The position numbers and the translations under genes are program-made. The notes under the pieces are model-generated. The model made no database searches, was not told the origin of the DNA, and saw nothing but the letters and a program-made list of their open reading frames with translations. Shown piece after piece: positions 1 to 64,000 of a DNA stretch of 64,000 nt. Each line of letters starts with the position of its first letter. Position 1 is the first letter of the stretch. This DNA comes from Rhodococcus sp. Z13 (GTDB lineage Bacteria > Actinomycetota > Actinomycetes > Mycobacteriales > Mycobacteriaceae), in NCBI RefSeq assembly GCF_025837095.1, contig NZ_CP107551.1, forward strand, positions 3,094,668 to 3,158,667. The letters are read 5' to 3'.

Positions 1-1180
1 CGGTCTCGCGGGCGAGATGCCGCACGGTCGAGACGGCGGCGCGGGCACACATGCGCAGGTCGAGGCGTTCGGCGGCGAGTTCGGCGACGCCCGCGTCGTG
101 GCGGGAGATCTCGAGCAGGTCGTTGAGCAGGCTCTCGAACCGGTCGAGTTCGGTGACGAGCAGTTCGGAGGACCGCTTGAGCATCGGGTCGAGGTCGTCG
201 CTGGCGTCGTGGATGAGGTCGGCGGCCATGCGGACGGTGGTGAGCGGGGTGCGCAGTTCGTGGCTCACATCGGAGGTGAACCGTTTCTGCAGGTTGCCGT
301 ACTCCTCGAGCTGGGTGATCTGCCGGGACAGGCTCTCGGCCATCTCGTTGAACGACATCGCCAGCCGCGCCATGTCGTCCTCACCGCGGACCGGCATGCG
401 TTCCTTGAGCCGGCCGTCGGCGAACCGCACGGCGATGCGGGAGGCCGACCGGATCGGCAGCACGACCTGCCGCGCGACGATCATCGAGATCGCGGCGAGC
501 AGCACGAGCAGCACCACGGCGCCGACGAGGAGGGTGCCGCGGACCAGCGCGAGGGTGCGTTCCTCACCACCGAGCGGGAAGATCAGGTACAACTCGAGGG
601 TGGAGATGTCGGAGTCGGTGGGGCTGCCGACGATGAGCGCCGGGCCGGTGTAACCCTCCGGATCCGCCACCGTCGCGAACTGGTAGGCGATCTGACCGTT
701 CTGGACGAAGGCGCGCAGGTTCTGCGGGATCTGGTCGGCGGGACCACTCGCGGTGGGGGCCCGCGGCCCCTCACCGGGCACGATGAGCACGGGATCGAAG
801 GTGCCGGCGACGCCGGTGTCCTGTCCCCCGTCGCTGCCGCGGTTGGTCAGCGTCGCCGCGGCCCCGTCGAGACGCACCGCGAGCGAGCCGGAATCGTCGG
901 CACCCGCGAGTTGCGCCTCGACCAGGGCGCGGGAGCGTTCCATCTCCTCGGTCGCGGCGTCGATCTTCACTTCGAGCAGGCGGTCGGTGATCTGACTCGT
1001 GAGCACCACACCGAGGACGAACATGACGATCACCGACAGCGTGAGGGTCGAGGTCACGACCCTCAGCTGCAACGAGCGTCGCCAGGTGTGCGCGATGCGG
1101 CTGCTCACCGATCGCGACCACCTCACCAGCGGCAGCGTTCTGCGTGTGATACGCCGCCGTAGCCGGTAGGTACGGATCAC
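1..1180 (-). CDS. mtrB: Sensor histidine kinase MtrB (partial, C-terminus outside the window)
   Basis: This is the membrane sensor kinase that pairs with MtrA, which in mycolata controls cell-wall metabolism and division. The GTG start overlaps the mtrA stop (GTGA at 1180-1177). Near the N-terminus there is a basic stretch followed by a hydrophobic segment ([17 protein letters not shown]), then a long extracytoplasmic loop, a second membrane segment ([20 protein letters not shown]) and a HAMP-like region. The dimerisation box [12 protein letters not shown] with its phosphorylatable His is visible. The ATPase domain lies beyond position 1, so about 393 codons are seen. Order and overlap with mtrA fit one transcript. 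The assignment is firm; the start is supported by translational coupling. Confidence 0.93.
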
Positions 1181-1854
1181 GGCGGTCCGGCCTTGTAGCC
1201 GACCCCCCGCACCGTGAGAACCGCCTGGGGATTCTCGGGATCCTTCTCGACCTTGGCACGCAGCCGCTGGACGTGGACGTTCACGAGACGGGTGTCGGCG
1301 GCGTGCCGGTAGCCCCAGACCTGCTCGAGCAGGACCTCACGGGTGAACACCTGCCGCGGCTTGCGGGCGAGGGCGACCAGCAGGTCGAACTCCAGCGGGG
1401 TGAGCGAGATGGTCTCGTCGCCGCGGGTCACCTTGTGGGCCGGGACGTCGATCGTCAGGTCGCCGATGGTGAGGACCTCCGCCGGCTCCTGCTCGGTGCG
1501 GCGCAGGCGGGCCCGCACCCGGGCGACGAGTTCCTTCGGCTTGAACGGCTTGACGATGTAGTCGTCGGCGCCGGATTCGAGGCCGAGGACGACGTCGACG
1601 GTGTCGGACTTGGCGGTGAGCATCACGATGGGCACACCGGAATCGGCGCGGAGCACCCGGCAGACGTCGATCCCGTTCATGCCCGGAAGCATGAGATCGA
1701 GCAGTACCAGATCCGGGCGGATCTCACGGACGGCCCCGAGCGCCTGGGTGCCGTCTCCCACCACGAACGGTTCGAATCCCTCGCCGCGCAGCACGATGGT
1801 GAGCATCTCCGCCAACGCGGTGTCGTCGTCGACTACCAGAATCCTCGGCTTCAT
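1177..1854 (-). CDS. mtrA: DNA-binding response regulator MtrA
   Basis: OmpR-family response regulator of 225 aa, the usual length. The receiver domain (residues 1-120) carries the acidic pocket D9-D11, phosphoacceptor D53 in LLDLMLPG, T80 and K102 (VKPF). The C-terminal winged helix (about 128-225) ends in [10 protein letters not shown]. In mycobacteria MtrA is essential and acts on dnaA, ripA and other division genes; the same role is inferred here. It lies 4 nt after tmk and overlaps mtrB by 4 nt, so tmk-mtrA-mtrB are probably co-transcribed, perhaps together with sahH. Confidence 0.96.
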
Positions 1855-1858
1855 GTCC

Positions 1859-2524
1859 CTATCGTGTCACCCCTTCACCGTCGTGAAGCAGATTTGAGAT
1901 GCGAACGGCGAGTTGCTGCGGGTCCGTATCGGGGCCCGCCACCTCCCAGGTCGACATCCAGTGCCGTTGCGCGAGTCCGTCGTACACCTCGCCCGTCCGG
2001 CACTGCAGATCGCCGTCGCGCTCGTAGGCGTCGCGTTCGCGGTCCGCCTCGGTGGCGGCGCGGTGGCGTGCCCGCTCGGCGGCCAGGGCGACGGGAACCC
2101 GCAGCAGCAGCTGCAGATCCGGCACCGGCAGGCCGAACCGATCGAATTCGAGCTGCCGGATCCACTCGACGGCCGGGCCCGCCGCGTCCTGGTGGCGACG
2201 GGCCGCGGTGTACGCGGCGTTGGACGCCACATAGCGGTCGAGCAACACGATGTCGTTGGTGGAGAGCATCTCCCGCAGCTCGTCGGCGGCCTCGCGCCGG
2301 TCGAGCGCCCACAGCAGGGCCATCGCCTCCACACTCGACGCGGTGTCGCCGTGCTGTCCGCGCAGCGCCTCCGCGCCCAGGTCGGCGTGGATGGAACGGC
2401 CGTAGCGGGGGAAGGCCAGCGTCGCGACCTTCCTCCCCTCGGCCCGCCAGGTGCCGACGAGGCCGGCGGACAGCGTCCGTTTGCCGGCCCCGTCGAGACC
2501 CTCGACGACGATCAGATCACCCAT
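1859..2524 (-). CDS. tmk: Thymidylate kinase
   Basis: Phosphorylates dTMP to dTDP for DNA synthesis. The P-loop is GLDGAGKRT near residues 9-17, and the DRY-type motif is LLDRYVASNAAY. The length of 221 aa is normal for actinobacterial Tmk. The ATG start is preceded by the sahH stop 36 nt upstream. The stop lies 4 nt before mtrA, so it reads as the middle gene of sahH-tmk-mtrA-mtrB, the order also found in M. tuberculosis. Confidence 0.94.
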   Translation of the reverse strand: MGDLIVVEGLDGAGKRTLSAGLVGTWRAEGRKVATLAFPRYGRSIHADLGAEALRGQHGDTASSVEAMALLWALDRREAADELREMLSTNDIVLLDRYVASNAAYTAARRHQDAAGPAVEWIRQLEFDRFGLPVPDLQLLLRVPVALAAERARHRAATEADRERDAYERDGDLQCRTGEVYDGLAQRHWMSTWEVAGPDTDPQQLAVRISNLLHDGEGVTR

Positions 2525-2560
2525 GCGGTCTGTTCTGCGATTCTCGCCGAGCGCCGGGGA

Positions 2561-4030
<1,470 letters not shown>

Positions 4031-4072
4031 GTGCAGATGCCTCTTCCTGTCGGCAGACTGATGATTGATCCC

Positions 4073-4082
4073 AGGCTATACA
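4073..4082 (-). promoter_or_regulatory. Candidate -10 region upstream of sahH
   Basis: Read on the minus strand the sequence is TGTATAGCCT, containing overlapping TATAGC and TAGCCT hexamers about 40 nt before the sahH GTG. No convincing -35 element is visible 16-18 nt further upstream, so the call rests on the -10 alone. Confidence 0.35.
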
Positions 4083-4137
4083 ACCCGGGCGCCGAACAGT
4101 GAGGTCGCATCCCTCCGGTCAGGCCCCCTCGAGGGGT

Positions 4138-4776
4138 TCAGCTGCGGACGGCGGCGCGTTCCACGAACGGCACGAGCAGGTCGGCGAGATCGGCGGCGAC
4201 GTCGCGGCCCGAACTGGGCGGCATCGACACGAAGCTCAGCGCGACCCGCACCACCGCGCGGGCGAGGACACCGCCGTCGTGCTCCGAGGCGCCGATCCAG
4301 CTGTGGCAGAAGGTGTCCGTCAGACGGCCCGCGCCGCGTTCGAGGATGGGCGCGGCGTCCGTGGTGATCAGCCGCAGCAGATCCGGTTTCGCCTCGCCGT
4401 CGAGCAGCGACCGGATCAGCGGGTCGGCGGCGGAGGCCTCGAAGAAGAACGCGAACCCGTCGACGAGAGCGGCACGGGCATCGCCGGCGTGGGCGTAGAC
4501 CGAGTCGGCGACGGCGTCGACGAACTCGTCGACCAGGCGCAGCGCGTAGCCCTGGGCGAGGCCCTGCCGCGAGGAGAACTCCTTGTAGAGGGTCTGGCGG
4601 CTGATCCCCGCAGCCCGCGCGACATCGCTCATCGTGATCGCCGACCAGTCGCGTTCGAGGAGCAGCTCGCGCATCGCGTCGAGGATCGTCGAGCGCAGCA
4701 GCACCCGGCTGGCCTCCTGGAAGGGGACGCGGGTGGGCGCCGGGGTGGCTCCGGTCCGTGCGCGTGCTCTCGCCAT
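4138..4776 (-). CDS. TetR-family regulator of the alkB cluster (AlkU/AlkX type)
   Basis: A TetR repressor with an N-terminal helix-turn-helix (TMSDVARAAGISRQTLYKEF, about residues 50-70) and a variable ligand domain. It is the last gene of alkB-rubA1-rubA2-tetR, the position held by alkU/alkX-type regulators in Rhodococcus, Dietzia and by Rv3249c in M. tuberculosis. By analogy it should repress alkB until alkanes or fatty-acid products are present; a suitable inverted repeat lies in the alkB promoter at 6559-6587. The ATG at 4776 (212 aa) was chosen; an in-frame GTG at 4821 is possible. Neither has a clear ribosome-binding site. Confidence 0.85.
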   Translation of the reverse strand: MARARARTGATPAPTRVPFQEASRVLLRSTILDAMRELLLERDWSAITMSDVARAAGISRQTLYKEFSSRQGLAQGYALRLVDEFVDAVADSVYAHAGDARAALVDGFAFFFEASAADPLIRSLLDGEAKPDLLRLITTDAAPILERGAGRLTDTFCHSWIGASEHDGGVLARAVVRVALSFVSMPPSSGRDVAADLADLLVPFVERAAVRS

Positions 4777-4833
4777 GGTCGGAACGTTCTCACGCCGTGC
4801 GGACGCCGTCAAAGCGGGCACGCTGCGGTGATC

Positions 4834-5019
4834 TCATCGCCGCGCGATCTCGACCATCTCGAAATCGGCCTTGGCGGCACCGCAGTCCGGGCACGTCCAG
4901 TCGTCGGGGATGTCCTCCCAGCGGGTGCCGGGCTCGATGCCCTCGTCGGGCCAGCCCTGCGCCTCGTCGTACTCGAAGCCGCACACCAGACACCGGAACA
5001 GGCGGTACTCGGTATTCAT
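4834..5019 (-). CDS. rubA2: Rubredoxin (second of the alk cluster)
   Basis: A 61-aa one-iron electron carrier with paired CLVC and CPDC motifs that bind the Fe, and the rubredoxin core [17 protein letters not shown]. It passes electrons to AlkB. The start [10 protein letters not shown] lies at 5019, immediately after a duplicated 27-29 bp segment that carries a second copy of the same start region. The true ATG overlaps the stop of a 10-codon decoy ORF (ATGA). AlkG2-type rubredoxins are generally the functional AlkB partners; which of the two serves here cannot be read from sequence alone. Confidence 0.93.
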
Positions 5020-5063
5020 CGCTCGCACTCCTCGTGCTCGGTATTCATCGCTCGCGCTCCTCG
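5008..5063 (-). repeat. 27-bp direct repeat (29-bp period) at the rubA1-rubA2 junction
   Basis: Two copies at 5008-5034 and 5037-5063 differ at one base. On the minus strand each copy contains the end of rubA1 (GAGGAG..CGAGCG) and an ATGAATACCGAG start. The upstream ATG (5048) overlaps the rubA1 stop and opens a 10-codon [13 protein letters not shown], whose TGA overlaps the real rubA2 ATG (5019). The arrangement looks like a recent tandem duplication. Confidence 0.9.
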
Positions 5064-5212
5064 AAGTCGATCTTCTCCCGGACCCCGCAGTCGGGGCACG
5101 GCCAGTCGTCGGGGACGGCACTCCAGGACGTGCCCGGAGGGAAGCCCTCGCGGGGAGCGCCGGTGGTCTCGTCGTACACGAAGTCGCAGACCGGGCAGCG
5201 GTAGGCGGCCAC
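5045..5212 (-). CDS. rubA1: Rubredoxin (first of the alk cluster)
   Basis: A 55-aa rubredoxin with CPVC (residues 6-9) and CPDC (39-42) iron-binding pairs. The GTG at 5212 gives [11 protein letters not shown], the usual N-terminus; AGGAAGG lies 11 nt upstream. It sits 38 nt after alkB and its TGA stop overlaps an ATG (5048) belonging to a duplicated copy of the rubA2 start region. It is a presumed electron carrier between a ferredoxin/rubredoxin reductase and AlkB; no such reductase is encoded next to it. Confidence 0.92.
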
Positions 5213-5250
5213 GACGATGTCGTCCTTCCTGTTTCGTACCGGGATGCCGG

Positions 5251-6486
5251 TTACCGGGCGGAGTCTCCCCCGGCGCCGTAGCGGGCGAGGATCGCCTCGC
5301 GCTTGCTCGGTTCGATGTTCACGCGGGTGATGTCGCCGTCGTAGTGCTCGAGCACGCGGTGGTCCATCACCTTCCGCCACAGCGGCGGGAAGTAGGCGAG
5401 GGTGATCATCGTGGCGTAGCCGGCGGGCAGCTGCGGCGAGATCTCCATGCTGCGCAGGGTCTGGTAGCGCCGCGTGGGGTTGGCGTGGTGGTCGCTGTGG
5501 CGCTGCAGGTGGTAGAGGAAGATGTTCGTCACCAGGTGGTCGCTGTTCCAGCTGTGCGCGGGACTGCAGCGCTCGTACCGGCCCCGGTCCGTCCTCTGCC
5601 GGAGCAGACCGTAGTGCTCGAGATAGTTCACGACCTCGAGCAGCGAGAACCCGAAGACCGCCTGGATCAACAGATAGGGCACGATCCCCACACCGAACAC
5701 CGCGACGAGCACCGCGAAGAGCACGACGGAGATCGCCCACGCGTTGAGCACGTCGTTCTGTGGGCTCCACACCGGCTTGCCGAGCCGCTCGAGACGGGCG
5801 CGTTCGAGCCGCCAGGCCGAACGGAGGCTACCGACGACGCTGCGGGGCAGGAACCGCCAGAAGCTCTCCCCGAAGCGTGCGGAGGCCGGGTCCTCGGGGG
5901 TGGCGACCCGCACGTGGTGGCCGCGGTTGTGCTCGATGTAGAAGTGGCCGTAGAAGGACGGGGCGAGCGCCCACTTCGACAGGCGGCGTTCGAGTTCGAC
6001 CTTCTTGTGGCCGAGTTCGTGGGCGGTGTTGATGCCGATGCCGGCCACCACACCCATCGAGATCGCGAGGCCGATCTTCGACACGAGGCCGAGGCCGCCG
6101 TCGATGCCGAGCCAGGACAGATCACCGGCCGACCACAGATAGCAGGCGAAGACCAGCGAGGCGTACTGGAACGGCAGGTACAGGTAGGTGCACCAGCGGT
6201 AGAACATGTCGTTCTCGAGCTGTTCGAACAGTTCCTCCGGCGGGTTCTCGCCGTCGGGACCGATGAACAGGTCGAGGGTCGGCACGAGTACGTAGACGAG
6301 CAGGGGGCCGATCCACCACATCACGGGGGTGACGGCCTGCAGGCCGAGCTGGTTCCCACCCCACACGAGTGCGGTGGCGAGGAACAGGGCGGTCGGCGGA
6401 ACCAGCCCGAGCAGCCAGAGGTGACGCTTGCGGTCGTGCCATTGCACAGCGGGTTCGGTGGGCGAACCCGGGGAGGCGGTGGTCAT
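5251..6486 (-). CDS. alkB: Alkane 1-monooxygenase
   Basis: Integral-membrane di-iron hydroxylase that oxidises n-alkanes to 1-alkanols. The 411-aa protein has several membrane segments and all His-box signatures: HELGHK (156-161), EHNRGHH (185-191), NYLEHYG and LQRHSDHHA. The ATG at 6486 (MTTASPGS) is preceded by GAGGAGTCGAC, a good ribosome-binding site, so longer in-frame starts are rejected. It leads alkB-rubA1-rubA2-tetR. The promoter carries an inverted repeat likely bound by the TetR protein encoded at the end of the cluster. Confidence 0.96.
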   Translation of the reverse strand: MTTASPGSPTEPAVQWHDRKRHLWLLGLVPPTALFLATALVWGGNQLGLQAVTPVMWWIGPLLVYVLVPTLDLFIGPDGENPPEELFEQLENDMFYRWCTYLYLPFQYASLVFACYLWSAGDLSWLGIDGGLGLVSKIGLAISMGVVAGIGINTAHELGHKKVELERRLSKWALAPSFYGHFYIEHNRGHHVRVATPEDPASARFGESFWRFLPRSVVGSLRSAWRLERARLERLGKPVWSPQNDVLNAWAISVVLFAVLVAVFGVGIVPYLLIQAVFGFSLLEVVNYLEHYGLLRQRTDRGRYERCSPAHSWNSDHLVTNIFLYHLQRHSDHHANPTRRYQTLRSMEISPQLPAGYATMITLAYFPPLWRKVMDHRVLEHYDGDITRVNIEPSKREAILARYGAGGDSAR

Positions 6487-6558
6487 GTCGACTCCTCGTC
6501 GCGGTCGTCGGTGCCGGTATGTCCACATGGACGTGATGCGCACCACTCTGTGGTTGAC

Positions 6559-6587
6559 TCTAGACCGCATTTCGTTCGAGGTCTAGA
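6559..6587. promoter_or_regulatory. Candidate TetR operator in the alkB promoter
   Basis: An inverted repeat with 8-bp arms, TCTAGACC (6559-6566) and GGTCTAGA (6580-6587), separated by 13 bp. It overlaps the putative -10 of alkB. Size and position fit a repressor site for the cluster's TetR protein; this is inference from position. Confidence 0.65.
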
Positions 6588-6607
6588 CATTTGAAGTGAT
6601 TTGTAAA
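6580..6607 (-). promoter_or_regulatory. Candidate alkB promoter
   Basis: On the minus strand TTTACA (6607-6602) and TAGACC (6585-6580) are separated by 16 nt, a plausible -35/-10 pair. The -10 lies inside one arm of the inverted repeat, so repressor binding would block polymerase. The transcript would have a leader of roughly 90 nt before the alkB ATG. Confidence 0.45.
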
Positions 6608-6627
6608 TCTCCCGGGGTGCAGAAACG

Positions 6628-6660
6628 CCGGAGGGCGAGCTCGTCGAGCTCGCCCTCCGG
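6628..6660 (-). terminator. Strong hairpin after manA
   Basis: A perfect 15-bp stem (CCGGAGGGCGAGCTC and its complement) with a 3-nt loop lies 22 nt past the manA stop. A short T-rich stretch (GTTTCT) follows on the minus strand. It separates the mannose operon from the alkB promoter. Confidence 0.85.
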
Positions 6661-6681
6661 TCGTGAACGGGGTCTACGTGA

Positions 6682-7911
6682 TCAGGACACCTCACCGAGC
6701 TGCGCCCGGAAGACCTGAGTGTCGGCAGCACAGCCGTGTACCGTCGGTTCGCGGTCGCAGGCCGACAGCCAGGCCGAGTCCCCCGGCCGCAGGGTCACAC
6801 TCTCACCCGCGCACTCCACGCGGGCGATACCGGCGGTGCACAGCAGGATCTGCGGGCTGCCACCGGCGACCGGTGCGACGTCGCCGGGCCCGAGCTCGAA
6901 CCGCGACAGGGCGAACTCCGGTGCGGGGGTCCGGTACCGCCACTCGAACGCGGCGACCTCCTCCGCCTTCAGGATCGGTACGGAGGCCGCGCCGAAGTCG
7001 AGCACCTTGAGCAGTTCGGGGACGTCGACGTGCTTGGGAGTCAGGCCCCCGCGCAGGACGTTGTCGGAGTTCGCCATGATCTCCACGCCCATGCCGTGCA
7101 GATAGGCGTGCAGGTTCCCGGCGTCGAGGTAGAGCCCCTCGCCCGGCTGCAGTGTGACCCGGTTGAGCAGCAGGGACGCGAGCACGCCCGCGTCGCCCGG
7201 ATAGAAGTCGGCGAGCTGCAGGGCGGTGCGGATCTCCGGTACGAAGTCGCGGTCGCCGTTCCCACCGGCGGCCAGATAGCTCACGCAACCGTCGAGCACG
7301 CGCGGCAGCAGCGCCGACAGCGCCGGCGGCGGCAGGGTGATCCACGTCGTGAACAGCGCCCGCAGACCGTTCGAATCCGGTTGCCCGGCGAGCAGACCCA
7401 CGTACGGATCGAGCTCCGGCACCGCGAGGGCCTCGAGCAGTTCGACGGTGCGTTTCGGGTCGCGGAAACCGGCGAGGGCCTCGAAGCGGGTCAGCGCCAC
7501 CACGAGTTCCGGCTTGTGGCTCGCGTCCTTGTAGTTGCGGACGGGCGAGTCGATGGGGATGTTCTGCGCCTCCTCCCGCGCGAAACCCTCCGCCGCCTGG
7601 CGCGCACTCGGATGCGCCTGCAGCGACAGCGGCTCCTCGGCCGCGAGCAGCTTCAGCAGGAACGGCAATCGTGGCCCGAAGGCCTCGACCACACGCTTCC
7701 CGAGGGTCGTCTCGGGATCGGCCGTCAGCACCTCGAGCAGCGACACCGCGTCGCCGTCCTCGCCGACGAGCCGCGCCGGGTCCGCGGGATGCGCCCCGAG
7801 CCACAGTTCCGCCTCGGGATGATCGGACGGCACCGTCCGGCCGCACAGGGATGCGATCGCGGTGCGCGACCCCCAGGCGTACGAGCGCACCGCGCCTTCG
7901 AGTCGATGCAC
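6682..7911 (-). CDS. manA: Mannose-6-phosphate isomerase, class I
   Basis: Zinc-dependent cupin isomerase that interconverts fructose-6-phosphate and mannose-6-phosphate, feeding GDP-mannose for phosphatidylinositol mannosides and lipoglycans. The 409-aa length and signatures are typical: YAWGSRTAIASL near the N-terminus, SLQAHPS, and the second metal motif within LYLDAGNLHAYLHG. The GTG at 7911 shares one base with the TAG of the preceding SIS-domain gene, implying translational coupling. It is the last gene of phosphomannomutase-SIS protein-manA and is followed by a strong hairpin. Confidence 0.94.
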   Translation of the reverse strand: MHRLEGAVRSYAWGSRTAIASLCGRTVPSDHPEAELWLGAHPADPARLVGEDGDAVSLLEVLTADPETTLGKRVVEAFGPRLPFLLKLLAAEEPLSLQAHPSARQAAEGFAREEAQNIPIDSPVRNYKDASHKPELVVALTRFEALAGFRDPKRTVELLEALAVPELDPYVGLLAGQPDSNGLRALFTTWITLPPPALSALLPRVLDGCVSYLAAGGNGDRDFVPEIRTALQLADFYPGDAGVLASLLLNRVTLQPGEGLYLDAGNLHAYLHGMGVEIMANSDNVLRGGLTPKHVDVPELLKVLDFGAASVPILKAEEVAAFEWRYRTPAPEFALSRFELGPGDVAPVAGGSPQILLCTAGIARVECAGESVTLRPGDSAWLSACDREPTVHGCAADTQVFRAQLGEVS

Positions 7912-9002
7912 TATCGACCTCCGGCCAGGGCGAGATAAGCGGCGGCCATCTCGGTGCGGACGGTCAACACGGCCACCTGTTCCAGCACGGGGGGTACCGT
8001 GCTCGACTCGAATTCCCCCACTACAGACACCAATTCCATATCCGGTAATGCTGCCGCCCTCCGTTGGGCGGCCGATCGATCCGCATCCGTGCTCAGCACG
8101 AACACCCGTGCCGGCGCCACCGGCGCCGGGCCGTCCAGTTCCTCGTCGTGGAAGAACGGGTCGTACGGTTCCCCGCTCGCGGTGGTCCCGGCGACCAGCC
8201 GGTCGCGCGCCACCAGCACGTCGCTCAGCGCGGCAGCGGCGGCGACGATCCCGGCGGCCTGCAGCAGCGACTCGGCGGCGTGCCGCGCCAGCACCGCGGT
8301 GACGGCCGAATCACCGGCCAGGATCACCCTGCGCGACTGCATCCGCACGGCGAGCGCCTTGGCGGGATTGTGGAAGACCTCATTGGACGGGTGGTTCCGC
8401 GCCGCCTCGGCGTCGACGGCGTCCGCCACGTCGGCGAGCGCCGGTAGCCCGGGGATCCGCGTGGCGCTCTGCAGCACCCCGATCACGGCGCACAGCACCG
8501 CTACGTGCCGCGCGAGCACGTAACGCGTCTGCACGTGCACGCGCGGGGGCAGCATCACGGCGCGACCGGCGGCGACGGCCCGCACGGGACCCTCGTCCGG
8601 GGCATCGACGACGACCTCGGCGCTGCGGCGCAGACCGGCGTCGACGGCGCGAGCCAGTTGCGGATCGCCGGCGTCGTTCCCGGCGACGACCACCACGTCG
8701 AGGGCACCCACCCAGGGCGGGGTCGCGGGGGCGGAGACCAGCGGCACCGCGGACTGTTCGGAGAACAGCGCGACGACGAGCTGGGCCGCCAGACGCGACC
8801 GGGCGTCGGTGCCCACGAACACGACGCTGCGCGGGTGCATCCCCTCGATGCGGTCCAGCTGTCGTTCCTCGACCGCCGCGGCGACCGCCCGGATCTGGGC
8901 GCCACCGAGGGCCGCGCTCCGCAGGATGCCGTCGACGTCGGCGGCGAGCACGCTGCCCGCATCGTCGAAATCGAACAGCGGTGACGGTGCCGTCACGACC
9001 AC
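7911..9002 (-). CDS. SIS-domain protein in the mannose operon (Rv3256c-like)
   Basis: A 363-aa protein with two phosphosugar-isomerase-like (SIS) halves, related to the TobH/Rv3256c family. Its place between phosphomannomutase and manA suggests a role with hexose phosphates, but no catalytic activity is known to me. Residues resembling the SIS fold include SVVFVGTDARSRLAAQLV and RVILAGDSAVTAVLARHAAESLLQ. The start is uncertain: GTG at 9002 follows AAGGAAGG by 4 nt, and GTG at 8996 by 10 nt (VTAPSPLFDF). Its TAG overlaps the manA GTG by one base. Confidence 0.82.
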   Translation of the reverse strand: MVVTAPSPLFDFDDAGSVLAADVDGILRSAALGGAQIRAVAAAVEERQLDRIEGMHPRSVVFVGTDARSRLAAQLVVALFSEQSAVPLVSAPATPPWVGALDVVVVAGNDAGDPQLARAVDAGLRRSAEVVVDAPDEGPVRAVAAGRAVMLPPRVHVQTRYVLARHVAVLCAVIGVLQSATRIPGLPALADVADAVDAEAARNHPSNEVFHNPAKALAVRMQSRRVILAGDSAVTAVLARHAAESLLQAAGIVAAAAALSDVLVARDRLVAGTTASGEPYDPFFHDEELDGPAPVAPARVFVLSTDADRSAAQRRAAALPDMELVSVVGEFESSTVPPVLEQVAVLTVRTEMAAAYLALAGGR

Positions 9003-9142
9003 ATCACCTTCCTTCCGCCGCCGCGACATCGGCGTCGCGCCGATCTCGTTCCGACCCTCCGCCGACACGACATCGGCACGTCATCGAACGGACACCGGCA
9101 CGACATGTGCCGACTTCTCGATTATTCCCGTTGTCCGACCGC

Positions 9143-10513
9143 TTACGCACGAACGACGGAAAGGATCTCCCTCACGAGAGCGTCCACCTCGTCGGCGGTC
9201 CGCGCCTCGACGTTCAGCCGCAGCAGCGGCTCGGTGTTCGACGCACGCAGGTTGAACCAGGCGTGGTCGGGCAGATCCACGGTCACCCCGTCGAGCCGGT
9301 CCACCGACACGGCGCGATCGGCGAAGGCCGCGACGACGGCCTCGGTGCGCTCGTCGGCGTCGGCGACGGTGGAGTTGATCTCCCCCGAGGCGGCGTAACG
9401 GTTGTACGAGCTCATCAGCTCCGAGAGCGTGCCGTCGGCGCCGGCGAGCGCGGCGAGCACGTGCAACGCGGCGAGCATGCCGGAATCGGCACCCCAGAAG
9501 TCGCGGAAGTAGTAGTGCGCCGAGTGCTCGCCACCGAAGACCGCACCGGTCTCGGCCATCTGCTGCTTGATGAACGAGTGCCCGACGCGGGTGCGCACCG
9601 GCTTGCCGCCCTGCTCGGTGACCAGCTCGGGAACCACCCGGGAGGTGATGAGGTTGTGGATGATCGTCGCGCCCGGCTCCTTGGCGAGCTCGCGGGAGGC
9701 GACGAGCGCCGTCACCGCGGACGGGGTGACCGGCTCGCCGCGCTCGTCGACGACGAAGCAGCGGTCGGCGTCACCGTCGAAGGCCAGGCCGACGTCGGCG
9801 CCGGACTCGACGACCAGCCGCTGCAGGTCGACGAGATTCTTCGGATCGAGCGGGTTGGCCTCGTGGTTGGGGAAGGTGCCGTCGAGCTCGAAGTACAGCG
9901 GGACCAGTTCGACGGGCAGCGCCCCGAGGACTGCGGGGACGGTGTGCCCACCCATGCCGTTGCCGGCGTCCACGGCGACCTTGAGCGGGCGCATCTCCGA
10001 CAGGTCCACCAGGCCGCGGACGAACGAGGCGTACTCGTCGAGCACGTCGCGTTCGGTGATGCTGCCACGGGGACCGTCGTAGGACGGCACACCGTCGATC
10101 AGGTCCCGGGTGATGGTGCCCAGGCCGGTGTCCTGGCCGACCGGCTTCGCCCCGGCCCGGCACAGCTTGATGCCGTTGTACTTGGCGGGGTTGTGGCTGG
10201 CGGTGAACATCGCTCCGGGCGCGTCGAGGATGCCCGAGGCGAAGTAGAGCTGGTCGGTGGAGGCCAGGCCGATGGTGACGACGTCGAGGCCCTGCTCGGT
10301 CACGCCCTCGGCGAAGGCCCGGGACAGGGACGGCGAGGAGGCACGCATGTCGTGACCCACCACGACCCGGCTCGCCCCGCCCTCGTTGCGCAGCAGACGC
10401 GCGAAGGAAGCACCCACCTCGCGGACGAACTCGTCGTCGATCTGTTCACCGACCACTCCGCGGACGTCGTACGCCTTGATGACCGCTGACACCGACTCGG
10501 CAGCTCTCGCCAC
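9143..10513 (-). CDS. manB: Phosphomannomutase/phosphoglucomutase
   Basis: Converts mannose-6-phosphate to mannose-1-phosphate through a phosphoserine intermediate. The 456-aa alpha-D-phosphohexomutase has the active-site motif TASHNPAKYNG, the metal loop DGDADR and the C-terminal phosphate-binding RASNTEP. The GTG at 10513 (VARAAESVSAVIKAYDVRG) is preceded by AGGAG with 8-nt spacing, so the longer in-frame extension is rejected. The SIS-domain gene begins 140 nt downstream. In mycobacterial naming this is the pmmA/manB orthologue (Rv3257c). Confidence 0.94.
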   Translation of the reverse strand: MARAAESVSAVIKAYDVRGVVGEQIDDEFVREVGASFARLLRNEGGASRVVVGHDMRASSPSLSRAFAEGVTEQGLDVVTIGLASTDQLYFASGILDAPGAMFTASHNPAKYNGIKLCRAGAKPVGQDTGLGTITRDLIDGVPSYDGPRGSITERDVLDEYASFVRGLVDLSEMRPLKVAVDAGNGMGGHTVPAVLGALPVELVPLYFELDGTFPNHEANPLDPKNLVDLQRLVVESGADVGLAFDGDADRCFVVDERGEPVTPSAVTALVASRELAKEPGATIIHNLITSRVVPELVTEQGGKPVRTRVGHSFIKQQMAETGAVFGGEHSAHYYFRDFWGADSGMLAALHVLAALAGADGTLSELMSSYNRYAASGEINSTVADADERTEAVVAAFADRAVSVDRLDGVTVDLPDHAWFNLRASNTEPLLRLNVEARTADEVDALVREILSVVRA

Positions 10514-10574
10514 TGTTTTCGCTCCTGAGACTCGACTGGTGCGATGCCGTCCTCCGCGGCCTCGCACTCCGATC

Positions 10575-10580
10575 AGCCTA
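10575..10580 (-). promoter_or_regulatory. Candidate -10 for the phosphomannomutase operon
   Basis: TAGGCT on the minus strand, about 60 nt upstream of the GTG. No clear -35 is seen. It lies just before the 3' end of the DUF3499 gene, which would otherwise read through into the operon. Confidence 0.35.
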
Positions 10581-10592
10581 GTGGGACCGGAC

Positions 10593-10988
10593 TCAGGAGG
10601 TGGGATCGGGAAGAACCCGCAGATGTCCGCGCCGTCCGGTGCGGGCGGTGGGGGGCACGACCGCGCGCTGCGCGTCGTCGGAGCTCTCATCGGTCGAATC
10701 GGGTTTGGCCCGCTCCCCCAGGCCGGCCTCGCGCACTGCCTCTGCCAGCGCCGTCAGGTCGTCCTCGTCCGGGGTGGTCGACGAGAAGGCCCCCTCGTAC
10801 CGGACCAGTTCCCAGCCCTTGGGGGCGGTGATGCGCGAGCCGTGCATCTCGCAGAGATCCCACGAGTGCGGCTCCGCGACGGTCGCCAGCGGCCCGACAA
10901 CGGCGGTGGAGTCCGAGTACACGTAGGTCAACGTCGCGACAGCAGGGTTCTTGCACCCAGGCCGGCAGCATCGACGCAGTGTTCTCAC
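10593..10988 (-). CDS. DUF3499 family protein (Rv3258c-like)
   Basis: A 131-aa conserved actinobacterial protein of unknown function. The N-terminal CCRPGCKNPA, followed at about residues 46-49 by CEMH, looks like a small metal-binding site. The C-terminal third is acidic and probably disordered. The GTG at 10988 lies 7 nt after TACGCT, so the message is probably leaderless; no ribosome-binding site is present. It is upstream of the phosphomannomutase gene and divergent from the zincin-like gene, as in mycobacteria. Confidence 0.85.
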   Translation of the reverse strand: MRTLRRCCRPGCKNPAVATLTYVYSDSTAVVGPLATVAEPHSWDLCEMHGSRITAPKGWELVRYEGAFSSTTPDEDDLTALAEAVREAGLGERAKPDSTDESSDDAQRAVVPPTARTGRRGHLRVLPDPTS

Positions 10989-10995
10989 GACTGGG

Positions 10996-11001
10996 AGCGT
11001 A
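10996..11001 (-). promoter_or_regulatory. -10 box of the DUF3499 gene (leaderless)
   Basis: TACGCT on the minus strand, ending 7 nt before the GTG start. Confidence 0.5.
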
Positions 11002-11063
11002 GCGCGCCGAGCGCCGAAGGACTATTCGGACACACCGTGACCGGGATCCGGATTTTCGTGTCG

Positions 11064-11069
11064 TAGTGT
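11064..11069 (+). promoter_or_regulatory. -10 box of the zincin-like gene (leaderless)
   Basis: TAGTGT ends 7 nt before the ATG at 11077. With the opposed DUF3499 -10 box, the two divergent promoters share about 75 bp. Confidence 0.5.
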
Positions 11070-11076
11070 CCATGGC

Positions 11077-11568
11077 ATGGTCCGCGCACGTCGTTCCCGC
11101 CCTGTCTCGTCCCGTTCCGTGACGCGTCGCGGCCGGGGAATCCGGGGCCCGCTGCTCCCCCAGAGCCTGCCCGCCTGGAAGACACGCGCCGAGAAGTTCG
11201 ACCTGCTCGTGCTCGAGGCGTTCGCGCCGATCGACGGTCTGTGGCACGACCGACTCACCAAGCTCGACATCGCCGTGGACGAGGTGCCGAAGATCCGCGC
11301 CCGCGACCCCGACACGGTCACCTGGCCCGACGAGGTGGTCGCGGACGGTCCGGTGCCTCTGTCGCGGCTCGTGCCCGCCGGCATCGACCGGCGCGGCGCC
11401 GCGACCCGCGCACGGATCGTGCTGTTCCGCCGACCGCTCGAACTGCGGGCGAAGGATCCCGAGGATCTGCGGGATCTGGTGCACGACGTGCTCGTGCAGC
11501 AGGTCGCGACCTATCTCGGGGTCGAACCCGAGGTCGTCGACCCGGATCTCGACGAGGACGAGGACTGA
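11077..11568 (+). CDS. Zincin-like metallopeptidase family protein, active site degenerate (Rv3259-like)
   Basis: A 163-aa protein of the minimal-zincin family (DUF1025/Zincin_1). The helix that carries HExxH in active members reads VHDVLVQQVATYLGV here, with the catalytic Glu and zinc His residues replaced, so it is probably not a peptidase. The N-terminus is basic and the C-terminus very acidic (DPDLDEDED). The start is leaderless, 7 nt after TAGTGT. It is convergent with whiB2 and the two genes share a bidirectional hairpin. Confidence 0.78.
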   Translation: MVRARRSRPVSSRSVTRRGRGIRGPLLPQSLPAWKTRAEKFDLLVLEAFAPIDGLWHDRLTKLDIAVDEVPKIRARDPDTVTWPDEVVADGPVPLSRLVPAGIDRRGAATRARIVLFRRPLELRAKDPEDLRDLVHDVLVQQVATYLGVEPEVVDPDLDEDED

Positions 11569-11608
11569 TCGCACCGCGATCGTGAGGACTGATCGCACCG
11601 CGATCGTG
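11561..11608 (+). repeat. Two tandem 24-bp repeats spanning the stop codon of the zincin-like gene
   Basis: The unit beginning AGGACTGATCGC occurs at 11561-11584 and 11585-11608 with no mismatch. The first copy contains the TGA stop and the second duplicates it. It looks like a recent slippage duplication just before the terminator. Confidence 0.9.
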
Positions 11609-11625
11609 AGGACCTCTCACGGATA

Positions 11626-11673
11626 CGACACAGGCCGGGCACCCGTCCCCCAACGGATGCCCGGCCTGTGTCG
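11626..11673. terminator. Bidirectional terminator between the zincin-like gene and whiB2
   Basis: A perfect 16-bp inverted repeat (CGACACAGGCCGGGCA at 11626-11641, complement at 11658-11673) with a 16-nt loop that can pair further (CCGT/ACGG). It lies between two convergent genes. Confidence 0.85.
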
Positions 11674-11733
11674 ACCTGGCGTCGGATGTCTCGGCTCAGG
11701 CCCGTACTCCCCGTACCGGGCCGGAAACCGTTC

Positions 11734-12081
11734 TCAGACTATTCCGCGCTTGAGGCGGCGACGTTCCCGTTCGGAAAGTCCGCCCCAGATACCGAACCGC
11801 TCGTCGTGAGCGAGGGCGTATTCGAGACATTCGTCCCGAACCTCACAGCCCATGCAGATGCGCTTGGCCTCCCGCGTGGAGCCACCCTTCTCGGGGAAGA
11901 ATGCCTCCGGGTCGGTCTGTGCACAGAGCGCACGCTCCTGCCACTGTTCCCCACCGTCGTCCGGGTCTCCGAACCCCGAGATCAAACTCAGGATGGGCGC
12001 CCCGTAATCCGGATCGTCACAGACGCTCTCGCCTGCAGTGTCCGTCCGAGTGAGCTCGAAGATGTCGCGCTCGCCGGCCAT
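11734..12081 (-). CDS. whiB2: WhiB-family iron-sulfur regulator WhiB2 (WhmD)
   Basis: A 115-aa [4Fe-4S] transcription factor required for septation in mycobacteria. The four cluster ligands are C53, C76, C79 and C85 (CMGCEVRDEC), followed by the GIWGG turn (97-101) and the basic tail RERRRLKR that contacts DNA or sigma factor. The ATG at 12081 is preceded by GAGGAGGG. It sits upstream of and divergent from fbiA, as in M. tuberculosis. A long leader contains a perfect LexA-type palindrome (12139-12154), which suggests that DNA damage affects this division regulator. Confidence 0.95.
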   Translation of the reverse strand: MAGERDIFELTRTDTAGESVCDDPDYGAPILSLISGFGDPDDGGEQWQERALCAQTDPEAFFPEKGGSTREAKRICMGCEVRDECLEYALAHDERFGIWGGLSERERRRLKRGIV

Positions 12082-12138
12082 TGTCCCTCCTCACCTGCAG
12101 CGCCGAATCATGACCGGGGGTCAACCCGCTGCCATTCG

Positions 12139-12154
12139 TCGAACAGTCGTTCGA
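12139..12154. promoter_or_regulatory. LexA (SOS) box in the whiB2 leader
   Basis: TCGAACAGTCGTTCGA matches the actinobacterial LexA consensus TCGAAC-N4-GTTCGA with perfect 6-bp arms. It sits inside a wider palindrome (CATTCG at 12133-12138, CGAATG at 12152-12157). It lies 58 nt upstream of the whiB2 ATG and about 50-60 nt downstream of the predicted transcription start. Confidence 0.75.
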
Positions 12155-12208
12155 ATGCGGGATCACCGCAAGGAAACTCGGATTCGATTACCGAATGACA
12201 CGTATGTG

Positions 12209-12237
12209 ATTACACACTTCGGGTGTGTCGCGGTCAA
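12209..12237 (-). promoter_or_regulatory. whiB2 promoter
   Basis: On the minus strand TTGACC (12237-12232) and TGTAAT (12214-12209) are separated by exactly 17 nt, a good housekeeping-type promoter. The transcript would start near 12202, giving a leader of about 120 nt that includes the LexA box. Confidence 0.65.
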
Positions 12238-12322
12238 GCGGAGCGGCGCTGTTCACATATCATCGGCCGGTTTGCCTCGAGCCGCTTCGGATGGCGCGCG
12301 ACCGGGTGCGGGGTGCACCGCT

Positions 12323-12328
12323 TAGGCT
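12323..12328 (+). promoter_or_regulatory. -10 box of fbiA (leaderless)
   Basis: TAGGCT ends 6 nt before the fbiA GTG. No ribosome-binding site precedes the start. Confidence 0.5.
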
Positions 12329-12334
12329 TGGCCC

Positions 12335-13324
12335 GTGAATGTGACTGTATTGGTCGGAGGTGTCGGTGGGGCGCGTTTTCTCAAAGGTTTGCGCCGACTT
12401 CTCGATATTTCCCCCGGCGTCGACCCGGATCCGGACGCGCCGCACCGCATCACGGCGATCGTCAACGTCGGCGACGACGTCTGGATGCACGGCCTGAGGA
12501 TCTGTCCCGACCTCGACACCTGCATGTACACCCTGGGTGGCGGGATCGACGAGGAACGCGGCTGGGGCCGCGCCGGTGAGACCTGGAGCGCCAAGGAGGA
12601 ACTCGCCGCCTACGGCGCCATCCCCGATTGGTTCGGTCTCGGCGACCGCGACATCGCCACGCATCTCATCCGCACGCAGATGCTGCGCACCGGCTACCCC
12701 CTGTCCGCGATCACCGAAGCGCTGTGCACACGCTGGAAGCCGGGCGTGACCCTGCTGCCCGCCTCCGACGACCGCAGCGAGACCCACGTCGTCATCACCG
12801 ATCCCGAGGACGGCGAACAGCGCGCCGTGCACTTCGAGGAGTGGTGGGTGCGGCACCGCGCCCAGGTGACCACCCACAGCTTCGCGCACATCGGCGCGGA
12901 GGAGGCCAAGCCCGCCCCCGGTGTCCTCGAGGCGATCGAGAACGCCGACGCGGTGCTGCTGGCCCCGTCGAACCCGGTGGTGAGCGTCGGTGCGATCCTC
13001 GCGATCCCCGGCATCCGCGGTGCCCTGCGCACCACCTCCGCCAAAGTCGTGGGCCTGTCCCCGGTCATCGACGGAAAGCCCCTGCGCGGTATGGCCGACG
13101 CCTGCCTGGACGTCATCGGCGTCGAGACCAGCGCGGAGGCCGTGGGCCGCTGGTACGGCGCCCGCTCGGGCACCGGCATCCTCGACGGCTGGCTCGTGCA
13201 CTCCACCGACACCGCCGAGGTGCCGGGTGTGGAGGTCCGCTCCGTGCCGCTGCTCATGACCGACACCGACGCGACCGCCGAGATGGCCCGCGCCGCCCTC
13301 GAACTGGCCGGAGCGAACCTGTGA
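12335..13324 (+). CDS. fbiA: 2-phospho-L-lactate transferase (F420 biosynthesis)
   Basis: CofD-type enzyme that joins the phospholactate or phosphoenolpyruvate-derived moiety to the deazaflavin Fo, making F420-0 or its dehydro form. The 329-aa protein begins with the nucleotide-binding loop [33 protein letters not shown] and [11 protein letters not shown] are family signatures. The leaderless GTG start lies 6 nt after TAGGCT. The TGA stop overlaps the fbiB start, so fbiA and fbiB are translationally coupled. Confidence 0.95.
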
Positions 13325-14694
13325 TGTCCCCCGACACCGTCACCGACCCCGCCGTGCGCGACCACGCTCCCGGCGGCCCGATCGAGATCCGGCCCGTCGC
13401 CGGGCTGCCGGAGTTCCGGCCCGGCGACGATCTCGCCGCGGCCATCGTGCAGGCGGCGCCCTGGCTGGCCGACGGCGACGTCCTCGTCGTCACCTCCAAG
13501 GTGGTCTCGAAGGTCGAGGGACGGATCGTGCCCTCCCCCACCGAGCCCGACGCCCGCGACGCGCTGCGCCGACGCCTGGTGAACCAGGAGGCCGTGCGGG
13601 TGCTCGCCCGCAAGGGCCGCACCCTCATCACCGAGAACAAGCTGGGCATCGTGCAGGCGGCGTCCGGCATCGACGGCTCGAACGTCGACGGCGCCGAACT
13701 CGCGCTGCTTCCCGAAGATCCCGACGCGAGTGCCGCGGCGCTGCGCGAGCGGATCGCGGCGCTGCTCGGGGTGCGGGTCGCGGTGGTCGTCACCGACACG
13801 ATGGGCCGCGCCTGGCGCAACGGCCAGACCGACGCCGCGATCGGCTCGGCCGGGCTGCCCGTCCTGTACGGCTACGCGGGGTCGCACGACTCGCAGGGCA
13901 ACGAACTGATGGTGACCTCGGTGGCGGTGGCCGACGAGATCGCCGCCGCCGGGGATCTGGTCAAGGGCAAGCTCGGCGGCGTGCCCGTCGCCGTGGTGCG
14001 CGGCCTCGACCTGCCCGACGACGGCTCCACCGCCCGGTCGCTGATCCGCAGCGGCGAGGAGGACCTGTTCTGGCTCGGCACCGCCGAGGCCCTCGAACAG
14101 GGCCGCCGCGAGGCACTGCTGCTGCGCCGCTCGGTGCGGCAGTTCGCCGCCGAACCGGTCGACCCGGAGGATCTGCGGGAGGCCGTCGCCGACGCGCTCA
14201 CCGCCCCGGCCCCCCACCACACCCGCCCGGTGCGATTCGTGTGGGTGCGCACCGAGCAGGTGCGACGCCGGTTGCTGGACCGGATGCGCGAGAAGTGGGC
14301 CGAGGACCTGAGCGGCGACGGCCTGTCCCCGGACGCGATCGAACGCCGGCTGGCCCGCGGCGCGATCCTCTACGACGCCCCCGAGGTGATCGTGCCGTTC
14401 TGGGTGCCCGACGGCGCCCACCGCTATCCCGACGCGCAGCGCACCGCCGCGGAGGCCACGATGTTCACCGTCGCCGCCGGTGCCGCGGTGCAGGGTCTGC
14501 TCGTGTCCCTGGCCACCCGCGGGCTGGGCAGCTGCTGGGTGGGGTCGACGATCTTCGCGCCCGAGGTGGTCCGGGAGGAACTCGGGCTGCCCGCCGACTG
14601 GTCGCCGCTCGGCGCGGTCGCCGTCGGCTATCCGCTCACCGAACCGGAACCACGCGACCCCGCGGACCCGGGCGACGCCCTCGTGGAGCTGTAG
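13324..14694 (+). CDS. fbiB: Bifunctional F420-0:gamma-glutamyl ligase / FMN-dependent oxidoreductase
   Basis: A 456-aa two-domain enzyme. Residues about 15-245 form the CofE-like gamma-glutamyl ligase that elongates the F420 glutamate tail ([33 protein letters not shown]). Residues about 255-450 form a nitroreductase-fold FMN domain ([17 protein letters not shown]) that reduces dehydro-F420-0 in mycobacteria. The ATG at 13324 overlaps the fbiA stop by one base; an adjacent GTG at 13321 would overlap by four. It is followed after 2 nt by a NUDIX gene. Confidence 0.94.
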
Positions 14695-14696
14695 CC

Positions 14697-15248
14697 GTGT
14701 CGGCGCGTTCCCTGCACGCCTCGGCGATCGACCGGCTCACCGCCTGGCGCACCGATTCCGAGGACGCCGAGTCGCTGCGGCACACGATGCTCGCGTTCCT
14801 CGACTCGGCGCCCGACGGGTGCCTGCGCGAGCACGTGCCCGGGCACATCACGGCGTCGTCGATCGTCCTCGACGCCGACCACCGCCACGTACTGCTCACC
14901 CTGCATCCGCGGGTGGGCCGGTGGATCCAGCTCGGCGGGCACTGCGAGCCGGGCGACGAGACGGTCGTCGACGCGGCGCTGCGCGAGGCCCGCGAGGAGT
15001 CGGGCATCGACGATCTCGTCATCGACCCGGAACTGCTGTCGGCGCACACGCATCCGATCACGTGTTCGCTGGGGGTGCCCACCCGGCATCTCGACCTGCG
15101 GTTCCTGGTCACGGCCCCGGTGGGGGCACAGCCGGTGCGCAGCGAGGAATCCACCGACCTGCAGTGGTGGCCCGTCGACGCGCTGCCGCCGGAGGCCGAG
15201 CACGACACGATCGCGCATCTGGTGCGGCTCGCCGGTCTGCGCCGCTGA
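14697..15248 (+). CDS. NUDIX hydrolase
   Basis: A 183-aa hydrolase with the full Nudix box G-x5-E-x7-REUxEExGU at GGHCEPGDETVVDAALREAREESGI-like positions 81-105, where the glutamates bind Mg2+. The substrate is unknown; its place directly after fbiB (GTG 2 nt past the stop) suggests co-expression with F420 synthesis. The stop codon lies within a 15-bp perfect hairpin that acts as terminator. Confidence 0.88.
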   Translation: MSARSLHASAIDRLTAWRTDSEDAESLRHTMLAFLDSAPDGCLREHVPGHITASSIVLDADHRHVLLTLHPRVGRWIQLGGHCEPGDETVVDAALREAREESGIDDLVIDPELLSAHTHPITCSLGVPTRHLDLRFLVTAPVGAQPVRSEESTDLQWWPVDALPPEAEHDTIAHLVRLAGLRR

Positions 15249-15262
15249 GCGGCGCAGACCGG
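15232..15262. terminator. Bidirectional hairpin over the NUDIX stop codon
   Basis: CCGGTCTGCGCCGCT and its exact complement are separated by one nucleotide (15 bp each), centred on 15247. It serves the convergent NUDIX and SGNH genes. Confidence 0.82.
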
Positions 15263-15295
15263 GGGCACACCGGAAACAGCGGCGTCGGAAAGGTT

Positions 15296-16060
15296 TCAGA
15301 AGCGGACGGGCGCGAGCTCGGGATACTTCGGGGTGACACCGTCGCCGGAGGAGACCCCGCGCAGCCGGCGCCCGACCCACGGGATCAGGAATGCGCGGGC
15401 CCACTCGAGGTTCTCGGCGCGTTCCTCGGCGCGGGTCTTCGCCGGCAGTTCACCGAGCTGCACCGGTTCGAGGGTGTGCTCGACGCCGAGCAGGTCGAGC
15501 ACCCGGATCGCCATGTTCCGGTGTCCCGCGGCGGACATGTGCAGCCGGTCGAAGTCCCACATGCGCAGGTCCCGGTACTCGTCGAAGCGCCAGAAGTCGA
15601 CGATGGTCGCGCCGTGCCGGTCGGCGATCTCCCGGACCAGCTCGTTGTACACCGCCCAGCGGCCCCGCAGCGCCCGGAAGACCGGCGCCCAGCTGCCGTC
15701 GTAGGCGGTCCACATGAGGATGCGCGCGCCGGTCGCGGCGAGCTTGCCGATCGCCTCGTCGTACTCGGCGGCGAGCGCGTCCAGGTCGAGCTTGGGCCGC
15801 ATGAGGTTGTTGCCGCCCGCGTAGATCGTCACCAGATCGGGCCGCATCGCGACGGCCGCGTCGAGCTGCTCGTCGATGATCGGCCGCAGCAGCCGACCCC
15901 GGATGGCGAGGTTCGCGTACGCGAAGTCCTCCGAGTGCCGGGCCAGCTCACCGGCGACGAGGTCGGCCCAGCCGCGCAGCCCGTTCGGACGCGACGGATC
16001 CGGGTCGCCGACCCCCTCGGTGAACGAGTCCCCGAGCGCCACATACCGTTCGAAAGCCAT
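15296..16060 (-). CDS. SGNH/GDSL-family hydrolase
   Basis: A 254-aa cytoplasmic esterase-like protein without a signal peptide. Block I is ALGDSFTEG with the nucleophile Ser, block III is AGGNNLMRP, and the catalytic Asp-His pair is in DFDRLHMSAAGH. The ATG at 16060 (MAFERYVALGD) follows AAGGAG by 4 nt. It lies 11 nt after the guanylyltransferase gene, so it is the tail of the rmlD-wbbL-guanylyltransferase operon. The substrate is unknown; deacylation of a wall or lipid precursor is possible but unproven. Confidence 0.88.
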   Translation of the reverse strand: MAFERYVALGDSFTEGVGDPDPSRPNGLRGWADLVAGELARHSEDFAYANLAIRGRLLRPIIDEQLDAAVAMRPDLVTIYAGGNNLMRPKLDLDALAAEYDEAIGKLAATGARILMWTAYDGSWAPVFRALRGRWAVYNELVREIADRHGATIVDFWRFDEYRDLRMWDFDRLHMSAAGHRNMAIRVLDLLGVEHTLEPVQLGELPAKTRAEERAENLEWARAFLIPWVGRRLRGVSSGDGVTPKYPELAPVRF

Positions 16061-16071
16061 CTCGCTCCTTC

Positions 16072-17157
16072 TCACACGTCGGTGCTGAAGCGGATGCCGC
16101 CGTCGGGGATCTTCACCCCAGGCCACACCCGGGCACCACGCAGCAACTCGCATCGGGCACCGATGTCGGCGCCGTCGCCGATCACGCCGTCGCGGATCAG
16201 CGCGCGCGGACCGACCCGCACCCCGAAGCCGACGATGGTCCGCTCGATCACCGCACCGGCCTCGACCCGCGCACCGTCGAAGATCACCGCGCCGTCGAGC
16301 CGGGCCCCGGCACCGATCTCGGCGCCACGACCGACGACGGTGCCGCCGATCAGCAGGGCACCCGGCGCCACCGAGGCACCGGGATGCACGAGCGCCTCAC
16401 CGCGCTGCCCCTCGAGGGCGGGCGACGGGGCGATGCCGCGGACCAGGTCGGCGGAGCCGCGCACGAAGTCCTCGGGAGTGCCCATGTCGCGCCAGTAGGC
16501 GGCGTCGACGTGGCCGAACACCCGCTTGCCCTCGGTCAGCAGCGCCGGGAACACCTCGCGCTCCACCGAGACCGGGCGGCCCTCGGGGATCGCCTCGATG
16601 ATCTCGCGGCGGAAGACGTAGCAGCCGGCGTTGATCTGGTCGGTCGGCGGGTCCTGGGTCTTCTCCAGGAAGGCGGTGACGCGGCCGTCCGCGTCGGTGG
16701 GCACGCAACCGAACGCGCGGGGGTCGCCGACCCGCACGAGGTGCAGCGTCACGTCCGCCTCGGTACGCAGGTGCGTGTCGAGCACCGCGCCGAGATCGGT
16801 GCCGCCGAGTACGTCGCCGTTGAAGACCATGACGTTGTCGGCCCGCAGCCGCGGCAGCACGTTGCGGATACCGCCGCCGGTGCCCAGCGGTTCGGTCTCG
16901 GTGACGTACTCGATCTCGAGTCCGAAGTCGGAGCCGTCGGCGAAGTGCTCCTCGAAGACCTCGGCCTTGTACGAGGTGCCGAGGACGACGTGCTTGATGC
17001 CGGCCTCACGGATCCGGGCGAGCAGGTGCGTCAGGAAGGGCACCCCCGCGGTGGGCAGCATCGGCTTCGGCGCCGACAACGTCAGCGGACGCAACCGCGT
17101 GCCCTGACCGCCGACCAGGATCACCGCATCGGTATGCGGTGCTGCAGCACTCGTCAT
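16072..17157 (-). CDS. Mannose-1-phosphate guanylyltransferase (NDP-sugar pyrophosphorylase)
   Basis: Makes GDP-mannose from GTP and mannose-1-phosphate. The 361-aa protein has the nucleotidyltransferase signature LVGGQGTRLRPLT with the following SAPKPMLP lysine, and the metal Asp in FNGDVLGG. A left-handed beta-helix of hexapeptide repeats occupies about residues 255-350. Orthologue of Rv3264c. Its ATG overlaps the wbbL stop (ATGA at 17157-17154). It complements manA and manB at 6.7-10.5 kb. Nucleotide specificity cannot be proven from sequence, so glucose-1-phosphate thymidylyl- or guanylyltransferase activity remains possible. Confidence 0.88.
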   Translation of the reverse strand: MTSAAAPHTDAVILVGGQGTRLRPLTLSAPKPMLPTAGVPFLTHLLARIREAGIKHVVLGTSYKAEVFEEHFADGSDFGLEIEYVTETEPLGTGGGIRNVLPRLRADNVMVFNGDVLGGTDLGAVLDTHLRTEADVTLHLVRVGDPRAFGCVPTDADGRVTAFLEKTQDPPTDQINAGCYVFRREIIEAIPEGRPVSVEREVFPALLTEGKRVFGHVDAAYWRDMGTPEDFVRGSADLVRGIAPSPALEGQRGEALVHPGASVAPGALLIGGTVVGRGAEIGAGARLDGAVIFDGARVEAGAVIERTIVGFGVRVGPRALIRDGVIGDGADIGARCELLRGARVWPGVKIPDGGIRFSTDV

Positions 17158-18074
17158 CGTCTCCCCTGTTCACTGTCGTTGCCGATCGGCACCTGCCGAT
17201 CGGTGTCCGCCTTACGGCGTTCCCGGACCGCGGCGGCGACCGCGATCTTCGATCGCACCTGCAGTCCCGCGCGCAGGGCCCACCGCAAGGGTGCCTGCCA
17301 GGGATGCGGATGGCGATCCGCCTGGAAACGGTAGGCACTCTCGTGGTGTGCCGGAAGCATGAGCTCGGGATGCCGGCCTGCGGCGTGCCCCTTCGCGTGG
17401 GTGACCACCGCGGACGGGACGTAGACGTTGAGCCAGCCGGCCCGGCCGAGCCGGTCGCCGAGGTCCACGTCCTCCATGTACATGAAGTACCGCGAGTCGA
17501 AACCGTCGACGGAGTCGAAGGCGGCGCGGCGCAGCAGCAGGCACGAGCCGGACAGCCAGCCCACCGGGCGTTCGCTGATCTCCTCGTTCTCCTGGCGGTA
17601 CCGCCGGGTCCACGGGTTCGACGGCCAGACGCTGCCGAGCAGCGCGTGACCGGCCCCGGACACCAGGGTGGGCACCGCCCGCGCCGACGGGTAGACGCTG
17701 CCGTCGGGTTCGTGGATCAGCGGCCCGAGCGAGCCGGCGCGCGGCCAGCGGCGGGCCGCCTCGAGCAGTTCGTCGAGCGAACCGGGTCCCCAGCGCACGT
17801 CGGGGTTCGCGACCACGACGAATTCGGCCGACGGGTCGATCTCGGCGACGGCCCGGTTGACCGCGGCGCCGTAGCCGATGTTCCCGCCGGTGCGCAGCAA
17901 CCGCACGTTCTCGTGCGCGGCTTCGGCGGCCTCGGGGGCTCCGTCGGTCGAGCCGTTGTCGGCCATGACCACCTGCGTCGGGAGTGCGGTCGCGGAGGCG
18001 AGCGAGGTGAGAAAGTTCTCGAGGTGCTCGCCGGGCGAGTAGGTCACCGTCACCACGGCCAGCGTCGATTCCAC
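17154..18074 (-). CDS. wbbL: Rhamnosyltransferase WbbL (GT2 family)
   Basis: Cytoplasmic transferase that adds rhamnose to GlcNAc-PP-decaprenol, forming the linker between arabinogalactan and peptidoglycan. The GT2 core shows VTVTYSPGEHL, the metal DxD-like NPDV, and GSCLLLRR...GFDSRYFMYMEDVDLG with the catalytic ED. The length of 306 aa matches the mycobacterial enzyme. The GTG at 18074 follows AAGGTGG by 5 nt; GTG codons at 18083 and 18110 are alternatives. It lies 37 nt after rmlD and overlaps the guanylyltransferase start. Confidence 0.9.
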   Translation of the reverse strand: MESTLAVVTVTYSPGEHLENFLTSLASATALPTQVVMADNGSTDGAPEAAEAAHENVRLLRTGGNIGYGAAVNRAVAEIDPSAEFVVVANPDVRWGPGSLDELLEAARRWPRAGSLGPLIHEPDGSVYPSARAVPTLVSGAGHALLGSVWPSNPWTRRYRQENEEISERPVGWLSGSCLLLRRAAFDSVDGFDSRYFMYMEDVDLGDRLGRAGWLNVYVPSAVVTHAKGHAAGRHPELMLPAHHESAYRFQADRHPHPWQAPLRWALRAGLQVRSKIAVAAAVRERRKADTDRQVPIGNDSEQGRR

Positions 18075-18111
18075 GCGGGCCACCTTAGCGACCTCATCGG
18101 TGTGCGACACC

Positions 18112-19026
18112 TCACGGCCCGCGTTTCCCGCACGTGGTGCGTCGTGTTCCCAGGTCAGGCCCGGCATCGGTCGCGGCACCGTCGGCGGCGAGCGCCGCGT
18201 GCAGCGCCTCGCGCCACGGCCGCAGCGGCGTCAGCCCGGCCTGCGCCCAGGCACCGCCGTCGAGCACCGAGTAGGCCGGGCGCGGGGCCGGGCGCACGAA
18301 CTCGTCGCTGCTGCACGGGTGCACACGCTCCGGATCGGCGCCGATCTCGGCGAACACCGCCCGCGCGAGGTCGAACCAGGTGGCCTCCCCCGTGTTCGTC
18401 GCGTGGAGGATGCCGCCGGGCACACCGGCGGCGCGACCTGCCAGCTCGAGCAGGGCGTCGGCGAGGTCGCGGGCGTAGGTGGGGCAGCCGCGCTGGTCGT
18501 CGACGACGCGCAGGGTGTCGCGTTCGCGTTCGAGCCGCCGCATGGTGGCGACGAAGTCGTTGCCGTCGCCCGTGTAGACCCAGGCGGTCCGCACGACGTG
18601 CGCCGACGGCAGCGCGGCGAGCACCGCCTGCTCACCGGCGAGCTTGGTGCGGCCGTAGGCGGTGCGCGGGCCGGTGGGGGCGTCCACCCGGTAGGGCTCG
18701 GTGGCGTCCCCGGCGAAGACGTAATCGGTGGACACGTGAACCAGATGTGCGCCCTTGTCGGCGCACACGGCGGCCAGCACTCCGGGGCCGGTGCCGTTGA
18801 CGGCCGCGGCTCGTTCCTCGTCGGTCTCCGCAGCGTCCACGGCGGTGTAGGCGGCGGCGTTGATCACGACGGATCCCGGTTCGACGGCCGCGGCGACGGC
18901 GGCGGGATCGGTGATGTCCACCTCGGCCGAGCCGACCCCGCGGACGGGGAGCCCAGCGGCAGTGGCGCGGGTCACGAGATGACGGCCGAGCTGGCCGTGG
19001 GCACCGGTGACGAGGAGATTTCGCAC
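18112..19026 (-). CDS. rmlD: dTDP-4-dehydrorhamnose reductase
   Basis: Final step of dTDP-L-rhamnose synthesis, NADPH-dependent. The 304-aa short-chain reductase has the Rossmann loop VTGAHGQLGRHL, the STDYVF strand and the catalytic YGRTK motif. The GTG at 19026 gives RNLLVTG; there is no ribosome-binding site and a weak -10 (CAGACT) ends 6 nt upstream, so it is probably leaderless. It heads rmlD-wbbL-guanylyltransferase-SGNH and is divergent from the LCP gene, as in M. tuberculosis (Rv3266c). Confidence 0.94.
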   Translation of the reverse strand: MRNLLVTGAHGQLGRHLVTRATAAGLPVRGVGSAEVDITDPAAVAAAVEPGSVVINAAAYTAVDAAETDEERAAAVNGTGPGVLAAVCADKGAHLVHVSTDYVFAGDATEPYRVDAPTGPRTAYGRTKLAGEQAVLAALPSAHVVRTAWVYTGDGNDFVATMRRLERERDTLRVVDDQRGCPTYARDLADALLELAGRAAGVPGGILHATNTGEATWFDLARAVFAEIGADPERVHPCSSDEFVRPAPRPAYSVLDGGAWAQAGLTPLRPWREALHAALAADGAATDAGPDLGTRRTTCGKRGP

Positions 19027-19123
19027 CGGGAAAGTCTGGCACGCCGGAGTGGTGCACGCCGACCGGGTACACCCACCAGTAGCCTTCGAACCGACACCCG
19101 AACCACGACAGGAGGAGTACCCG

Positions 19124-20812
19124 GTGCCGTCCGACCCCCCTCGCCGCAGCGGCGACCGTCCCGGCTCGCCGGGGCGCCGCACCCGCGCGGACGGCTCGGC
19201 ACACGGCGAGCCCGGTGCCGCCCGACCCAGGCGCAGCCGGACCACGGATCGTCCCGGTGTCTCCCCCGACCGTGCCTCCCGCGAACCGCAGCGGGTGGCC
19301 CCCGACGCCGCGAGCGCGGCCCGGATCTACCACGGCCGGCCCTGGCAGGTCGCCGTGGCGATCGCCGCCTGCCTCGTGCTCGTCGTCACCGGTGTGGCCT
19401 GGCGCAGCGTCGACTCGCTGCAGTCCTCGCTCGCGTCCGTGCGGGGGCTGGGCCTCGGCGACGGTGAGGACGGTGCCGTCGACATCCTGCTGGTGGGAAC
19501 GGACAGCCGCACCGACGCCCACGGCAACCCGCTGTCGCAGCGCGAACTCGACGCGCTGCGGGCCGGCGAGGAGATCGCCAACAACACCGACACCATCATC
19601 CTGATCCGGGTGCCCAACGACGGCCGGTCCGCGACCGCCCTGTCGATCCCGCGCGACACCTACGTCGAGGTGCCCGGGATCGGCATGTCGAAGATCAACG
19701 CGGCCTACGGCGCGACCAAGGCGCTGCGCGCCGAGGAACTCGTCCAGACGGACACCGACCCCGACGAGGTCGAGGCCGAGTCCACCCAGGCGGGCCGCGA
19801 GGCGCTCATCGAGTCGGTCGCCGACCTCACCGGGGTGACCGTCGACCACTACGCGGAGGTCGGGTTGCTCGGCTTCGTGCTGCTGACCGACGCGGTCGGC
19901 GGTGTCGAGGTGTGCCTGAACGCCCCGGTCGACGAGCCGCTGTCGGGGGCGCGGTTCCCCGCGGGCCGGCAGACCCTGCAGGGTTCGGACGCGCTGAGCT
20001 TCGTGCGGCAGCGACACGACCTGCCGCGCGGTGACCTCGACCGGATCGTGCGGCAGCAGGTGTTCATGGCCTCGCTCGCGCAGAAGGTGCTCAGCGCGAA
20101 GACGCTGTCCAATCCGTCGAAGGTGAGCCAGCTGACCGCGGCGGTGCAGCGGTCGGTGGTGCTGGACTCCGACTGGGACATCATGGCGCTGGCCACCCAG
20201 CTGCAGGGCCTGGCCGGCGGTGCCGTGACGTTCTCGACGATCCCGGTCCAGGACATCAACGCGATGACCGACTACGGCGAGTCGGTCGTGCAGGTCGATC
20301 CCGACGAGGTCCGCGACTTCGTGGCCGAGCTGATCGGCCGCGAACCCGACGGCCGCGAGACCACCTCCACTCCGGTTCCCGCCCCGGACATCGATCCGTC
20401 CACGGTCACGGTCGACGTGGCCAACGCCGGATCCGTCGCCGGTCTGGCCTCCGAGGTCTCGTACTTCCTGTCCGCCGAGGGCTACGGCGAGGGCGAGGTG
20501 GGCAACTACACCGGCTCCGGCGTCGGGACCTCGACGGTCTTCGGTGCGGACGAGGATGCCGACGAGACCCGCGCGGTCGCCGCGGCGCTCGGCGGGCTGA
20601 AGACGGCGTCGGATCCGTCGCTGCCCTCGGGCACCGTGCGGGTGGTGCTCGCCGGCGACTACACCGGGCCGGGTTCGTCGTCGTACACGGGCTCGTCCAC
20701 CTCGGCCTCCGCGGCCGGCGCGGACCTGATCCCGGCCGGTGGCACGCCCACACCCGCTCCCGCCGCCCCACCGATCGACGCGGGTTCCGACGGACCCCGC
20801 TGCGTCAATTGA
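19124..20812 (+). CDS. LytR-CpsA-Psr (LCP) family cell-wall polymer ligase
   Basis: Membrane enzyme that transfers polyprenyl-linked polymers such as arabinogalactan to peptidoglycan. The 562-aa protein has a basic cytoplasmic tail (1-73), one membrane helix (about 75-92), the LCP domain (about 110-330, with DILLVGTDSR, SIPRDTYV and FVRQRHDLPRGDLDR, the Arg residues that bind pyrophosphate) and a LytR_C domain (about 425-520). The end is Ser/Pro/Ala rich. GTG at 19124 follows GGAGGAG. Orthologue of Rv3267, next to the linker genes it would serve. Confidence 0.93.
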   Translation: MPSDPPRRSGDRPGSPGRRTRADGSAHGEPGAARPRRSRTTDRPGVSPDRASREPQRVAPDAASAARIYHGRPWQVAVAIAACLVLVVTGVAWRSVDSLQSSLASVRGLGLGDGEDGAVDILLVGTDSRTDAHGNPLSQRELDALRAGEEIANNTDTIILIRVPNDGRSATALSIPRDTYVEVPGIGMSKINAAYGATKALRAEELVQTDTDPDEVEAESTQAGREALIESVADLTGVTVDHYAEVGLLGFVLLTDAVGGVEVCLNAPVDEPLSGARFPAGRQTLQGSDALSFVRQRHDLPRGDLDRIVRQQVFMASLAQKVLSAKTLSNPSKVSQLTAAVQRSVVLDSDWDIMALATQLQGLAGGAVTFSTIPVQDINAMTDYGESVVQVDPDEVRDFVAELIGREPDGRETTSTPVPAPDIDPSTVTVDVANAGSVAGLASEVSYFLSAEGYGEGEVGNYTGSGVGTSTVFGADEDADETRAVAAALGGLKTASDPSLPSGTVRVVLAGDYTGPGSSSYTGSSTSASAAGADLIPAGGTPTPAPAAPPIDAGSDGPRCVN

Positions 20813-20843
20813 CGCGAACCCCGCTATGTGAACCGAGGTAGAT

Positions 20844-21554
20844 GTGACGACTCTGACCGACCGGTTGCTCGATCCGATCCTCGCCGCCGATCCGGCAGGC
20901 CCCCGGATCACCTGGTACGACGACGCCACCGGCGCCCGGATCGAACTGTCCGCGCTGACCCTGGCGAACTGGGCGGCGAAGACCGCCAACATGATCCGCG
21001 ACCAGTTCGGGGTCCTGCCCGGCGGCCGCGTCGCGGTGCTGCTGCCCGCGCACTGGCAGAGCGCCGCGGTGCTGCTCGGGGTGTGGTGGGCCGGCGCCGA
21101 GGTGGTGCTCGACGCCGATCCCGACGTCGATCTCGCACTCGTCACCCCCGACCGCCTCGACGAGGTCGCCGACGTCGCCGAGGTCGCGGCGCTCTCGCTC
21201 GACGCCTTCGGCGCACCCGTCCGCGACCTTCCGCCCGGCATCACGGACTACGCCACCGATGTGCGTATGCACGGGGATCGGTTCCGTTCGTCCGGTGCCG
21301 GCGACGTCGTCCTCGACGGCCGCTCGCTCACGGACGTCCTCGACGCGGCGCGGGCCGCGGCGGAGAACGCCGGGATCGATGGCGGCGACCGCGTGTTGTC
21401 GAGCCGCGACTGGTCCGATGCGGACGCCGTCGTCGAGGGTCTGCTCGCCGTGTTCGCGGCCGGTGCGTCGCTGGTGCAGGTGAGCAATCCGGATCCGGCG
21501 GCGACCGAGCGTCGCGTCACCAGTGAGAAGGTCACCGTCCGTCTCGACGGCTGA
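20844..21554 (+). CDS. TIGR03089 family protein (AMP-binding-like fragment)
   Basis: A 236-aa protein resembling the N-terminal part of acyl-adenylating enzymes (ITWYDDATGARIELSALTLANW, GGRVAVLLPAHWQSAAVLLGVWWAGA) without the ATP-binding and C-terminal domains. It belongs to the actinobacterial TIGR03089 family found beside the LCP gene (Rv3268-like). Catalysis is unlikely; the function is unknown. GTG at 20844 follows GAGGT. It lies 31 nt after the LCP gene, probably in the same transcript, and is convergent with the next gene at 6 nt. Confidence 0.85.
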   Translation: MTTLTDRLLDPILAADPAGPRITWYDDATGARIELSALTLANWAAKTANMIRDQFGVLPGGRVAVLLPAHWQSAAVLLGVWWAGAEVVLDADPDVDLALVTPDRLDEVADVAEVAALSLDAFGAPVRDLPPGITDYATDVRMHGDRFRSSGAGDVVLDGRSLTDVLDAARAAAENAGIDGGDRVLSSRDWSDADAVVEGLLAVFAAGASLVQVSNPDPAATERRVTSEKVTVRLDG

Positions 21555-21560
21555 GTCCAC

Positions 21561-21944
21561 CTACCTGCGGTAGCCGCCGTCGGCGAGACCCGCTTCGATC
21601 TCGAAGCTGTTGCGGGCACCGGGATTGCGCAGCTCCTCCCGCAAGTAGCGGACCGCGAATCCGAGGCCGTACCGGGCCCATTGGTCGGCGTGCACCGCCT
21701 CGTGCCGCAACAACCGGCGCGACGGCAGCGCCGAGGTGAGGAAGACTCCACCGAGAGTCGTTCCGCCGCGGGCGAATCCACCGCGCATGCCCGAGCAGAC
21801 GAACAGGCCGGTTTCGTCGTCGAAGGACACCGAGCCACCCCAGGCGCGTCCCCAGCACAGGGCCAGCGCCGTGACGGCACGCACCGACGGCACACCCCGC
21901 GCGGCGCGTACCCACCTGTCCCGGAACCGGATCCGTCTCGTCAT
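21561..21944 (-). CDS. Small protein with an HExxH zinc-peptidase motif
   Basis: A 127-aa protein with RHEAVHADQWARYG near residues 80-93; HEAVH fits the zincin motif, and the later Glu-rich FEIEAGLAD could supply a third ligand. It is often labelled 'Fe-S oxidoreductase' in databases without cysteine support; only two Cys are present here. The N-terminus is basic. The ATG at 21944 lies 6 nt after TAGGCT, so it is probably leaderless. Function and location are unknown. Confidence 0.75.
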   Translation of the reverse strand: MTRRIRFRDRWVRAARGVPSVRAVTALALCWGRAWGGSVSFDDETGLFVCSGMRGGFARGGTTLGGVFLTSALPSRRLLRHEAVHADQWARYGLGFAVRYLREELRNPGARNSFEIEAGLADGGYRR

Positions 21945-21950
21945 CCCGTC

Positions 21951-21956
21951 AGCCTA
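21951..21956 (-). promoter_or_regulatory. -10 box of the HExxH gene (leaderless)
   Basis: TAGGCT on the minus strand, 6 nt before the ATG at 21944. Confidence 0.5.
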
Positions 21957-21977
21957 CGGCCGGACGCGCAGACGTGG

Positions 21978-22077
21978 GAATCGTCACGAAAGTTGCTCCG
22001 CGAGCTGGGAGTTCACGTGCGCGCCACGATCGCGGCGTAATACCGGCCGACGGTGATCCGATGAATCGTCACGGAAG
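21978..22077 (+). repeat. Direct repeat upstream of the mycolyltransferase-like gene
   Basis: GAATCGTCACGAAAG (21978-21992) and GAATCGTCACGGAAG (22063-22077), one mismatch in 15 bp and 85 bp apart. It may hold regulator sites or be chance; it is the only structure I see in this divergent gap apart from the palindrome at 22089-22104. Confidence 0.5.
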
Positions 22078-22088
22078 GTTCGACCGAT

Positions 22089-22104
22089 CGTGGGTGCACC
22101 CACG
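22089..22104. promoter_or_regulatory. 16-bp perfect palindrome before the mycolyltransferase-like gene
   Basis: CGTGGGTGCACCCACG has no spacer and lies 20 nt before the GTG. It could be a dimeric repressor site or a leader hairpin next to the ribosome-binding site. Confidence 0.5.
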
Positions 22105-22124
22105 GAAAGGCGAAGGTACTCCTC

Positions 22125-23108
22125 GTGACTCGATTCGACAGCCCGTCGCTCAGCAGGCGGACCGTGCTCAAGGCGGCGCTCGCGGGCGCCGCCGGACTGA
22201 CCGGGGCCGCCGCACTGACCACCTCCCGTCCTGCGGTCGCCCGTGCCGTCCCCGCGGGCGGCTACGAGGAACTGTGGGTCGGTTCGGACATGGGCCCGAT
22301 CAAGGTCCAGGTCCAGTGGGCCCGCCGCGGTGGCAGCGCCGCGTTGTACATGCTCGACGGGATGCGTGCCCGCACCGACGCGAACGCGTGGTCGTTCGAG
22401 ACCAACGCGTTCGAACAGTTCGCACTCGACGACGTCACCCTCGTGATGCCCGTCGGCGGCGAATCGAGCTGGTACAGCGACTGGTACAATGCGAGCAACT
22501 TCAACCAGCAGAGCGTCACCTACAAGTGGGAGACCTTCCTGACCCGGCAGCTGCCGGACGCGCTTGCCGCGCGGGGCGTCGACCGCACCCGCACCGGCAT
22601 CGTGGGTCTGTCGATGGGCGGTACCGCGGCCCTGAACCTCGCCGCGCACCACCGCGACCAGTTCAGGTTCGCTGCGTCGTTCTCCGGTTATCCCTGGCTC
22701 ACCGCACCGGGCATGCGCACCGCCGTGCGGATCGCGATGCTCGACGCCGGGCTCTACAACGTCGACGCCATGTACGGCCCGCCCTGGGACGGGACGTGGG
22801 TGCGCAACGACCCCTTCAGCCAGGCCGAGAGCCTGCGCGGGCTGCCGATGTACATCTCGGCCGGCAGCGGCATCCCGGGTTACGCCGACGGCATCGAGAA
22901 CATGGTCGATCTGGTGAACACCGTCAACGGCATGGCACTCGAGGCACTGTCGCTGGCGACCACCCGGGCGTTCCAGGTCCGCCTCGCCACCCTCGGGATC
23001 GGCGCGATCTACAGCTTCCCGAACGTCGGCACCCACAGCTGGCCCTACTGGTCCGGTGAACTGTGGCAGGCCCGCCCGCACATCCTCACCGCGCTCGGCG
23101 CCTGGTGA
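22125..23108 (+). CDS. Secreted mycolyltransferase-like esterase (antigen 85 family)
   Basis: A 327-aa exported alpha/beta hydrolase. The N-terminus has a Tat signal (SRRTVLKAAL, RR at 11-12) followed by an Ala-rich segment and a likely cleavage after the ARA at 39-41. The mature part shows the esterase-D/antigen-85 fold with nucleophile S163 in GLSMGG, the LYMLDGMRA entry and a C-terminal THSWPYW containing the catalytic His. Enzymes of this family move mycoloyl groups between trehalose and arabinogalactan. GTG at 22125 is preceded by GAAGG. It is adjacent to wall-linker genes. Confidence 0.88.
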   Translation: MTRFDSPSLSRRTVLKAALAGAAGLTGAAALTTSRPAVARAVPAGGYEELWVGSDMGPIKVQVQWARRGGSAALYMLDGMRARTDANAWSFETNAFEQFALDDVTLVMPVGGESSWYSDWYNASNFNQQSVTYKWETFLTRQLPDALAARGVDRTRTGIVGLSMGGTAALNLAAHHRDQFRFAASFSGYPWLTAPGMRTAVRIAMLDAGLYNVDAMYGPPWDGTWVRNDPFSQAESLRGLPMYISAGSGIPGYADGIENMVDLVNTVNGMALEALSLATTRAFQVRLATLGIGAIYSFPNVGTHSWPYWSGELWQARPHILTALGAW

Positions 23109-23120
23109 CCCCACGGCCCG

Positions 23121-23151
23121 TGGGGTGATCCGCCGTCGGCGGACCACCCCA
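23121..23151. terminator. Bidirectional terminator after the mycolyltransferase-like gene
   Basis: TGGGGTGATCCGCC and GGCGGACCACCCCA pair over 14 bp with one mismatch around a 3-nt loop. A second, shorter hairpin (ACCCCACG/CGTGGGGT, 23108-23126) overlaps it and the stop codon. It separates this gene from the convergent ABC permease. Confidence 0.8.
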
Positions 23152-23173
23152 CGGTGTCCGTGCGGTGTCGGCG

Positions 23174-25618
23174 TCAGCCGGCCATCGCGGCGACCGGGGA
23201 GACCCGGCTCGCCCGGCGCGCCGGCACCAGCGAGGCCACCACCCCGGCGAGCCCGCCCACCAGCACGATCGCCGCGAGCTGCCACCACGGCACCGCGCCC
23301 ACCGCGAGATGGCTCGCGCCGATCACCGAGGCGGTGCCCGCCGCGCCGAGGAGCAGACCCAGAGCGACCCCGAGGAAGGAGGCGACCCCGGCGATGATCG
23401 ACGCCTCCCGCACGAGCAGGCTCCGCACCCCGGCCCGCGACAGGCCGACCGAGCGCAGCATCGCCGTCTCGCGGCGCCGCTCGAGCACCGACAGTGCCAT
23501 CGTGTTGCCCACGCCGATCAGGGCGATCACCGTGGCCACCGACAGCAGACCACCCACGATGAGCAGCATCGTGTCGAGGATCTTCTCCAGCATCTGACGC
23601 ACCTGGACCGCGCCGACCACCTCGCTGCCGGGCAGAGCCGTCGCGGTGATCTTCGCCAGGTCGTCGGTGACCGCGACGAGGTCCTCGTCGGACAGCCCGT
23701 CGTCGAGCTTGAGCCACAGCGTGTCCGGGGCGACGGCACCGGCGACGGCGGTCAGGTCGCTCCACGCGATCATGTCCGGCATCCCCGCCTCGGTCGTGGC
23801 GACGGTCAGGTCCCGGCTGCCGGCCGGACCGCCGACGGTGACGGTCGCGCCGTCCTCCACACCCAGTGAACCCGCCAGCGACTGCTCGAGCACGATCGTG
23901 CCCGCCTCGGGCAGCCGCACCTCCCGGCGGAGGGCCGAGGCCATCGCCTCGGGGTCGACGCCGAGCACCGAGGTCTCCGTCCCGTCGAGCGTGAGCTCCA
24001 CGGTCGCGATCTCGGCACCGGCACGCACCCGGTCGACGGAGGTCAGCCGCGCGGACAGGTCCGCGGGGATCCCGTCCCCCGGCGCGGACACGGCCATGTC
24101 GACGGGGAACTGCTCGTCGATCACCTCGGGCGCACCGACCTTGAGGGTGCCGACACCCACCACGATCGTCGCCGTGAGGGTCACGCCGATGAACAGCGCG
24201 GTGGCCGTCGCCGCGGTGCGGCGGGGATTGCGGCGGGCGTTGCCCGCGGCGAGCGTCGCGAGCGGCCCGCCGATGCGGGCCAGGACGTCGCCGACGGCCG
24301 CGACCGCGGCCGGCACGAGCCGGCGGGACGCGAGCACGACGCCGACGAACAACAGCAGCCCACCCGGGCACGCGAGCATCACGTTCGCGACGGCCACCCC
24401 GGCGGCGAGCAGCAGTGTGCCGCCGACGATCACCAGCGCCGCGCAGATGCGGCGCAGCCACGAGTCGCGGACCGGTTCCGGCTGCGTCTCGAGCGGTTGC
24501 AGGGCGGCCAGCGCGGGGACACGGGTCGCGGCGCGGGCGGCGCCGTTGGCCGCGACGACCGTCATCCCGGTGCCGACGATGAGACCGACGAGCACCGTCG
24601 TGACGGTCACGGACACGGAGGACAGCGGGATCGGGGCGTCGACCGCCCGGGCGGCAGCCACCACCGCGGCCGCGAGCCCGCATCCGGTGAGCACGCCGAG
24701 CGCCGCGGAGACCAGCCCGACGACGAGCGCCTCACCACGGACACTGCGGCGCACCTGGGCGGCCGTGACGCCGACGCACCGCATGAGGGCGAGCTCGCGG
24801 GTGCGGGCGGCGAGCAGCACCGAGAAGGTGTTGGCGATGACCAGCCCGGCGACGACCACCGAGATCGCCGCGAAGCACAGCAGGACGTTGCGCAGCAGGG
24901 AGATGTCCCCGACGTAGGCGCCGGCGACCTCGGTGGCACGATCCGCGCCCGAGACCACCTCGGCGCCCGGCGCCACTGCCTCGACCGCGGTCCGCACGGC
25001 GTCGAGGTCACCCATGACACGCACCTCCCAGTCGGTCGTGTCACCGGTCCACGCGCGCACCTGCGCGACGTCGCCGAAGACCGACCCGGCGTTCAGGGCG
25101 AGCGCCGACCCCTCGAGGTCGACGATGCCGACGACCTCCACCGTCGACGGGGGCACGGACCCGGCCACGTCGAGGATCGTGACGGTGTCGCCGATCGCGC
25201 GGCCCGCCGTCGAGCCGACGGCGACCTCACCGGGAGCGGACGGCCAGTGCCCGTCGCCGAGCCGCTGCCAGCGCAGGGTTCCCTCGGGGGCCACCGCCGT
25301 CGCGGTGCCGTGGGAGGACGCGCCGTCCGCGTCGACGAGACGCACCGGTCCGGTCACGTCCAGCGCGGCCTCCTGCACTCCCGGTGCGGTGGCGACGGCG
25401 GCGAGCAGGTCGTCGGCCGCGACGTCGCTGTCGCCGGGAAGGACCGCGGCGGAGACGTTCTCGTACTGCTCGGCGGTGGACTTCGTGACGGACGCGCTCA
25501 CCGTGTCGCCGAGCACGAGGGTGGTGACGACGAACGCGACCGCGACGAGCACGGCCAGCGCCGACGCGACGTAGCGGCCGCGGTGGGCGCGGGCCTGCGC
25601 CAGGACCAGATGCCTCAT
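23174..25618 (-). CDS. ABC transporter permease, FtsX/MacB type
   Basis: An 814-aa permease with an N-terminal helix (MRHLVLAQARAHRGRYVAS...), an extracytoplasmic domain, three helices, a second extracytoplasmic domain and a C-terminal helix trio: the duplicated 8+ helix actinobacterial FtsX arrangement. Such permeases usually export lipids, lipoproteins or antimicrobial peptides, or drive MacB-type mechanotransmission. Its ATG overlaps the stop of the ATPase gene (ATGA at 25618-25615). That ATPase gene carries an internal amber codon, so this permease may lack a working partner. Confidence 0.9.
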   Translation of the reverse strand: MRHLVLAQARAHRGRYVASALAVLVAVAFVVTTLVLGDTVSASVTKSTAEQYENVSAAVLPGDSDVAADDLLAAVATAPGVQEAALDVTGPVRLVDADGASSHGTATAVAPEGTLRWQRLGDGHWPSAPGEVAVGSTAGRAIGDTVTILDVAGSVPPSTVEVVGIVDLEGSALALNAGSVFGDVAQVRAWTGDTTDWEVRVMGDLDAVRTAVEAVAPGAEVVSGADRATEVAGAYVGDISLLRNVLLCFAAISVVVAGLVIANTFSVLLAARTRELALMRCVGVTAAQVRRSVRGEALVVGLVSAALGVLTGCGLAAAVVAAARAVDAPIPLSSVSVTVTTVLVGLIVGTGMTVVAANGAARAATRVPALAALQPLETQPEPVRDSWLRRICAALVIVGGTLLLAAGVAVANVMLACPGGLLLFVGVVLASRRLVPAAVAAVGDVLARIGGPLATLAAGNARRNPRRTAATATALFIGVTLTATIVVGVGTLKVGAPEVIDEQFPVDMAVSAPGDGIPADLSARLTSVDRVRAGAEIATVELTLDGTETSVLGVDPEAMASALRREVRLPEAGTIVLEQSLAGSLGVEDGATVTVGGPAGSRDLTVATTEAGMPDMIAWSDLTAVAGAVAPDTLWLKLDDGLSDEDLVAVTDDLAKITATALPGSEVVGAVQVRQMLEKILDTMLLIVGGLLSVATVIALIGVGNTMALSVLERRRETAMLRSVGLSRAGVRSLLVREASIIAGVASFLGVALGLLLGAAGTASVIGASHLAVGAVPWWQLAAIVLVGGLAGVVASLVPARRASRVSPVAAMAG

Positions 25619-26412
25619 CGGACCGTCGCCGCCGTCGCCGAGCGCAGCTCGCGCATCGTGTCGATCACGGAATCGACCGTGGGATTCTCGATGCCGCCGG
25701 CGAGCCGGCCGTCGGCGAGCCGGCCGTCGGCGAGCAGCACCACCCGGTCGGAATAGGACGCGGCGACCGGATCGTGCGTGACCATCACGACGGTCTGCCC
25801 GGTCTCCCGCACGCTCGACCGCAGCATCGAGAGCACCTCCGCACCGGCGTGGGAGTCGAGATTGCCGGTGGGTTCGTCGGCGAAGATGACGTCGGGCTGC
25901 GGCAGCAGCGCCCGCGCGACGGCGACGCGCTGCTGCTGCCCGCCGGACATCTCGTGCGGGCGGTGATCGAGCCGGTCGCGCAGCCCGAGGCGGCCGGTCA
26001 CCTCGTCGAACCATTCCGGCGACGGGCGGGTCCCCGCCAGACGCATCGGCAGCAGGATGTTGTCGCGGGCCGTGAGCACGGGCAGCAGGTTGAAGGCCTA
26101 GAACACGAATCCGATCCGGTCGCGGCGCAGTTCGGTGAGCACCGTGTCCGACGCGGAGCTGATCTCGACGTCGACGCGGTGGCGGTCTCCGTGGAGGATC
26201 ACCCGGCCGGAGTCGATGCCGTCGAGCCCGGCGAGGGCGTGCATGAGCGTCGACTTCCCGGAGCCGGAGGGACCCATGATGGCGGTGAACCGGCCTCGTT
26301 CGAAGGCGACGGTCACGCCGTCGAGGGCACGGACTTCGGCGTCGCCGCGCCCGTACACGCGGACGACCCGCTCGGCGGTGCACGCCGGGACGAAAGAACT
26401 GATCGAGGTCAT
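25615..26412 (-). pseudogene. ABC transporter ATPase (MacB/LolD type) interrupted by an amber codon at the Q-loop
   Basis: The reading frame is intact over 265 codons except for TAG at 26100-26098. The first part (ATG 26412) holds the Walker A GPSGSGKST and ends IGFVF. After the TAG the same frame continues AFNLLPVLTARDN, then the signature MSGGQQQR, Walker B VIFADEP and the H-loop MVTHD. In relatives the interrupted codon is the Q-loop Gln (FVFQ), so a single C-to-T change made CAG into TAG. An in-frame GTG at 26079 could restart translation but would lack Walker A. A 15-bp tandem repeat near the end duplicates DGRLA. Real mutation and sequencing error cannot be told apart here. Confidence 0.88.
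25699..25728 (-). repeat. 15-bp tandem repeat in the ABC ATPase gene
   Basis: GGCGAGCCGGCCGTC occurs twice in a row (25699-25713, 25714-25728), adding five residues in frame (LADGRLADGRLAGG) after the H-loop region. Confidence 0.85.
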
Positions 26413-26474
26413 GTCTCGACCGTAGAAATCCTGCGGCGCAGGCACATCGGCCCGGAAACCGATCTTCGTCCCGG

Positions 26475-26520
26475 CGGTGTCCTACCCCGGGAGGACCGCT
26501 CCTCCCCGGGGATGACACCG
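26475..26520. terminator. Long inverted repeat between the response regulator and the ABC operon
   Basis: The outer arms CGGTGTC/GACACCG (7 bp) enclose CCCCGGGAGGA/TCCTCCCCGGGG with one bulged G. It begins 6 nt past the response-regulator stop and could end that transcript, or be a regulator site for the ABC genes. Confidence 0.6.
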
Positions 26521-26525
26521 GAGTC

Positions 26526-27239
26526 CTATTCCCCCGAGCCGAGCAGTTCGTCGGGGCGTACCAGGCCGGCGCGGAAGGCGAACAGCACCGCCTGCACCCG
26601 GTCGCGGGAGCCGGTCTTGGCGAGGACCCGGCCCACGTGGGTCTTCACGGTGGTCTCGGAGAGCACCAGCCGCTCGGCGATCTCGCCGTTGGTCAGGCCG
26701 TGCGCCATCGCGACGAGCACCTCGAGTTCGCGTGGGGTGAGGTCCTCGGGGATCTCGACGGGCGTCGACCTCCGTTCGGCGGTGTCGAGAAGCGGTGAGA
26801 CGTGTTGCAGCAGCGACCGGGTCGCGCGCGGGGCCATCACGGCGTCGCCGCGGTACACCGTGCGCACCGCCGCGAGCAGGTCCTCGGGCGGGGCGTCCTT
26901 GAGCAGGAACCCGCTCGCCCCGGCGGCGATGGCCTGCACGACGTAGTCGTCGTTGTCGAAGGTGGTGAGCACCACGACCTTCGGGGCGCCGGGGGTGCTC
27001 AGCAGCGACCGGGTCGCGGAGATCCCGTCGACGCGGGGCATCTGGACGTCCATGAGCACCACGTCGGCGCGCACCCGCGCGAGCTCGGCGAGGGCGGCCG
27101 CACCGTCGGACGCCTCGGCGACGACCTCGATGTCCGGCTGCGATTCGAGCACCATGCGGAAGCCGGCGCGGACGAGCTGCTGGTCGTCGACGAGTCCGAC
27201 ACGGATGATCGTGTCGTCTCCGGTCACGGGTTCGGTCAC
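26526..27239 (-). CDS. Response regulator, NarL/LuxR family
   Basis: A 237-aa regulator with a receiver domain (about 11-128; acidic pair D18-D19, phosphoacceptor D64 in VLMDVQMP, Lys in LLKDAPPE) and a C-terminal LuxR-type helix-turn-helix (LTPRELEVLVAMAHGLTNGEIAERL). GTG at 27239 follows GGTGGAGG; a second GTG at 27227 is possible. It lies 10 nt after its cognate histidine kinase. The ABC transporter genes downstream are the likely targets, as in many LiaSR-like modules; this is inferred from position. Confidence 0.92.
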   Translation of the reverse strand: MTEPVTGDDTIIRVGLVDDQQLVRAGFRMVLESQPDIEVVAEASDGAAALAELARVRADVVLMDVQMPRVDGISATRSLLSTPGAPKVVVLTTFDNDDYVVQAIAAGASGFLLKDAPPEDLLAAVRTVYRGDAVMAPRATRSLLQHVSPLLDTAERRSTPVEIPEDLTPRELEVLVAMAHGLTNGEIAERLVLSETTVKTHVGRVLAKTGSRDRVQAVLFAFRAGLVRPDELLGSGE

Positions 27240-27249
27240 GGCCTCCACC

Positions 27250-28440
27250 CTAGGCACCGGCCGGCAGGGGCAGTTCGGCGCGGACCCGGTAGCCCCCGCC
27301 GTCCCGGGGTCCGGCGATCGCGCGGCCACCGTGCAGGCGGGCGCGTTCCTCGATGCCGGTCAGGCCCTGCCCACCCGGCCGGGCCTCGACGAGCGCGGCC
27401 GCGCCCCGGCCGTCGTCGACGATTTCCACGACCAGCGTGTCGGCACACCAGTCGAGGTGCACCTGCGCGAGCGCGCGGGGACCGGCGTGTTTGAGGACGT
27501 TGGTGAGCGACTCCTGGACGATCCGGTAGACCGACAGGCCGAAGCCCTCCGGCACCGCGCGGGACCGCCCGTCGACGGTGAACTCCACCTCGATCCCGCT
27601 GGTGCGCATCTGCTCGACGAGCGCCGGCAGGTCGTCGACACCGGGAGTGGTGGTGAACTCGCGCGGGGTGTCCTCCCGCAGCACCGACAACAGCGACCGC
27701 ATGTCGGTGAGGGCGCGACGGCCCGTGTCCGCGATGGTGATCAGCGCGTCGGCGGCCGCCTGCGGATTCGCCGCGGCGGCGTAGCGGCCCCCATCGGCCT
27801 GCGCGATGATCGCCGTGAGCGAGTGCGCGACGATGTCGTGCATCTCCCGGGCGATGCGGGTGCGTTCCTGCGTCGCGGCGAGTTCGGCCTCCTTGAGCCG
27901 CTCGAGTTCGAGCAGCCGATTGCGTTCGGTGAGCGAGTCCATCTCCCGCAACCGCAACCCGCGCACCCGCCCGAAGGCCCACACCCCGGCCAGGAAGACC
28001 GCCACGAACGTCGCGGCGGCGACGGCCTCGAGCACCGTGCGACCCTCGTACTGCCCGAGATACCGCAGCCCGGCGAGGGCGCCACCGAGCAGCGCGGCCC
28101 CGAGCGCGGTGTTCGCCGCCCAGCGCGGGGCGTAGGCGGCGAGGGCGTACACGGCGACGGGCACGGCGATCGTCGCGAGCGGCAGCAGGTGCGGCAGGAA
28201 CGCCAGATGCACGTAGGCGGCGAGCGCGACGATCGCGCCCGCCACCACGGGCCGGCTCCGACGCCACGCGAGCGGCACCGTGAGCGCGAGCGAGACCAGC
28301 AGTTCCGGAACCGACCGGCCGTCCGCGAGGTACAGGACGAATCCCGTCAGCGCGAGCAACCCGGCGAAGGTCCCGTCGATCACGCCGGGGTGGGTGCGGG
28401 CCCACCGGTTCCACCGTTCGAGCAGCGGTGTCCTCTGCAC
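27250..28440 (-). CDS. Sensor histidine kinase, NarL-type (HisKA_3)
   Basis: A 396-aa membrane kinase. About five to six hydrophobic segments span residues 20-160, followed by a coiled linker (EMDSLTERNRLLELERLKEAEL), the phosphoacceptor helix (REMHDIVAHSLTAI) and an HATPase domain with DDGRG and GQGLTGIEER. There is no large sensor loop, which suggests signal detection within the membrane. GTG at 28440 lies 14 nt past the purE stop with GGAG upstream, so it is probably expressed with purK-purE. Confidence 0.91.
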   Translation of the reverse strand: MQRTPLLERWNRWARTHPGVIDGTFAGLLALTGFVLYLADGRSVPELLVSLALTVPLAWRRSRPVVAGAIVALAAYVHLAFLPHLLPLATIAVPVAVYALAAYAPRWAANTALGAALLGGALAGLRYLGQYEGRTVLEAVAAATFVAVFLAGVWAFGRVRGLRLREMDSLTERNRLLELERLKEAELAATQERTRIAREMHDIVAHSLTAIIAQADGGRYAAAANPQAAADALITIADTGRRALTDMRSLLSVLREDTPREFTTTPGVDDLPALVEQMRTSGIEVEFTVDGRSRAVPEGFGLSVYRIVQESLTNVLKHAGPRALAQVHLDWCADTLVVEIVDDGRGAAALVEARPGGQGLTGIEERARLHGGRAIAGPRDGGGYRVRAELPLPAGA

Positions 28441-28454
28441 GGCGCGGGGCTCCG

Positions 28455-28958
28455 TCAGCCGAGCAGCTTCTTGCGCAGCGCCTCGTCCTTCTCGAGCACC
28501 ATCTGCTCGAGGCCCGCCTGGAAGTTCTCCATCCGCTCGCGCAGCGCGGCGTCGGAGGCACCGAGGATGCGGGCGGCGAGCAGGCCGGCGTTGCGGGCGC
28601 CGCCGATGGAGACGGTCGCGACCGGCACACCGCCGGGCATCTGCACGATCGACAGCAGCGAATCCATGCCGTCGAGGTACTTCAGCGGCACCGGGACGCC
28701 GATCACCGGCAGCGGCGTGGCCGAGGCGACCATGCCGGGCAGGTGGGCGGCGCCACCCGCACCCGCGATGATGACCTTGATGCCGCGACCCGCGGCGGAC
28801 CTGGCGTAGTCGAGCATGCGCTGCGGGGTGCGGTGCGCCGAGACGACACCCACCTCGAAGCGGATGCCGAACTCGGCCAGCGCCTCGGCGGCGGCCTGCA
28901 TCGTCGGCCAGTCGGAGTCGCTGCCCATGATCAGGCCGACCTGTGCACCCTGTGCCAT
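28455..28958 (-). CDS. purE: N5-carboxyaminoimidazole ribonucleotide mutase
   Basis: Converts N5-CAIR to CAIR in purine synthesis. The 167-aa class I enzyme has the GSDSDWPTM loop and SAHRTPQRM, and [11 protein letters not shown] binds phosphate and CO2-derived groups. The ATG at 28958 starts 1 nt after the purK stop; a 30-codon in-frame upstream extension is rejected because it would overlap purK. Expected partner of purK. Confidence 0.95.
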
Positions 28959-28959
28959 G

Positions 28960-30174
28960 TCACTCACCGTTCTCTCCCGTGTGCTCGTTCCAACCGTCGG
29001 TCCACTCCGCGTGCGAGAGCCAGTGCGCGGCCCGCTCCGCCCGTTCACGGACGGCGGCGACGTACTCGGGGTCGTCGATCGAGCCGGACGGATCGCCGAG
29101 CACGTTGACGTGACCGATCTTGCGGTCCTTGCGCTCGCCCTTGCCGTACAGGTGGACGTGCACGTCCGGCATCCGCGCGAACAGGTGGTGCAGGCGCTCG
29201 TCCATGCTCATCTCCGGCGCCTCCGGGGCACCGAGCACGTTCGCCATCACCGTCACCGGCGCGATGGGGCTGGTGTCGCCGAGCGGGTAGTCCAGGACCG
29301 CACGCAGGTGCTGCTCGAACTGGCCGGTGCGGGCACCGTCCATGCCCCAGTGACCCGAGTTGTGCGGGCGCATCGCCAGTTCGTTGACGACGAGCTCACC
29401 GGATTCGGTCTCGAACAGCTCGACGGCCATGACACCGACGACGCCCAGTTCCCCGGCGATCCGCAGGGCGAGCTGCTCGGCGGCCGCGGCGACCTCCTCG
29501 GGCAGGTCCGGGGCGGGCGCGATGACGACGGCGCACTGCCCGTCGCGCTGGACGGTCTCGACGACCGGCCACGACGCGCCCTGGCCGAACGGGGAGCGCG
29601 CGACCATCGCCGACAGCTCGCGCCGCCACGCGATCTTCTCCTCGGCGAGCAGCGGCACACCGGCGGCGAGCTGCTCTGTGACGACCCGCTCGAGTTCGGC
29701 GTGGTCCTCGAGGATCCACACGCCGCGGCCGTCGTAGCCGCCGCGCGCCGCCTTGAGCACGTAGGGGTCGCCGAGAGTGCCGAGGGCGGCGCGGGCGTCC
29801 TCGACGGAGGTGATCTCCGCGAACTTCGGCATCGGGGCGCCGAGCTCACCGAGCCGCTTGCGCATCGCCGTCTTGTCCTGGGCGTAGATCAGGGCCTGCG
29901 GGGGCGGCAGCACCGCGACACCCTCGCGCTGCAGCACCTCGAGGTGTTCGGTGGGCACACCCTCGTGGTCGAAGGTCAGGGCGTGGGCACCGGTGGCGGC
30001 CTCGCGTAGGGCGTCGAGGTCGTTGTGGCTGCCGAACACCACGTTGGGGCTGACCTGGGCTGCGGGCTCGTCGGGGCTGCCGGCGAGGACTCGCAGCGTC
30101 TGGCCGAGCGCGATCGCCGCCTGGTGCGTCATACGCGCGAGCTGACCGCCGCCGATCATGGTGACGACCGGCAT
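28960..30174 (-). CDS. purK: N5-carboxyaminoimidazole ribonucleotide synthase
   Basis: ATP-grasp enzyme that carboxylates AIR with bicarbonate. The 404-aa protein begins [18 protein letters not shown] and contains the ATP-grasp loop [31 protein letters not shown] and the C-terminal HVNVLGD. The ATG at 30174 was chosen because conservation begins there; in-frame GTGs reach to 30252. No strong ribosome-binding site is visible. First gene of purK-purE-kinase-regulator; divergent from the GtrA gene. Confidence 0.92.
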
Positions 30175-30402
30175 ACCCGTCGTCAGGGTGCGGGGAGTAT
30201 CGGATCTGGGGGACGAATCAGGTCTGCCTGTCACGGGTAACCATGGTGTCACAGCACGTCGTGCCGCTTTCGTGGCGCTCCCTCGGGGCGCGCGGGGAGC
30301 GCGGCCCCCGCCGTGGGCGTGCGCGAGCGGAGATGTGTGGGTATGCCGACAAATGAACCGATGTTTCGGAAATTCACAGGTGTGTTTCGTACACTTCTCC
30401 GA
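30175..30402. other. Divergent intergenic region purK / GtrA gene
   Basis: About 228 bp. It contains a GC-rich inverted repeat (GCGCTCCC at 30272-30279 with GGGAGCGC at 30295-30302) and the GtrA -10 box at 30390. A possible purK -10 (GATACT on the minus strand) lies about 20 nt before its ATG. I see no further gene. Confidence 0.5.
30390..30395 (+). promoter_or_regulatory. -10 box of the GtrA gene (leaderless)
   Basis: TACACT ends 7 nt before the GTG at 30403. Confidence 0.5.
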
Positions 30403-30936
30403 GTGTCATTCGTCGATGAAGCCCTGAGCCGAGTTCCACAGCCTCTCCGAGGGCTGTTGTTCCGGCACCGCGAATTGATCAAATTCGCCATCGTCGGCGG
30501 GACGACCTTCGTGATCGACTCGGTGATCTTCTACACCCTCAAGCTCACCGTGCTCGAGGAGAAGCCCGTGACCGCCAAGATCATCGCCGGTGTCGTGGCG
30601 GTGATCTGCTCGTACGTCCTCAACCGGGAGTGGTCCTTCCGGAACCGCGGCGGACGCGAGCGTGCCCACGAAGCGTTCCTGTTCTTCTTCATCAGCGGTA
30701 TCGGCGTGGTGCTGTCGTTCATTCCGCTGTGGATCTCCAGTTACGTTTTCAACCTGCGTGTTCCCGAGGTCAGTCTCACCACCGAGAACATCGCGGACTT
30801 CGTCAGCGCGTACATCATCGGAAATCTCCTGCAGATGATCTTCCGGTTCTACTGCTTCCGGAAGTTCGTCTTCCCGGAGGAGATGACCCCCGAGATCCAC
30901 GAGGCCGAACCCGCCGGCCGGCTCGAGCGTCCCTGA
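30403..30936 (+). CDS. GtrA family membrane protein (Rv3277-like)
   Basis: A 177-aa protein with four predicted membrane helices (LIKFAIVGGTTFVIDSVIFYT, IAGVVAVICSYVLNREWSF, AFLFFFISGIGVVLSFIPLWI, FVSAYIIGNLLQMIFRF). GtrA proteins are thought to help move lipid-linked sugars across the membrane; in mycolata a wall-glycan role is plausible but unproven. The GTG at 30403 sits 7 nt after TACACT; an ATG at 30343 with GGAG upstream is the alternative and would add 20 residues. Confidence 0.88.
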   Translation: MSFVDEALSRVPQPLRGLLFRHRELIKFAIVGGTTFVIDSVIFYTLKLTVLEEKPVTAKIIAGVVAVICSYVLNREWSFRNRGGRERAHEAFLFFFISGIGVVLSFIPLWISSYVFNLRVPEVSLTTENIADFVSAYIIGNLLQMIFRFYCFRKFVFPEEMTPEIHEAEPAGRLERP

Positions 30937-30971
30937 ATCCTCCCGGACCCGGCCCCCGGCCGGCGTCCCGG

Positions 30972-32276
30972 TCAGCGCGGTTCGCGTAGATCGCTCACCG
31001 GTATCGTCCGGCCGCGCGGCGCCCCGAGGAACAACGCGAACAGCGCGGGCCGGCGCCGCTGCAGTTCGAGACGCCCCCCGTCCGCCTCGGCCAGCGCCCG
31101 TGCCAGTGCCAACCCCACCCCGGTCGAACCGCCGCCCGAGAAACCGCGGTCGAAGACGTAGGGGGCGAGTTCGTCGCTGACCCCTTCCCCCTCGTCGGCG
31201 ACCTCGACGCACACCGTCGCGTCGCCTCGGGTCTCCACCTGCCGCACCGACACCGTGCAGGTGCCACCGCCGTGGACGAGGGCGTTGTCGACCAGCACCG
31301 CGACGGCCTCGCGCAGCCGCGAGCCGGTCACCGCGGCCCGCAACGACGGGTCGCCGCGCAACACCAGTTCGCGGCCCGCGTCCTGGTAGGGACCGCGCCA
31401 GTCGGCGATCACCCCGGTGAGCTCCCCCACCACCGACACCTCGGTGCGCTGGTCGGCGGAGCTGTCGCGGGACTGCCGCACCAGCTCGTCGATGGCGGTG
31501 GTGAGACGGTCGACCTGCGCCATCGCCGCCTCGGCCTCCTCCACGACCGCCGGGTCGTCGTGGGTGGACAGCTCGTCCAGGCGCAACCGGATCGCCGTCA
31601 TCCGCGACCGCAGCTGATGGGAGACGTCGCCGACCAGCGAGTGCTCGCGCTGCAGACGGTGCGAGATCTCGACAGCAGCGGCGTCGAGCACGTCCGACAC
31701 CCGGTCGAGCTCGGGGACCCCGTGGCGGCGGGGAACCGCCCGGAAGTCCCCTTCCGCGAGGCGTGCGGCGCGGTTCGCCACGTCCCGCAGCGGATCGGCG
31801 AGACGCCGCGCGGTCGCCACCGCCACCACCGCACCGGCCGCGACGGACAGCAGCACCAGCAGGCTCACCGCGGCGAGGACCTGCTGCTGCAGGGTGCGCA
31901 TGCTCTCCGAGGGCACCTCGATGAGCAGCGACCCGGAGGTCCCCATCGACAGCGATTCGACGATCGGCGAGTCCACCACCGGGGTGCCGATGTCCAGGCG
32001 CGCTGCGACGTTCTCGGGGGTCGGGTAGACCACCACGACCCGCCCGTCGTCCGGTACGAGCAGCCGCAGCGAACTCGTGTCGAGCCCACCGACGACGAAC
32101 CCGTCGGTGCCCTCCTGGGAGATGATCTCGTCGGCCATGCGTTCGAGCCGGTTCTGCAGGTCGCGGCGCGCAGTGTCCTCGACGAACAGGAACGCCGTGT
32201 AGGCGAGGGGGACGCCGAGCAGCAGGGCGACGAGCAGCACCGTCGCGAGGACGGCGTTGAGGATGCGGCTGCGCAC
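30972..32276 (-). CDS. Sensor histidine kinase, OmpR-type partner
   Basis: A 434-aa kinase with two membrane segments (about 7-30 and 133-155), an extracytoplasmic sensor of about 100 residues, a HAMP linker (ARRLADPLRDVANRAARLAEGDF), the phosphoacceptor SHQLRSRMTAIRLRLDEL and an HATPase domain (VLVDNALVHG, DEGEGV, GVGLALARALAEADGG). The N-box reads VDNALVHG. Paired with the response regulator 7 nt upstream. The stimulus is unknown; I cannot match it confidently to a named system. Confidence 0.91.
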   Translation of the reverse strand: MRSRILNAVLATVLLVALLLGVPLAYTAFLFVEDTARRDLQNRLERMADEIISQEGTDGFVVGGLDTSSLRLLVPDDGRVVVVYPTPENVAARLDIGTPVVDSPIVESLSMGTSGSLLIEVPSESMRTLQQQVLAAVSLLVLLSVAAGAVVAVATARRLADPLRDVANRAARLAEGDFRAVPRRHGVPELDRVSDVLDAAAVEISHRLQREHSLVGDVSHQLRSRMTAIRLRLDELSTHDDPAVVEEAEAAMAQVDRLTTAIDELVRQSRDSSADQRTEVSVVGELTGVIADWRGPYQDAGRELVLRGDPSLRAAVTGSRLREAVAVLVDNALVHGGGTCTVSVRQVETRGDATVCVEVADEGEGVSDELAPYVFDRGFSGGGSTGVGLALARALAEADGGRLELQRRRPALFALFLGAPRGRTIPVSDLREPR

Positions 32277-32283
32277 CGGACCG

Positions 32284-32967
32284 TCAGTCGGTGTTCAGGC
32301 GGAAGCCGACACCGCGCACGGTGGCGATACGCCGCTCCCCGGCCGGTCCCTCGTCGCCGATCTTCCGGCGCAGCCACGACATGTGCATGTCGAGGGTCTT
32401 CGAGCCGCGCAGGTCGGCATCGCCCCACACCTCCTCGAGGATGGCGTCGCGGGAGACCACCTGCCCGGCGTGTTCGAGGAGCACCCGCAGCAGCTCGTAT
32501 TCCTTGTTCGCGAGGGTCACCTCGTGACCGTCCACGAGCACCCGGCGAGCCGCGCGTTCGAGACGGATCCCGGCGACGTCCACCACGTCGTCCTGGTCGG
32601 GGCCGCCGCGGCGCCGCAGCAGCGCCCGGACGCGGGCCATGAGTTCGGCGAGGCGGAAGGGTTTGCCGACGTAGTCGTCGGCGCCCGCATCGAGACCGAC
32701 GACGAAGTCGACCTCGTCCGTGCGGGCGGTGAGCATGAGCACGGCGAGGTCGGAGCGACCGGCACGGATCTGCCGGCACACCTCGAGGCCGTCCATCCCG
32801 GGCAGCCCCAGGTCCAGGATGAGCAGTTCGAATCTGCCGGACAGCGCTTGTTCGAGTGCCGCGGGACCGTTGTCCTCGACGGTCACCTCGTAGCCTTCAC
32901 GTCCCAGCGCGCGGGACAGCGGTGCGGCGATGGCCTCGTCGTCTTCGGCGAGCAGAACGGCAGTCAC
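32284..32967 (-). CDS. Response regulator, OmpR/PhoB family
   Basis: A 227-aa regulator: receiver with E8-D9-D10, phosphoacceptor D52 (LILDLGLPG), Thr in MLTART and Lys in VGKPF; then a winged helix ending RGVGFRLNTD. The GTG at 32967 lies 6 nt after TAGTCT, so the message is likely leaderless. It forms a two-gene operon with the kinase. No target site is evident nearby. Confidence 0.92.
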   Translation of the reverse strand: MTAVLLAEDDEAIAAPLSRALGREGYEVTVEDNGPAALEQALSGRFELLILDLGLPGMDGLEVCRQIRAGRSDLAVLMLTARTDEVDFVVGLDAGADDYVGKPFRLAELMARVRALLRRRGGPDQDDVVDVAGIRLERAARRVLVDGHEVTLANKEYELLRVLLEHAGQVVSRDAILEEVWGDADLRGSKTLDMHMSWLRRKIGDEGPAGERRIATVRGVGFRLNTD

Positions 32968-32973
32968 GAACTC

Positions 32974-32979
32974 AGACTA
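32974..32979 (-). promoter_or_regulatory. -10 box of the two-component operon (leaderless)
   Basis: TAGTCT on the minus strand, 6 nt before the GTG at 32967. Confidence 0.5.
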
Positions 32980-33034
32980 CGGATCGCGGTGCGCTTTGTC
33001 GGGGTTACCGCACCGCCGTACCCGAGCGTGACGG

Positions 33035-33610
33035 TCACCACGCCTTGCGTCGCTCGTGATCCTCCCGGCCGTACGTCGTGGTGCGGTCGTCGGCGTCCTC
33101 GTGCTCGTCCCTGCGGTCGTCCGTGTCGAACGCCTCCCGGTACAGCAGTGCGTGCACCTGCTGCACGTCGGGGATGTCGTCGAACTCGATCGGATCCTCC
33201 GCCGCGGAGACCACGACGAGGGTGCCGGTGCGGAGCATCCGGTCGACGAGCCCGTGCCGGAACTGCACGTTGCTGATCCGGCCCATCGGGATGTCGATAC
33301 CGCTGTGGGTGATCACGCCGGTCCGGACCAGCACCCGCCGGTCGGTGACGATGAAGTGCGTGGTGAGCCAGCGGACGAAGGCGGGCACGCACCGCCAGGC
33401 CACGAGCGCGATCCACAGCACCGCCACGACGATGCCGCACCAGGTGGAGACCGCGCCGTCGAGACGGGCCTGGATCAGGCCGAGGAGGAAACCCGCGACC
33501 GCGGTGCCGAAGAGGAAGGTCAGGGCGGGCAGCACGAGTGCCTTCCAGTGCGGATGCCGATGCAGCAGCAGCTCTTCCTCGGGTGCGAGGGCGTCCTCCG
33601 GATATCCCAT
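33035..33610 (-). CDS. PH-domain (bPH2-like) membrane protein, Rv3278c-like
   Basis: A 191-aa protein with two membrane helices (VLPALTFLFGTAVAGFLLGLI and WCGIVVAVLWIALVAW) followed by a bacterial PH-like domain (HFIVTDRRVLVRTGVITHSGIDIPMGRISNV). The C-terminal 35 residues are charged and probably disordered (DDRRDEHEDADDRTTTYG). The ATG at 33610 was chosen; an in-frame GTG lies 9 nt upstream. The function is unknown. Located beside birA as in M. tuberculosis. Confidence 0.87.
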   Translation of the reverse strand: MGYPEDALAPEEELLLHRHPHWKALVLPALTFLFGTAVAGFLLGLIQARLDGAVSTWCGIVVAVLWIALVAWRCVPAFVRWLTTHFIVTDRRVLVRTGVITHSGIDIPMGRISNVQFRHGLVDRMLRTGTLVVVSAAEDPIEFDDIPDVQQVHALLYREAFDTDDRRDEHEDADDRTTTYGREDHERRKAW

Positions 33611-33667
33611 ACGGGACACGATGGCACACGCCGGGGTCGTGCCGACACGACCGGTGCGCCCGGATTC

Positions 33668-34513
33668 TCAGGCGGGTCGCAGGTGCGTGATGTCGCCCGC
33701 CGCGACCGCCACCGGTGCTCCCCCGGTGTCGGGCCGGATCACGATCCGGCCCTGGTCGTCGACGTCCACGGCCACCCCGCGCAGCTCGGTGTCCCCGGGC
33801 AGGATCGCGCGCACCGCCAGCCCGATGGTGCTGCAGTGTTCCCGGTAGGCCGCGGCGAGCTCGGCGGTGTCCCAGCCGGCCCGCGCCCACGCCCGGATCC
33901 GGTCGCCGAAACCGGCCAGCAGCGCCTCGGCCAGGCGGGTGCGGTCGAGGTCCGCGGCGTTCTCGAGCAGCAGGGAGGTCGCCGTCGGGACGGGCAGATC
34001 GTCGCGTTCGAGTGTGACGTTGATCCCGATCCCCGCGACGACCACCGGCTCCGGGCTGGTGGAGGCGACCTCCACGAGGATCCCGGCGAGCTTGCGGCCC
34101 TCGACGAGGACGTCGTTGGGCCATTTCAGCTGCGCCGGCACACCGGTGACCTCGCGTACGGCGTCCACCGTCGCGATGCCGCACAGCAACGGGAGCCAGC
34201 CGAGGTTCTGCAGGGGGCAGTCGGACAGCCGCAGCAGCACCGAGACGATCACCTGGGCCCCCGGCACCCCGTTCCAACTGCGCGAATGCCGCCCGCGGCC
34301 GCCGTTCTGGTATTCGGCGAGCAGCACCTGCCGGTCGCCGCCGTCGGCAGCCGCGGCGAGCAGATCGGCGTTGGTGGAGGTGGTCTCGTCGACCACGTCG
34401 ACGCGGGTGTAGAAGCCCTCACCATCGGCACCCACGAGGGTGGCGCGGAGCCGCTCCGGATCGAGCGGTGTGCGCAGGGAGACGAGGTCGGTCGGGTGCT
34501 GGTCGGAGGCCAT
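33668..34513 (-). CDS. birA: Biotin--[acetyl-CoA-carboxylase] ligase
   Basis: Attaches biotin to the carboxyl-carrier domain of AccA3 and other carboxylases through biotinyl-AMP. The 281-aa protein lacks the N-terminal DNA-binding domain, so it is not a repressor. The biotin/ATP loop GGRGRHSRSW and the KWPNDVLV catalytic Lys are present; the C-terminal SH3-like domain is short. The ATG at 34513 lies 7 nt after TAGGCT, indicating a leaderless message. Divergent from accD5, whose partner AccA3 it modifies. Confidence 0.93.
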   Translation of the reverse strand: MASDQHPTDLVSLRTPLDPERLRATLVGADGEGFYTRVDVVDETTSTNADLLAAAADGGDRQVLLAEYQNGGRGRHSRSWNGVPGAQVIVSVLLRLSDCPLQNLGWLPLLCGIATVDAVREVTGVPAQLKWPNDVLVEGRKLAGILVEVASTSPEPVVVAGIGINVTLERDDLPVPTATSLLLENAADLDRTRLAEALLAGFGDRIRAWARAGWDTAELAAAYREHCSTIGLAVRAILPGDTELRGVAVDVDDQGRIVIRPDTGGAPVAVAAGDITHLRPA

Positions 34514-34520
34514 GGACACC

Positions 34521-34526
34521 AGCCTA
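34521..34526 (-). promoter_or_regulatory. -10 box of birA (leaderless)
   Basis: TAGGCT on the minus strand, 7 nt before the ATG at 34513; it decides the start. Confidence 0.55.
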
Positions 34527-34555
34527 AGGTGGGCGGATGTTCCCTACCCGCCGGT

Positions 34556-34578
34556 AGGTCGAGTTCAATGAACTACCT
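34556..34578. promoter_or_regulatory. Imperfect inverted repeat between birA and accD5
   Basis: AGGTCGAGTTC and GAACTACCT around a short AAT centre: AGTTC/GAACT is a perfect 5-bp core and AGGT/ACCT extend it with a 2-nt offset. A possible site for a lipid-synthesis regulator shared by the two divergent genes; not verified. Confidence 0.4.
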
Positions 34579-34617
34579 GTTCGGGACCTCGGTGAAGCGC
34601 CTTTGTATGACGCTCGC

Positions 34618-34623
34618 TAAGCT
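34618..34623 (+). promoter_or_regulatory. -10 box of accD5 (leaderless)
   Basis: TAAGCT ends 8 nt before the ATG at 34632. Confidence 0.45.
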
Positions 34624-34631
34624 GACTGGCC

Positions 34632-36272
<1,641 letters not shown>

Positions 36273-36282
36273 CGCTCCACGG

Positions 36283-36306
36283 CAGGACCGGGCGTGCCCG
36301 GTCCTG
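36283..36306 (+). terminator. Hairpin between accD5 and accE5
   Basis: CAGGACCGGGC and GCCCGGTCCTG (11 bp) are separated by 2 nt, starting 10 nt past the accD5 stop. It has no T-run and may attenuate rather than fully stop transcription, because accE5 is expected to be co-expressed. Confidence 0.65.
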
Positions 36307-36370
36307 TCGTGACCAGCACGGCGTAGCACGCCGGCGACGGCGTGCGATGAACCCGACGAGAGGGATCGAC

Positions 36371-36433
36371 ATGACAGCGACCCAGCGGGCCTTCGGGGTC
36401 CGGGCGGACGCGCATCCGGGGGGTGCCCGGTGA
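36371..36433 (+). CDS. 20-codon ORF translationally coupled to accE5 (putative leader)
   Basis: ATG at 36371 is preceded by GAGAGGG with 6-nt spacing, a good ribosome-binding site. It encodes MTATQRAFGVRADAHPGGAR and ends in TGA at 36431-36433, overlapping the accE5 GTG (GTGA). Its first codons resemble those of accE5 (TGACAGC-AC shared), so it could be a duplicated start region. A longer in-frame ATG exists at 36347. Translation is unproven; stop-start coupling would tie accE5 output to this ORF. Confidence 0.45.
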   Translation: MTATQRAFGVRADAHPGGAR

Positions 36434-36756
36434 CAGCAACGGCAGAGGACAAGATCATCACCGAGTTCGAGGCGGACCAGGAGTCTCCCGTCGTCGGCGT
36501 CACGGCGTCCGACGAGACGGCCCCGGTCGTCGAGGAGACCCCGGCCGAACCCGCGACCGCGCCCGCGCTGCGCATCGTCAAGGGCAACCCCACCGACGAG
36601 GACGTCGCAGTGCTCGTCGCCGTGCTGAGCGCCGCCGCGGCGTCGGCCGGTGGTGAGGACGGCGACGGCAAGCCGGCGGAGACCTGGGGCGATCCCACTC
36701 GGATGCACCGGCAGTGGGCTCCGTTCTCGCCGTACTCGTACCCCAACCGCGGCTGA
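36430..36756 (+). CDS. accE5: Acyl-CoA carboxylase epsilon subunit
   Basis: A 108-aa accessory subunit that stabilises and stimulates the AccA3-AccD5 complex in actinobacteria. The N-terminal half is acidic and low-complexity; the C-terminal half holds the conserved LRIVKGNPTDEDVAVLVAVLSA segment and the tail WGDPTRMHRQWAPFSPYSY. GTG at 36430 overlaps the stop of a 20-codon ORF. It lies 157 nt after accD5 and 1 nt before maf. Confidence 0.93.
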   Translation: MTATAEDKIITEFEADQESPVVGVTASDETAPVVEETPAEPATAPALRIVKGNPTDEDVAVLVAVLSAAAASAGGEDGDGKPAETWGDPTRMHRQWAPFSPYSYPNRG

Positions 36757-36757
36757 C

Positions 36758-37444
36758 ATGCCCCGTCTGGTGCTGGCATCGGCTTCACCCGCCCGCCTGG
36801 CCGTTCTCCACGCGGCGGGCGTGAAGCCCCTGGTGCAGGTGTCGGGCGTCGACGAGGACGCCGTCACGGCGTCCCTTGCGCCCGGCACCCCACCGGGAAC
36901 GGTCGTCACCGAACTCGCCCGCGCCAAGGCGTCGCACGTCCTGCCCGCCCTCCGCGAACAGGGCCTGCACGACGCGGTGGTGATCGGCTGCGACTCCATG
37001 CTGCTGATCGACGGCGTGCTGCAGGGCAAGCCCGGCACCGTCGACGCCGCGCGCGAGCGCTGGAAGACGATGGCGGGCCGCAGCGGCGAACTGCTCACCG
37101 GTCACGCCGTGCTCCGGGTCCGCGGCGACGAGCTCGTCGCGCAGGCGGCCGCGCACAGCGGCACGGTGGTGCACTTCGGCACCCCCACCGACGAGGAACT
37201 CGAGTCGTATCTCGACAGCGGTGAACCCCTGCAGGTGGCCGGGGCGTTCACCCTCGACGGTCTCGGCGGCTGGTTCATCGAGGGAATCGAGGGCGATCCC
37301 TCCTCGGTGATCGGCATCGGCCTGCCCCTGGTACGCCGTCTCCTCGCCGAGGTGGGCATCTCCGTGGCCCGCCTGTGGGCGGAGAACGCCGCGATCCCCC
37401 TCGACGCGCTCGAGGACCGCTCGGATCGTTCGCCCGCCGACTGA
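36758..37444 (+). CDS. maf: Maf-family nucleoside triphosphate pyrophosphatase
   Basis: House-cleaning pyrophosphatase that hydrolyses non-canonical or pyrimidine NTPs; in some bacteria it also affects septation. The 228-aa protein begins LVLASASPARLAVL with the SxxR substrate motif, and contains GCDSMLLIDG with the catalytic Asp and KPGTVDAARERWKTMAG. ATG at 36758 follows the accE5 stop by 1 nt, so it is co-translated with accE5. Confidence 0.93.
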   Translation: MPRLVLASASPARLAVLHAAGVKPLVQVSGVDEDAVTASLAPGTPPGTVVTELARAKASHVLPALREQGLHDAVVIGCDSMLLIDGVLQGKPGTVDAARERWKTMAGRSGELLTGHAVLRVRGDELVAQAAAHSGTVVHFGTPTDEELESYLDSGEPLQVAGAFTLDGLGGWFIEGIEGDPSSVIGIGLPLVRRLLAEVGISVARLWAENAAIPLDALEDRSDRSPAD

Positions 37445-37469
37445 GTCCGGGCGTCTCCGTTCCCGCCGG

Positions 37470-37874
37470 CTACTTCTCCAACGACCGGGCCAGCGACCGC
37501 GCCATGGCCGCGGCCTTGCTCTTGGCGCGCTCGGCGTCCGGCCCGGTGAACAGTTCGTCGACGGTGCCGCACCACAGCTCGAGCCACCGCTCGAAACGCT
37601 CCGCGGTGAGTCCGTGCTGCCCGTGCAGGGCCCGGTGCACCGGCAGGAAGGCCCCTTCGTAGCGGGTCGTGCGGAACAGGATCTGCTCCCAGAAGTCACC
37701 GACCACCACGAGGTGGTCGTCGAGCCCGATCACGGCCAGGACGTCGAAGACCGGTGCGAGGACCGGGTCGGCGACCGCACGCTCGTAGAACCGCCGCACC
37801 AGCACGTCGATGTCGGTGCGCGACGCGAGTTCCGCCCGGCCCACCTCGCGGTGGCCGCTCCCACTCGTGATCAC
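37470..37874 (-). CDS. Group III truncated haemoglobin
   Basis: A 134-aa 2-on-2 globin fold with helices around [23 protein letters not shown] and [16 protein letters not shown], and [25 protein letters not shown] containing the proximal His. It lacks the Gly-Gly signatures of group I/II proteins. Likely heme-bound and involved in O2 or NO chemistry; the role is unknown. GTG at 37874 lies 8 nt after TAGCGT. Divergent from sseA, with -10 boxes only 5 bp apart. Confidence 0.87.
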
Positions 37875-37882
37875 GTCCCAGC

Positions 37883-37899
37883 ACGCTACCGCCTAGAAT
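37883..37899. promoter_or_regulatory. Back-to-back -10 boxes for the truncated haemoglobin and sseA
   Basis: On the minus strand TAGCGT (37888-37883) serves the haemoglobin gene. On the plus strand TAGAAT (37894-37899) lies about 37 nt before the sseA GTG. The two divergent promoters must overlap, so their polymerases compete. Confidence 0.5.
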
Positions 37900-37936
37900 C
37901 GACGGCGCACCTGCCACCACAGCCTCAGGAGCCCAC

Positions 37937-38830
37937 GTGCCCGTCGCGCCCGACAAGAACCCTTCGTTCGCCGCCTACGCGGATCCCACCCGTCTCGTCT
38001 CGACGGAGTGGCTGTCCGCCCATCTCGGTCATCCCGAGGTGAAGGTCGTCGAATCCGACGAGGACGTCCTGCTGTACGACGTGGGGCACATCCCCGGCGC
38101 GGTGAAGATCGACTGGCATCTCGACCTCAACGATCCGGTCACCCGCGACTACATCGACGGTGAGCGGTTCGCGGCGCTCATGGACCGCAAGGGCATCCGC
38201 CGCACCGACACCGTGGTGATCTACGGCGACAAGTCCAACTGGTGGGCTGCCTATGCGATGTGGGTCTTCAAGCTGTTCGGCCACGACGACGTGCGTCTGC
38301 TCGACGGCGGCCGCGACGCGTGGATCTCCGAGAACCGTGACACCACCCTCGACATCCCCTCCACGGTCACGAGCGGCTACCCCGTCGTCGAGCGCAACGA
38401 CGCCCTGATCCGCGCCTACAAGGACGACGTCCTCGCGCACCTGGGCAGGGGCCCGCTGATCGACGTGCGGTCGCCGCAGGAGTACACCGGTGAGCGCACC
38501 CACATGCCCGACTACCCCGAGGAGGGTGCGCTGCGCGGCGGCCACATCCCCACCGCGGTGTCGATCCCGTGGGCGAAGGCCGCAGCATCGGACGGACGGT
38601 TCCGCTCCCGCGCCGAACTCGACGAGATCTACGGCGGCATCAGCAAGGACGACGACGTCATCGCCTACTGCCGCATCGGTGAGCGGTCGAGCCACACCTG
38701 GTTCGTGCTGACCTACCTGCTCGGTTACACCAAGGTGCGCAACTACGACGGCTCGTGGACCGAGTGGGGCAACGCCGTCCGGGTGCCGATCGTCAAGGGC
38801 GAGGAGCCCGGGGACGCGCCGGTCGCATGA
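37937..38830 (+). CDS. sseA: Thiosulfate sulfurtransferase (rhodanese)
   Basis: A 297-aa tandem-rhodanese enzyme that moves sulfane sulfur from thiosulfate or 3-mercaptopyruvate. The N-terminal domain is structural; the C-terminal domain carries the active-site Cys in [16 protein letters not shown] at 37937 follows AGGAG. The stop overlaps the sufE ATG (ATGA), linking sulfur donation to Fe-S assembly. Orthologue of Rv3283. Confidence 0.94.
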
Positions 38831-39240
38831 GCATTCCCGCGCCCCTGGCCGAGATCGTCGACGACTTCGCGTCCGTCGAGGGTCAGGACAAGCTGCAGCT
38901 GCTGCTCGAGTTCAGCCGCGAGCTCCCGCCGCTTCCCCCCGAGCTGGAGGAGGCGGCCATGGAGCCGGTACCCGAGTGCCAGTCTCCGCTGTTCCTCGCG
39001 GTCGACGCCTCCGACCGCGGCCGGGTGAAGCTGCACTTCAGCGCTCCGCCGGAGGCACCGACGACGCGTGGTTTCGCGTCGATCCTGCATCAGGGTCTCG
39101 ACGGGCTCAGCGCCCAGGAGATCCTCGACGTCCCCGACGACTTCTATTCGGCACTCGGCCTGGCCGACGCGGTGAGCCCGCTGCGTCTGCGGGGCATGAG
39201 CGCGATGCTGACGCGGATCAAACGTCACCTGCGCTCCTGA
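38827..39240 (+). CDS. sufE: SufE-family cysteine desulfuration protein
   Basis: A 137-aa sulfur-acceptor protein that takes persulfide from a cysteine desulfurase for Fe-S cluster assembly. The acceptor is C51 in [13 protein letters not shown]. Overlaps sseA by 4 nt. Orthologue of Rv3284. The next gene, a condensation-domain protein, starts 7 nt after the stop. Confidence 0.93.
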
Positions 39241-39247
39241 CGCGGTC

Positions 39248-40687
39248 ATGGAGTTCACCGAACTCGACGACTACCGGATCGCCGCCGGCATCCTGACGGA
39301 ATGGTTGCCGTGTGCGGCGGAGGACGACTGGCGGGCGGATCCCCGCCCGGCCTCCTACATCCACGAGGCGCACCTGCGCCGCACGTCGGGAGCCCGGTAC
39401 GGCGGGGGCCGCGACTCGTGGCTCGGGACCGCTTTCGAGGTCCCCGGTCCGCTCGACGGAGAGGCGTTCCGGCGGGCGCTCCAGCGGTGGATCGACCGGC
39501 ACGAACCGTTGCGCAGCCATGCCGCTCTCGGCGACGAGGAGAGCGGCATGGTCGTGCGGCGCACCACTCCGCCGGGCCGGGTGTCGGTGCGGCCCATCCG
39601 GCACGACGCAGCCGAACCGGACACCATCCGCGACCGTCTGCTCGGTCTGCTCGACGACTACACGGCACCCCATCTGTGGCCGTCCTACGTGTTCGCCACC
39701 CTCGAGCGGTCCGGAGACGAATCTCACAGCGGGGATTTTGCCCCTTTCACGGTGTTCTTCGGGGCCGATCACTCCATCATCGACGGCTATTCCGTGGTGT
39801 TGGTCGCACACGAGATCTCCGCACTCTACGACGAGGAGCGCACCGGCCGGGCCGCCGATCTGTTCCCGGTGGGCAGTTACATCGACTTCGGCGCCGCCGA
39901 GCGCGACGAGTCGGCACGGGTGGACGACGACCACGAGGCGGTCCGGATCTGGCGCCGGACCCTCACCGAGGGCGGCGGACAGGCACCGGCCTTCCCCCTG
40001 CCGATCGGGCAGCGTCCCGCCCGCGCGGTCCCGCAGCGGCGGCTGTCCGAGCGGTGGTTCGACGACGAGCAGGCATCGCAGTTCTCGGCCCGCTGCCGGC
40101 GCTCGGAGGCCGGCTTCTTCGCCGGTGCCCTGGCGTGCCTGGGACAGGCCGCCACCGAGCTCGCCGGCACCGACCGCTTCCGCACGGTCGCCCCCGCCCA
40201 CACCCGCGCCGGGCCGATCTGGGCGGGCTCACTCGGCTGGTTCGTCGGCCTGCGGCCGATCGACCTGGACCTCACGGGCACAACGGGTTTCGACGAACTG
40301 GCGGCGCGCGGCGCGGCCGAGTTGCGGCGCACGCGCGCGGCGGCGCGGGTGCCCTTCGTCCGGGTCGGCGAGCTTCTCGGGACGCCGATCCTCCCCCGCT
40401 TCGTCGTGTCGTACATGGACGTGCGGTTCGTGCCGATGGCGGCGCAGTGGCCGGAGCTGAACGCCCGCGCGCTGCGCAGCCGCAGCTACACCCACGACGT
40501 CTACGTGTGGATCAACCGCACCCCCGAGGGCGTGAACGTCTCCGCCCGCTTCCCGGACAATCCCGTCGCCGGCGAGAACGTCCTGTCGTTCCTGTCCCGC
40601 ACCCGCGAACTGATGCACCTCGCGGTGCCCGCCGGGCCCTGGGCCACACCGCCGGAAACCGGGGCAGTCCCACCTACTGGCAGGTAA
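39248..40687 (+). CDS. Stand-alone condensation-domain acyltransferase (PapA-like)
   Basis: A 479-aa protein of the NRPS-condensation/PapA superfamily. The catalytic HHxxxDG is present as DHSIIDG (first His replaced by Asp, catalytic second His kept). A C-terminal VSARFPDNPVAGENVLSFL and PRFVVSYMDVRF complete the fold. There is no adenylation or carrier domain, so it should transfer acyl groups from CoA or a carrier to a free hydroxyl, as PapA proteins do for trehalose lipids. It is not in this position in M. tuberculosis. It starts 7 nt after sufE without a clear ribosome-binding site, implying coupling. The substrate is unknown. Confidence 0.82.
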   Translation: MEFTELDDYRIAAGILTEWLPCAAEDDWRADPRPASYIHEAHLRRTSGARYGGGRDSWLGTAFEVPGPLDGEAFRRALQRWIDRHEPLRSHAALGDEESGMVVRRTTPPGRVSVRPIRHDAAEPDTIRDRLLGLLDDYTAPHLWPSYVFATLERSGDESHSGDFAPFTVFFGADHSIIDGYSVVLVAHEISALYDEERTGRAADLFPVGSYIDFGAAERDESARVDDDHEAVRIWRRTLTEGGGQAPAFPLPIGQRPARAVPQRRLSERWFDDEQASQFSARCRRSEAGFFAGALACLGQAATELAGTDRFRTVAPAHTRAGPIWAGSLGWFVGLRPIDLDLTGTTGFDELAARGAAELRRTRAAARVPFVRVGELLGTPILPRFVVSYMDVRFVPMAAQWPELNARALRSRSYTHDVYVWINRTPEGVNVSARFPDNPVAGENVLSFLSRTRELMHLAVPAGPWATPPETGAVPPTGR

Positions 40688-40732
40688 CATTGCGGGGTTT
40701 CGGACCCGCCGTAGTGTGTAGTGGCCATCCGG

Positions 40733-40763
40733 TTACATCGTCTATCGGATTGGCGCTTAGACT
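40733..40763 (+). promoter_or_regulatory. Candidate accA3 promoter
   Basis: TTACAT (40733-40738) and TAGACT (40758-40763) are separated by 19 nt. The predicted leader is about 40 nt and ends in a strong CAGGAGG before the GTG. Confidence 0.35.
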
Positions 40764-40808
40764 GCCCGTTGACGGAAATAACCTAACGATCGATCAACAG
40801 GAGGCTCC

Positions 40809-42599
<1,791 letters not shown>

Positions 42600-42614
42600 C
42601 ACGCATCTCGAGTC

Positions 42615-42646
42615 AGGGCCCCGCACCGTTTCCGGTGCGGGGCCCT
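42615..42646 (+). terminator. Terminator after accA3
   Basis: AGGGCCCCGCACCG and its exact complement (14 bp) around a TTTC loop, 15 nt past the accA3 stop. Confidence 0.88.
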
Positions 42647-42662
42647 CGCCGTTCTCGGCTAC

Positions 42663-42668
42663 TAGGCT
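42663..42668 (+). promoter_or_regulatory. -10 box of the first DUF1707 gene (leaderless)
   Basis: TAGGCT ends 6 nt before the ATG at 42675. Confidence 0.5.
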
Positions 42669-42674
42669 GGTGTC

Positions 42675-43049
42675 ATGGCCGAACGCCCCGAGGTCCGCAT
42701 CGGAACCGCCGAACGCGAGGAGGCGGTGGAGCTGCTCGGCGAGCACTTCGCGGCGGGTCGCCTCAGCCTGAGTGAGTTCGACGAGCGGGTCGCGCTGGCC
42801 ATGCAGGCGACCATCCGCGCCGACCTCGTCCCCCTGTTCGCCGATCTGCCCACCGCTCCGGCCGTGGTGTCGTCCGAGCCTCGGAACGTCGCCGAGGAAC
42901 TGCTGACACTGGTGCCTTTCGTGATCGTCGCGTTGCTCGCGATCGCGGTGGTGCGGCATCCGGTCGTGATCCTGGTCGCGCTCGGCGCCCTCTACTTCGT
43001 GGGCCGGCGCGCCTACCGGCTGATCACCGAGGAGCGCGGGTCGCGCTGA
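42675..43049 (+). CDS. DUF1707 membrane protein, first paralogue
   Basis: A 124-aa protein with an N-terminal DUF1707 domain (RIGTAEREEAVELLGEHFAAGRLSLSEFDERVALA) and two closely spaced membrane helices (LVPFVIVALLAIAVVRHPVVILVALGALYFV). The domain resembles SHOCT-like oligomerisation modules; the function is unknown. Leaderless start 6 nt after TAGGCT. It is followed 26 nt later by a clear paralogue. Confidence 0.87.
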   Translation: MAERPEVRIGTAEREEAVELLGEHFAAGRLSLSEFDERVALAMQATIRADLVPLFADLPTAPAVVSSEPRNVAEELLTLVPFVIVALLAIAVVRHPVVILVALGALYFVGRRAYRLITEERGSR

Positions 43050-43062
43050 TCCGGCGGGCCGC

Positions 43063-43068
43063 TACGCT
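43063..43068 (+). promoter_or_regulatory. -10 box of the second DUF1707 gene (leaderless)
   Basis: TACGCT ends 7 nt before the ATG at 43076, so the second copy has its own promoter despite the 26-nt gap. Confidence 0.5.
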
Positions 43069-43075
43069 CTCTCCC

Positions 43076-43468
43076 ATGGCCGATTCCCCCGACATCCGCA
43101 TCGGCAACGCCGAACGCACCCGCGCCCTCGATCTGCTCGGCGAGCACTTCGCCGCCGGCCGGCTCACCCTCACCGAGTTCGACGAACGCAGCGCGAAGGC
43201 ATCGGCGGCCACCACCCGCGCGGATCTCGACGTGCTGTTCGCCGATCTGCCGGAGGTCACGGCCGCGACGCCGGCGACGACCCGGGATCTGCCCGTCGTC
43301 TCCGTGGACAAGGATCCCGAGCGGTGGCGGAAGGTGGTGGTGGCCCTGACGCCCCTCGTCGCGCTGCTCCTGTTCTTCGTGTTCGACTCGTGGTTGTTCT
43401 TCCTGCTGATCCCGGCCGTGAGCATCGTGCTCTACGGCGGTTCGCGGCGGCGCGGGGAGAGCTGCTGA
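43076..43468 (+). CDS. DUF1707 membrane protein, second paralogue
   Basis: A 130-aa protein whose first 55 residues match the preceding gene closely (RIGNAERTRALDLLGEHFAAGRLTLTEFDER). A short linker and two membrane helices (VVALTPLVALLLFFVF, WLFFLLIPAVSIVLYG) follow. The pair is a tandem duplication with diverged tails. The function is unknown. Confidence 0.86.
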   Translation: MADSPDIRIGNAERTRALDLLGEHFAAGRLTLTEFDERSAKASAATTRADLDVLFADLPEVTAATPATTRDLPVVSVDKDPERWRKVVVALTPLVALLLFFVFDSWLFFLLIPAVSIVLYGGSRRRGESC

Positions 43469-43470
43469 TC

Positions 43471-43863
43471 GTGCTGTCCCTCCTCCGGCACCGCGCCGTT
43501 CCCCTGGTGGTCGCGGTGGTCGTGATCACGGCCATGCTGATGACCCCGGGTGGCACCGTGCCGAGCGGGCCGCCCCACACCGACAAGGTCACGCACGCGC
43601 TGATGTTCGTAGTGCTTGCGGTGTGCTCGCGGTACGCACGGATCTCCCCCGTCGTCACCCTGCTCTGGCTCGCCGTCTACGGGGTGCTCACGGAGTTCCT
43701 GCAGGCCACGGTCGCCGTGCGCCGCTCGGGTTCGTTCTGGGACTGGTGCGCGGATCTCGCCGGAGTGATGATCGGACTCGCGATCACCGCGACCGTCCGT
43801 TCCCGCGCTCGCGTGGGCGCGAGACCGCAAGGCAACCCCCGTGATTCGTCACAATCGTCCTGA
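43471..43863 (+). CDS. VanZ-like membrane protein
   Basis: A 130-aa protein with about four membrane segments and the VanZ-like features DKVTHALMFVVLAVCSRYA and LTEFLQATVAVRRSGSFWDWCADLAGVMIGL (conserved Glu, Arg and Asp in the membrane). GTG at 43471 lies 2 nt after the second DUF1707 gene, with GGAGAG upstream. The substrate is unknown; glycopeptide resistance is not implied. Confidence 0.82.
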   Translation: MLSLLRHRAVPLVVAVVVITAMLMTPGGTVPSGPPHTDKVTHALMFVVLAVCSRYARISPVVTLLWLAVYGVLTEFLQATVAVRRSGSFWDWCADLAGVMIGLAITATVRSRARVGARPQGNPRDSSQSS

Positions 43864-44388
43864 CCGTACTCGCCTGCTCGTGGCAGGTCGGCTACGTCTT
43901 CTTCATCACCCGGCGCAGGCTACGCCCCGGCCACATCGCGCTCTCCTCCGACGGGATCCACTTCAGCGATCACGCCACGACACCTGGATCCCCTGGGAGG
44001 CCACGGCGTCCGGTGTTCGGCCCGACCCCCTGTACGTCGTGTTGGTCGCTCTGCCTCAACGGGGTGCCGTGACGAGTTCACGAGTTCACGAGTTCCGTTG
44101 CCGTGGCGGATCATCGACGACCGGAAGCACGACGATCTGCGTGTCTCGTCCCGGTGTTCCCCCGGCTACACCGCCCGCCTCGACCGCCGCCGGTTCGAGA
44201 TCGCACCCGAACTCCTCGACGCCGTGCTCGACCACTACCTCCGCGATCCCGACGCCCGCGCCGAACTCACCGATCCCGACGCGATCACCCGCCGGGTCGA
44301 CGAACTGCGTTCGTACGCACCCGGTCCGCGGTGGCGGCGCTACGGGTTCGTGCCCGTGCCGCGGCTGAGTGCCTCCACCCCACAGTGA
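43848..44388 (+). pseudogene. Decayed membrane gene with two frameshifts and no start
   Basis: Three adjoining frames make one coherent protein. Frame A (from 43848) gives a helix then RRRLRPGHIALSSDGIHF. A one-base loss near 43977 moves to frame B (HDTWIPWEATASGVRPDPLYVVLVAL). An extra 8-bp repeat unit at 44073-44096 moves to frame C (LPWRIIDDRKHDDLRV to the end, SYAPGPRWRRYGF). Removing one repeat unit restores the B-to-C frame exactly. Frame A has no start codon after the upstream TGA. The domain looks like a small membrane protein with a PH-like C-terminal part; the function is unknown. Confidence 0.72.
44073..44096 (+). repeat. Three copies of an 8-bp tandem repeat
   Basis: CGAGTTCA at 44073-44080 and 44081-44088, then CGAGTTCC at 44089-44096. 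Loss of one unit shifts the frame by 8 and rejoins the two downstream frames of the decayed gene. Confidence 0.88.
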
Positions 44389-44391
44389 GCC

Positions 44392-45312
44392 TCAGGCGGT
44401 GATCCGAGAGCCGGTGCTCGCCGCGTCGGTGCGCTCCGAGTCGACGAGCCGGGTACGCAGGGCCTGCAGGGTGTCGTCGTCGAGACCGAGTCCGGCGGCG
44501 AAGTATTCGTCGATGGTGCCGTACCGCGACAGCGCCTCGTCGACGGCGACCTCGAGATACTCACGCTGCACGCCGAGCATCGGCTTCAGGATCTCCGGGT
44601 CGCCACCGAGATCCCGGAACCGTGCGAACAGCGGCTCGAGCTGCGGCAGCAGCATGTCGTTGGTGCGCAGATAGTCGGCGAAGACCGCGTCCTCGCCGGC
44701 GCCGGCGAACAGCAGCAACGACGCGGCGGCCCAGCCGGTGCGGTCCTTGCCCGCACTGCAGTGGACGAGTGCGGGCACCCCGCCGTGCGCGACGCCCTCG
44801 GCGAAAGTCCGGTAGGAAGCGACGGCGCTCGGCAGGCGCACGAAATCGCGGTAGCTCTCCCGGAGGTACTGCGCCGCACGACCGTCACCGAAGGCCTCCG
44901 CGGCCGCCGCCGGATCGGCGACGATCTCCGGCAGCGCGGCTGCGATCGATCCGTTCTCCCGATCTGCCAGGACGTCGAGACCGACGTGCCGCGCTCCCGC
45001 CGGGAGCCGGTCGGGGCGCCGCTCCTGCTCGGCGAGGGTGCGCAGGTCGAAGACCGTCGTGACGCCCAGGGCGTCGAGGGTCTCGAGGTCGGTGTCGGTC
45101 ACCCGGCTGAGGTCGGTGGAGCGGAAGACCACCCCGGTGCGGACCACGCCGCCGTGCGCACTCGGGCATCCGCCGATGTCGCGCAGGTTCACGAGCGACG
45201 GGATCGCGAAGGTATCCGCATCCGTACCCGACAGGATGTCGGTGGCATCGGTGTCCGACAGGATGCCGGTGGCATCGGTGTCCGGCTGGGTGTCGTCGAG
45301 CGATTCGGTCAT
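44392..45312 (-). CDS. Tyrosine-protein phosphatase (PtpB-like)
   Basis: A 306-aa dual-specificity-like phosphatase. The P-loop HCSAGKDRTG gives catalytic C185 and R191; NLRDIGG (about 42-48) and VFRSTDLSR match the PtpB/Tyr_phosphatase_3 family, which can also act on phosphoinositides. It has no signal peptide. The N-terminal 30 residues consist of an imperfect 9-residue repeat (DTDATGILS, DTDATDILS) from a 27-bp DNA duplication. The ATG at 45312 lies 4 nt after lat, so the two are co-transcribed; why is unclear. Confidence 0.88.
   Translation of the reverse strand: MTESLDDTQPDTDATGILSDTDATDILSGTDADTFAIPSLVNLRDIGGCPSAHGGVVRTGVVFRSTDLSRVTDTDLETLDALGVTTVFDLRTLAEQERRPDRLPAGARHVGLDVLADRENGSIAAALPEIVADPAAAAEAFGDGRAAQYLRESYRDFVRLPSAVASYRTFAEGVAHGGVPALVHCSAGKDRTGWAAASLLLFAGAGEDAVFADYLRTNDMLLPQLEPLFARFRDLGGDPEILKPMLGVQREYLEVAVDEALSRYGTIDEYFAAGLGLDDDTLQALRTRLVDSERTDAASTGSRITA
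45228..45281 (-). repeat. Two 27-bp tandem repeats in the phosphatase N-terminus
   Basis: 45228-45254 and 45255-45281 differ at one base and encode DTDATDILS and DTDATGILS in frame. Confidence 0.85.
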
Positions 45313-45316
45313 ACCG

Positions 45317-46660
45317 TCACGGTACGTGCATCCCTGCGAGCACCCGGTCGAGGGCGGCGAGTGCCTCGTCGAGTTCGTGCGTCGTCACCGTCAGCGGGGG
45401 CCGGAACCGCAGGCCGCGGCTGCCGGTGCCGATGACGAGCACGTGTTCGTCGTCGTACAGGCGCCGCAGGACCTCGTCGCGGATCTCCGGTGAGGGCAGG
45501 GTGGCCGCGCACATCAGGCCGCGGCCGCGCGGTTCGGTGAGCATCTCGTGCTTCGCCCCGAGCTGCTGCAGGCCCGACAGCAGGTGCGCTCCGCTCAGGC
45601 GGGCGCGGTCGACGAGCCGGTCGCGGTCGATCACCTCGAGGATGCGGCGGGCGCGCACCATGTCGGTGAGGTTGCCGCCCCAGGTCGAGTTGATCCGCGA
45701 GCTGACCCGGAAGACGTTGTCGGGCACCTCGTCGATCCGGCGGCCGGCCATGATGCCGCACACCTGGACCTTCTTGCCGAAGGCGACGATATCGGGCGTC
45801 ACCCCCATCTGCTGGTACGCCCACACCGTGCCGGTCGCACCACCGCCGGTCTGGACCTCGTCGAACACGACCAGCGCGTCGTGTTCGCGGCACAGGTCCG
45901 CGATCGCGCGGAAGAACTCGGGCCGGAAGTGGTGGTCGCCACCCTCGCCCTGAATGGGTTCGGCGATGAAGCAGGCGATGTCGTGGGGGCGTTCGGCGAA
46001 GGCCCGGCGTGCCTGTTCGAGGGCGTGTTCCTCGGCGGCGGCCACGTCGCGGCCGTCGCACAGATAGGGCGCGTCGATCCGCGGCCAGTCGAACTTCGGG
46101 AAACGCTCGGTCTTGACCGGATCGGTGTTGGTCAGCGACAGCGTGTACCCAGTGCGGCCGTGGAAGGCCTCCGTCAGGTGCAGTACCGATCCCCCGAGCG
46201 CCGGGTCGAGGCCACGCGACTCGTTGAGCCGGCTCTTCCAGTCGAAGGCGACCTTCAGCGCGTTCTCGACGGCGAGACCACCGCCGTCGACGAGGAACAG
46301 GTGCGGCAGGTCGGGATCGCCGAACACCCGCACGAAGGTCTCGACGAACCGCGCCATCGGGACCGTGTAGATGTCGGAGTTGCTCGGCTTGTTCGCCGCG
46401 ACCGTCGCGAGTTCGCGGGCGAACTGCGGGTCGTCGGCGAGGTCGGGGTGGTTCATGCCCAGCGCGGACGACGCGAAGAACCCGAACATGTCGAGATAGG
46501 TCGTCCCGTCCCGGGCGTCGACAAGGCGCACACCGCGCGAACGCTCGAGGTCGAGGACGAACCCGAACCCGTCGGCCAGCATGTGCTGGGCCAGGACATC
46601 GTGTACCCGGGTCGGCGGCAGGTTCTCGGCACCGCCCCGGTCCAGGAATGCAGTGCTCAT
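45317..46660 (-). CDS. lat: L-lysine 6-aminotransferase
   Basis: PLP enzyme of 447 aa that moves the epsilon-amino group of lysine to 2-oxoglutarate, forming piperideine-6-carboxylate. Family signatures are DMFGFFASSALGMNHP, LTEAFHGRTGYTLSLTN, VVFDEVQTGGGATGT and FGKKVQVCGIM with the PLP Lys. The ATG at 46660 matches the mycobacterial Lat length. Its product is oxidised by Pcd (47.2 kb) and its expression is probably set by the adjacent LrpA, the Rv3290c-Rv3293 arrangement. Confidence 0.94.
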   Translation of the reverse strand: MSTAFLDRGGAENLPPTRVHDVLAQHMLADGFGFVLDLERSRGVRLVDARDGTTYLDMFGFFASSALGMNHPDLADDPQFARELATVAANKPSNSDIYTVPMARFVETFVRVFGDPDLPHLFLVDGGGLAVENALKVAFDWKSRLNESRGLDPALGGSVLHLTEAFHGRTGYTLSLTNTDPVKTERFPKFDWPRIDAPYLCDGRDVAAAEEHALEQARRAFAERPHDIACFIAEPIQGEGGDHHFRPEFFRAIADLCREHDALVVFDEVQTGGGATGTVWAYQQMGVTPDIVAFGKKVQVCGIMAGRRIDEVPDNVFRVSSRINSTWGGNLTDMVRARRILEVIDRDRLVDRARLSGAHLLSGLQQLGAKHEMLTEPRGRGLMCAATLPSPEIRDEVLRRLYDDEHVLVIGTGSRGLRFRPPLTVTTHELDEALAALDRVLAGMHVP

Positions 46661-46728
46661 GACCCCACGGTACGCGAGGAATCCTGCGCGACGAGGGGAA
46701 CGGAAAAGAATATTTCCTGCGGGAATCG

Positions 46729-47193
46729 TTATCTCTCGTAAAATGTTTGCAGCACGACGGTGGTGCGGGTGGCGACGTCGGCGGTCGCCCGGATCTCCTG
46801 GAGCAGTTGTTCGAGGGCCCGCGGCGATTCCACGCGGACCATGAGGATGTAGCTTTCGTCGCCCGCCACCGAGTGACACGATTCGATTGCCTCGATGTGC
46901 CGCAGGCGGGCAGGGGCGTCGTCGGGTTGCGACGGGTCGAGAGGGGTGATCGCCACGAACGCCGACAGCATCTTGCCCAGCGCCTCGGGATCCACCCGCG
47001 CACTGTATCCGCGAATGATGTTCCGCGCTTCGAGCCGGCGCACACGCGACTGCACGGCCGAGACCGACAGCCCCGCCTTCTCGGCGAGGGCCGCCAGCGT
47101 GGCACGGCCGTCGGCGATCAGTTCGCGCAGCAGCATCCGGTCGATCTCGTCCAGCGAGTCCTTCGACGGGTCGAACTTAGGCGATTCCGGCAC
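46729..47193 (-). CDS. lrpA: Lrp/AsnC-family transcriptional regulator
   Basis: A 154-aa feast/famine regulator: winged helix (LDEIDRMLLRELIADGRATLAALAEKAGLSVSAVQSRVRRLE) and an RAM ligand domain (SAFVAITPL..., CHSVAGDESYILMVRV). Orthologue of Rv3291c, which controls lat in mycobacteria. The GTG at 47193 lies 6 nt after TACCCT and is preferred as a leaderless start; a GTG at 47214 would add seven residues. Divergent from pcd by only 36 nt, so it probably controls both sides. Confidence 0.91.
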   Translation of the reverse strand: MPESPKFDPSKDSLDEIDRMLLRELIADGRATLAALAEKAGLSVSAVQSRVRRLEARNIIRGYSARVDPEALGKMLSAFVAITPLDPSQPDDAPARLRHIEAIESCHSVAGDESYILMVRVESPRALEQLLQEIRATADVATRTTVVLQTFYER

Positions 47194-47199
47194 GAGCGC

Positions 47200-47205
47200 A
47201 GGGTA
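47200..47205 (-). promoter_or_regulatory. -10 box of lrpA (leaderless)
   Basis: TACCCT on the minus strand, 6 nt before the GTG at 47193. It overlaps the region that must hold the pcd promoter. Confidence 0.5.
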
Positions 47206-47229
47206 TCCGAGCACGAAAGGACCTCACCG

Positions 47230-48747
47230 ATGAATGCGACGACCGATTTCCGTGAACGGGCCACCGCCGCCCTGCGTCGCTGCGGCGCCGACCCCGCCGG
47301 CCCGGCCGGTCCCGCCGACGGCGACCTCGTCGTCACCACCCCGATCGACGGCAGCGAGATCGGCCGGATCCGCTCCCACTCCCCCGCCGGGAGCGACGCG
47401 GCGATCACCACGGCCGCCCGCACCTTCGAGACCTGGCGGGACGTCCCCGCGCCGGTGCGCGGCCGGACGGTCCGGCGCCTCGGGGAACTGCTCGTCGAAC
47501 ACAAGGCGGATCTGGCCGAACTCGTCACCCTGGAGGCCGGGAAGATCCCGTCGGAGGCGACCGGCGAGGTGCAAGAGATGATCGACATCTGCGAGTTCGC
47601 CGTCGGGCTGTCGCGCAGCATCTCCGGGCGGACCATGCCCTCGGAGCGGCCCGGGCACCGGCTCATGGAGACCTGGCATCCGCTCGGGGTGGTGGGCGTG
47701 ATCTCCGCGTTCAACTTCCCCGTCGCGGTGTGGTCCTGGAACACGGCCGTCGCGCTGGTCTGCGGCGACCCGGTGGTGTGGAAACCGTCGGAGACGACCC
47801 CGCTGACGGCGCTGGCCTGCGACGCCCTGCTGCGGCGCGCGGCACGGGAATCGGGGGCACCGGACGGGCTGCACCACCTGCTGCTCGGCGACCACACCGT
47901 GGGCGAGGCCCTCGTCGACGACCCGCGGGTCGCGCTGGTGAGCGCCACCGGGTCGGTGCGGATGGGCCGTGTCGTCGCGCCGCGGGTCGCGGCCCGGTTC
48001 GGCCGCTGCCTGCTCGAACTCGGCGGAAACAACGGCGCGATCGTGACTCCCTCGGCCGATCTCGATCTCACCGTCCGCGCGGTCGTGTTCGCCGCGGCCG
48101 GGACGGCCGGGCAGCGGTGCACGACGCTGCGGCGGCTCATCGTGCACCGGTCGATCGCCGACGACCTCGTCGACCGTCTCGCGAAGGTCTACGCCGGTCT
48201 GAGGGTGGGCGATCCGTTCGAGGAGGGGGTTCTCGTCGGGCCGTTGATCTCCTCGCGGGCGCACGAGGCGATGCGCACCGCCCTCGACCGGGCCCAGCAC
48301 GACGGGGGTGTGCTCGTCACCGGCGGCGATCGTGTGGACGGGCCGGGCGACGGTGTCTACGTATCCCCCGCGCTGGTGCGGATGCCGACACAGACGGACG
48401 TCGTGCGCGAGGAGACCTTCGCGCCGATCCTGTACGTGCTGACCTACGACGACCTCGACGAGGCGATCGCGCTGCACAACGCGGTGCCGCAGGGCCTGTC
48501 GTCGTCGATCTTCACCCTGGACCAGCGTGAGGCGGAACTGTTCCTGGCGCGGTCGGACTGCGGGATCGCCAACGTCAACATCGGTACCTCGGGCGCCGAG
48601 ATCGGGGGCGCGTTCGGCGGGGAGAAGGAGACGGGAGGCGGCCGCGAGTCGGGTTCGGACTCGTGGAAGGCGTACATGCGCCGGGCGACGAACACCGTGA
48701 ACTACTCGACGGAGCTCCCGCTGGCGCAGGGCGTCGAATTCGGCTGA
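47230..48747 (+). CDS. pcd: Delta1-piperideine-6-carboxylate dehydrogenase
   Basis: NAD(P)-dependent aldehyde dehydrogenase of 505 aa that oxidises 2-aminoadipate semialdehyde to 2-aminoadipate. It has the ALDH Glu in LLELGGNNG and the catalytic Cys in GQRCTTLRR; FNFPVAVWSWN and PETTPL-like WKPSETTPL bind cofactor. ATG at 47230 follows AAAGGA. Partner of Lat; orthologue of Rv3293. A large hairpin follows the stop. Confidence 0.92.
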   Translation: MNATTDFRERATAALRRCGADPAGPAGPADGDLVVTTPIDGSEIGRIRSHSPAGSDAAITTAARTFETWRDVPAPVRGRTVRRLGELLVEHKADLAELVTLEAGKIPSEATGEVQEMIDICEFAVGLSRSISGRTMPSERPGHRLMETWHPLGVVGVISAFNFPVAVWSWNTAVALVCGDPVVWKPSETTPLTALACDALLRRAARESGAPDGLHHLLLGDHTVGEALVDDPRVALVSATGSVRMGRVVAPRVAARFGRCLLELGGNNGAIVTPSADLDLTVRAVVFAAAGTAGQRCTTLRRLIVHRSIADDLVDRLAKVYAGLRVGDPFEEGVLVGPLISSRAHEAMRTALDRAQHDGGVLVTGGDRVDGPGDGVYVSPALVRMPTQTDVVREETFAPILYVLTYDDLDEAIALHNAVPQGLSSSIFTLDQREAELFLARSDCGIANVNIGTSGAEIGGAFGGEKETGGGRESGSDSWKAYMRRATNTVNYSTELPLAQGVEFG

Positions 48748-48754
48748 TCCCCAA

Positions 48755-48783
48755 TGGTGTTCGCGCGTCGTGGTGTTCGCGCG
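48755..48783 (+). repeat. 13-bp direct repeat after pcd
   Basis: TGGTGTTCGCGCG occurs at 48755-48767 and 48771-48783. The second copy supplies the 5' arm of the adjoining hairpin. Confidence 0.75.
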
Positions 48784-48840
48784 CGGAAACGAGGCTCGCC
48801 GCCCCTGCAGTAGGGGTAAAACCCGTTTCGGCGCGCGAAC
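48775..48840. terminator. Composite hairpin between pcd and the Rho-N-like gene
   Basis: 17-bp arms (48775-48791 and 48824-48840, one mismatch) enclose a second small hairpin, CCCCTGCAGTAGGGG (48802-48816). Its structure is more elaborate than the other terminators here; it may be a mobile palindromic element acting as a bidirectional terminator. Confidence 0.72.
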
Positions 48841-48847
48841 TCGCGGG

Positions 48848-49105
48848 TCAGTGATTGCGCAGCGCGTCGATCAGTTCGTCCTTCTTCATGTCGGAGTAGC
48901 CGCTCAGACCGAGTTCCTTCGCTCGGTCCTTCAACTCGTCGACGGTCCAGTCCTCGTAGGAGCCGGCCTTGCCGCCCTTCTTCCCGACGTTCGACTTGCC
49001 CTCGGCGGCCGCCGCGTTGGAGATCCGCGCCGCCTTCTCCTTGGAGGCGCCGTCCTCACGGAGTTCCTCGTACATCTTCTCGTTCTTGATCGACGGGTTC
49101 GGCAT
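48848..49105 (-). CDS. Small Rho-N/SAP-like protein (DUF7218 type)
   Basis: An 85-aa protein common in actinobacteria. The N-terminal half is basic and repetitive (SIKNEKMYEELREDGASKEKAARISNAAAAEG), and the C-terminal half is a Rho-N-like helix pair (DWTVDELKDRAKELGLSGYSDMKKDELIDALRNH). Likely nucleic-acid binding; the role is unknown. The ATG at 49105 follows a GGAGAG-type site. Confidence 0.85.
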   Translation of the reverse strand: MPNPSIKNEKMYEELREDGASKEKAARISNAAAAEGKSNVGKKGGKAGSYEDWTVDELKDRAKELGLSGYSDMKKDELIDALRNH

Positions 49106-49195
49106 CGTCTCTCCTCTCCTCGTTCCGCTGCAGGCCGGGTACCCGACGACGCCGCGCCCAATCACGAGCTGTGTGGCGTGCGCCACATCCTGTGG

Positions 49196-49201
49196 TAGAC
49201 C
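49196..49201 (+). promoter_or_regulatory. -10 box of the acyl-CoA synthetase gene (leaderless)
   Basis: TAGACC ends 6 nt before the ATG at 49208. Confidence 0.45.
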
Positions 49202-49207
49202 AGGGGC

Positions 49208-50755
49208 ATGTATCCAGGGAACTTCGTCGCCACGACCCCCGACAAGGCCGCCATCATCAGACCCGCCACCGGCGAATCGCTCACCTATCGTGAGCTCGAC
49301 GAACGGTCGATCCGGTTCGCGAAGTACCTGCGTTCCCTCGGTCTGGAACGCGGCGACCACATGGCCCTGATCTCGAACAACGATCTGCGGGTCATGGAGG
49401 TGTACTGGGCGGCGCTGCGTTCGGGTCTCTACATCACCGTCGTCAACCGCCACCTGACCCCCGCCGAGGCGGCGTACATCGTCGACGACTGCGGCGCGAA
49501 GGCGCTCGTCGTGTCCACGCAAGCCGCCGAGGCGGTGGACCTGGCACCCGAGGCCTACCCGAAGGTCGAGCACCGGGTGGCGTTCGGCGGGACGCTGCCG
49601 GGCTTCGAGGACTACGAGGAGGCGATGGCGCGGTTCGACGCCTCGCCCCTCGACGATCAGCCTCGCGGGCAGGACATGCTGTATTCGTCGGGCACGACGG
49701 GCCGGCCCAAGGGCATCAAGCCGAAGCTCCCGGACGGGCGGGTGCAGGACATCCCCGACCCGTACACCGCGGTGTTCGCCCCCATGTACGGCTTCGACGA
49801 CAGCACCGTCTACCTGTGCCCCGCGCCGCTCTACCACGCTGCGCCGCTGCGGTTCTGCGGGACGATCCAGTCGGTCGGTGGCACCGTGATCCTCATGGAC
49901 CGCTTCGACGCCGAGGAAGCGCTGGCGCTCATCGAGCGGTACTCGGTGACCGCGAGCCAGTGGGTGCCGACGATGTTCGTGCGGATGCTCAAGTTGCCCG
50001 AGGAGACCCGCGCGAAGTACGACGTGTCGAGCATGAAGGTCGCGATCCACGCCGCGGCGCCCTGCCCGCCCGAGGTCAAGCGCGCCATGATCGAGTGGTG
50101 GGGGCCGGTGATCAACGAGTACTACGCCTCCACCGAGGGCGCCGGCGCGACCTTCATCGACTCCGAGCAGGCCCTCGCCCGGCCCGGGTCCGTCGGCCAC
50201 GACGGGGTGCTGGGCATCGTGCACATCTGCGACGAGCAGGGTCGTGAACTGCCGACCGGGGGGATCGGCACGGTGTGGTGGGAGCGCGACGAGCGTCCGT
50301 TCGAGTACCACAACGACCCGGTCAAGACCGAGCAGGCGACGCACCCCGAGCACCCGACCTGGACGACCAGCGGCGACATCGGCTATCTCGACGAGGACCG
50401 CTATCTCTATCTCACCGACCGGGCCGCGTTCACGATCATCTCCGGGGGCGTGAACATATACCCGCAGGAGTCGGAGAACGTGCTCACCCTGCACCCGAAG
50501 GTGTTCGACGTCGCGGTGATCGGTGTGCCGAACGAGGAGATGGGTGAGGAGGTCAAGGCCCTCGTCCAGCTGGTCGACGGGGTGGAGCCGAGCCCCGAGC
50601 TCGAACAGGAGCTGCTCGACTACGTGCGGGCCCGGGTGTCGCACTTCAAGGCGCCGCGCAGCATCGATTTCTCCGACGACCTGCCGCGCACCCCCACCGG
50701 CAAGCTCGTCAAGCACAAGCTGCGTGCGCGCTACACCGCCGCGGTGCCCTCGTGA
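49208..50755 (+). CDS. Acyl-CoA synthetase (FadD-like)
   Basis: A 515-aa adenylate-forming ligase that activates a fatty or related acid to its CoA thioester. It has the P-loop YSSGTTGRPKG, NEYYASTEGAG and TSGDIGYLDEDRYLYLTDR, and the catalytic Lys in TPTGKLVKHK. Chain length cannot be read from sequence. The stop overlaps the GTG of the FAD oxidase (GTGA), so the two may act together, for example on a hydroxy acid. Confidence 0.9.
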   Translation: MYPGNFVATTPDKAAIIRPATGESLTYRELDERSIRFAKYLRSLGLERGDHMALISNNDLRVMEVYWAALRSGLYITVVNRHLTPAEAAYIVDDCGAKALVVSTQAAEAVDLAPEAYPKVEHRVAFGGTLPGFEDYEEAMARFDASPLDDQPRGQDMLYSSGTTGRPKGIKPKLPDGRVQDIPDPYTAVFAPMYGFDDSTVYLCPAPLYHAAPLRFCGTIQSVGGTVILMDRFDAEEALALIERYSVTASQWVPTMFVRMLKLPEETRAKYDVSSMKVAIHAAAPCPPEVKRAMIEWWGPVINEYYASTEGAGATFIDSEQALARPGSVGHDGVLGIVHICDEQGRELPTGGIGTVWWERDERPFEYHNDPVKTEQATHPEHPTWTTSGDIGYLDEDRYLYLTDRAAFTIISGGVNIYPQESENVLTLHPKVFDVAVIGVPNEEMGEEVKALVQLVDGVEPSPELEQELLDYVRARVSHFKAPRSIDFSDDLPRTPTGKLVKHKLRARYTAAVPS

Positions 50756-52128
50756 CGGCCGGAACCGTGCTGCCCCTCGACGAACTCGCCGCTCAGCTGC
50801 CCGCCGGGGCGCTGGTCACCGATCCGGACATCCTTGCCGGATACCGGCACGACCGGGCGCAGGATCCGGACGCCGCGGTGCCGGCCGCCCTGGTCCGCGC
50901 GACCTGCACCGCCGACGTGCAGGCCACCCTGCGGTGGGCGAACACCCACCGGGTGCCGGTGGTGCCGCGCGGGGCGGGCACGAGCCTGTCCGGCGGCTCG
51001 GGTGGGCTCGCGCACGGGATCGTGCTGAGCACCGAGAAGATGCGGGCGATCACCGTCGACACCGCGACCCGCACCGCCGTCGCCCAGCCCGGCCTGCTCA
51101 ACATCGAGGTCAAGCAGGCCGCCGCGGAGCACGGGCTGTGGTATCCGCCGGATCCGTCGTCGTTCGAGATCTGCACGATCGGCGGGAACGCAGCCACCAA
51201 CGCGGGTGGATTGTGCTGCGTGAAGTACGGGGTGACCACCGATTACGTGCTCGGTCTCGAGGTGGTGCTCGCCGACGGCACGGCGGTGCGGCTCGGCGGC
51301 CCGCGGGTCAAGGACGTGGCCGGGCTGTCGCTGACCAAGCTGTTCGTCGGCAGCGAGGGCACCCTCGGGGTCATCACCGAGGTGACGCTGCGGCTCGTCC
51401 CACCACCCCCTCCGGCGTCGACGATGGTCGCGACCTTCGCCACGGTCCAGGCCGCCGCCGACGCGGTCGTCGCGATCACCGGTGTGCTGCGCCCGGCGAT
51501 GCTCGAGTTCATGGACCGGGCGTCGATCGGGGCGGTGGAGGACATGCTGCGCATGGGCCTGGACCGCTCCACCGAGGCGATGCTCATCGCCCGCTCCGAC
51601 GCACCGGGATCCGCGGCGGCCGAGGAGATCGACATCATGGTGCGGGCCTGCCGCGAGGCCGGCGCCGACGACGTCTTCGCCACGGACGACGCGGAGGAGG
51701 GCGAGGCGTTCACCGCCGCCCGGCGCATGGCGATCCCAGCGGTGGAACGCACCGGCAACCTGCTCCTCGAGGATGTCGGGGTGCCGATCCCGGCGCTGCC
51801 CGCGCTGGTGGGTGGCATCGCGGAGCTGGCGACGGAGCACGACGTCACGGTCGCCGTGATCGCCCACGCGGGGGACGGCAACACGCACCCGCTGATCGTC
51901 TTCGACCCCGCCGACGAGGACATGACCGCCCGCGCCCACCTGGTGTTCGGGAAGATCATGGATCTGGCCATCGAGCTCGGTGGCACCATCACCGGTGAGC
52001 ACGGCGTCGGCCGGCTCAAGAAGCCCTGGCTGCCCGCGCAGGTCGGGCCGGACGTGATGGCGCTGACGCAGCGGATCAAGGACGCGCTGGACCCGAACGC
52101 GATCCTCAATCCGGGCGTGGTCGTCTGA
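50752..52128 (+). CDS. FAD-binding oxidase, GlcD/D-lactate dehydrogenase type
   Basis: A 458-aa flavoprotein with a PCMH FAD-binding domain (VVPRGAGTSLSGGSGG, IGGNAATNAGG, GTLGVITEVTLRLV) and a FAD-oxidase C-terminal domain with the histidine motif GDGNTHPL and GTITGEHGVG. The family oxidises D-2-hydroxy acids such as glycolate, D-lactate or D-2-hydroxyglutarate. Overlaps the acyl-CoA synthetase by 4 nt. Confidence 0.89.
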   Translation: MTAGTVLPLDELAAQLPAGALVTDPDILAGYRHDRAQDPDAAVPAALVRATCTADVQATLRWANTHRVPVVPRGAGTSLSGGSGGLAHGIVLSTEKMRAITVDTATRTAVAQPGLLNIEVKQAAAEHGLWYPPDPSSFEICTIGGNAATNAGGLCCVKYGVTTDYVLGLEVVLADGTAVRLGGPRVKDVAGLSLTKLFVGSEGTLGVITEVTLRLVPPPPPASTMVATFATVQAAADAVVAITGVLRPAMLEFMDRASIGAVEDMLRMGLDRSTEAMLIARSDAPGSAAAEEIDIMVRACREAGADDVFATDDAEEGEAFTAARRMAIPAVERTGNLLLEDVGVPIPALPALVGGIAELATEHDVTVAVIAHAGDGNTHPLIVFDPADEDMTARAHLVFGKIMDLAIELGGTITGEHGVGRLKKPWLPAQVGPDVMALTQRIKDALDPNAILNPGVVV

Positions 52129-52171
52129 GGATGTCGGCCCAGTTGTCGGTGCCGGGGTGGACGATGGTGGG

Positions 52172-55100
52172 GTGACCGACATCCTGGAGCGTTTCTCCGC
52201 GCCGACCCGCGAGTGGTTCGCCGGTGCCTTCGACGCTCCCACCGCGGCGCAGCTCGGGGCATGGGAGGCGATCTCGTCGGGGGCGCACACCCTGGTGGTG
52301 GCCCCCACCGGCTCGGGCAAGACGCTGTCGGCGTTCCTGTGGTCGCTCGACCGGCTCTCGTCCACCCCCGCCGACGAGCACGCCGCGCGCGAGCACCGCA
52401 CCCGCGTGTTGTACGTGTCGCCGCTCAAGGCGCTCGCGGTGGACGTCGAACGGAACCTGCGTTCGCCGCTGGTGGGGATCACCCAGACGGCGAAGCGGCT
52501 CGGGCTCACTCCCCCGGAGATCACCGTCGGGGTGCGGTCCGGCGACACCTCGCAGGCCGACCGGCGGGCCCTCGCCCGCACCCCACCGGACATCCTCATC
52601 ACCACACCCGAGTCGCTGTTCCTCATGCTCACCTCGGCGGCGCGGGAGAACCTCGCCGGGGTCGAGACCCTGATCGTCGACGAGGTGCACGCGGTGGCCG
52701 GGACGAAGCGCGGCGCGCACCTCGCGTTGTCGCTCGAACGTCTCGATCTGCTGCTGAAGCAGCCGGCGCAGCGCATCGGCCTGTCCGCGACGGTGCGTCC
52801 GCACGAGGAGGTGGGCCGGTTCCTCGTCGGTTCGGCACCCATCCGGATCGTGGCGCCGCCGTCGGCGAAGACCTGGGACCTGACGGTCCGGGTGCCGGTG
52901 GAGGACATGACCGAACTCGGGGTCTCCGACCCCGACGAGGAGTCGCTGTCCCCCACACCGCAGGCCGGGTCGATCTGGCCGCACGTGGAGGAGCAGATCG
53001 TCGACCTCATCACCGAGCACCGCTCGACGATCGTGTTCGCCAACTCGCGACGGCTCTCCGAGCGGCTGACGGCCCGGCTCAACGAGATCCACGCCGAACG
53101 TCTCGGCGAGGAAGTCGATCGCGAGCACGCGCCGCCGGCGCAACTCGGGTCCCCCACCGAGACCGTCGCGGGTGCCCCGCCGGTGCTGGCGCGCGCCCAT
53201 CACGGGTCGGTGAGCAAGGACCAGCGGGCGCTGATCGAGGACGACCTCAAGTCGGGCCGGTTGCGCTGCGTGGTGGCCACCTCCAGCCTCGAACTCGGCA
53301 TCGACATGGGCGCAGTCGATCTCGTGATCCAGGTCGAGACCCCACCCTCGGTGGCGAGCGGTCTGCAGCGCGTCGGGCGGGCCGGGCACCAGGTGGGCGA
53401 GACCTCGCGCGGCGTGCTGTTCCCCAAGCACCGCACCGATCTCGTGCACTGCGCGGTGACCGTCGAGCGGATGGTCGAAGGGCACATCGAGGCGCTGCAG
53501 GTGCCCGCCAACCCACTGGACGTGCTCGCGCAGCAGACGGTCGCGGCGACCGCACTCGATCCGCTCGACGTCGACGACTGGTTCGACACCGTCCGCCGCA
53601 GCGGGTCGTTCGCGACCCTGTCCCGGGCGGTCTACGAGTCCGTCCTCGATCTGCTCGCCGGCCGGTATCCCTCCGACGAGTTCGCCGAACTGCGTCCGCG
53701 GGTGGTGTGGGACCGCGAGGCCGGCACCCTCACCGGGCGGCCCGGGGCGCAGCGGCTCGCCGTCACCTCCGGTGGCACGATCCCCGACCGCGGTCTGTTC
53801 ACCGTCTACATGGTGGGCGAGAAGAACACGCGCGTCGGGGAACTCGACGAGGAGATGGTCTACGAGTCGCGCGTCGGCGACGTGTTCGCGCTCGGCGCGA
53901 CGAGCTGGCGGATCGAGGAGATCACCTTCGACCGGGTGCTGGTCTCCCCCGCCTACGGCCGCCCCGGCCGGTTGCCGTTCTGGCACGGCGACTCCCAGGG
54001 CCGCCCTGCCGAACTCGGCGCCGCCCTCGGCGAGTTCCTCCGCGAGATGGGTCACGCTTCCCCTGAGGACGCCGAGACCCGTTGCCGCAAGAGCGGTCTC
54101 GACGAGTACGCGACCGGCAACCTGATCCGGTTGCTCGACGAGCAGCGCACCGCCACCGGGCACCTGCCCACCGACCGCACGCTCGTCGTCGAGCGGTTCC
54201 GCGACGAGCTCGGCGACTGGCGCATCGTGCTGCACTCCCCCTTCGGGTTGCGCGTGCACGCCCCGTGGGCGCTGGCGGTGGGCGCGCGGCTGCTCGACCG
54301 CTACGGCGTCGAGTCGCATCCCACCCCGTCCGACGACGGCATCATCGTCCGTCTGCCCGACACCGACGACGAACCCCCGGGTTCGGAGATCTTCGTCTTC
54401 GACACCGACGAGATCGACGACATCGTCACCGAACAGGTCGGCGGGTCTGCGCTGTTCGCCTCCCGCTTCCGCGAGTGCGCGGCCCGTGCGCTGCTGTTGC
54501 CGCGCCGCAATCCGGGCAAGCGGGCCCCGTTGTGGCAGCAACGCCAGCGGTCGGCGCAACTGCTCGACGTGGCGCGGCGGTTCCCCGACTTCCCGATCCT
54601 GCTCGAGACGGTCCGCGAGTGCCTGCAGGACGTCTACGACCTGCCCGCCCTGCGCGGCCTGCTCGGCCGCATCGCCCAGCGGAAGATCCGGCTGGTGGAG
54701 GTCGAGACACCCACGGCCTCCCCGTTCGCGACGTCGCTGCTGTTCTCCTACGTGGGCGAGTTCCTCTACGAGGGCGACAGCCCGCTCGCCGAACGCCGGG
54801 CGGCGGCGCTGTCGCTGGATTCGTCGCTGCTCGCCGAGCTGCTCGGCCGGGTCGAGCTGCGCGAACTGCTCGACGCCGATGTCATCGAGGAGGCCGAACG
54901 CGAACTGCAGCGACTGACCCCGGAGCGCCGCGCCCGCGACGCGGAGGGGGTCGCCGACCTGCTGCGGCTGCTCGGCCCGCTCACCGACGCCGAGCTGCGC
55001 GAGCGCACCACCGACGACCCGGCGGAGTGGATCGCCGACCTCGAGACGCAGCGTCGCGCGCTGCGGGTCTCGTACGCCGGTGAGCACCGGTGGGCGGCGA

Positions 55101-56731
55101 TCGAGGACGCCTCCCGACTGCGCGACGCGCTCGGGGTGCCGCTGCCGATCGGGGTACCGACGGTGTTCGTCGAGCCCGTGTCGGATCCGCTCGGCGACCT
55201 GATCGCCCGGCACGCCCGCACGCACGGGCCGTTCACCACCGCGGAGGCCGCGGCCCGGTTCGGTCTCGGGCCCGCGGTCGTCGAATCGGTCCTCACCCGT
55301 CTGGCCGACGAGAAGCGCGTCACCGCAGGGGAATTCCGCCCCGGTGCGACGGGATCGGAGTGGTGCGACAGCGAGGTGCTGCGCCGGTTGCGGCGCCGGT
55401 CCCTCGCGGCGGCGCGGCAGGACGTCGAGCCGGTCAGCACCGCGACGCTGGGCCGGTTCCTGCCCGACTGGCACCATCTCGGCACCGGCCCCGGGGCGAG
55501 CGCACTGTACGGGATCGACGGGGTGCTCACGGTCGTCGAACAGCTCGCCGGGGTGCCGGTCCCGGCGAGCGCTCTCGAGCCGCTGATCCTGGCGCCCCGG
55601 GTACGCGACTACAACCCGACGATGCTCGACGAGCTCACCACGACCGGTGAGGTGCTGTGGTCGGGTGCCGGGGCGATCTCCGGCAAGGACGGCTGGGTGG
55701 CGCTGCATCCGGCCGATCTGGCGCCGGTGAGCCTCCCACCCGCCGAGGACATCGAACTCGGTCCGGTGCACCGGGCGATCCTCGACTCGCTGGCCGGGGG
55801 TGGGGCGTTCTTCTTCCGGCAGCTGGTCGACGCGGTCACCGCACTGCACACCACCGCGAGCGACTCGCAGGTGGCCGACGCGCTGTGGGAGCTGGTGTGG
55901 GCGGGGCACGTCGCGGGCGACACCCTCGCCCCGCTGCGTGCGCTGATCGGCGACACCTCCCGCGCCAAGCCCGCGCACCGCACCCCGCGGCGGGCACCGC
56001 GGGCGCGGATGTACCGGGCCCGGCCGGTGGTGCCGAGCCGCACCGGGCCACCGACGGTGAGCGGCCGCTGGTCGCTGCTGCCCGAACGCGAGACCGACGC
56101 GACGGTGCGGGCCCACACCACCGCGGAGTTGCTGCTCGAACGCTACGGGGTGGTCACGCGCGGGGTGGTCGCCGGCGAGGGTGTGCCGGGCGGTTTCGCG
56201 ACGATGTACAAGGTGCTGGCCCGGTTCGAGGAGATGGGCCGGTGCCGCCGCGGCTATTTCGTCGATTCGCTCGGCGGCGCGCAGTTCTCCACCCCGGCGG
56301 TGGTGGACCGGCTGCGGTCGTTCTCCGATTCGATCGAGGGCCGGCACTCGGAGACCGCGGCCGTCACCCTGGCGGCGTGCGATCCGGCGAATCCGTACGG
56401 CGCGGCGTTGCCGTGGCCGAGGAGCGCCGCCGACGACGACGCACCGCGGCACCGGCCGGGCCGCAAGGCCGGGGGTCTCGTGGTGCTGGTCGACGGGCTG
56501 CTCGTGCTGTTCGTCGAACGCGGGGGCCGCACGCTGCTGACCTTCGACGACGATCCGGGCCGGTTGCGCAGTGCGTGCACATCGCTGGCCGCGACCGTCA
56601 AACGCGGCGGGGTCGACAAGATCGTGGTCGAGAAGGTCGACGGTGCGTCCATCCACGGGAACGAGTTCGCGGTGTACCTCGCCGAGGCGGGGTTCGCGGC
56701 GACGCCCCGCGGCTACCGGCTGAGGTTCTGA
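52172..56731 (+). CDS. lhr: Large helicase-related protein Lhr
   Basis: A 1519-aa superfamily 2 ATP-dependent 3'-5' helicase with Walker A APTGSGKT, DEVH box IVDEVHAV, GLSATVRP, and motif VI QRVGRAGH. A winged-helix and beta-barrel core and a large C-terminal region (from about 870) are characteristic of bacterial Lhr. In mycobacteria lhr is DNA-damage inducible. GTG at 52172 was chosen; a GTG 15 nt upstream is possible. Its stop lies 1 nt before nei2, indicating a joint repair transcript. Confidence 0.95.
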   Translation: MTDILERFSAPTREWFAGAFDAPTAAQLGAWEAISSGAHTLVVAPTGSGKTLSAFLWSLDRLSSTPADEHAAREHRTRVLYVSPLKALAVDVERNLRSPLVGITQTAKRLGLTPPEITVGVRSGDTSQADRRALARTPPDILITTPESLFLMLTSAARENLAGVETLIVDEVHAVAGTKRGAHLALSLERLDLLLKQPAQRIGLSATVRPHEEVGRFLVGSAPIRIVAPPSAKTWDLTVRVPVEDMTELGVSDPDEESLSPTPQAGSIWPHVEEQIVDLITEHRSTIVFANSRRLSERLTARLNEIHAERLGEEVDREHAPPAQLGSPTETVAGAPPVLARAHHGSVSKDQRALIEDDLKSGRLRCVVATSSLELGIDMGAVDLVIQVETPPSVASGLQRVGRAGHQVGETSRGVLFPKHRTDLVHCAVTVERMVEGHIEALQVPANPLDVLAQQTVAATALDPLDVDDWFDTVRRSGSFATLSRAVYESVLDLLAGRYPSDEFAELRPRVVWDREAGTLTGRPGAQRLAVTSGGTIPDRGLFTVYMVGEKNTRVGELDEEMVYESRVGDVFALGATSWRIEEITFDRVLVSPAYGRPGRLPFWHGDSQGRPAELGAALGEFLREMGHASPEDAETRCRKSGLDEYATGNLIRLLDEQRTATGHLPTDRTLVVERFRDELGDWRIVLHSPFGLRVHAPWALAVGARLLDRYGVESHPTPSDDGIIVRLPDTDDEPPGSEIFVFDTDEIDDIVTEQVGGSALFASRFRECAARALLLPRRNPGKRAPLWQQRQRSAQLLDVARRFPDFPILLETVRECLQDVYDLPALRGLLGRIAQRKIRLVEVETPTASPFATSLLFSYVGEFLYEGDSPLAERRAAALSLDSSLLAELLGRVELRELLDADVIEEAERELQRLTPERRARDAEGVADLLRLLGPLTDAELRERTTDDPAEWIADLETQRRALRVSYAGEHRWAAIEDASRLRDALGVPLPIGVPTVFVEPVSDPLGDLIARHARTHGPFTTAEAAARFGLGPAVVESVLTRLADEKRVTAGEFRPGATGSEWCDSEVLRRLRRRSLAAARQDVEPVSTATLGRFLPDWHHLGTGPGASALYGIDGVLTVVEQLAGVPVPASALEPLILAPRVRDYNPTMLDELTTTGEVLWSGAGAISGKDGWVALHPADLAPVSLPPAEDIELGPVHRAILDSLAGGGAFFFRQLVDAVTALHTTASDSQVADALWELVWAGHVAGDTLAPLRALIGDTSRAKPAHRTPRRAPRARMYRARPVVPSRTGPPTVSGRWSLLPERETDATVRAHTTAELLLERYGVVTRGVVAGEGVPGGFATMYKVLARFEEMGRCRRGYFVDSLGGAQFSTPAVVDRLRSFSDSIEGRHSETAAVTLAACDPANPYGAALPWPRSAADDDAPRHRPGRKAGGLVVLVDGLLVLFVERGGRTLLTFDDDPGRLRSACTSLAATVKRGGVDKIVVEKVDGASIHGNEFAVYLAEAGFAATPRGYRLRF

Positions 56732-56732
56732 C

Positions 56733-57533
56733 TTGCCGGAGGGAGATACCGTCTTCCGCGCCGCGCGGCGGCTGCGCGCGGCCCTGGAGGGGAAGGTGCT
56801 GACAGAGACCGATTTCCGCGTTCCCCGTTTCGCGACGGCCGATTTCACCGGCCGCACCGTCGACGAAGTGGTCTCGCGCGGCAAGCACCTGCTGATCCGG
56901 GTCGCGGACGTCTCCGTGCACACGCACCTGAAGATGGAGGGTGAGTGGCACGTCTACGAACGCGGAACCCGTTGGCGCAAGCCCGGGTACAAGGCCCGGA
57001 TCGTGCTCGGCACCGAGGAGGTGCAGGCGGTGGGCTTCGAACTCGGCATCGTCGAGGTGCTGGCCCGCGACCGGGAGAACGAGGCCGTCGGGCATCTCGG
57101 CCCGGATCTCCTCGGCCCGGACTGGGATCCGGAGCGGGCCGCGGCGAATCTGGCGCGCGATCCCGGCCGGCCGATCGGGGTGGCGCTGCTCGATCAGCGC
57201 ATCATGGCCGGGGTCGGCAACGTCTACCGGTCCGAACTGTGTTTCCTGCGCGGTGTCGATCCGTGGACGCCGGTCGGTGAGGCGGGTGCTCCGGCGGCCT
57301 GGGTCGATCTCGCGCACCGATTGCTGACCGCGAATCGCGATCGGACGACGCGGATCACCACCGGCGACCGACGGCCGGGCCGCAATCTGTGGGTGTACGG
57401 GCGGCGCGGGAAGCCGTGCCGGCGCTGCCACACCCCGATCCGGTCCGGGGAGATCGGGACCGCGACCGATCCGGAACGCGTGGTGTACCGGTGCCCGCGC
57501 TGTCAGCCGTCCCGCGAGAGGGTTTCCGGCTGA
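56733..57533 (+). CDS. nei2: Formamidopyrimidine/endonuclease VIII-type DNA glycosylase
   Basis: A 266-aa base-excision enzyme with AP-lyase activity. The catalytic Pro2-Glu3 follows directly after the start, which fixes the unusual TTG start at 56733. The helix-two-turn-helix (DQRIMAGVGNVYRSELCF) and the C-terminal zinc finger (CRRCHTP...CPRC) are intact. The next gene (TetR, opposite strand) overlaps its 3' end by 31 bp. Orthologue of Rv3297 beside lhr. Confidence 0.93.
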   Translation: MPEGDTVFRAARRLRAALEGKVLTETDFRVPRFATADFTGRTVDEVVSRGKHLLIRVADVSVHTHLKMEGEWHVYERGTRWRKPGYKARIVLGTEEVQAVGFELGIVEVLARDRENEAVGHLGPDLLGPDWDPERAAANLARDPGRPIGVALLDQRIMAGVGNVYRSELCFLRGVDPWTPVGEAGAPAAWVDLAHRLLTANRDRTTRITTGDRRPGRNLWVYGRRGKPCRRCHTPIRSGEIGTATDPERVVYRCPRCQPSRERVSG

Positions 57534-58141
57534 GTCGCCGGCCACCGCGTGTGGCCGGCCTGTTCGACCAGCCCGACGCAGTGCCGGATCAGCGTCTCCC
57601 GCGACACCGCGAGGTCGCCTTCGAGATAACCCATGAAGAGACTGGTGAGCGCCCCGACGACGCCGAGCGCGACCATGCTGCGGTGCCCCTCGTCGCCGCC
57701 CGGGGGCAGCTGGTCGCGGACGAGCGCGACGAAGCTGGGGGCGAGTTCGACGCCGCGTCGGCTGATCGCCGGTTCGCGCAGCGGCGCCAGGAGCAGGACC
57801 CGTCCCTTGGCGGGGTCGTCGACCATGAGCTCGACGAAGGCCCGCACCGCCGCCTCGGCGCGTCCGGCGGGCGGGGCGGAGATCACCGCCCGGGCGAGAG
57901 CGTCGCGGGCCTGGTTCGCGACGTGGGCGTAGACCTCGCGGACGAAGGTGTCGCGGTCGGCGAAGCTCTCGTAGAAGTACCGTTCGGTGAGTTCGGCGGC
58001 GCGGCACACCGCCCGGACGTTGGCGGCGGCACCATCGGTCGAGCCGAGCAGGTCGACGCCCACGGCCAGCAGCCGTTCCCGCCGCAGTCGACGCCGTTCC
58101 CTGAGGTCGACGCCTGCCCAGCTGCGTCGCGTGGTGTCCAC
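57503..58141 (-). CDS. TetR-family transcriptional regulator
   Basis: A 212-aa regulator with an N-terminal helix-turn-helix (RERLLAVGVDLLGSTDGAAANVRAVCRAAELTERYFYESFADRD) and a ligand domain. GTG at 58141 with a GGGAAG site about 11 nt upstream. It is divergent from the MpaB-like gene, whose start codon lies within a palindrome that is its likely operator. Its 3' end overlaps nei2 by 31 bp in the convergent sense. Confidence 0.89.
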   Translation of the reverse strand: MDTTRRSWAGVDLRERRRLRRERLLAVGVDLLGSTDGAAANVRAVCRAAELTERYFYESFADRDTFVREVYAHVANQARDALARAVISAPPAGRAEAAVRAFVELMVDDPAKGRVLLLAPLREPAISRRGVELAPSFVALVRDQLPPGGDEGHRSMVALGVVGALTSLFMGYLEGDLAVSRETLIRHCVGLVEQAGHTRWPATQPETLSRDG

Positions 58142-58182
58142 TGGAGTCGCTTCCCGTCGTTGACTGCGTGCCCGCCGAATCC

Positions 58183-58188
58183 TACTCT
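58183..58188 (+). promoter_or_regulatory. -10 box of the MpaB-like gene (leaderless)
   Basis: TACTCT ends 6 nt before the ATG at 58195. Confidence 0.5.
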
Positions 58189-58208
58189 GACAACATGCGT
58201 AGTCAGAG
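58185..58208. promoter_or_regulatory. Candidate TetR operator spanning the MpaB-like start codon
   Basis: CTCTGAC (58185-58191) and GTCAGAG (58202-58208) are perfect 7-bp arms with a 10-bp spacer holding the ATG. The site overlaps the -10 box and start, which fits repression by the divergent TetR protein. Confidence 0.65.
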
Positions 58209-59268
58209 CTCCGCCGAGCCGGGCACCGCCCCTTCCTCCGACGAGCGGCGGGCCGCTGCCGGGTCTCACGAGCGGGTCGCTCCGAAGCCCCACGAGCGGG
58301 TCGCTCCGAAGCCCCACGAGCGGGTCGCTCCGAAGCCTCTGGGCCCCGACTCGCTGACCTGGAGGTACTTCGGCGGCTGGCGGGGCATGATCTTCGGACC
58401 GTGGGCGGGGTCGATGCAGAACATGCACCCCGGTCTCGGCGCGGGCGTCGAGGAGCACTCGGATTTCTTCGACGAGCGCTGGGAACGCCTCTACCGCTCG
58501 CTGTACCCGATCTACGGCGTCGTCTTCGACGGTCCCCGCGCGGCGGAGACGGCAGCGAAGGTGCGCGGCTACCACAACACCATCAAGGGCGTGGACAAGA
58601 AGGGCCGTAGATACCACGCCCTCGACCCGGAGACCTTCTACTGGGCGCACGCGACCTTCTTCTACAGCCTGGTCGTGTCCATCGAGTGGTTCGACGGTCC
58701 GCTCACCCTCGAGGACAAGCACCGGCTCTTCGACGAGCACGTGCAGTGGTACCGCCTGTACGGCATGCCGATGCACCCGGTCCCCGAGTCCTGGGAGGCC
58801 TTCCTCGAGTACTGGGACCACATGTGCCGCAACGTCCTGGAGGACAACAAGGCCGCCCGGGACGTGCTGGACATGTGGCGGATCGGCCGCCCGCCCTATC
58901 TGTGGTGGTTCCCCGAACCCCTCTGGAGGATCATCCGCCCGCCGGTGATCGCCGGGTTCCTGTGGCTGACGATCGGCCTGTACGACCCGCCGGTGCGCGA
59001 CCTGCTCGGCTACCGCTGGAGCCGGCCCGAGGCCACCCTCCACGCCCTGATCGGCCGCGCGATCGGTCTCGGCGGCCGGCTCGTGCCGTGGCGCTACCGC
59101 TACCACCCGCGGGCCCGCGCGGGGTGGGACCGCGCCTTCGGCCGCATTCCCGCCGCCGGGCTGCTCGAGACCCCGGCCCGCAACCTGCCGCCGGTGGACC
59201 GCCGCGACTCGCCGATGCACTACAGCCCGAGGGTGACACGCCGGAATCGCCCGTCCGTTTCACCCTGA
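58195..59268 (+). CDS. MpaB-family (DUF2236, latex-clearing-protein-like) oxygenase-related protein
   Basis: A 357-aa protein of the heme-binding MpaB/Lcp superfamily. Conserved parts are DSLTWRYFGGWRGMIFGPWAGSMQNMHP, the YHNTIKGVD and HATFFYSLVVSIEWF stretch with candidate heme ligands, and WRYRYHPRARAG near the end. The substrate is unknown; rubber cleavage needs a Tat signal, which is absent. Residues 25-48 are three tandem HERVAPKP repeats from a 24-bp DNA repeat. Leaderless start at the ATG inside a palindrome; in-frame GTG at 58168 rejected. A convergent neighbour is not present; a membrane gene follows 33 nt later. Confidence 0.84.
   Translation: MRSQSSAEPGTAPSSDERRAAAGSHERVAPKPHERVAPKPHERVAPKPLGPDSLTWRYFGGWRGMIFGPWAGSMQNMHPGLGAGVEEHSDFFDERWERLYRSLYPIYGVVFDGPRAAETAAKVRGYHNTIKGVDKKGRRYHALDPETFYWAHATFFYSLVVSIEWFDGPLTLEDKHRLFDEHVQWYRLYGMPMHPVPESWEAFLEYWDHMCRNVLEDNKAARDVLDMWRIGRPPYLWWFPEPLWRIIRPPVIAGFLWLTIGLYDPPVRDLLGYRWSRPEATLHALIGRAIGLGGRLVPWRYRYHPRARAGWDRAFGRIPAAGLLETPARNLPPVDRRDSPMHYSPRVTRRNRPSVSP
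58267..58338 (+). repeat. Three tandem 24-bp repeats in the MpaB-like gene
   Basis: The unit starting CACGAGCGGGTCGCTCCGAA occurs at 58267, 58291 and 58315, identical except for the last base of copy three. It encodes HERVAPKP three times and keeps the frame. Confidence 0.92.
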
Positions 59269-59301
59269 CGCATTCCCGCCGACCTGTGCGAATCTGAGTG
59301 G

Positions 59302-59820
59302 GTGTCCACGCCCTCGTACCTGTCGTCCGGACGCCGACCGCTCTCCCGCGAGGCGGCGGCCTCCCGCATCAGCGCCTACGTCTACGGCAACATCCTGGTC
59401 CTGGCGGCCCTGGTCCCGATCACGACGTCCCCCCAGTACGTGGGGATCGCGATCGTGCTCGGCACCGCGCTGTCGACCTTCATCGCGCACGTCTTCGCCG
59501 AGTCCGTCTCGCAGTCCGTGCGGTCCGGGGAGCAGCTGACACGCGCCGAGCGGATCGAGGAACTCCGCGATTCGGTGCCCATCCTCTCGTCGGCGGTGAT
59601 GCCCTGCCTGATCCTGCTCACGGCCTGGTTCGGCTGGCTCGAGCCACGGACCGCGCATCTCCTCGCGGAGGTCGCGGTGCTGGTTCGTATCGGGTCGACG
59701 ATCTTCGTCGTGCGGCGGCTGCAGGGACACAAACCGAACACCCGCACGGCGGTCGCCGCAGTGGGGCTCGTGCTGGTCGCGACGATCGTGGTGATCGTGA
59801 AGGTCGTGCTCACCCACTGA
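59302..59820 (+). CDS. Membrane protein of unknown function
   Basis: A 172-aa protein with four to five hydrophobic segments (ISAYVYGNILVLAALVPITT, YVGIAIVLGTALSTFIAHVFAE, SSAVMPCLILLTAWFGWL, AVGLVLVATIVVIVKVVL). GTG at 59302 lies 33 nt after the MpaB-like gene and may be co-transcribed. I do not recognise the family. Confidence 0.75.
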   Translation: MSTPSYLSSGRRPLSREAAASRISAYVYGNILVLAALVPITTSPQYVGIAIVLGTALSTFIAHVFAESVSQSVRSGEQLTRAERIEELRDSVPILSSAVMPCLILLTAWFGWLEPRTAHLLAEVAVLVRIGSTIFVVRRLQGHKPNTRTAVAAVGLVLVATIVVIVKVVLTH

Positions 59821-59845
59821 GTCGACCGAGTTCACCGAGCTCCCA

Positions 59846-59860
59846 GGGCGCGCCGCGCCC
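59846..59860. terminator. Short hairpin between the membrane gene and glpD
   Basis: GGGCGC/GCGCCC with a 3-nt loop between convergent stops. Weak but in the expected place. Confidence 0.4.
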
Positions 59861-59874
59861 GGCCCGCCCACGGT

Positions 59875-61605
59875 TCAGGTGATCGGTACCGGTTCGAGGA
59901 TTTCCGGGCGGGCCTCGGGGGCCGCGGCACGCAAGGCGTCGGCCGACTCGTCGTCCGGTTGCGACTGCGACCGGATCTCGGCCTCGACGCGCGCCCGGTA
60001 GGTCTCGATCTCCCGGTCGATCGTCTCGTCGTCCCAGCCCAGGATCGGTGCGACGAGCCGGGCCACCTGCTCCGCGCAGTGCGCCCCGCGGTGCGGGTAC
60101 TCGATGGCGATTCGGGTGCGGCGCGCCAGCAGGTCCTCGAGGTGCAGCGCGCCCTCCGCAGCGGCGCCGTAGACGATCTCGACCTGCAGGTACTGCGGGG
60201 CGTCGGTGAGGGGTTCGAGGAGTTCGGGCCGGCCCTTCGCGAGCGCCAGCACGTCCTCGACGAGCGAGCCGTAGCGGTCGAGCAGGTGCTTGACCCGGTA
60301 GGGGTGCAGACCGAACTCCTCGGCAAGGTGCATGGTCTGGTTGACCAGCGCGAAGTAGCCGTCGGCCCCCACGAGGGGCACCTTCTCGGTGATCGACGAC
60401 GCGATGCGGGCCGGGATGTCCTCGGCCGCGAGATCGACGGCGTCCTCGGCCATCACCCGGTAGGTCGTGTACTTGCCGCCGGCGATCGCGACGAGGCCCG
60501 GCGCCACCCGCGCGACGGCGTGCTCGCGCGACAGCTTCGACGTCTCGTCGCTCTCCCCCGCCAGCAGCGGACGCAGCCCGGCGTACACCCCGTCGATGTC
60601 GTCGTGGGTGAGCGGCACGACCAGCACCCGGTTGACGTGGTCGAGGATGTAGTCGATGTCGGCCTTCGTCGCCGCCGGGTGCGCGAGGTCGAGATTCCAG
60701 TCGGTGTCGGTGGTGCCGATGATCCAGTGGTTGCCCCACGGGATGACGAACAGCACCGACTTCTCGGTGCGCAGGATGATCGCCGAGTCGCTGACGATGC
60801 GGTCGCGGGGCACGACGATGTGCACGCCCTTCGACGCCCGCACCCGGAACCGTCCGCGCTGGCGCGACAGCGCCTGGATCTCGTCGGTCCACACGCCGGT
60901 CGCGTTGATCACCGCGTGGGCCCGCACCTCGGTGACGGTGCCGTCCTCGCTGTCGCGCACCCGCACTCCCGACACCCGGTCGGCCTCGCGCAGGAATCCC
61001 ACGACCTGCGTGGACGTCCGCACCACCGCCCCGTAGTGGGCGGCCGTCCGCGCGACGGTCATGGTGTGGCGGGCGTCGTCGACGACGGTGTCGTAGTAGC
61101 GGATCCCGCCGACGAGCGAGTTCCGTTTGAGCCCCGGCGCCATGCGCAGTGCGCCGGAGCGGGTGAGGTGTTTCTGCGCGGGAACCGATTTCGCGCCGCC
61201 GAGCCGGTCGTAGAGGAAGATGCCCGCCCCGATGTAGGGGCGCTCCCACACCCGGTGGGTGAGCGGGAACAGGAATTTCAGCGGCTTGACCAGGTGCGGG
61301 GCCAGCGTCGTCAGGGCGAGTTCGCGTTCGCGCAGGGCCTCGCGCACCAACCCGAACTCGAGCTGTTCGAGATAGCGCAGGCCCCCGTGGAACATCTTCG
61401 ACGACCGGCTCGACGTGCCGGACGCGAAGTCCCGGGCCTCGACGAGCGCGACCCGCAGGCCCCGGGTGGCGGCGTCCAGGGCGGCACCGGCGCCGACGAC
61501 GCCTCCGCCGATCACGACGACGTCGAACTGTTCGGTGGCGAGCCGACGCCAGGCCTCGGCGCGCTGCTGCGGACCGAGGAGTTGCACACTCGAATGGTTG
61601 GTCAC
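59875..61605 (-). CDS. glpD: Glycerol-3-phosphate dehydrogenase (FAD)
   Basis: Membrane-associated flavoenzyme of 576 aa that oxidises sn-glycerol-3-phosphate to dihydroxyacetone phosphate and reduces quinone. It has the FAD Rossmann motif VVVIGGGVVGAGAALDA, SSRSSKMFHGGLRYLEQLEFGLV and the C-terminal DAO region (GGKYTTYRVMAEDAV). GTG at 61605 follows GGAG with 8-nt spacing. Divergent from glpK, whose product is its substrate; the intergenic region has a repeated GGTTGTGG motif. Orthologue of glpD2. Confidence 0.94.
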   Translation of the reverse strand: MTNHSSVQLLGPQQRAEAWRRLATEQFDVVVIGGGVVGAGAALDAATRGLRVALVEARDFASGTSSRSSKMFHGGLRYLEQLEFGLVREALRERELALTTLAPHLVKPLKFLFPLTHRVWERPYIGAGIFLYDRLGGAKSVPAQKHLTRSGALRMAPGLKRNSLVGGIRYYDTVVDDARHTMTVARTAAHYGAVVRTSTQVVGFLREADRVSGVRVRDSEDGTVTEVRAHAVINATGVWTDEIQALSRQRGRFRVRASKGVHIVVPRDRIVSDSAIILRTEKSVLFVIPWGNHWIIGTTDTDWNLDLAHPAATKADIDYILDHVNRVLVVPLTHDDIDGVYAGLRPLLAGESDETSKLSREHAVARVAPGLVAIAGGKYTTYRVMAEDAVDLAAEDIPARIASSITEKVPLVGADGYFALVNQTMHLAEEFGLHPYRVKHLLDRYGSLVEDVLALAKGRPELLEPLTDAPQYLQVEIVYGAAAEGALHLEDLLARRTRIAIEYPHRGAHCAEQVARLVAPILGWDDETIDREIETYRARVEAEIRSQSQPDDESADALRAAAPEARPEILEPVPIT

Positions 61606-61866
61606 CGCACCCGCTCCCGTGAGTCGCCGACGTGTCGCGATCAAGGCTAGTGGCTCGAGCGGCCCGGCGTGCGGTGGAAACGTGGCAGTCGGGCCCACAA
61701 CCCTGATGTACGTTCGCACCCCGAATCGACGACCTCAGCGGTTGTGGACCTCGTTTCCCGGTTGTGGGCTTCCGTGCGCACGCGGGCGTGGACGCTAGTA
61801 GGTTCATGCGCGCAGCGTGCGGTGAGCACGTTGCGCACGACCGTTCCCGTCACCCGAGGACCACCA
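61606..61866. other. Divergent glpD/glpK regulatory region
   Basis: 261 bp. GCCCACAACC (61693-61702) is repeated in reverse as GGTTGTGGGC (61760-61769), with a third copy GGTTGTGG at 61740-61747; the last two centres are about 21 bp apart. A candidate glpD -10 (TAGCCT, minus strand, near 61645) is present. These repeats may be sites for a glycerol regulator. Confidence 0.55.
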
Positions 61867-63381
61867 GTGAAACAGTTCATCGCGGCGATCGACCAGGGCA
61901 CCACGTCGAGCCGGTGCATCATCTTCGACCACGACGGGCGCATCGTGTCGGTCGCCCAGAAGGAGCACCGGCAGTACTTCCCGCGGGCGGGCTGGGTCGA
62001 GCACGACCCGGAGGAGTTGTGGCTCAACACCCGTGAGGTCGGGGCGGCGGCGCTGGCGAAGGCGGATCTGCGCCGCGACGACATCGCCGCGATCGGCATC
62101 ACGAACCAGCGCGAGACCACCGTGGTGTGGGATCGCACCACCGGAAAGCCGGTGTACAACGCGATCGTCTGGCAGGACACCCGCACCGACCGCATCGTCG
62201 AGGAACTCGGCGGGGAGGCCGGGCCGGACCGGTTCCGGCACGTCACCGGCCTGCCGCTGTCGACCTACTTCGCGGGCCCGAAGGTGCGGTGGATCCTCGA
62301 CAACGTCGACGGGGCCCGCGCCCGCGCCGAAGCCGGCGACCTCGCGTTCGGCACCGTCGACAGCTGGATCCTGTGGAATCTCACCGGCGGGCTCGGCGAG
62401 GAGGGACAGCCGCCGGGCCTGCACGTCACGGACGTCACCAACGCCTCGCGCACCCTGCTCATGGATCTCGGGACCCAGCAATGGGATCCGGAGATCTGCG
62501 CGGAACTCGGGATCCCGATGTCGATGCTGCCGGAGATCCGCAGTTCGTCGGAGGTCTACGGGCACGCCCGCGAACGCGGTCCCCTCGCGGGGGTGCCGAT
62601 CGCCGGGATCCTCGGCGACCAGCAGGCCGCAACCTTCGGGCAGGGCTGCCTGTCCCCCGGCGAAGCGAAGAACACCTACGGCACCGGCAACTTCCTGCTG
62701 CTCAACACCGGCACCACCCCGGTGCGCAGCAACCACGGTCTCCTCACCACCGTCTGCTACCGGATCGGCGACGCCCCGGCCGTCTACGCGCTCGAGGGGT
62801 CGGTCGCGGTGACGGGTTCGCTCGTGCAGTGGCTACGCGACAATCTCGGGATCATCCGGTCCGCCGACGAGGTCGAGGCGCTCGCGGCGAGCGTCCCCGA
62901 CAACGGCGGCGCCTACTTCGTGCCGGCCTTCTCGGGACTTTTCGCGCCGCGCTGGCGGCCCGACGCCCGCGGGGTGATCGCGGGCCTGACCCGGTTCGTG
63001 GAGAAGGGACATCTGGCGCGGGCGGCGCTCGAGGCGACCGCCTACCAGACCCGGGAGGTCATCGAGGCGATGAACGCCGACTCCGGGGTCGAACTGAGCA
63101 CGCTCAAGGCGGACGGCGGCATGGTCGCCAACGAACTGCTCATGCAGTTCCAGTCCGACATCCTCGGGGTGCCGGTGGTGCGTCCCGTCGTCTCGGAGAC
63201 CACCGCGCTCGGTGCGGCCTACGCGGCGGGCCTGGCCGTGGGGTTCTGGAAGGACGAGGACGAGATCCGCCGCAACTGGACCGCCGGCCGCACCTGGGAG
63301 CCGCAGATGGACGTCCGGGAGCGGGAGCGACTGTTCGCCGAGTGGAACAAGGCCGTCGAACGCACCTACGACTGGGCCTGA
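61867..63381 (+). CDS. glpK: Glycerol kinase
   Basis: ATP-dependent kinase of 504 aa making glycerol-3-phosphate. FGGY-family signatures are [55 protein letters not shown] and the C-terminal [26 protein letters not shown] at 61867 follows GAGGA by about 7 nt; the 66-codon in-frame extension upstream is rejected. Convergent with the lpdA-like gene at 36 nt. Confidence 0.95.
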
Positions 63382-63417
63382 GCGGGGCGGGCTCCGGACG
63401 GTCCCACCCCGTCGGGG

Positions 63418-64000
63418 TCAGTCCAGGTCGTCGTGGCGCATCAGCTGCCGGGCGGCCTCGGTCACCGAACCGCTCAGCGACGGGTACACCGAGAAGGTCG
63501 CCGCGAGGTCGCTGACGGTCAGATTGTTCTGCACCGCAAGGGCGATCGGCAGGATCAGCTCGGAGGCGGTCGGCGCCACCACGACACCGCCGATGACCAC
63601 GCCGGTCGCGGGGCGGCAGAAGATCTTCACGAAACCGCGGCGCAGGCCCGACATCTTCGCCCGCGGGTTGGTGTTGAGCGGCAGCATGACCGTGCGGGCG
63701 GGGATCTCGCCCTTGTCGATGGAGGCCTGGCTGACACCGACCGCCGCGATCTCCGGGCGCGTGAACACCGCGGCCGCAACGGTCTTCAGCTTGATGGGGC
63801 TGACGCCCTCACCGAGCGCGTGGTACATCGCGATGCGGCCCTGCATGGCCGCGACCGAGGCGAGCGGCAGCAGGCCGGTGCAGTCGCCGGCGGCGTAGAT
63901 ACCGGCGACGGCGGTGCGGGAGACCCGGTCGACGGGCAGATAGCCGCCGCGGTCGACCTCGAGGCCGACCTTCTCGAGGCCGAGGTTCTGCGTGTTGGGC
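63418..64000 (-). CDS. lpdA: NAD(P)H:quinone/disulfide oxidoreductase, LpdA-like (partial)
   Basis: The C-terminal 193 residues of a pyridine-nucleotide disulfide oxidoreductase; the N-terminus lies past 64000. It shows the FAD-binding motif GIYAAGDCTG and the dimerisation domain (VFTRPEIAAVGVSQ, PTASELILPIALAVQNNLTVSDLAATFSVYPSLSGSVTEAARQL). In M. tuberculosis the neighbour of glpD2 is lpdA (Rv3303c), a quinone reductase lacking the redox disulfide; whether the Cys pair is absent here cannot be seen. Confidence 0.88.
   Translation of the reverse strand, partial: PNTQNLGLEKVGLEVDRGGYLPVDRVSRTAVAGIYAAGDCTGLLPLASVAAMQGRIAMYHALGEGVSPIKLKTVAAAVFTRPEIAAVGVSQASIDKGEIPARTVMLPLNTNPRAKMSGLRRGFVKIFCRPATGVVIGGVVVAPTASELILPIALAVQNNLTVSDLAATFSVYPSLSGSVTEAARQLMRHDDLD

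Follow-up and report, generated by a model that had tools for sequence, protein, structure and literature searches.

Division arrest under DNA damage in actinobacteria without SulA-type inhibitors is only partly understood. The stretch of Rhodococcus sp. Z13 DNA analysed here (64,000 nucleotides, referred to below as the window) raises this issue at the division regulator whiB2, whose inferred leader contains TCGAACAGTCGTTCGA, a perfect 16-bp dyad (TCGAAC-AGTC-GTTCGA) at 12139-12154. We ask whether this palindrome is a LexA operator, how it is placed relative to the elements controlling whiB2, and in which direction it would link whiB2 to the SOS response.

A SOS box at this gene has a precedent, which the initial annotation of the locus had overlooked: a whiB2 SOS box has been published for M. 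tuberculosis, where a single one upstream of whiB2 and fbiA is attributed to Davis 2002 in the available passages of PMC4181829. The perfect whiB2 box described here adds to that known site, with which it shares, following the same passages, the intergenic region, the TCGAAC-N4-GTTCGA motif and the divergent genes. The two differ in that the dyad is perfect here and known from its sequence, the M. tuberculosis side being taken by description only.

Genes and promoter of the whiB2-fbiA locus

The whiB2 gene (11734..12081, minus strand) encodes a WhiB family protein (PF02467) of 115 aa and lies next to the divergent fbiA/cofD (TIGR01819; 12335..13324, plus strand); both were identified from their open reading frames and domain matches, and together they form the gene pair described for M. 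tuberculosis. The promoter hexamers given in the initial annotation as TTGACC-17-TGTAAT were confirmed at 12237-12209, from hexamer position and from relatives: on the minus strand, a -35 element TTGACC (12232..12237) and a -10 element TGTAAT (12209..12214; TCTAAT in many relatives) are separated by 17 bases, and in most relatives TTGACC, replaced by variants in a few, stands at the corresponding position, followed after 17 or 18 bases by TCTAAT or TGTAAT. A strict sigma-70 scan of 12050-12400 returned no promoter, TGTAAT being devoid of the A at position 2. Transcription would start near 12201-12203, as judged from the -10 spacing, which gives a putative 5' leader at 12082..12203 on the minus strand. 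The location of the palindrome in this leader, between promoter and ATG, was also as first annotated and is conserved in relatives.

The same promoter carries a second element, this one missed by the initial annotation. According to the available part of PMC9040748, McdR (Rv1830) represses whiB2 in mycobacteria via AATnACAnnnnTGTnATT, which in M. tuberculosis lies around the start site, and McdR binding is stated again in a passage of PMC10336103. The sequence AATCACATACGTGTCATT (12194..12211, minus strand) matches AATnACAnnnnTGTnATT exactly, is its sole match in the window, and overlaps both the -10 element and the inferred start region of whiB2; judged by its letters, it is the published operator of this whiB2 repressor and is annotated here as a predicted Rv1830-type McdR operator. 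The candidate McdR of this genome is a MerR protein within a garA-MerR-BFN domain-MerR cluster (L116), where the garA label was given by reading of the sequence. The gene order of this cluster is presumably that of Rv1827-Rv1830. The exact AATnACAnnnnTGTnATT at the whiB2 start region and the candidate McdR liken the locus to the McdR-WhiB2 feedback loop of PMC9040748, from which it differs by the LexA-type box, LexA having 0 occurrences in that paper.

Two observations extend beyond the operator itself. In the window (12223-12230, minus strand) and the other own-genus loci, L103-L112 among them, the -35/-10 spacer contains one of two related motifs: cGACACAc in the window and six others, and cGACACGc in 10 of the 17. 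cGACACGc is given as the WhiB2 motif in the available part of PMC9040748, so that WhiB2 may act on its own promoter. The McdR motif was also found at whiB2-like genes beyond mycobacteria, including those of Amycolatopsis, Saccharothrix, Brevibacterium and Propionimicrobium, among the non-family loci counted below.

Match quality of the palindrome

The absence of any mismatch to the LexA consensus, claimed in the initial annotation, was verified. Matches with up to three mismatches number 85 in the window; the whiB2 box alone among them has none, and no site has exactly one. Genome-wide (4.53 Mb), the whiB2 box is one of two perfect copies, and 73 sites carry at most one mismatch. Simulation of the 253-bp whiB2-fbiA gap by a first-order Markov model (20000 copies) never yielded a perfect site, and gave a P of ~1.3e-3 for a site with at most one mismatch. 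A first-order Markov model of the window, scaled to the genome, gave 0 perfect and 17.7 one-mismatch sites vs the 73 counted with at most one mismatch. As these near-matches exceed the model expectation (~18) in a TCGA-rich genome, the motif by itself is weak evidence, and genome-wide uniqueness was dropped as proof in view of the 73 near-matches. The other perfect box, at 2690833 of the genome (L001 1501-1516), is flanked by a HEPN_SAV_6107 gene and by a divergent ORF that was labelled acetyltransferase-like by reading of its sequence.

The genome codes for LexA (L113), with its DNA-binding and S24 peptidase domains and with residues 126-237 aligning to PDB 6a2q, named LexA repressor, as well as for RecA (L115). 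A second LexA-type protein, encoded near 2.555 Mb (L114 1429-2115, plus strand), has LexA DNA-binding and S24 domains and scores above the cut-off of TIGR00498. The comparison with the genome's own recA and lexA sites, proposed in the initial annotation, came out in favour of the whiB2 box: ranked by mismatch count rather than by matrix score, it is nearer the LexA consensus (0 mismatches) than the recA box TCGAACGCGTGTTCGG (1), 147 bp before the recA ORF, and than the three lexA boxes TCAAACACGTGTTCGA (1), TCGAACATGTGATCGA (1) and TCGAACAGACTTTCGT (2), 74 to 156 bp before the lexA ORF. All are of the same operator type; they differ in position, the recA and lexA boxes being upstream of their ORFs and the whiB2 box downstream of a conserved promoter.

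Conservation among relatives

Conservation was assessed on 80 named whiB2-like loci (the best 80 of 577) and 17 own-genus loci (from 17 of 18 genomes), which were sorted manually, on the basis of record titles and general taxonomy, into family (70) and non-family (27) loci. A box was counted when it had at most two mismatches and lay within 110 bp downstream of the McdR motif. Within the family, 67 of the 70 sampled loci carry the exact McdR motif and 57 of these 67 a box; one further family locus, L030, combines the box with a McdR motif that deviates by one letter. Outside the family, the McdR motif is present in 17 of the 27 sampled loci, and none of these 17 has a box. With a stricter pattern, the McdR-box architecture was retrieved in 173 of 401 family genomes, at least one of which is a chance match (G227, without the right half of the McdR motif). 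In an order-wide draw, split by hand into family and non-family, it was found in 43 of 55 family genomes vs 2 of 243 others, both of the latter without the McdR right half. In four Nocardia loci (L004, L006, L007 and L009), a second, weaker box (two mismatches) starts 12 bp upstream and shares TCGA of the first.

The box is missing from 12 family loci: both Tsukamurella, one Corynebacterium, one of the four Gordonia, one of the 11 Nocardia, one of the two Mycolicibacter and six of the 17 own-genus loci, the other 11 of which, window included, have it. The initial annotation had named absence of the palindrome from close relatives as evidence against its reading, and the own genus divides on this point, the six loci without the box speaking against that reading and the 11 loci with it speaking in its favour. 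In a tree of the flanking DNA, the own-genus loci without the box fall on two branches (L103/L104/L107 and L108-L110), with a support of 1.000 for the separating split. The box would have been lost either twice or only once with one regain, and its absence from two separate branches indicates that it is dispensable in some own-genus lines. The close relatives without the box on both branches retain the McdR motif.

Placement of the box relative to promoter and gene

In the window, the box begins 54 bp past the -10 element. Across 58 loci, the distance from McdR-motif start to box start (search range 18-110 bp) ranges from 54 to 76 bp (mean 57.9, sd 3.3), vs 186 to 584 (sd 84) between the box and the conserved WQERALC codon, an interval comprising the leader and the variable N-terminus. 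To repeat this geometry beyond the limits of the leader, sites with at most one mismatch were collected within 600 bp on either side of the McdR motif in 67 family loci, with L053, L059 and L080 left out: of 53 such sites, 51 start 54-59 bp after the McdR-motif start, and the remaining two at 72 and 76 bp. The small spread on the promoter side, compared with the gene side, and the common place of 51 of the 53 sites together point to a box that is tied to the promoter and not to the gene. In L071 and Gordonia-like genomes, the McdR-to-box interval is ~14-15 bp longer and contains a near-repeat of GAGATCGAGAACC.

Column conservation in 40 non-redundant sequences is ~0.6 bits between the two operators and ~0.2 after the box, and reaches 2.0 bits in 8 of the 12 specified box positions; these values are partly circular and inflated in the box columns, the sequences having been picked for motif and box.

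It is this conserved placement, rather than the motif match, that settles the prediction of a LexA site. The 73 near-matches of the genome are what an origin by chance from TCGA-rich DNA would draw on, and such an origin is contradicted by the conservation of 51 of 53 near-perfect sites at one place in relatives, which makes it scarcely credible. Of the features of an actinobacterial LexA operator, a 16-bp dyad, a genome encoding LexA and RecA, and conservation at the same gene are found here. On its perfect dyad, conservation and fixed place, the palindrome (12139..12154, annotated without strand) is a predicted LexA operator, or SOS box, in a conserved two-operator layout of McdR and LexA sites at whiB2.

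Second promoters and RNA structure

The initial annotation had also envisaged an unseen second promoter, for which the relatives offered no support. TANNNT near the box did not occur at any one offset in more than 3 of the 40 sequences, on either strand. Since TANNNT fails to describe even the whiB2 promoter, looser hexamers were tried, and TNNAAT recurred near the box only as TCGAAT at the box edges (19/40 sense, 28/40 antisense), which consists of box letters plus an A/T neighbour. A TTG 16-19 bases upstream accompanied none of the sense and one of the antisense occurrences of TCGAAT, and no recurrent -35/-10 pair overlapping the box was detected in the 40 sequences. The -10-like TCGAAT may by itself provide a weak start.

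As part of the inferred transcript, the palindrome might fold into a 6-bp stem and represent a leader RNA hairpin rather than a DNA operator. Box variation points the other way: in 57 boxes, positions 5 and 12 are unpaired in 30 and positions 1 and 16 in 10, and two-sided compensation occurs at neither pair. Moreover, the inferred leader folds no better than its own shuffles (z 0.26), and no Rfam match attained the gathering score, those returned being below threshold. The hairpin was rejected on the non-pairing box variants and the ordinary leader fold, and we regard it as very improbable.

Probable effect of LexA on whiB2

The box does not overlap the whiB2 promoter, an overlap that occlusion would require; classical occlusion of the whiB2 promoter by LexA is thus unlikely, because the box lies too far downstream. 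Counted from the inferred start, the LexA site in the whiB2 leader would occupy roughly +48 to +65, downstream of a putative sigma-A-type promoter carrying the McdR operator over its -10/start region; LexA bound there would take effect once initiation is over, from a distance, or through some other, weak promoter. The two operators were also considered for helical phasing, which was rejected because their spacing varies between 54 and 59 bp, with two sites at 72 and 76 bp; such variation speaks against a rigid contact that depends on phase.

The direction of the effect can be approached through M. tuberculosis. In the available passages of PMC4181829, whiB2 is anti-correlated with the LexA regulon, as confirmed with mitomycin C by Smollett 2012 (cited therein), fbiA is unresponsive, and the authors infer that LexA is an inducer of whiB2. 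A passage of PMC7911356 reports whiB2 at 0.32 +/- 0.02-fold with moxifloxacin; this paper, which also cites Davis 2002, takes the non-induction as confirming doubts on LexA binding at the whiB2 promoter. Other studies, as far as their accessible text extends, give less: 'whiB' is absent from the main text of a mitomycin study of a M. tuberculosis recA deletion (PMC8151990), and in M. smegmatis treated with ciprofloxacin lexA and radA are up and whmD (whiB2) is unnamed among the raised genes (PMC8870461). In the open-licence literature, no paper joined LexA with whcD and Corynebacterium glutamicum, or whmD with SOS and mitomycin, and no Rhodococcus study on SOS and whiB2 was among the matches listed.

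Because of this published direction in M. tuberculosis, a positive mode of LexA action, with whiB2 lowered by SOS, is favoured. The whiB2 gene would be SOS-linked through its LexA operator and, by analogy with M. tuberculosis, would be lower while damage lasts, helping to restrain septation. We give about an even chance to this combination of a non-occluding leader operator with a net SOS-lowered whiB2. Several points stand against it. We know of no structural reason for positive LexA action at whiB2. In the passages reporting the whiB2 fall, its dependence on LexA is left undemonstrated, and those of PMC7911356 express doubts on LexA binding; own-genus lines without the box exist; and in Streptomyces, too, mitomycin C lowers whiB, for which the available part of PMC9380542 mentions no box. 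From the same part of PMC9380542, a likeness to the favoured mode is found in Streptomyces venezuelae, where positively LexA-linked genes with LexA sites, such as whiI and smeA, are developmental or division-related and lowered by damage; these are other genes, and whiB is reported there as lowered only.

LexA bound in the leader could instead be a plain roadblock to elongating RNA polymerase, from which damage would release it, raising whiB2, perhaps for post-repair division; in that case, McdR or growth arrest would be behind the decrease observed in M. tuberculosis. In favour of this reading, the whole box follows the inferred start and no -35/-10 pair recurs across it, LexA is among the natural roadblocks listed in the available part of PMC10310618, and the spacing of 54-59 bp (outliers 72 and 76), without helical lock, is more in keeping with a roadblock than with LexA contacting polymerase or McdR rigidly. 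We nevertheless consider the roadblock rather unlikely, for it predicts the direction opposite to that published in M. tuberculosis (whiB2 falls in the passages of PMC7911356 and PMC4181829), and a near-constant promoter distance is observed though a roadblock has no need of one. That LexA binds with little effect on whiB2, the damage-linked fall being indirect through McdR or growth arrest, appears less probable still. It would account for the missing box on two own-genus branches and in both Tsukamurella and single Gordonia and Nocardia loci, and for the drop of Streptomyces whiB after mitomycin C in the excerpt of PMC9380542, but the box hardly changes its place from genus to genus, within a weakly conserved leader (~0.6 and ~0.2 bits), which implies selection.

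The favoured SOS-lowered reading can be made more specific as a conserved two-operator checkpoint of Mycobacteriaceae, with McdR at the start and LexA ~54-58 bp downstream (centre to centre), acting from within the leader without occlusion, so that SOS would lower whiB2 by a non-classical mode of LexA action; we put this forward as a tentative proposal. In one form of it, LexA would silence weak antisense transcription starting from TCGAAT at the edge of the box, which, if left unchecked, would reach into the whiB2 promoter.

Significance for damage-linked division control

Among the open-licence matches listed, no account was seen of McdR and LexA sites in a fixed layout, of how far this layout extends in the family, or of its lack on two own-genus branches; McdR/Rv1830 and LexA occur together in PMC12889156 alone, once each. 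Through this box, division is probably coupled to DNA damage. A LexA site that is this widespread, at a gene regulating division and fixed beside a McdR operator, would bear on damage-linked division arrest, for which the close relatives that lack the box and keep the McdR motif may serve as natural controls.
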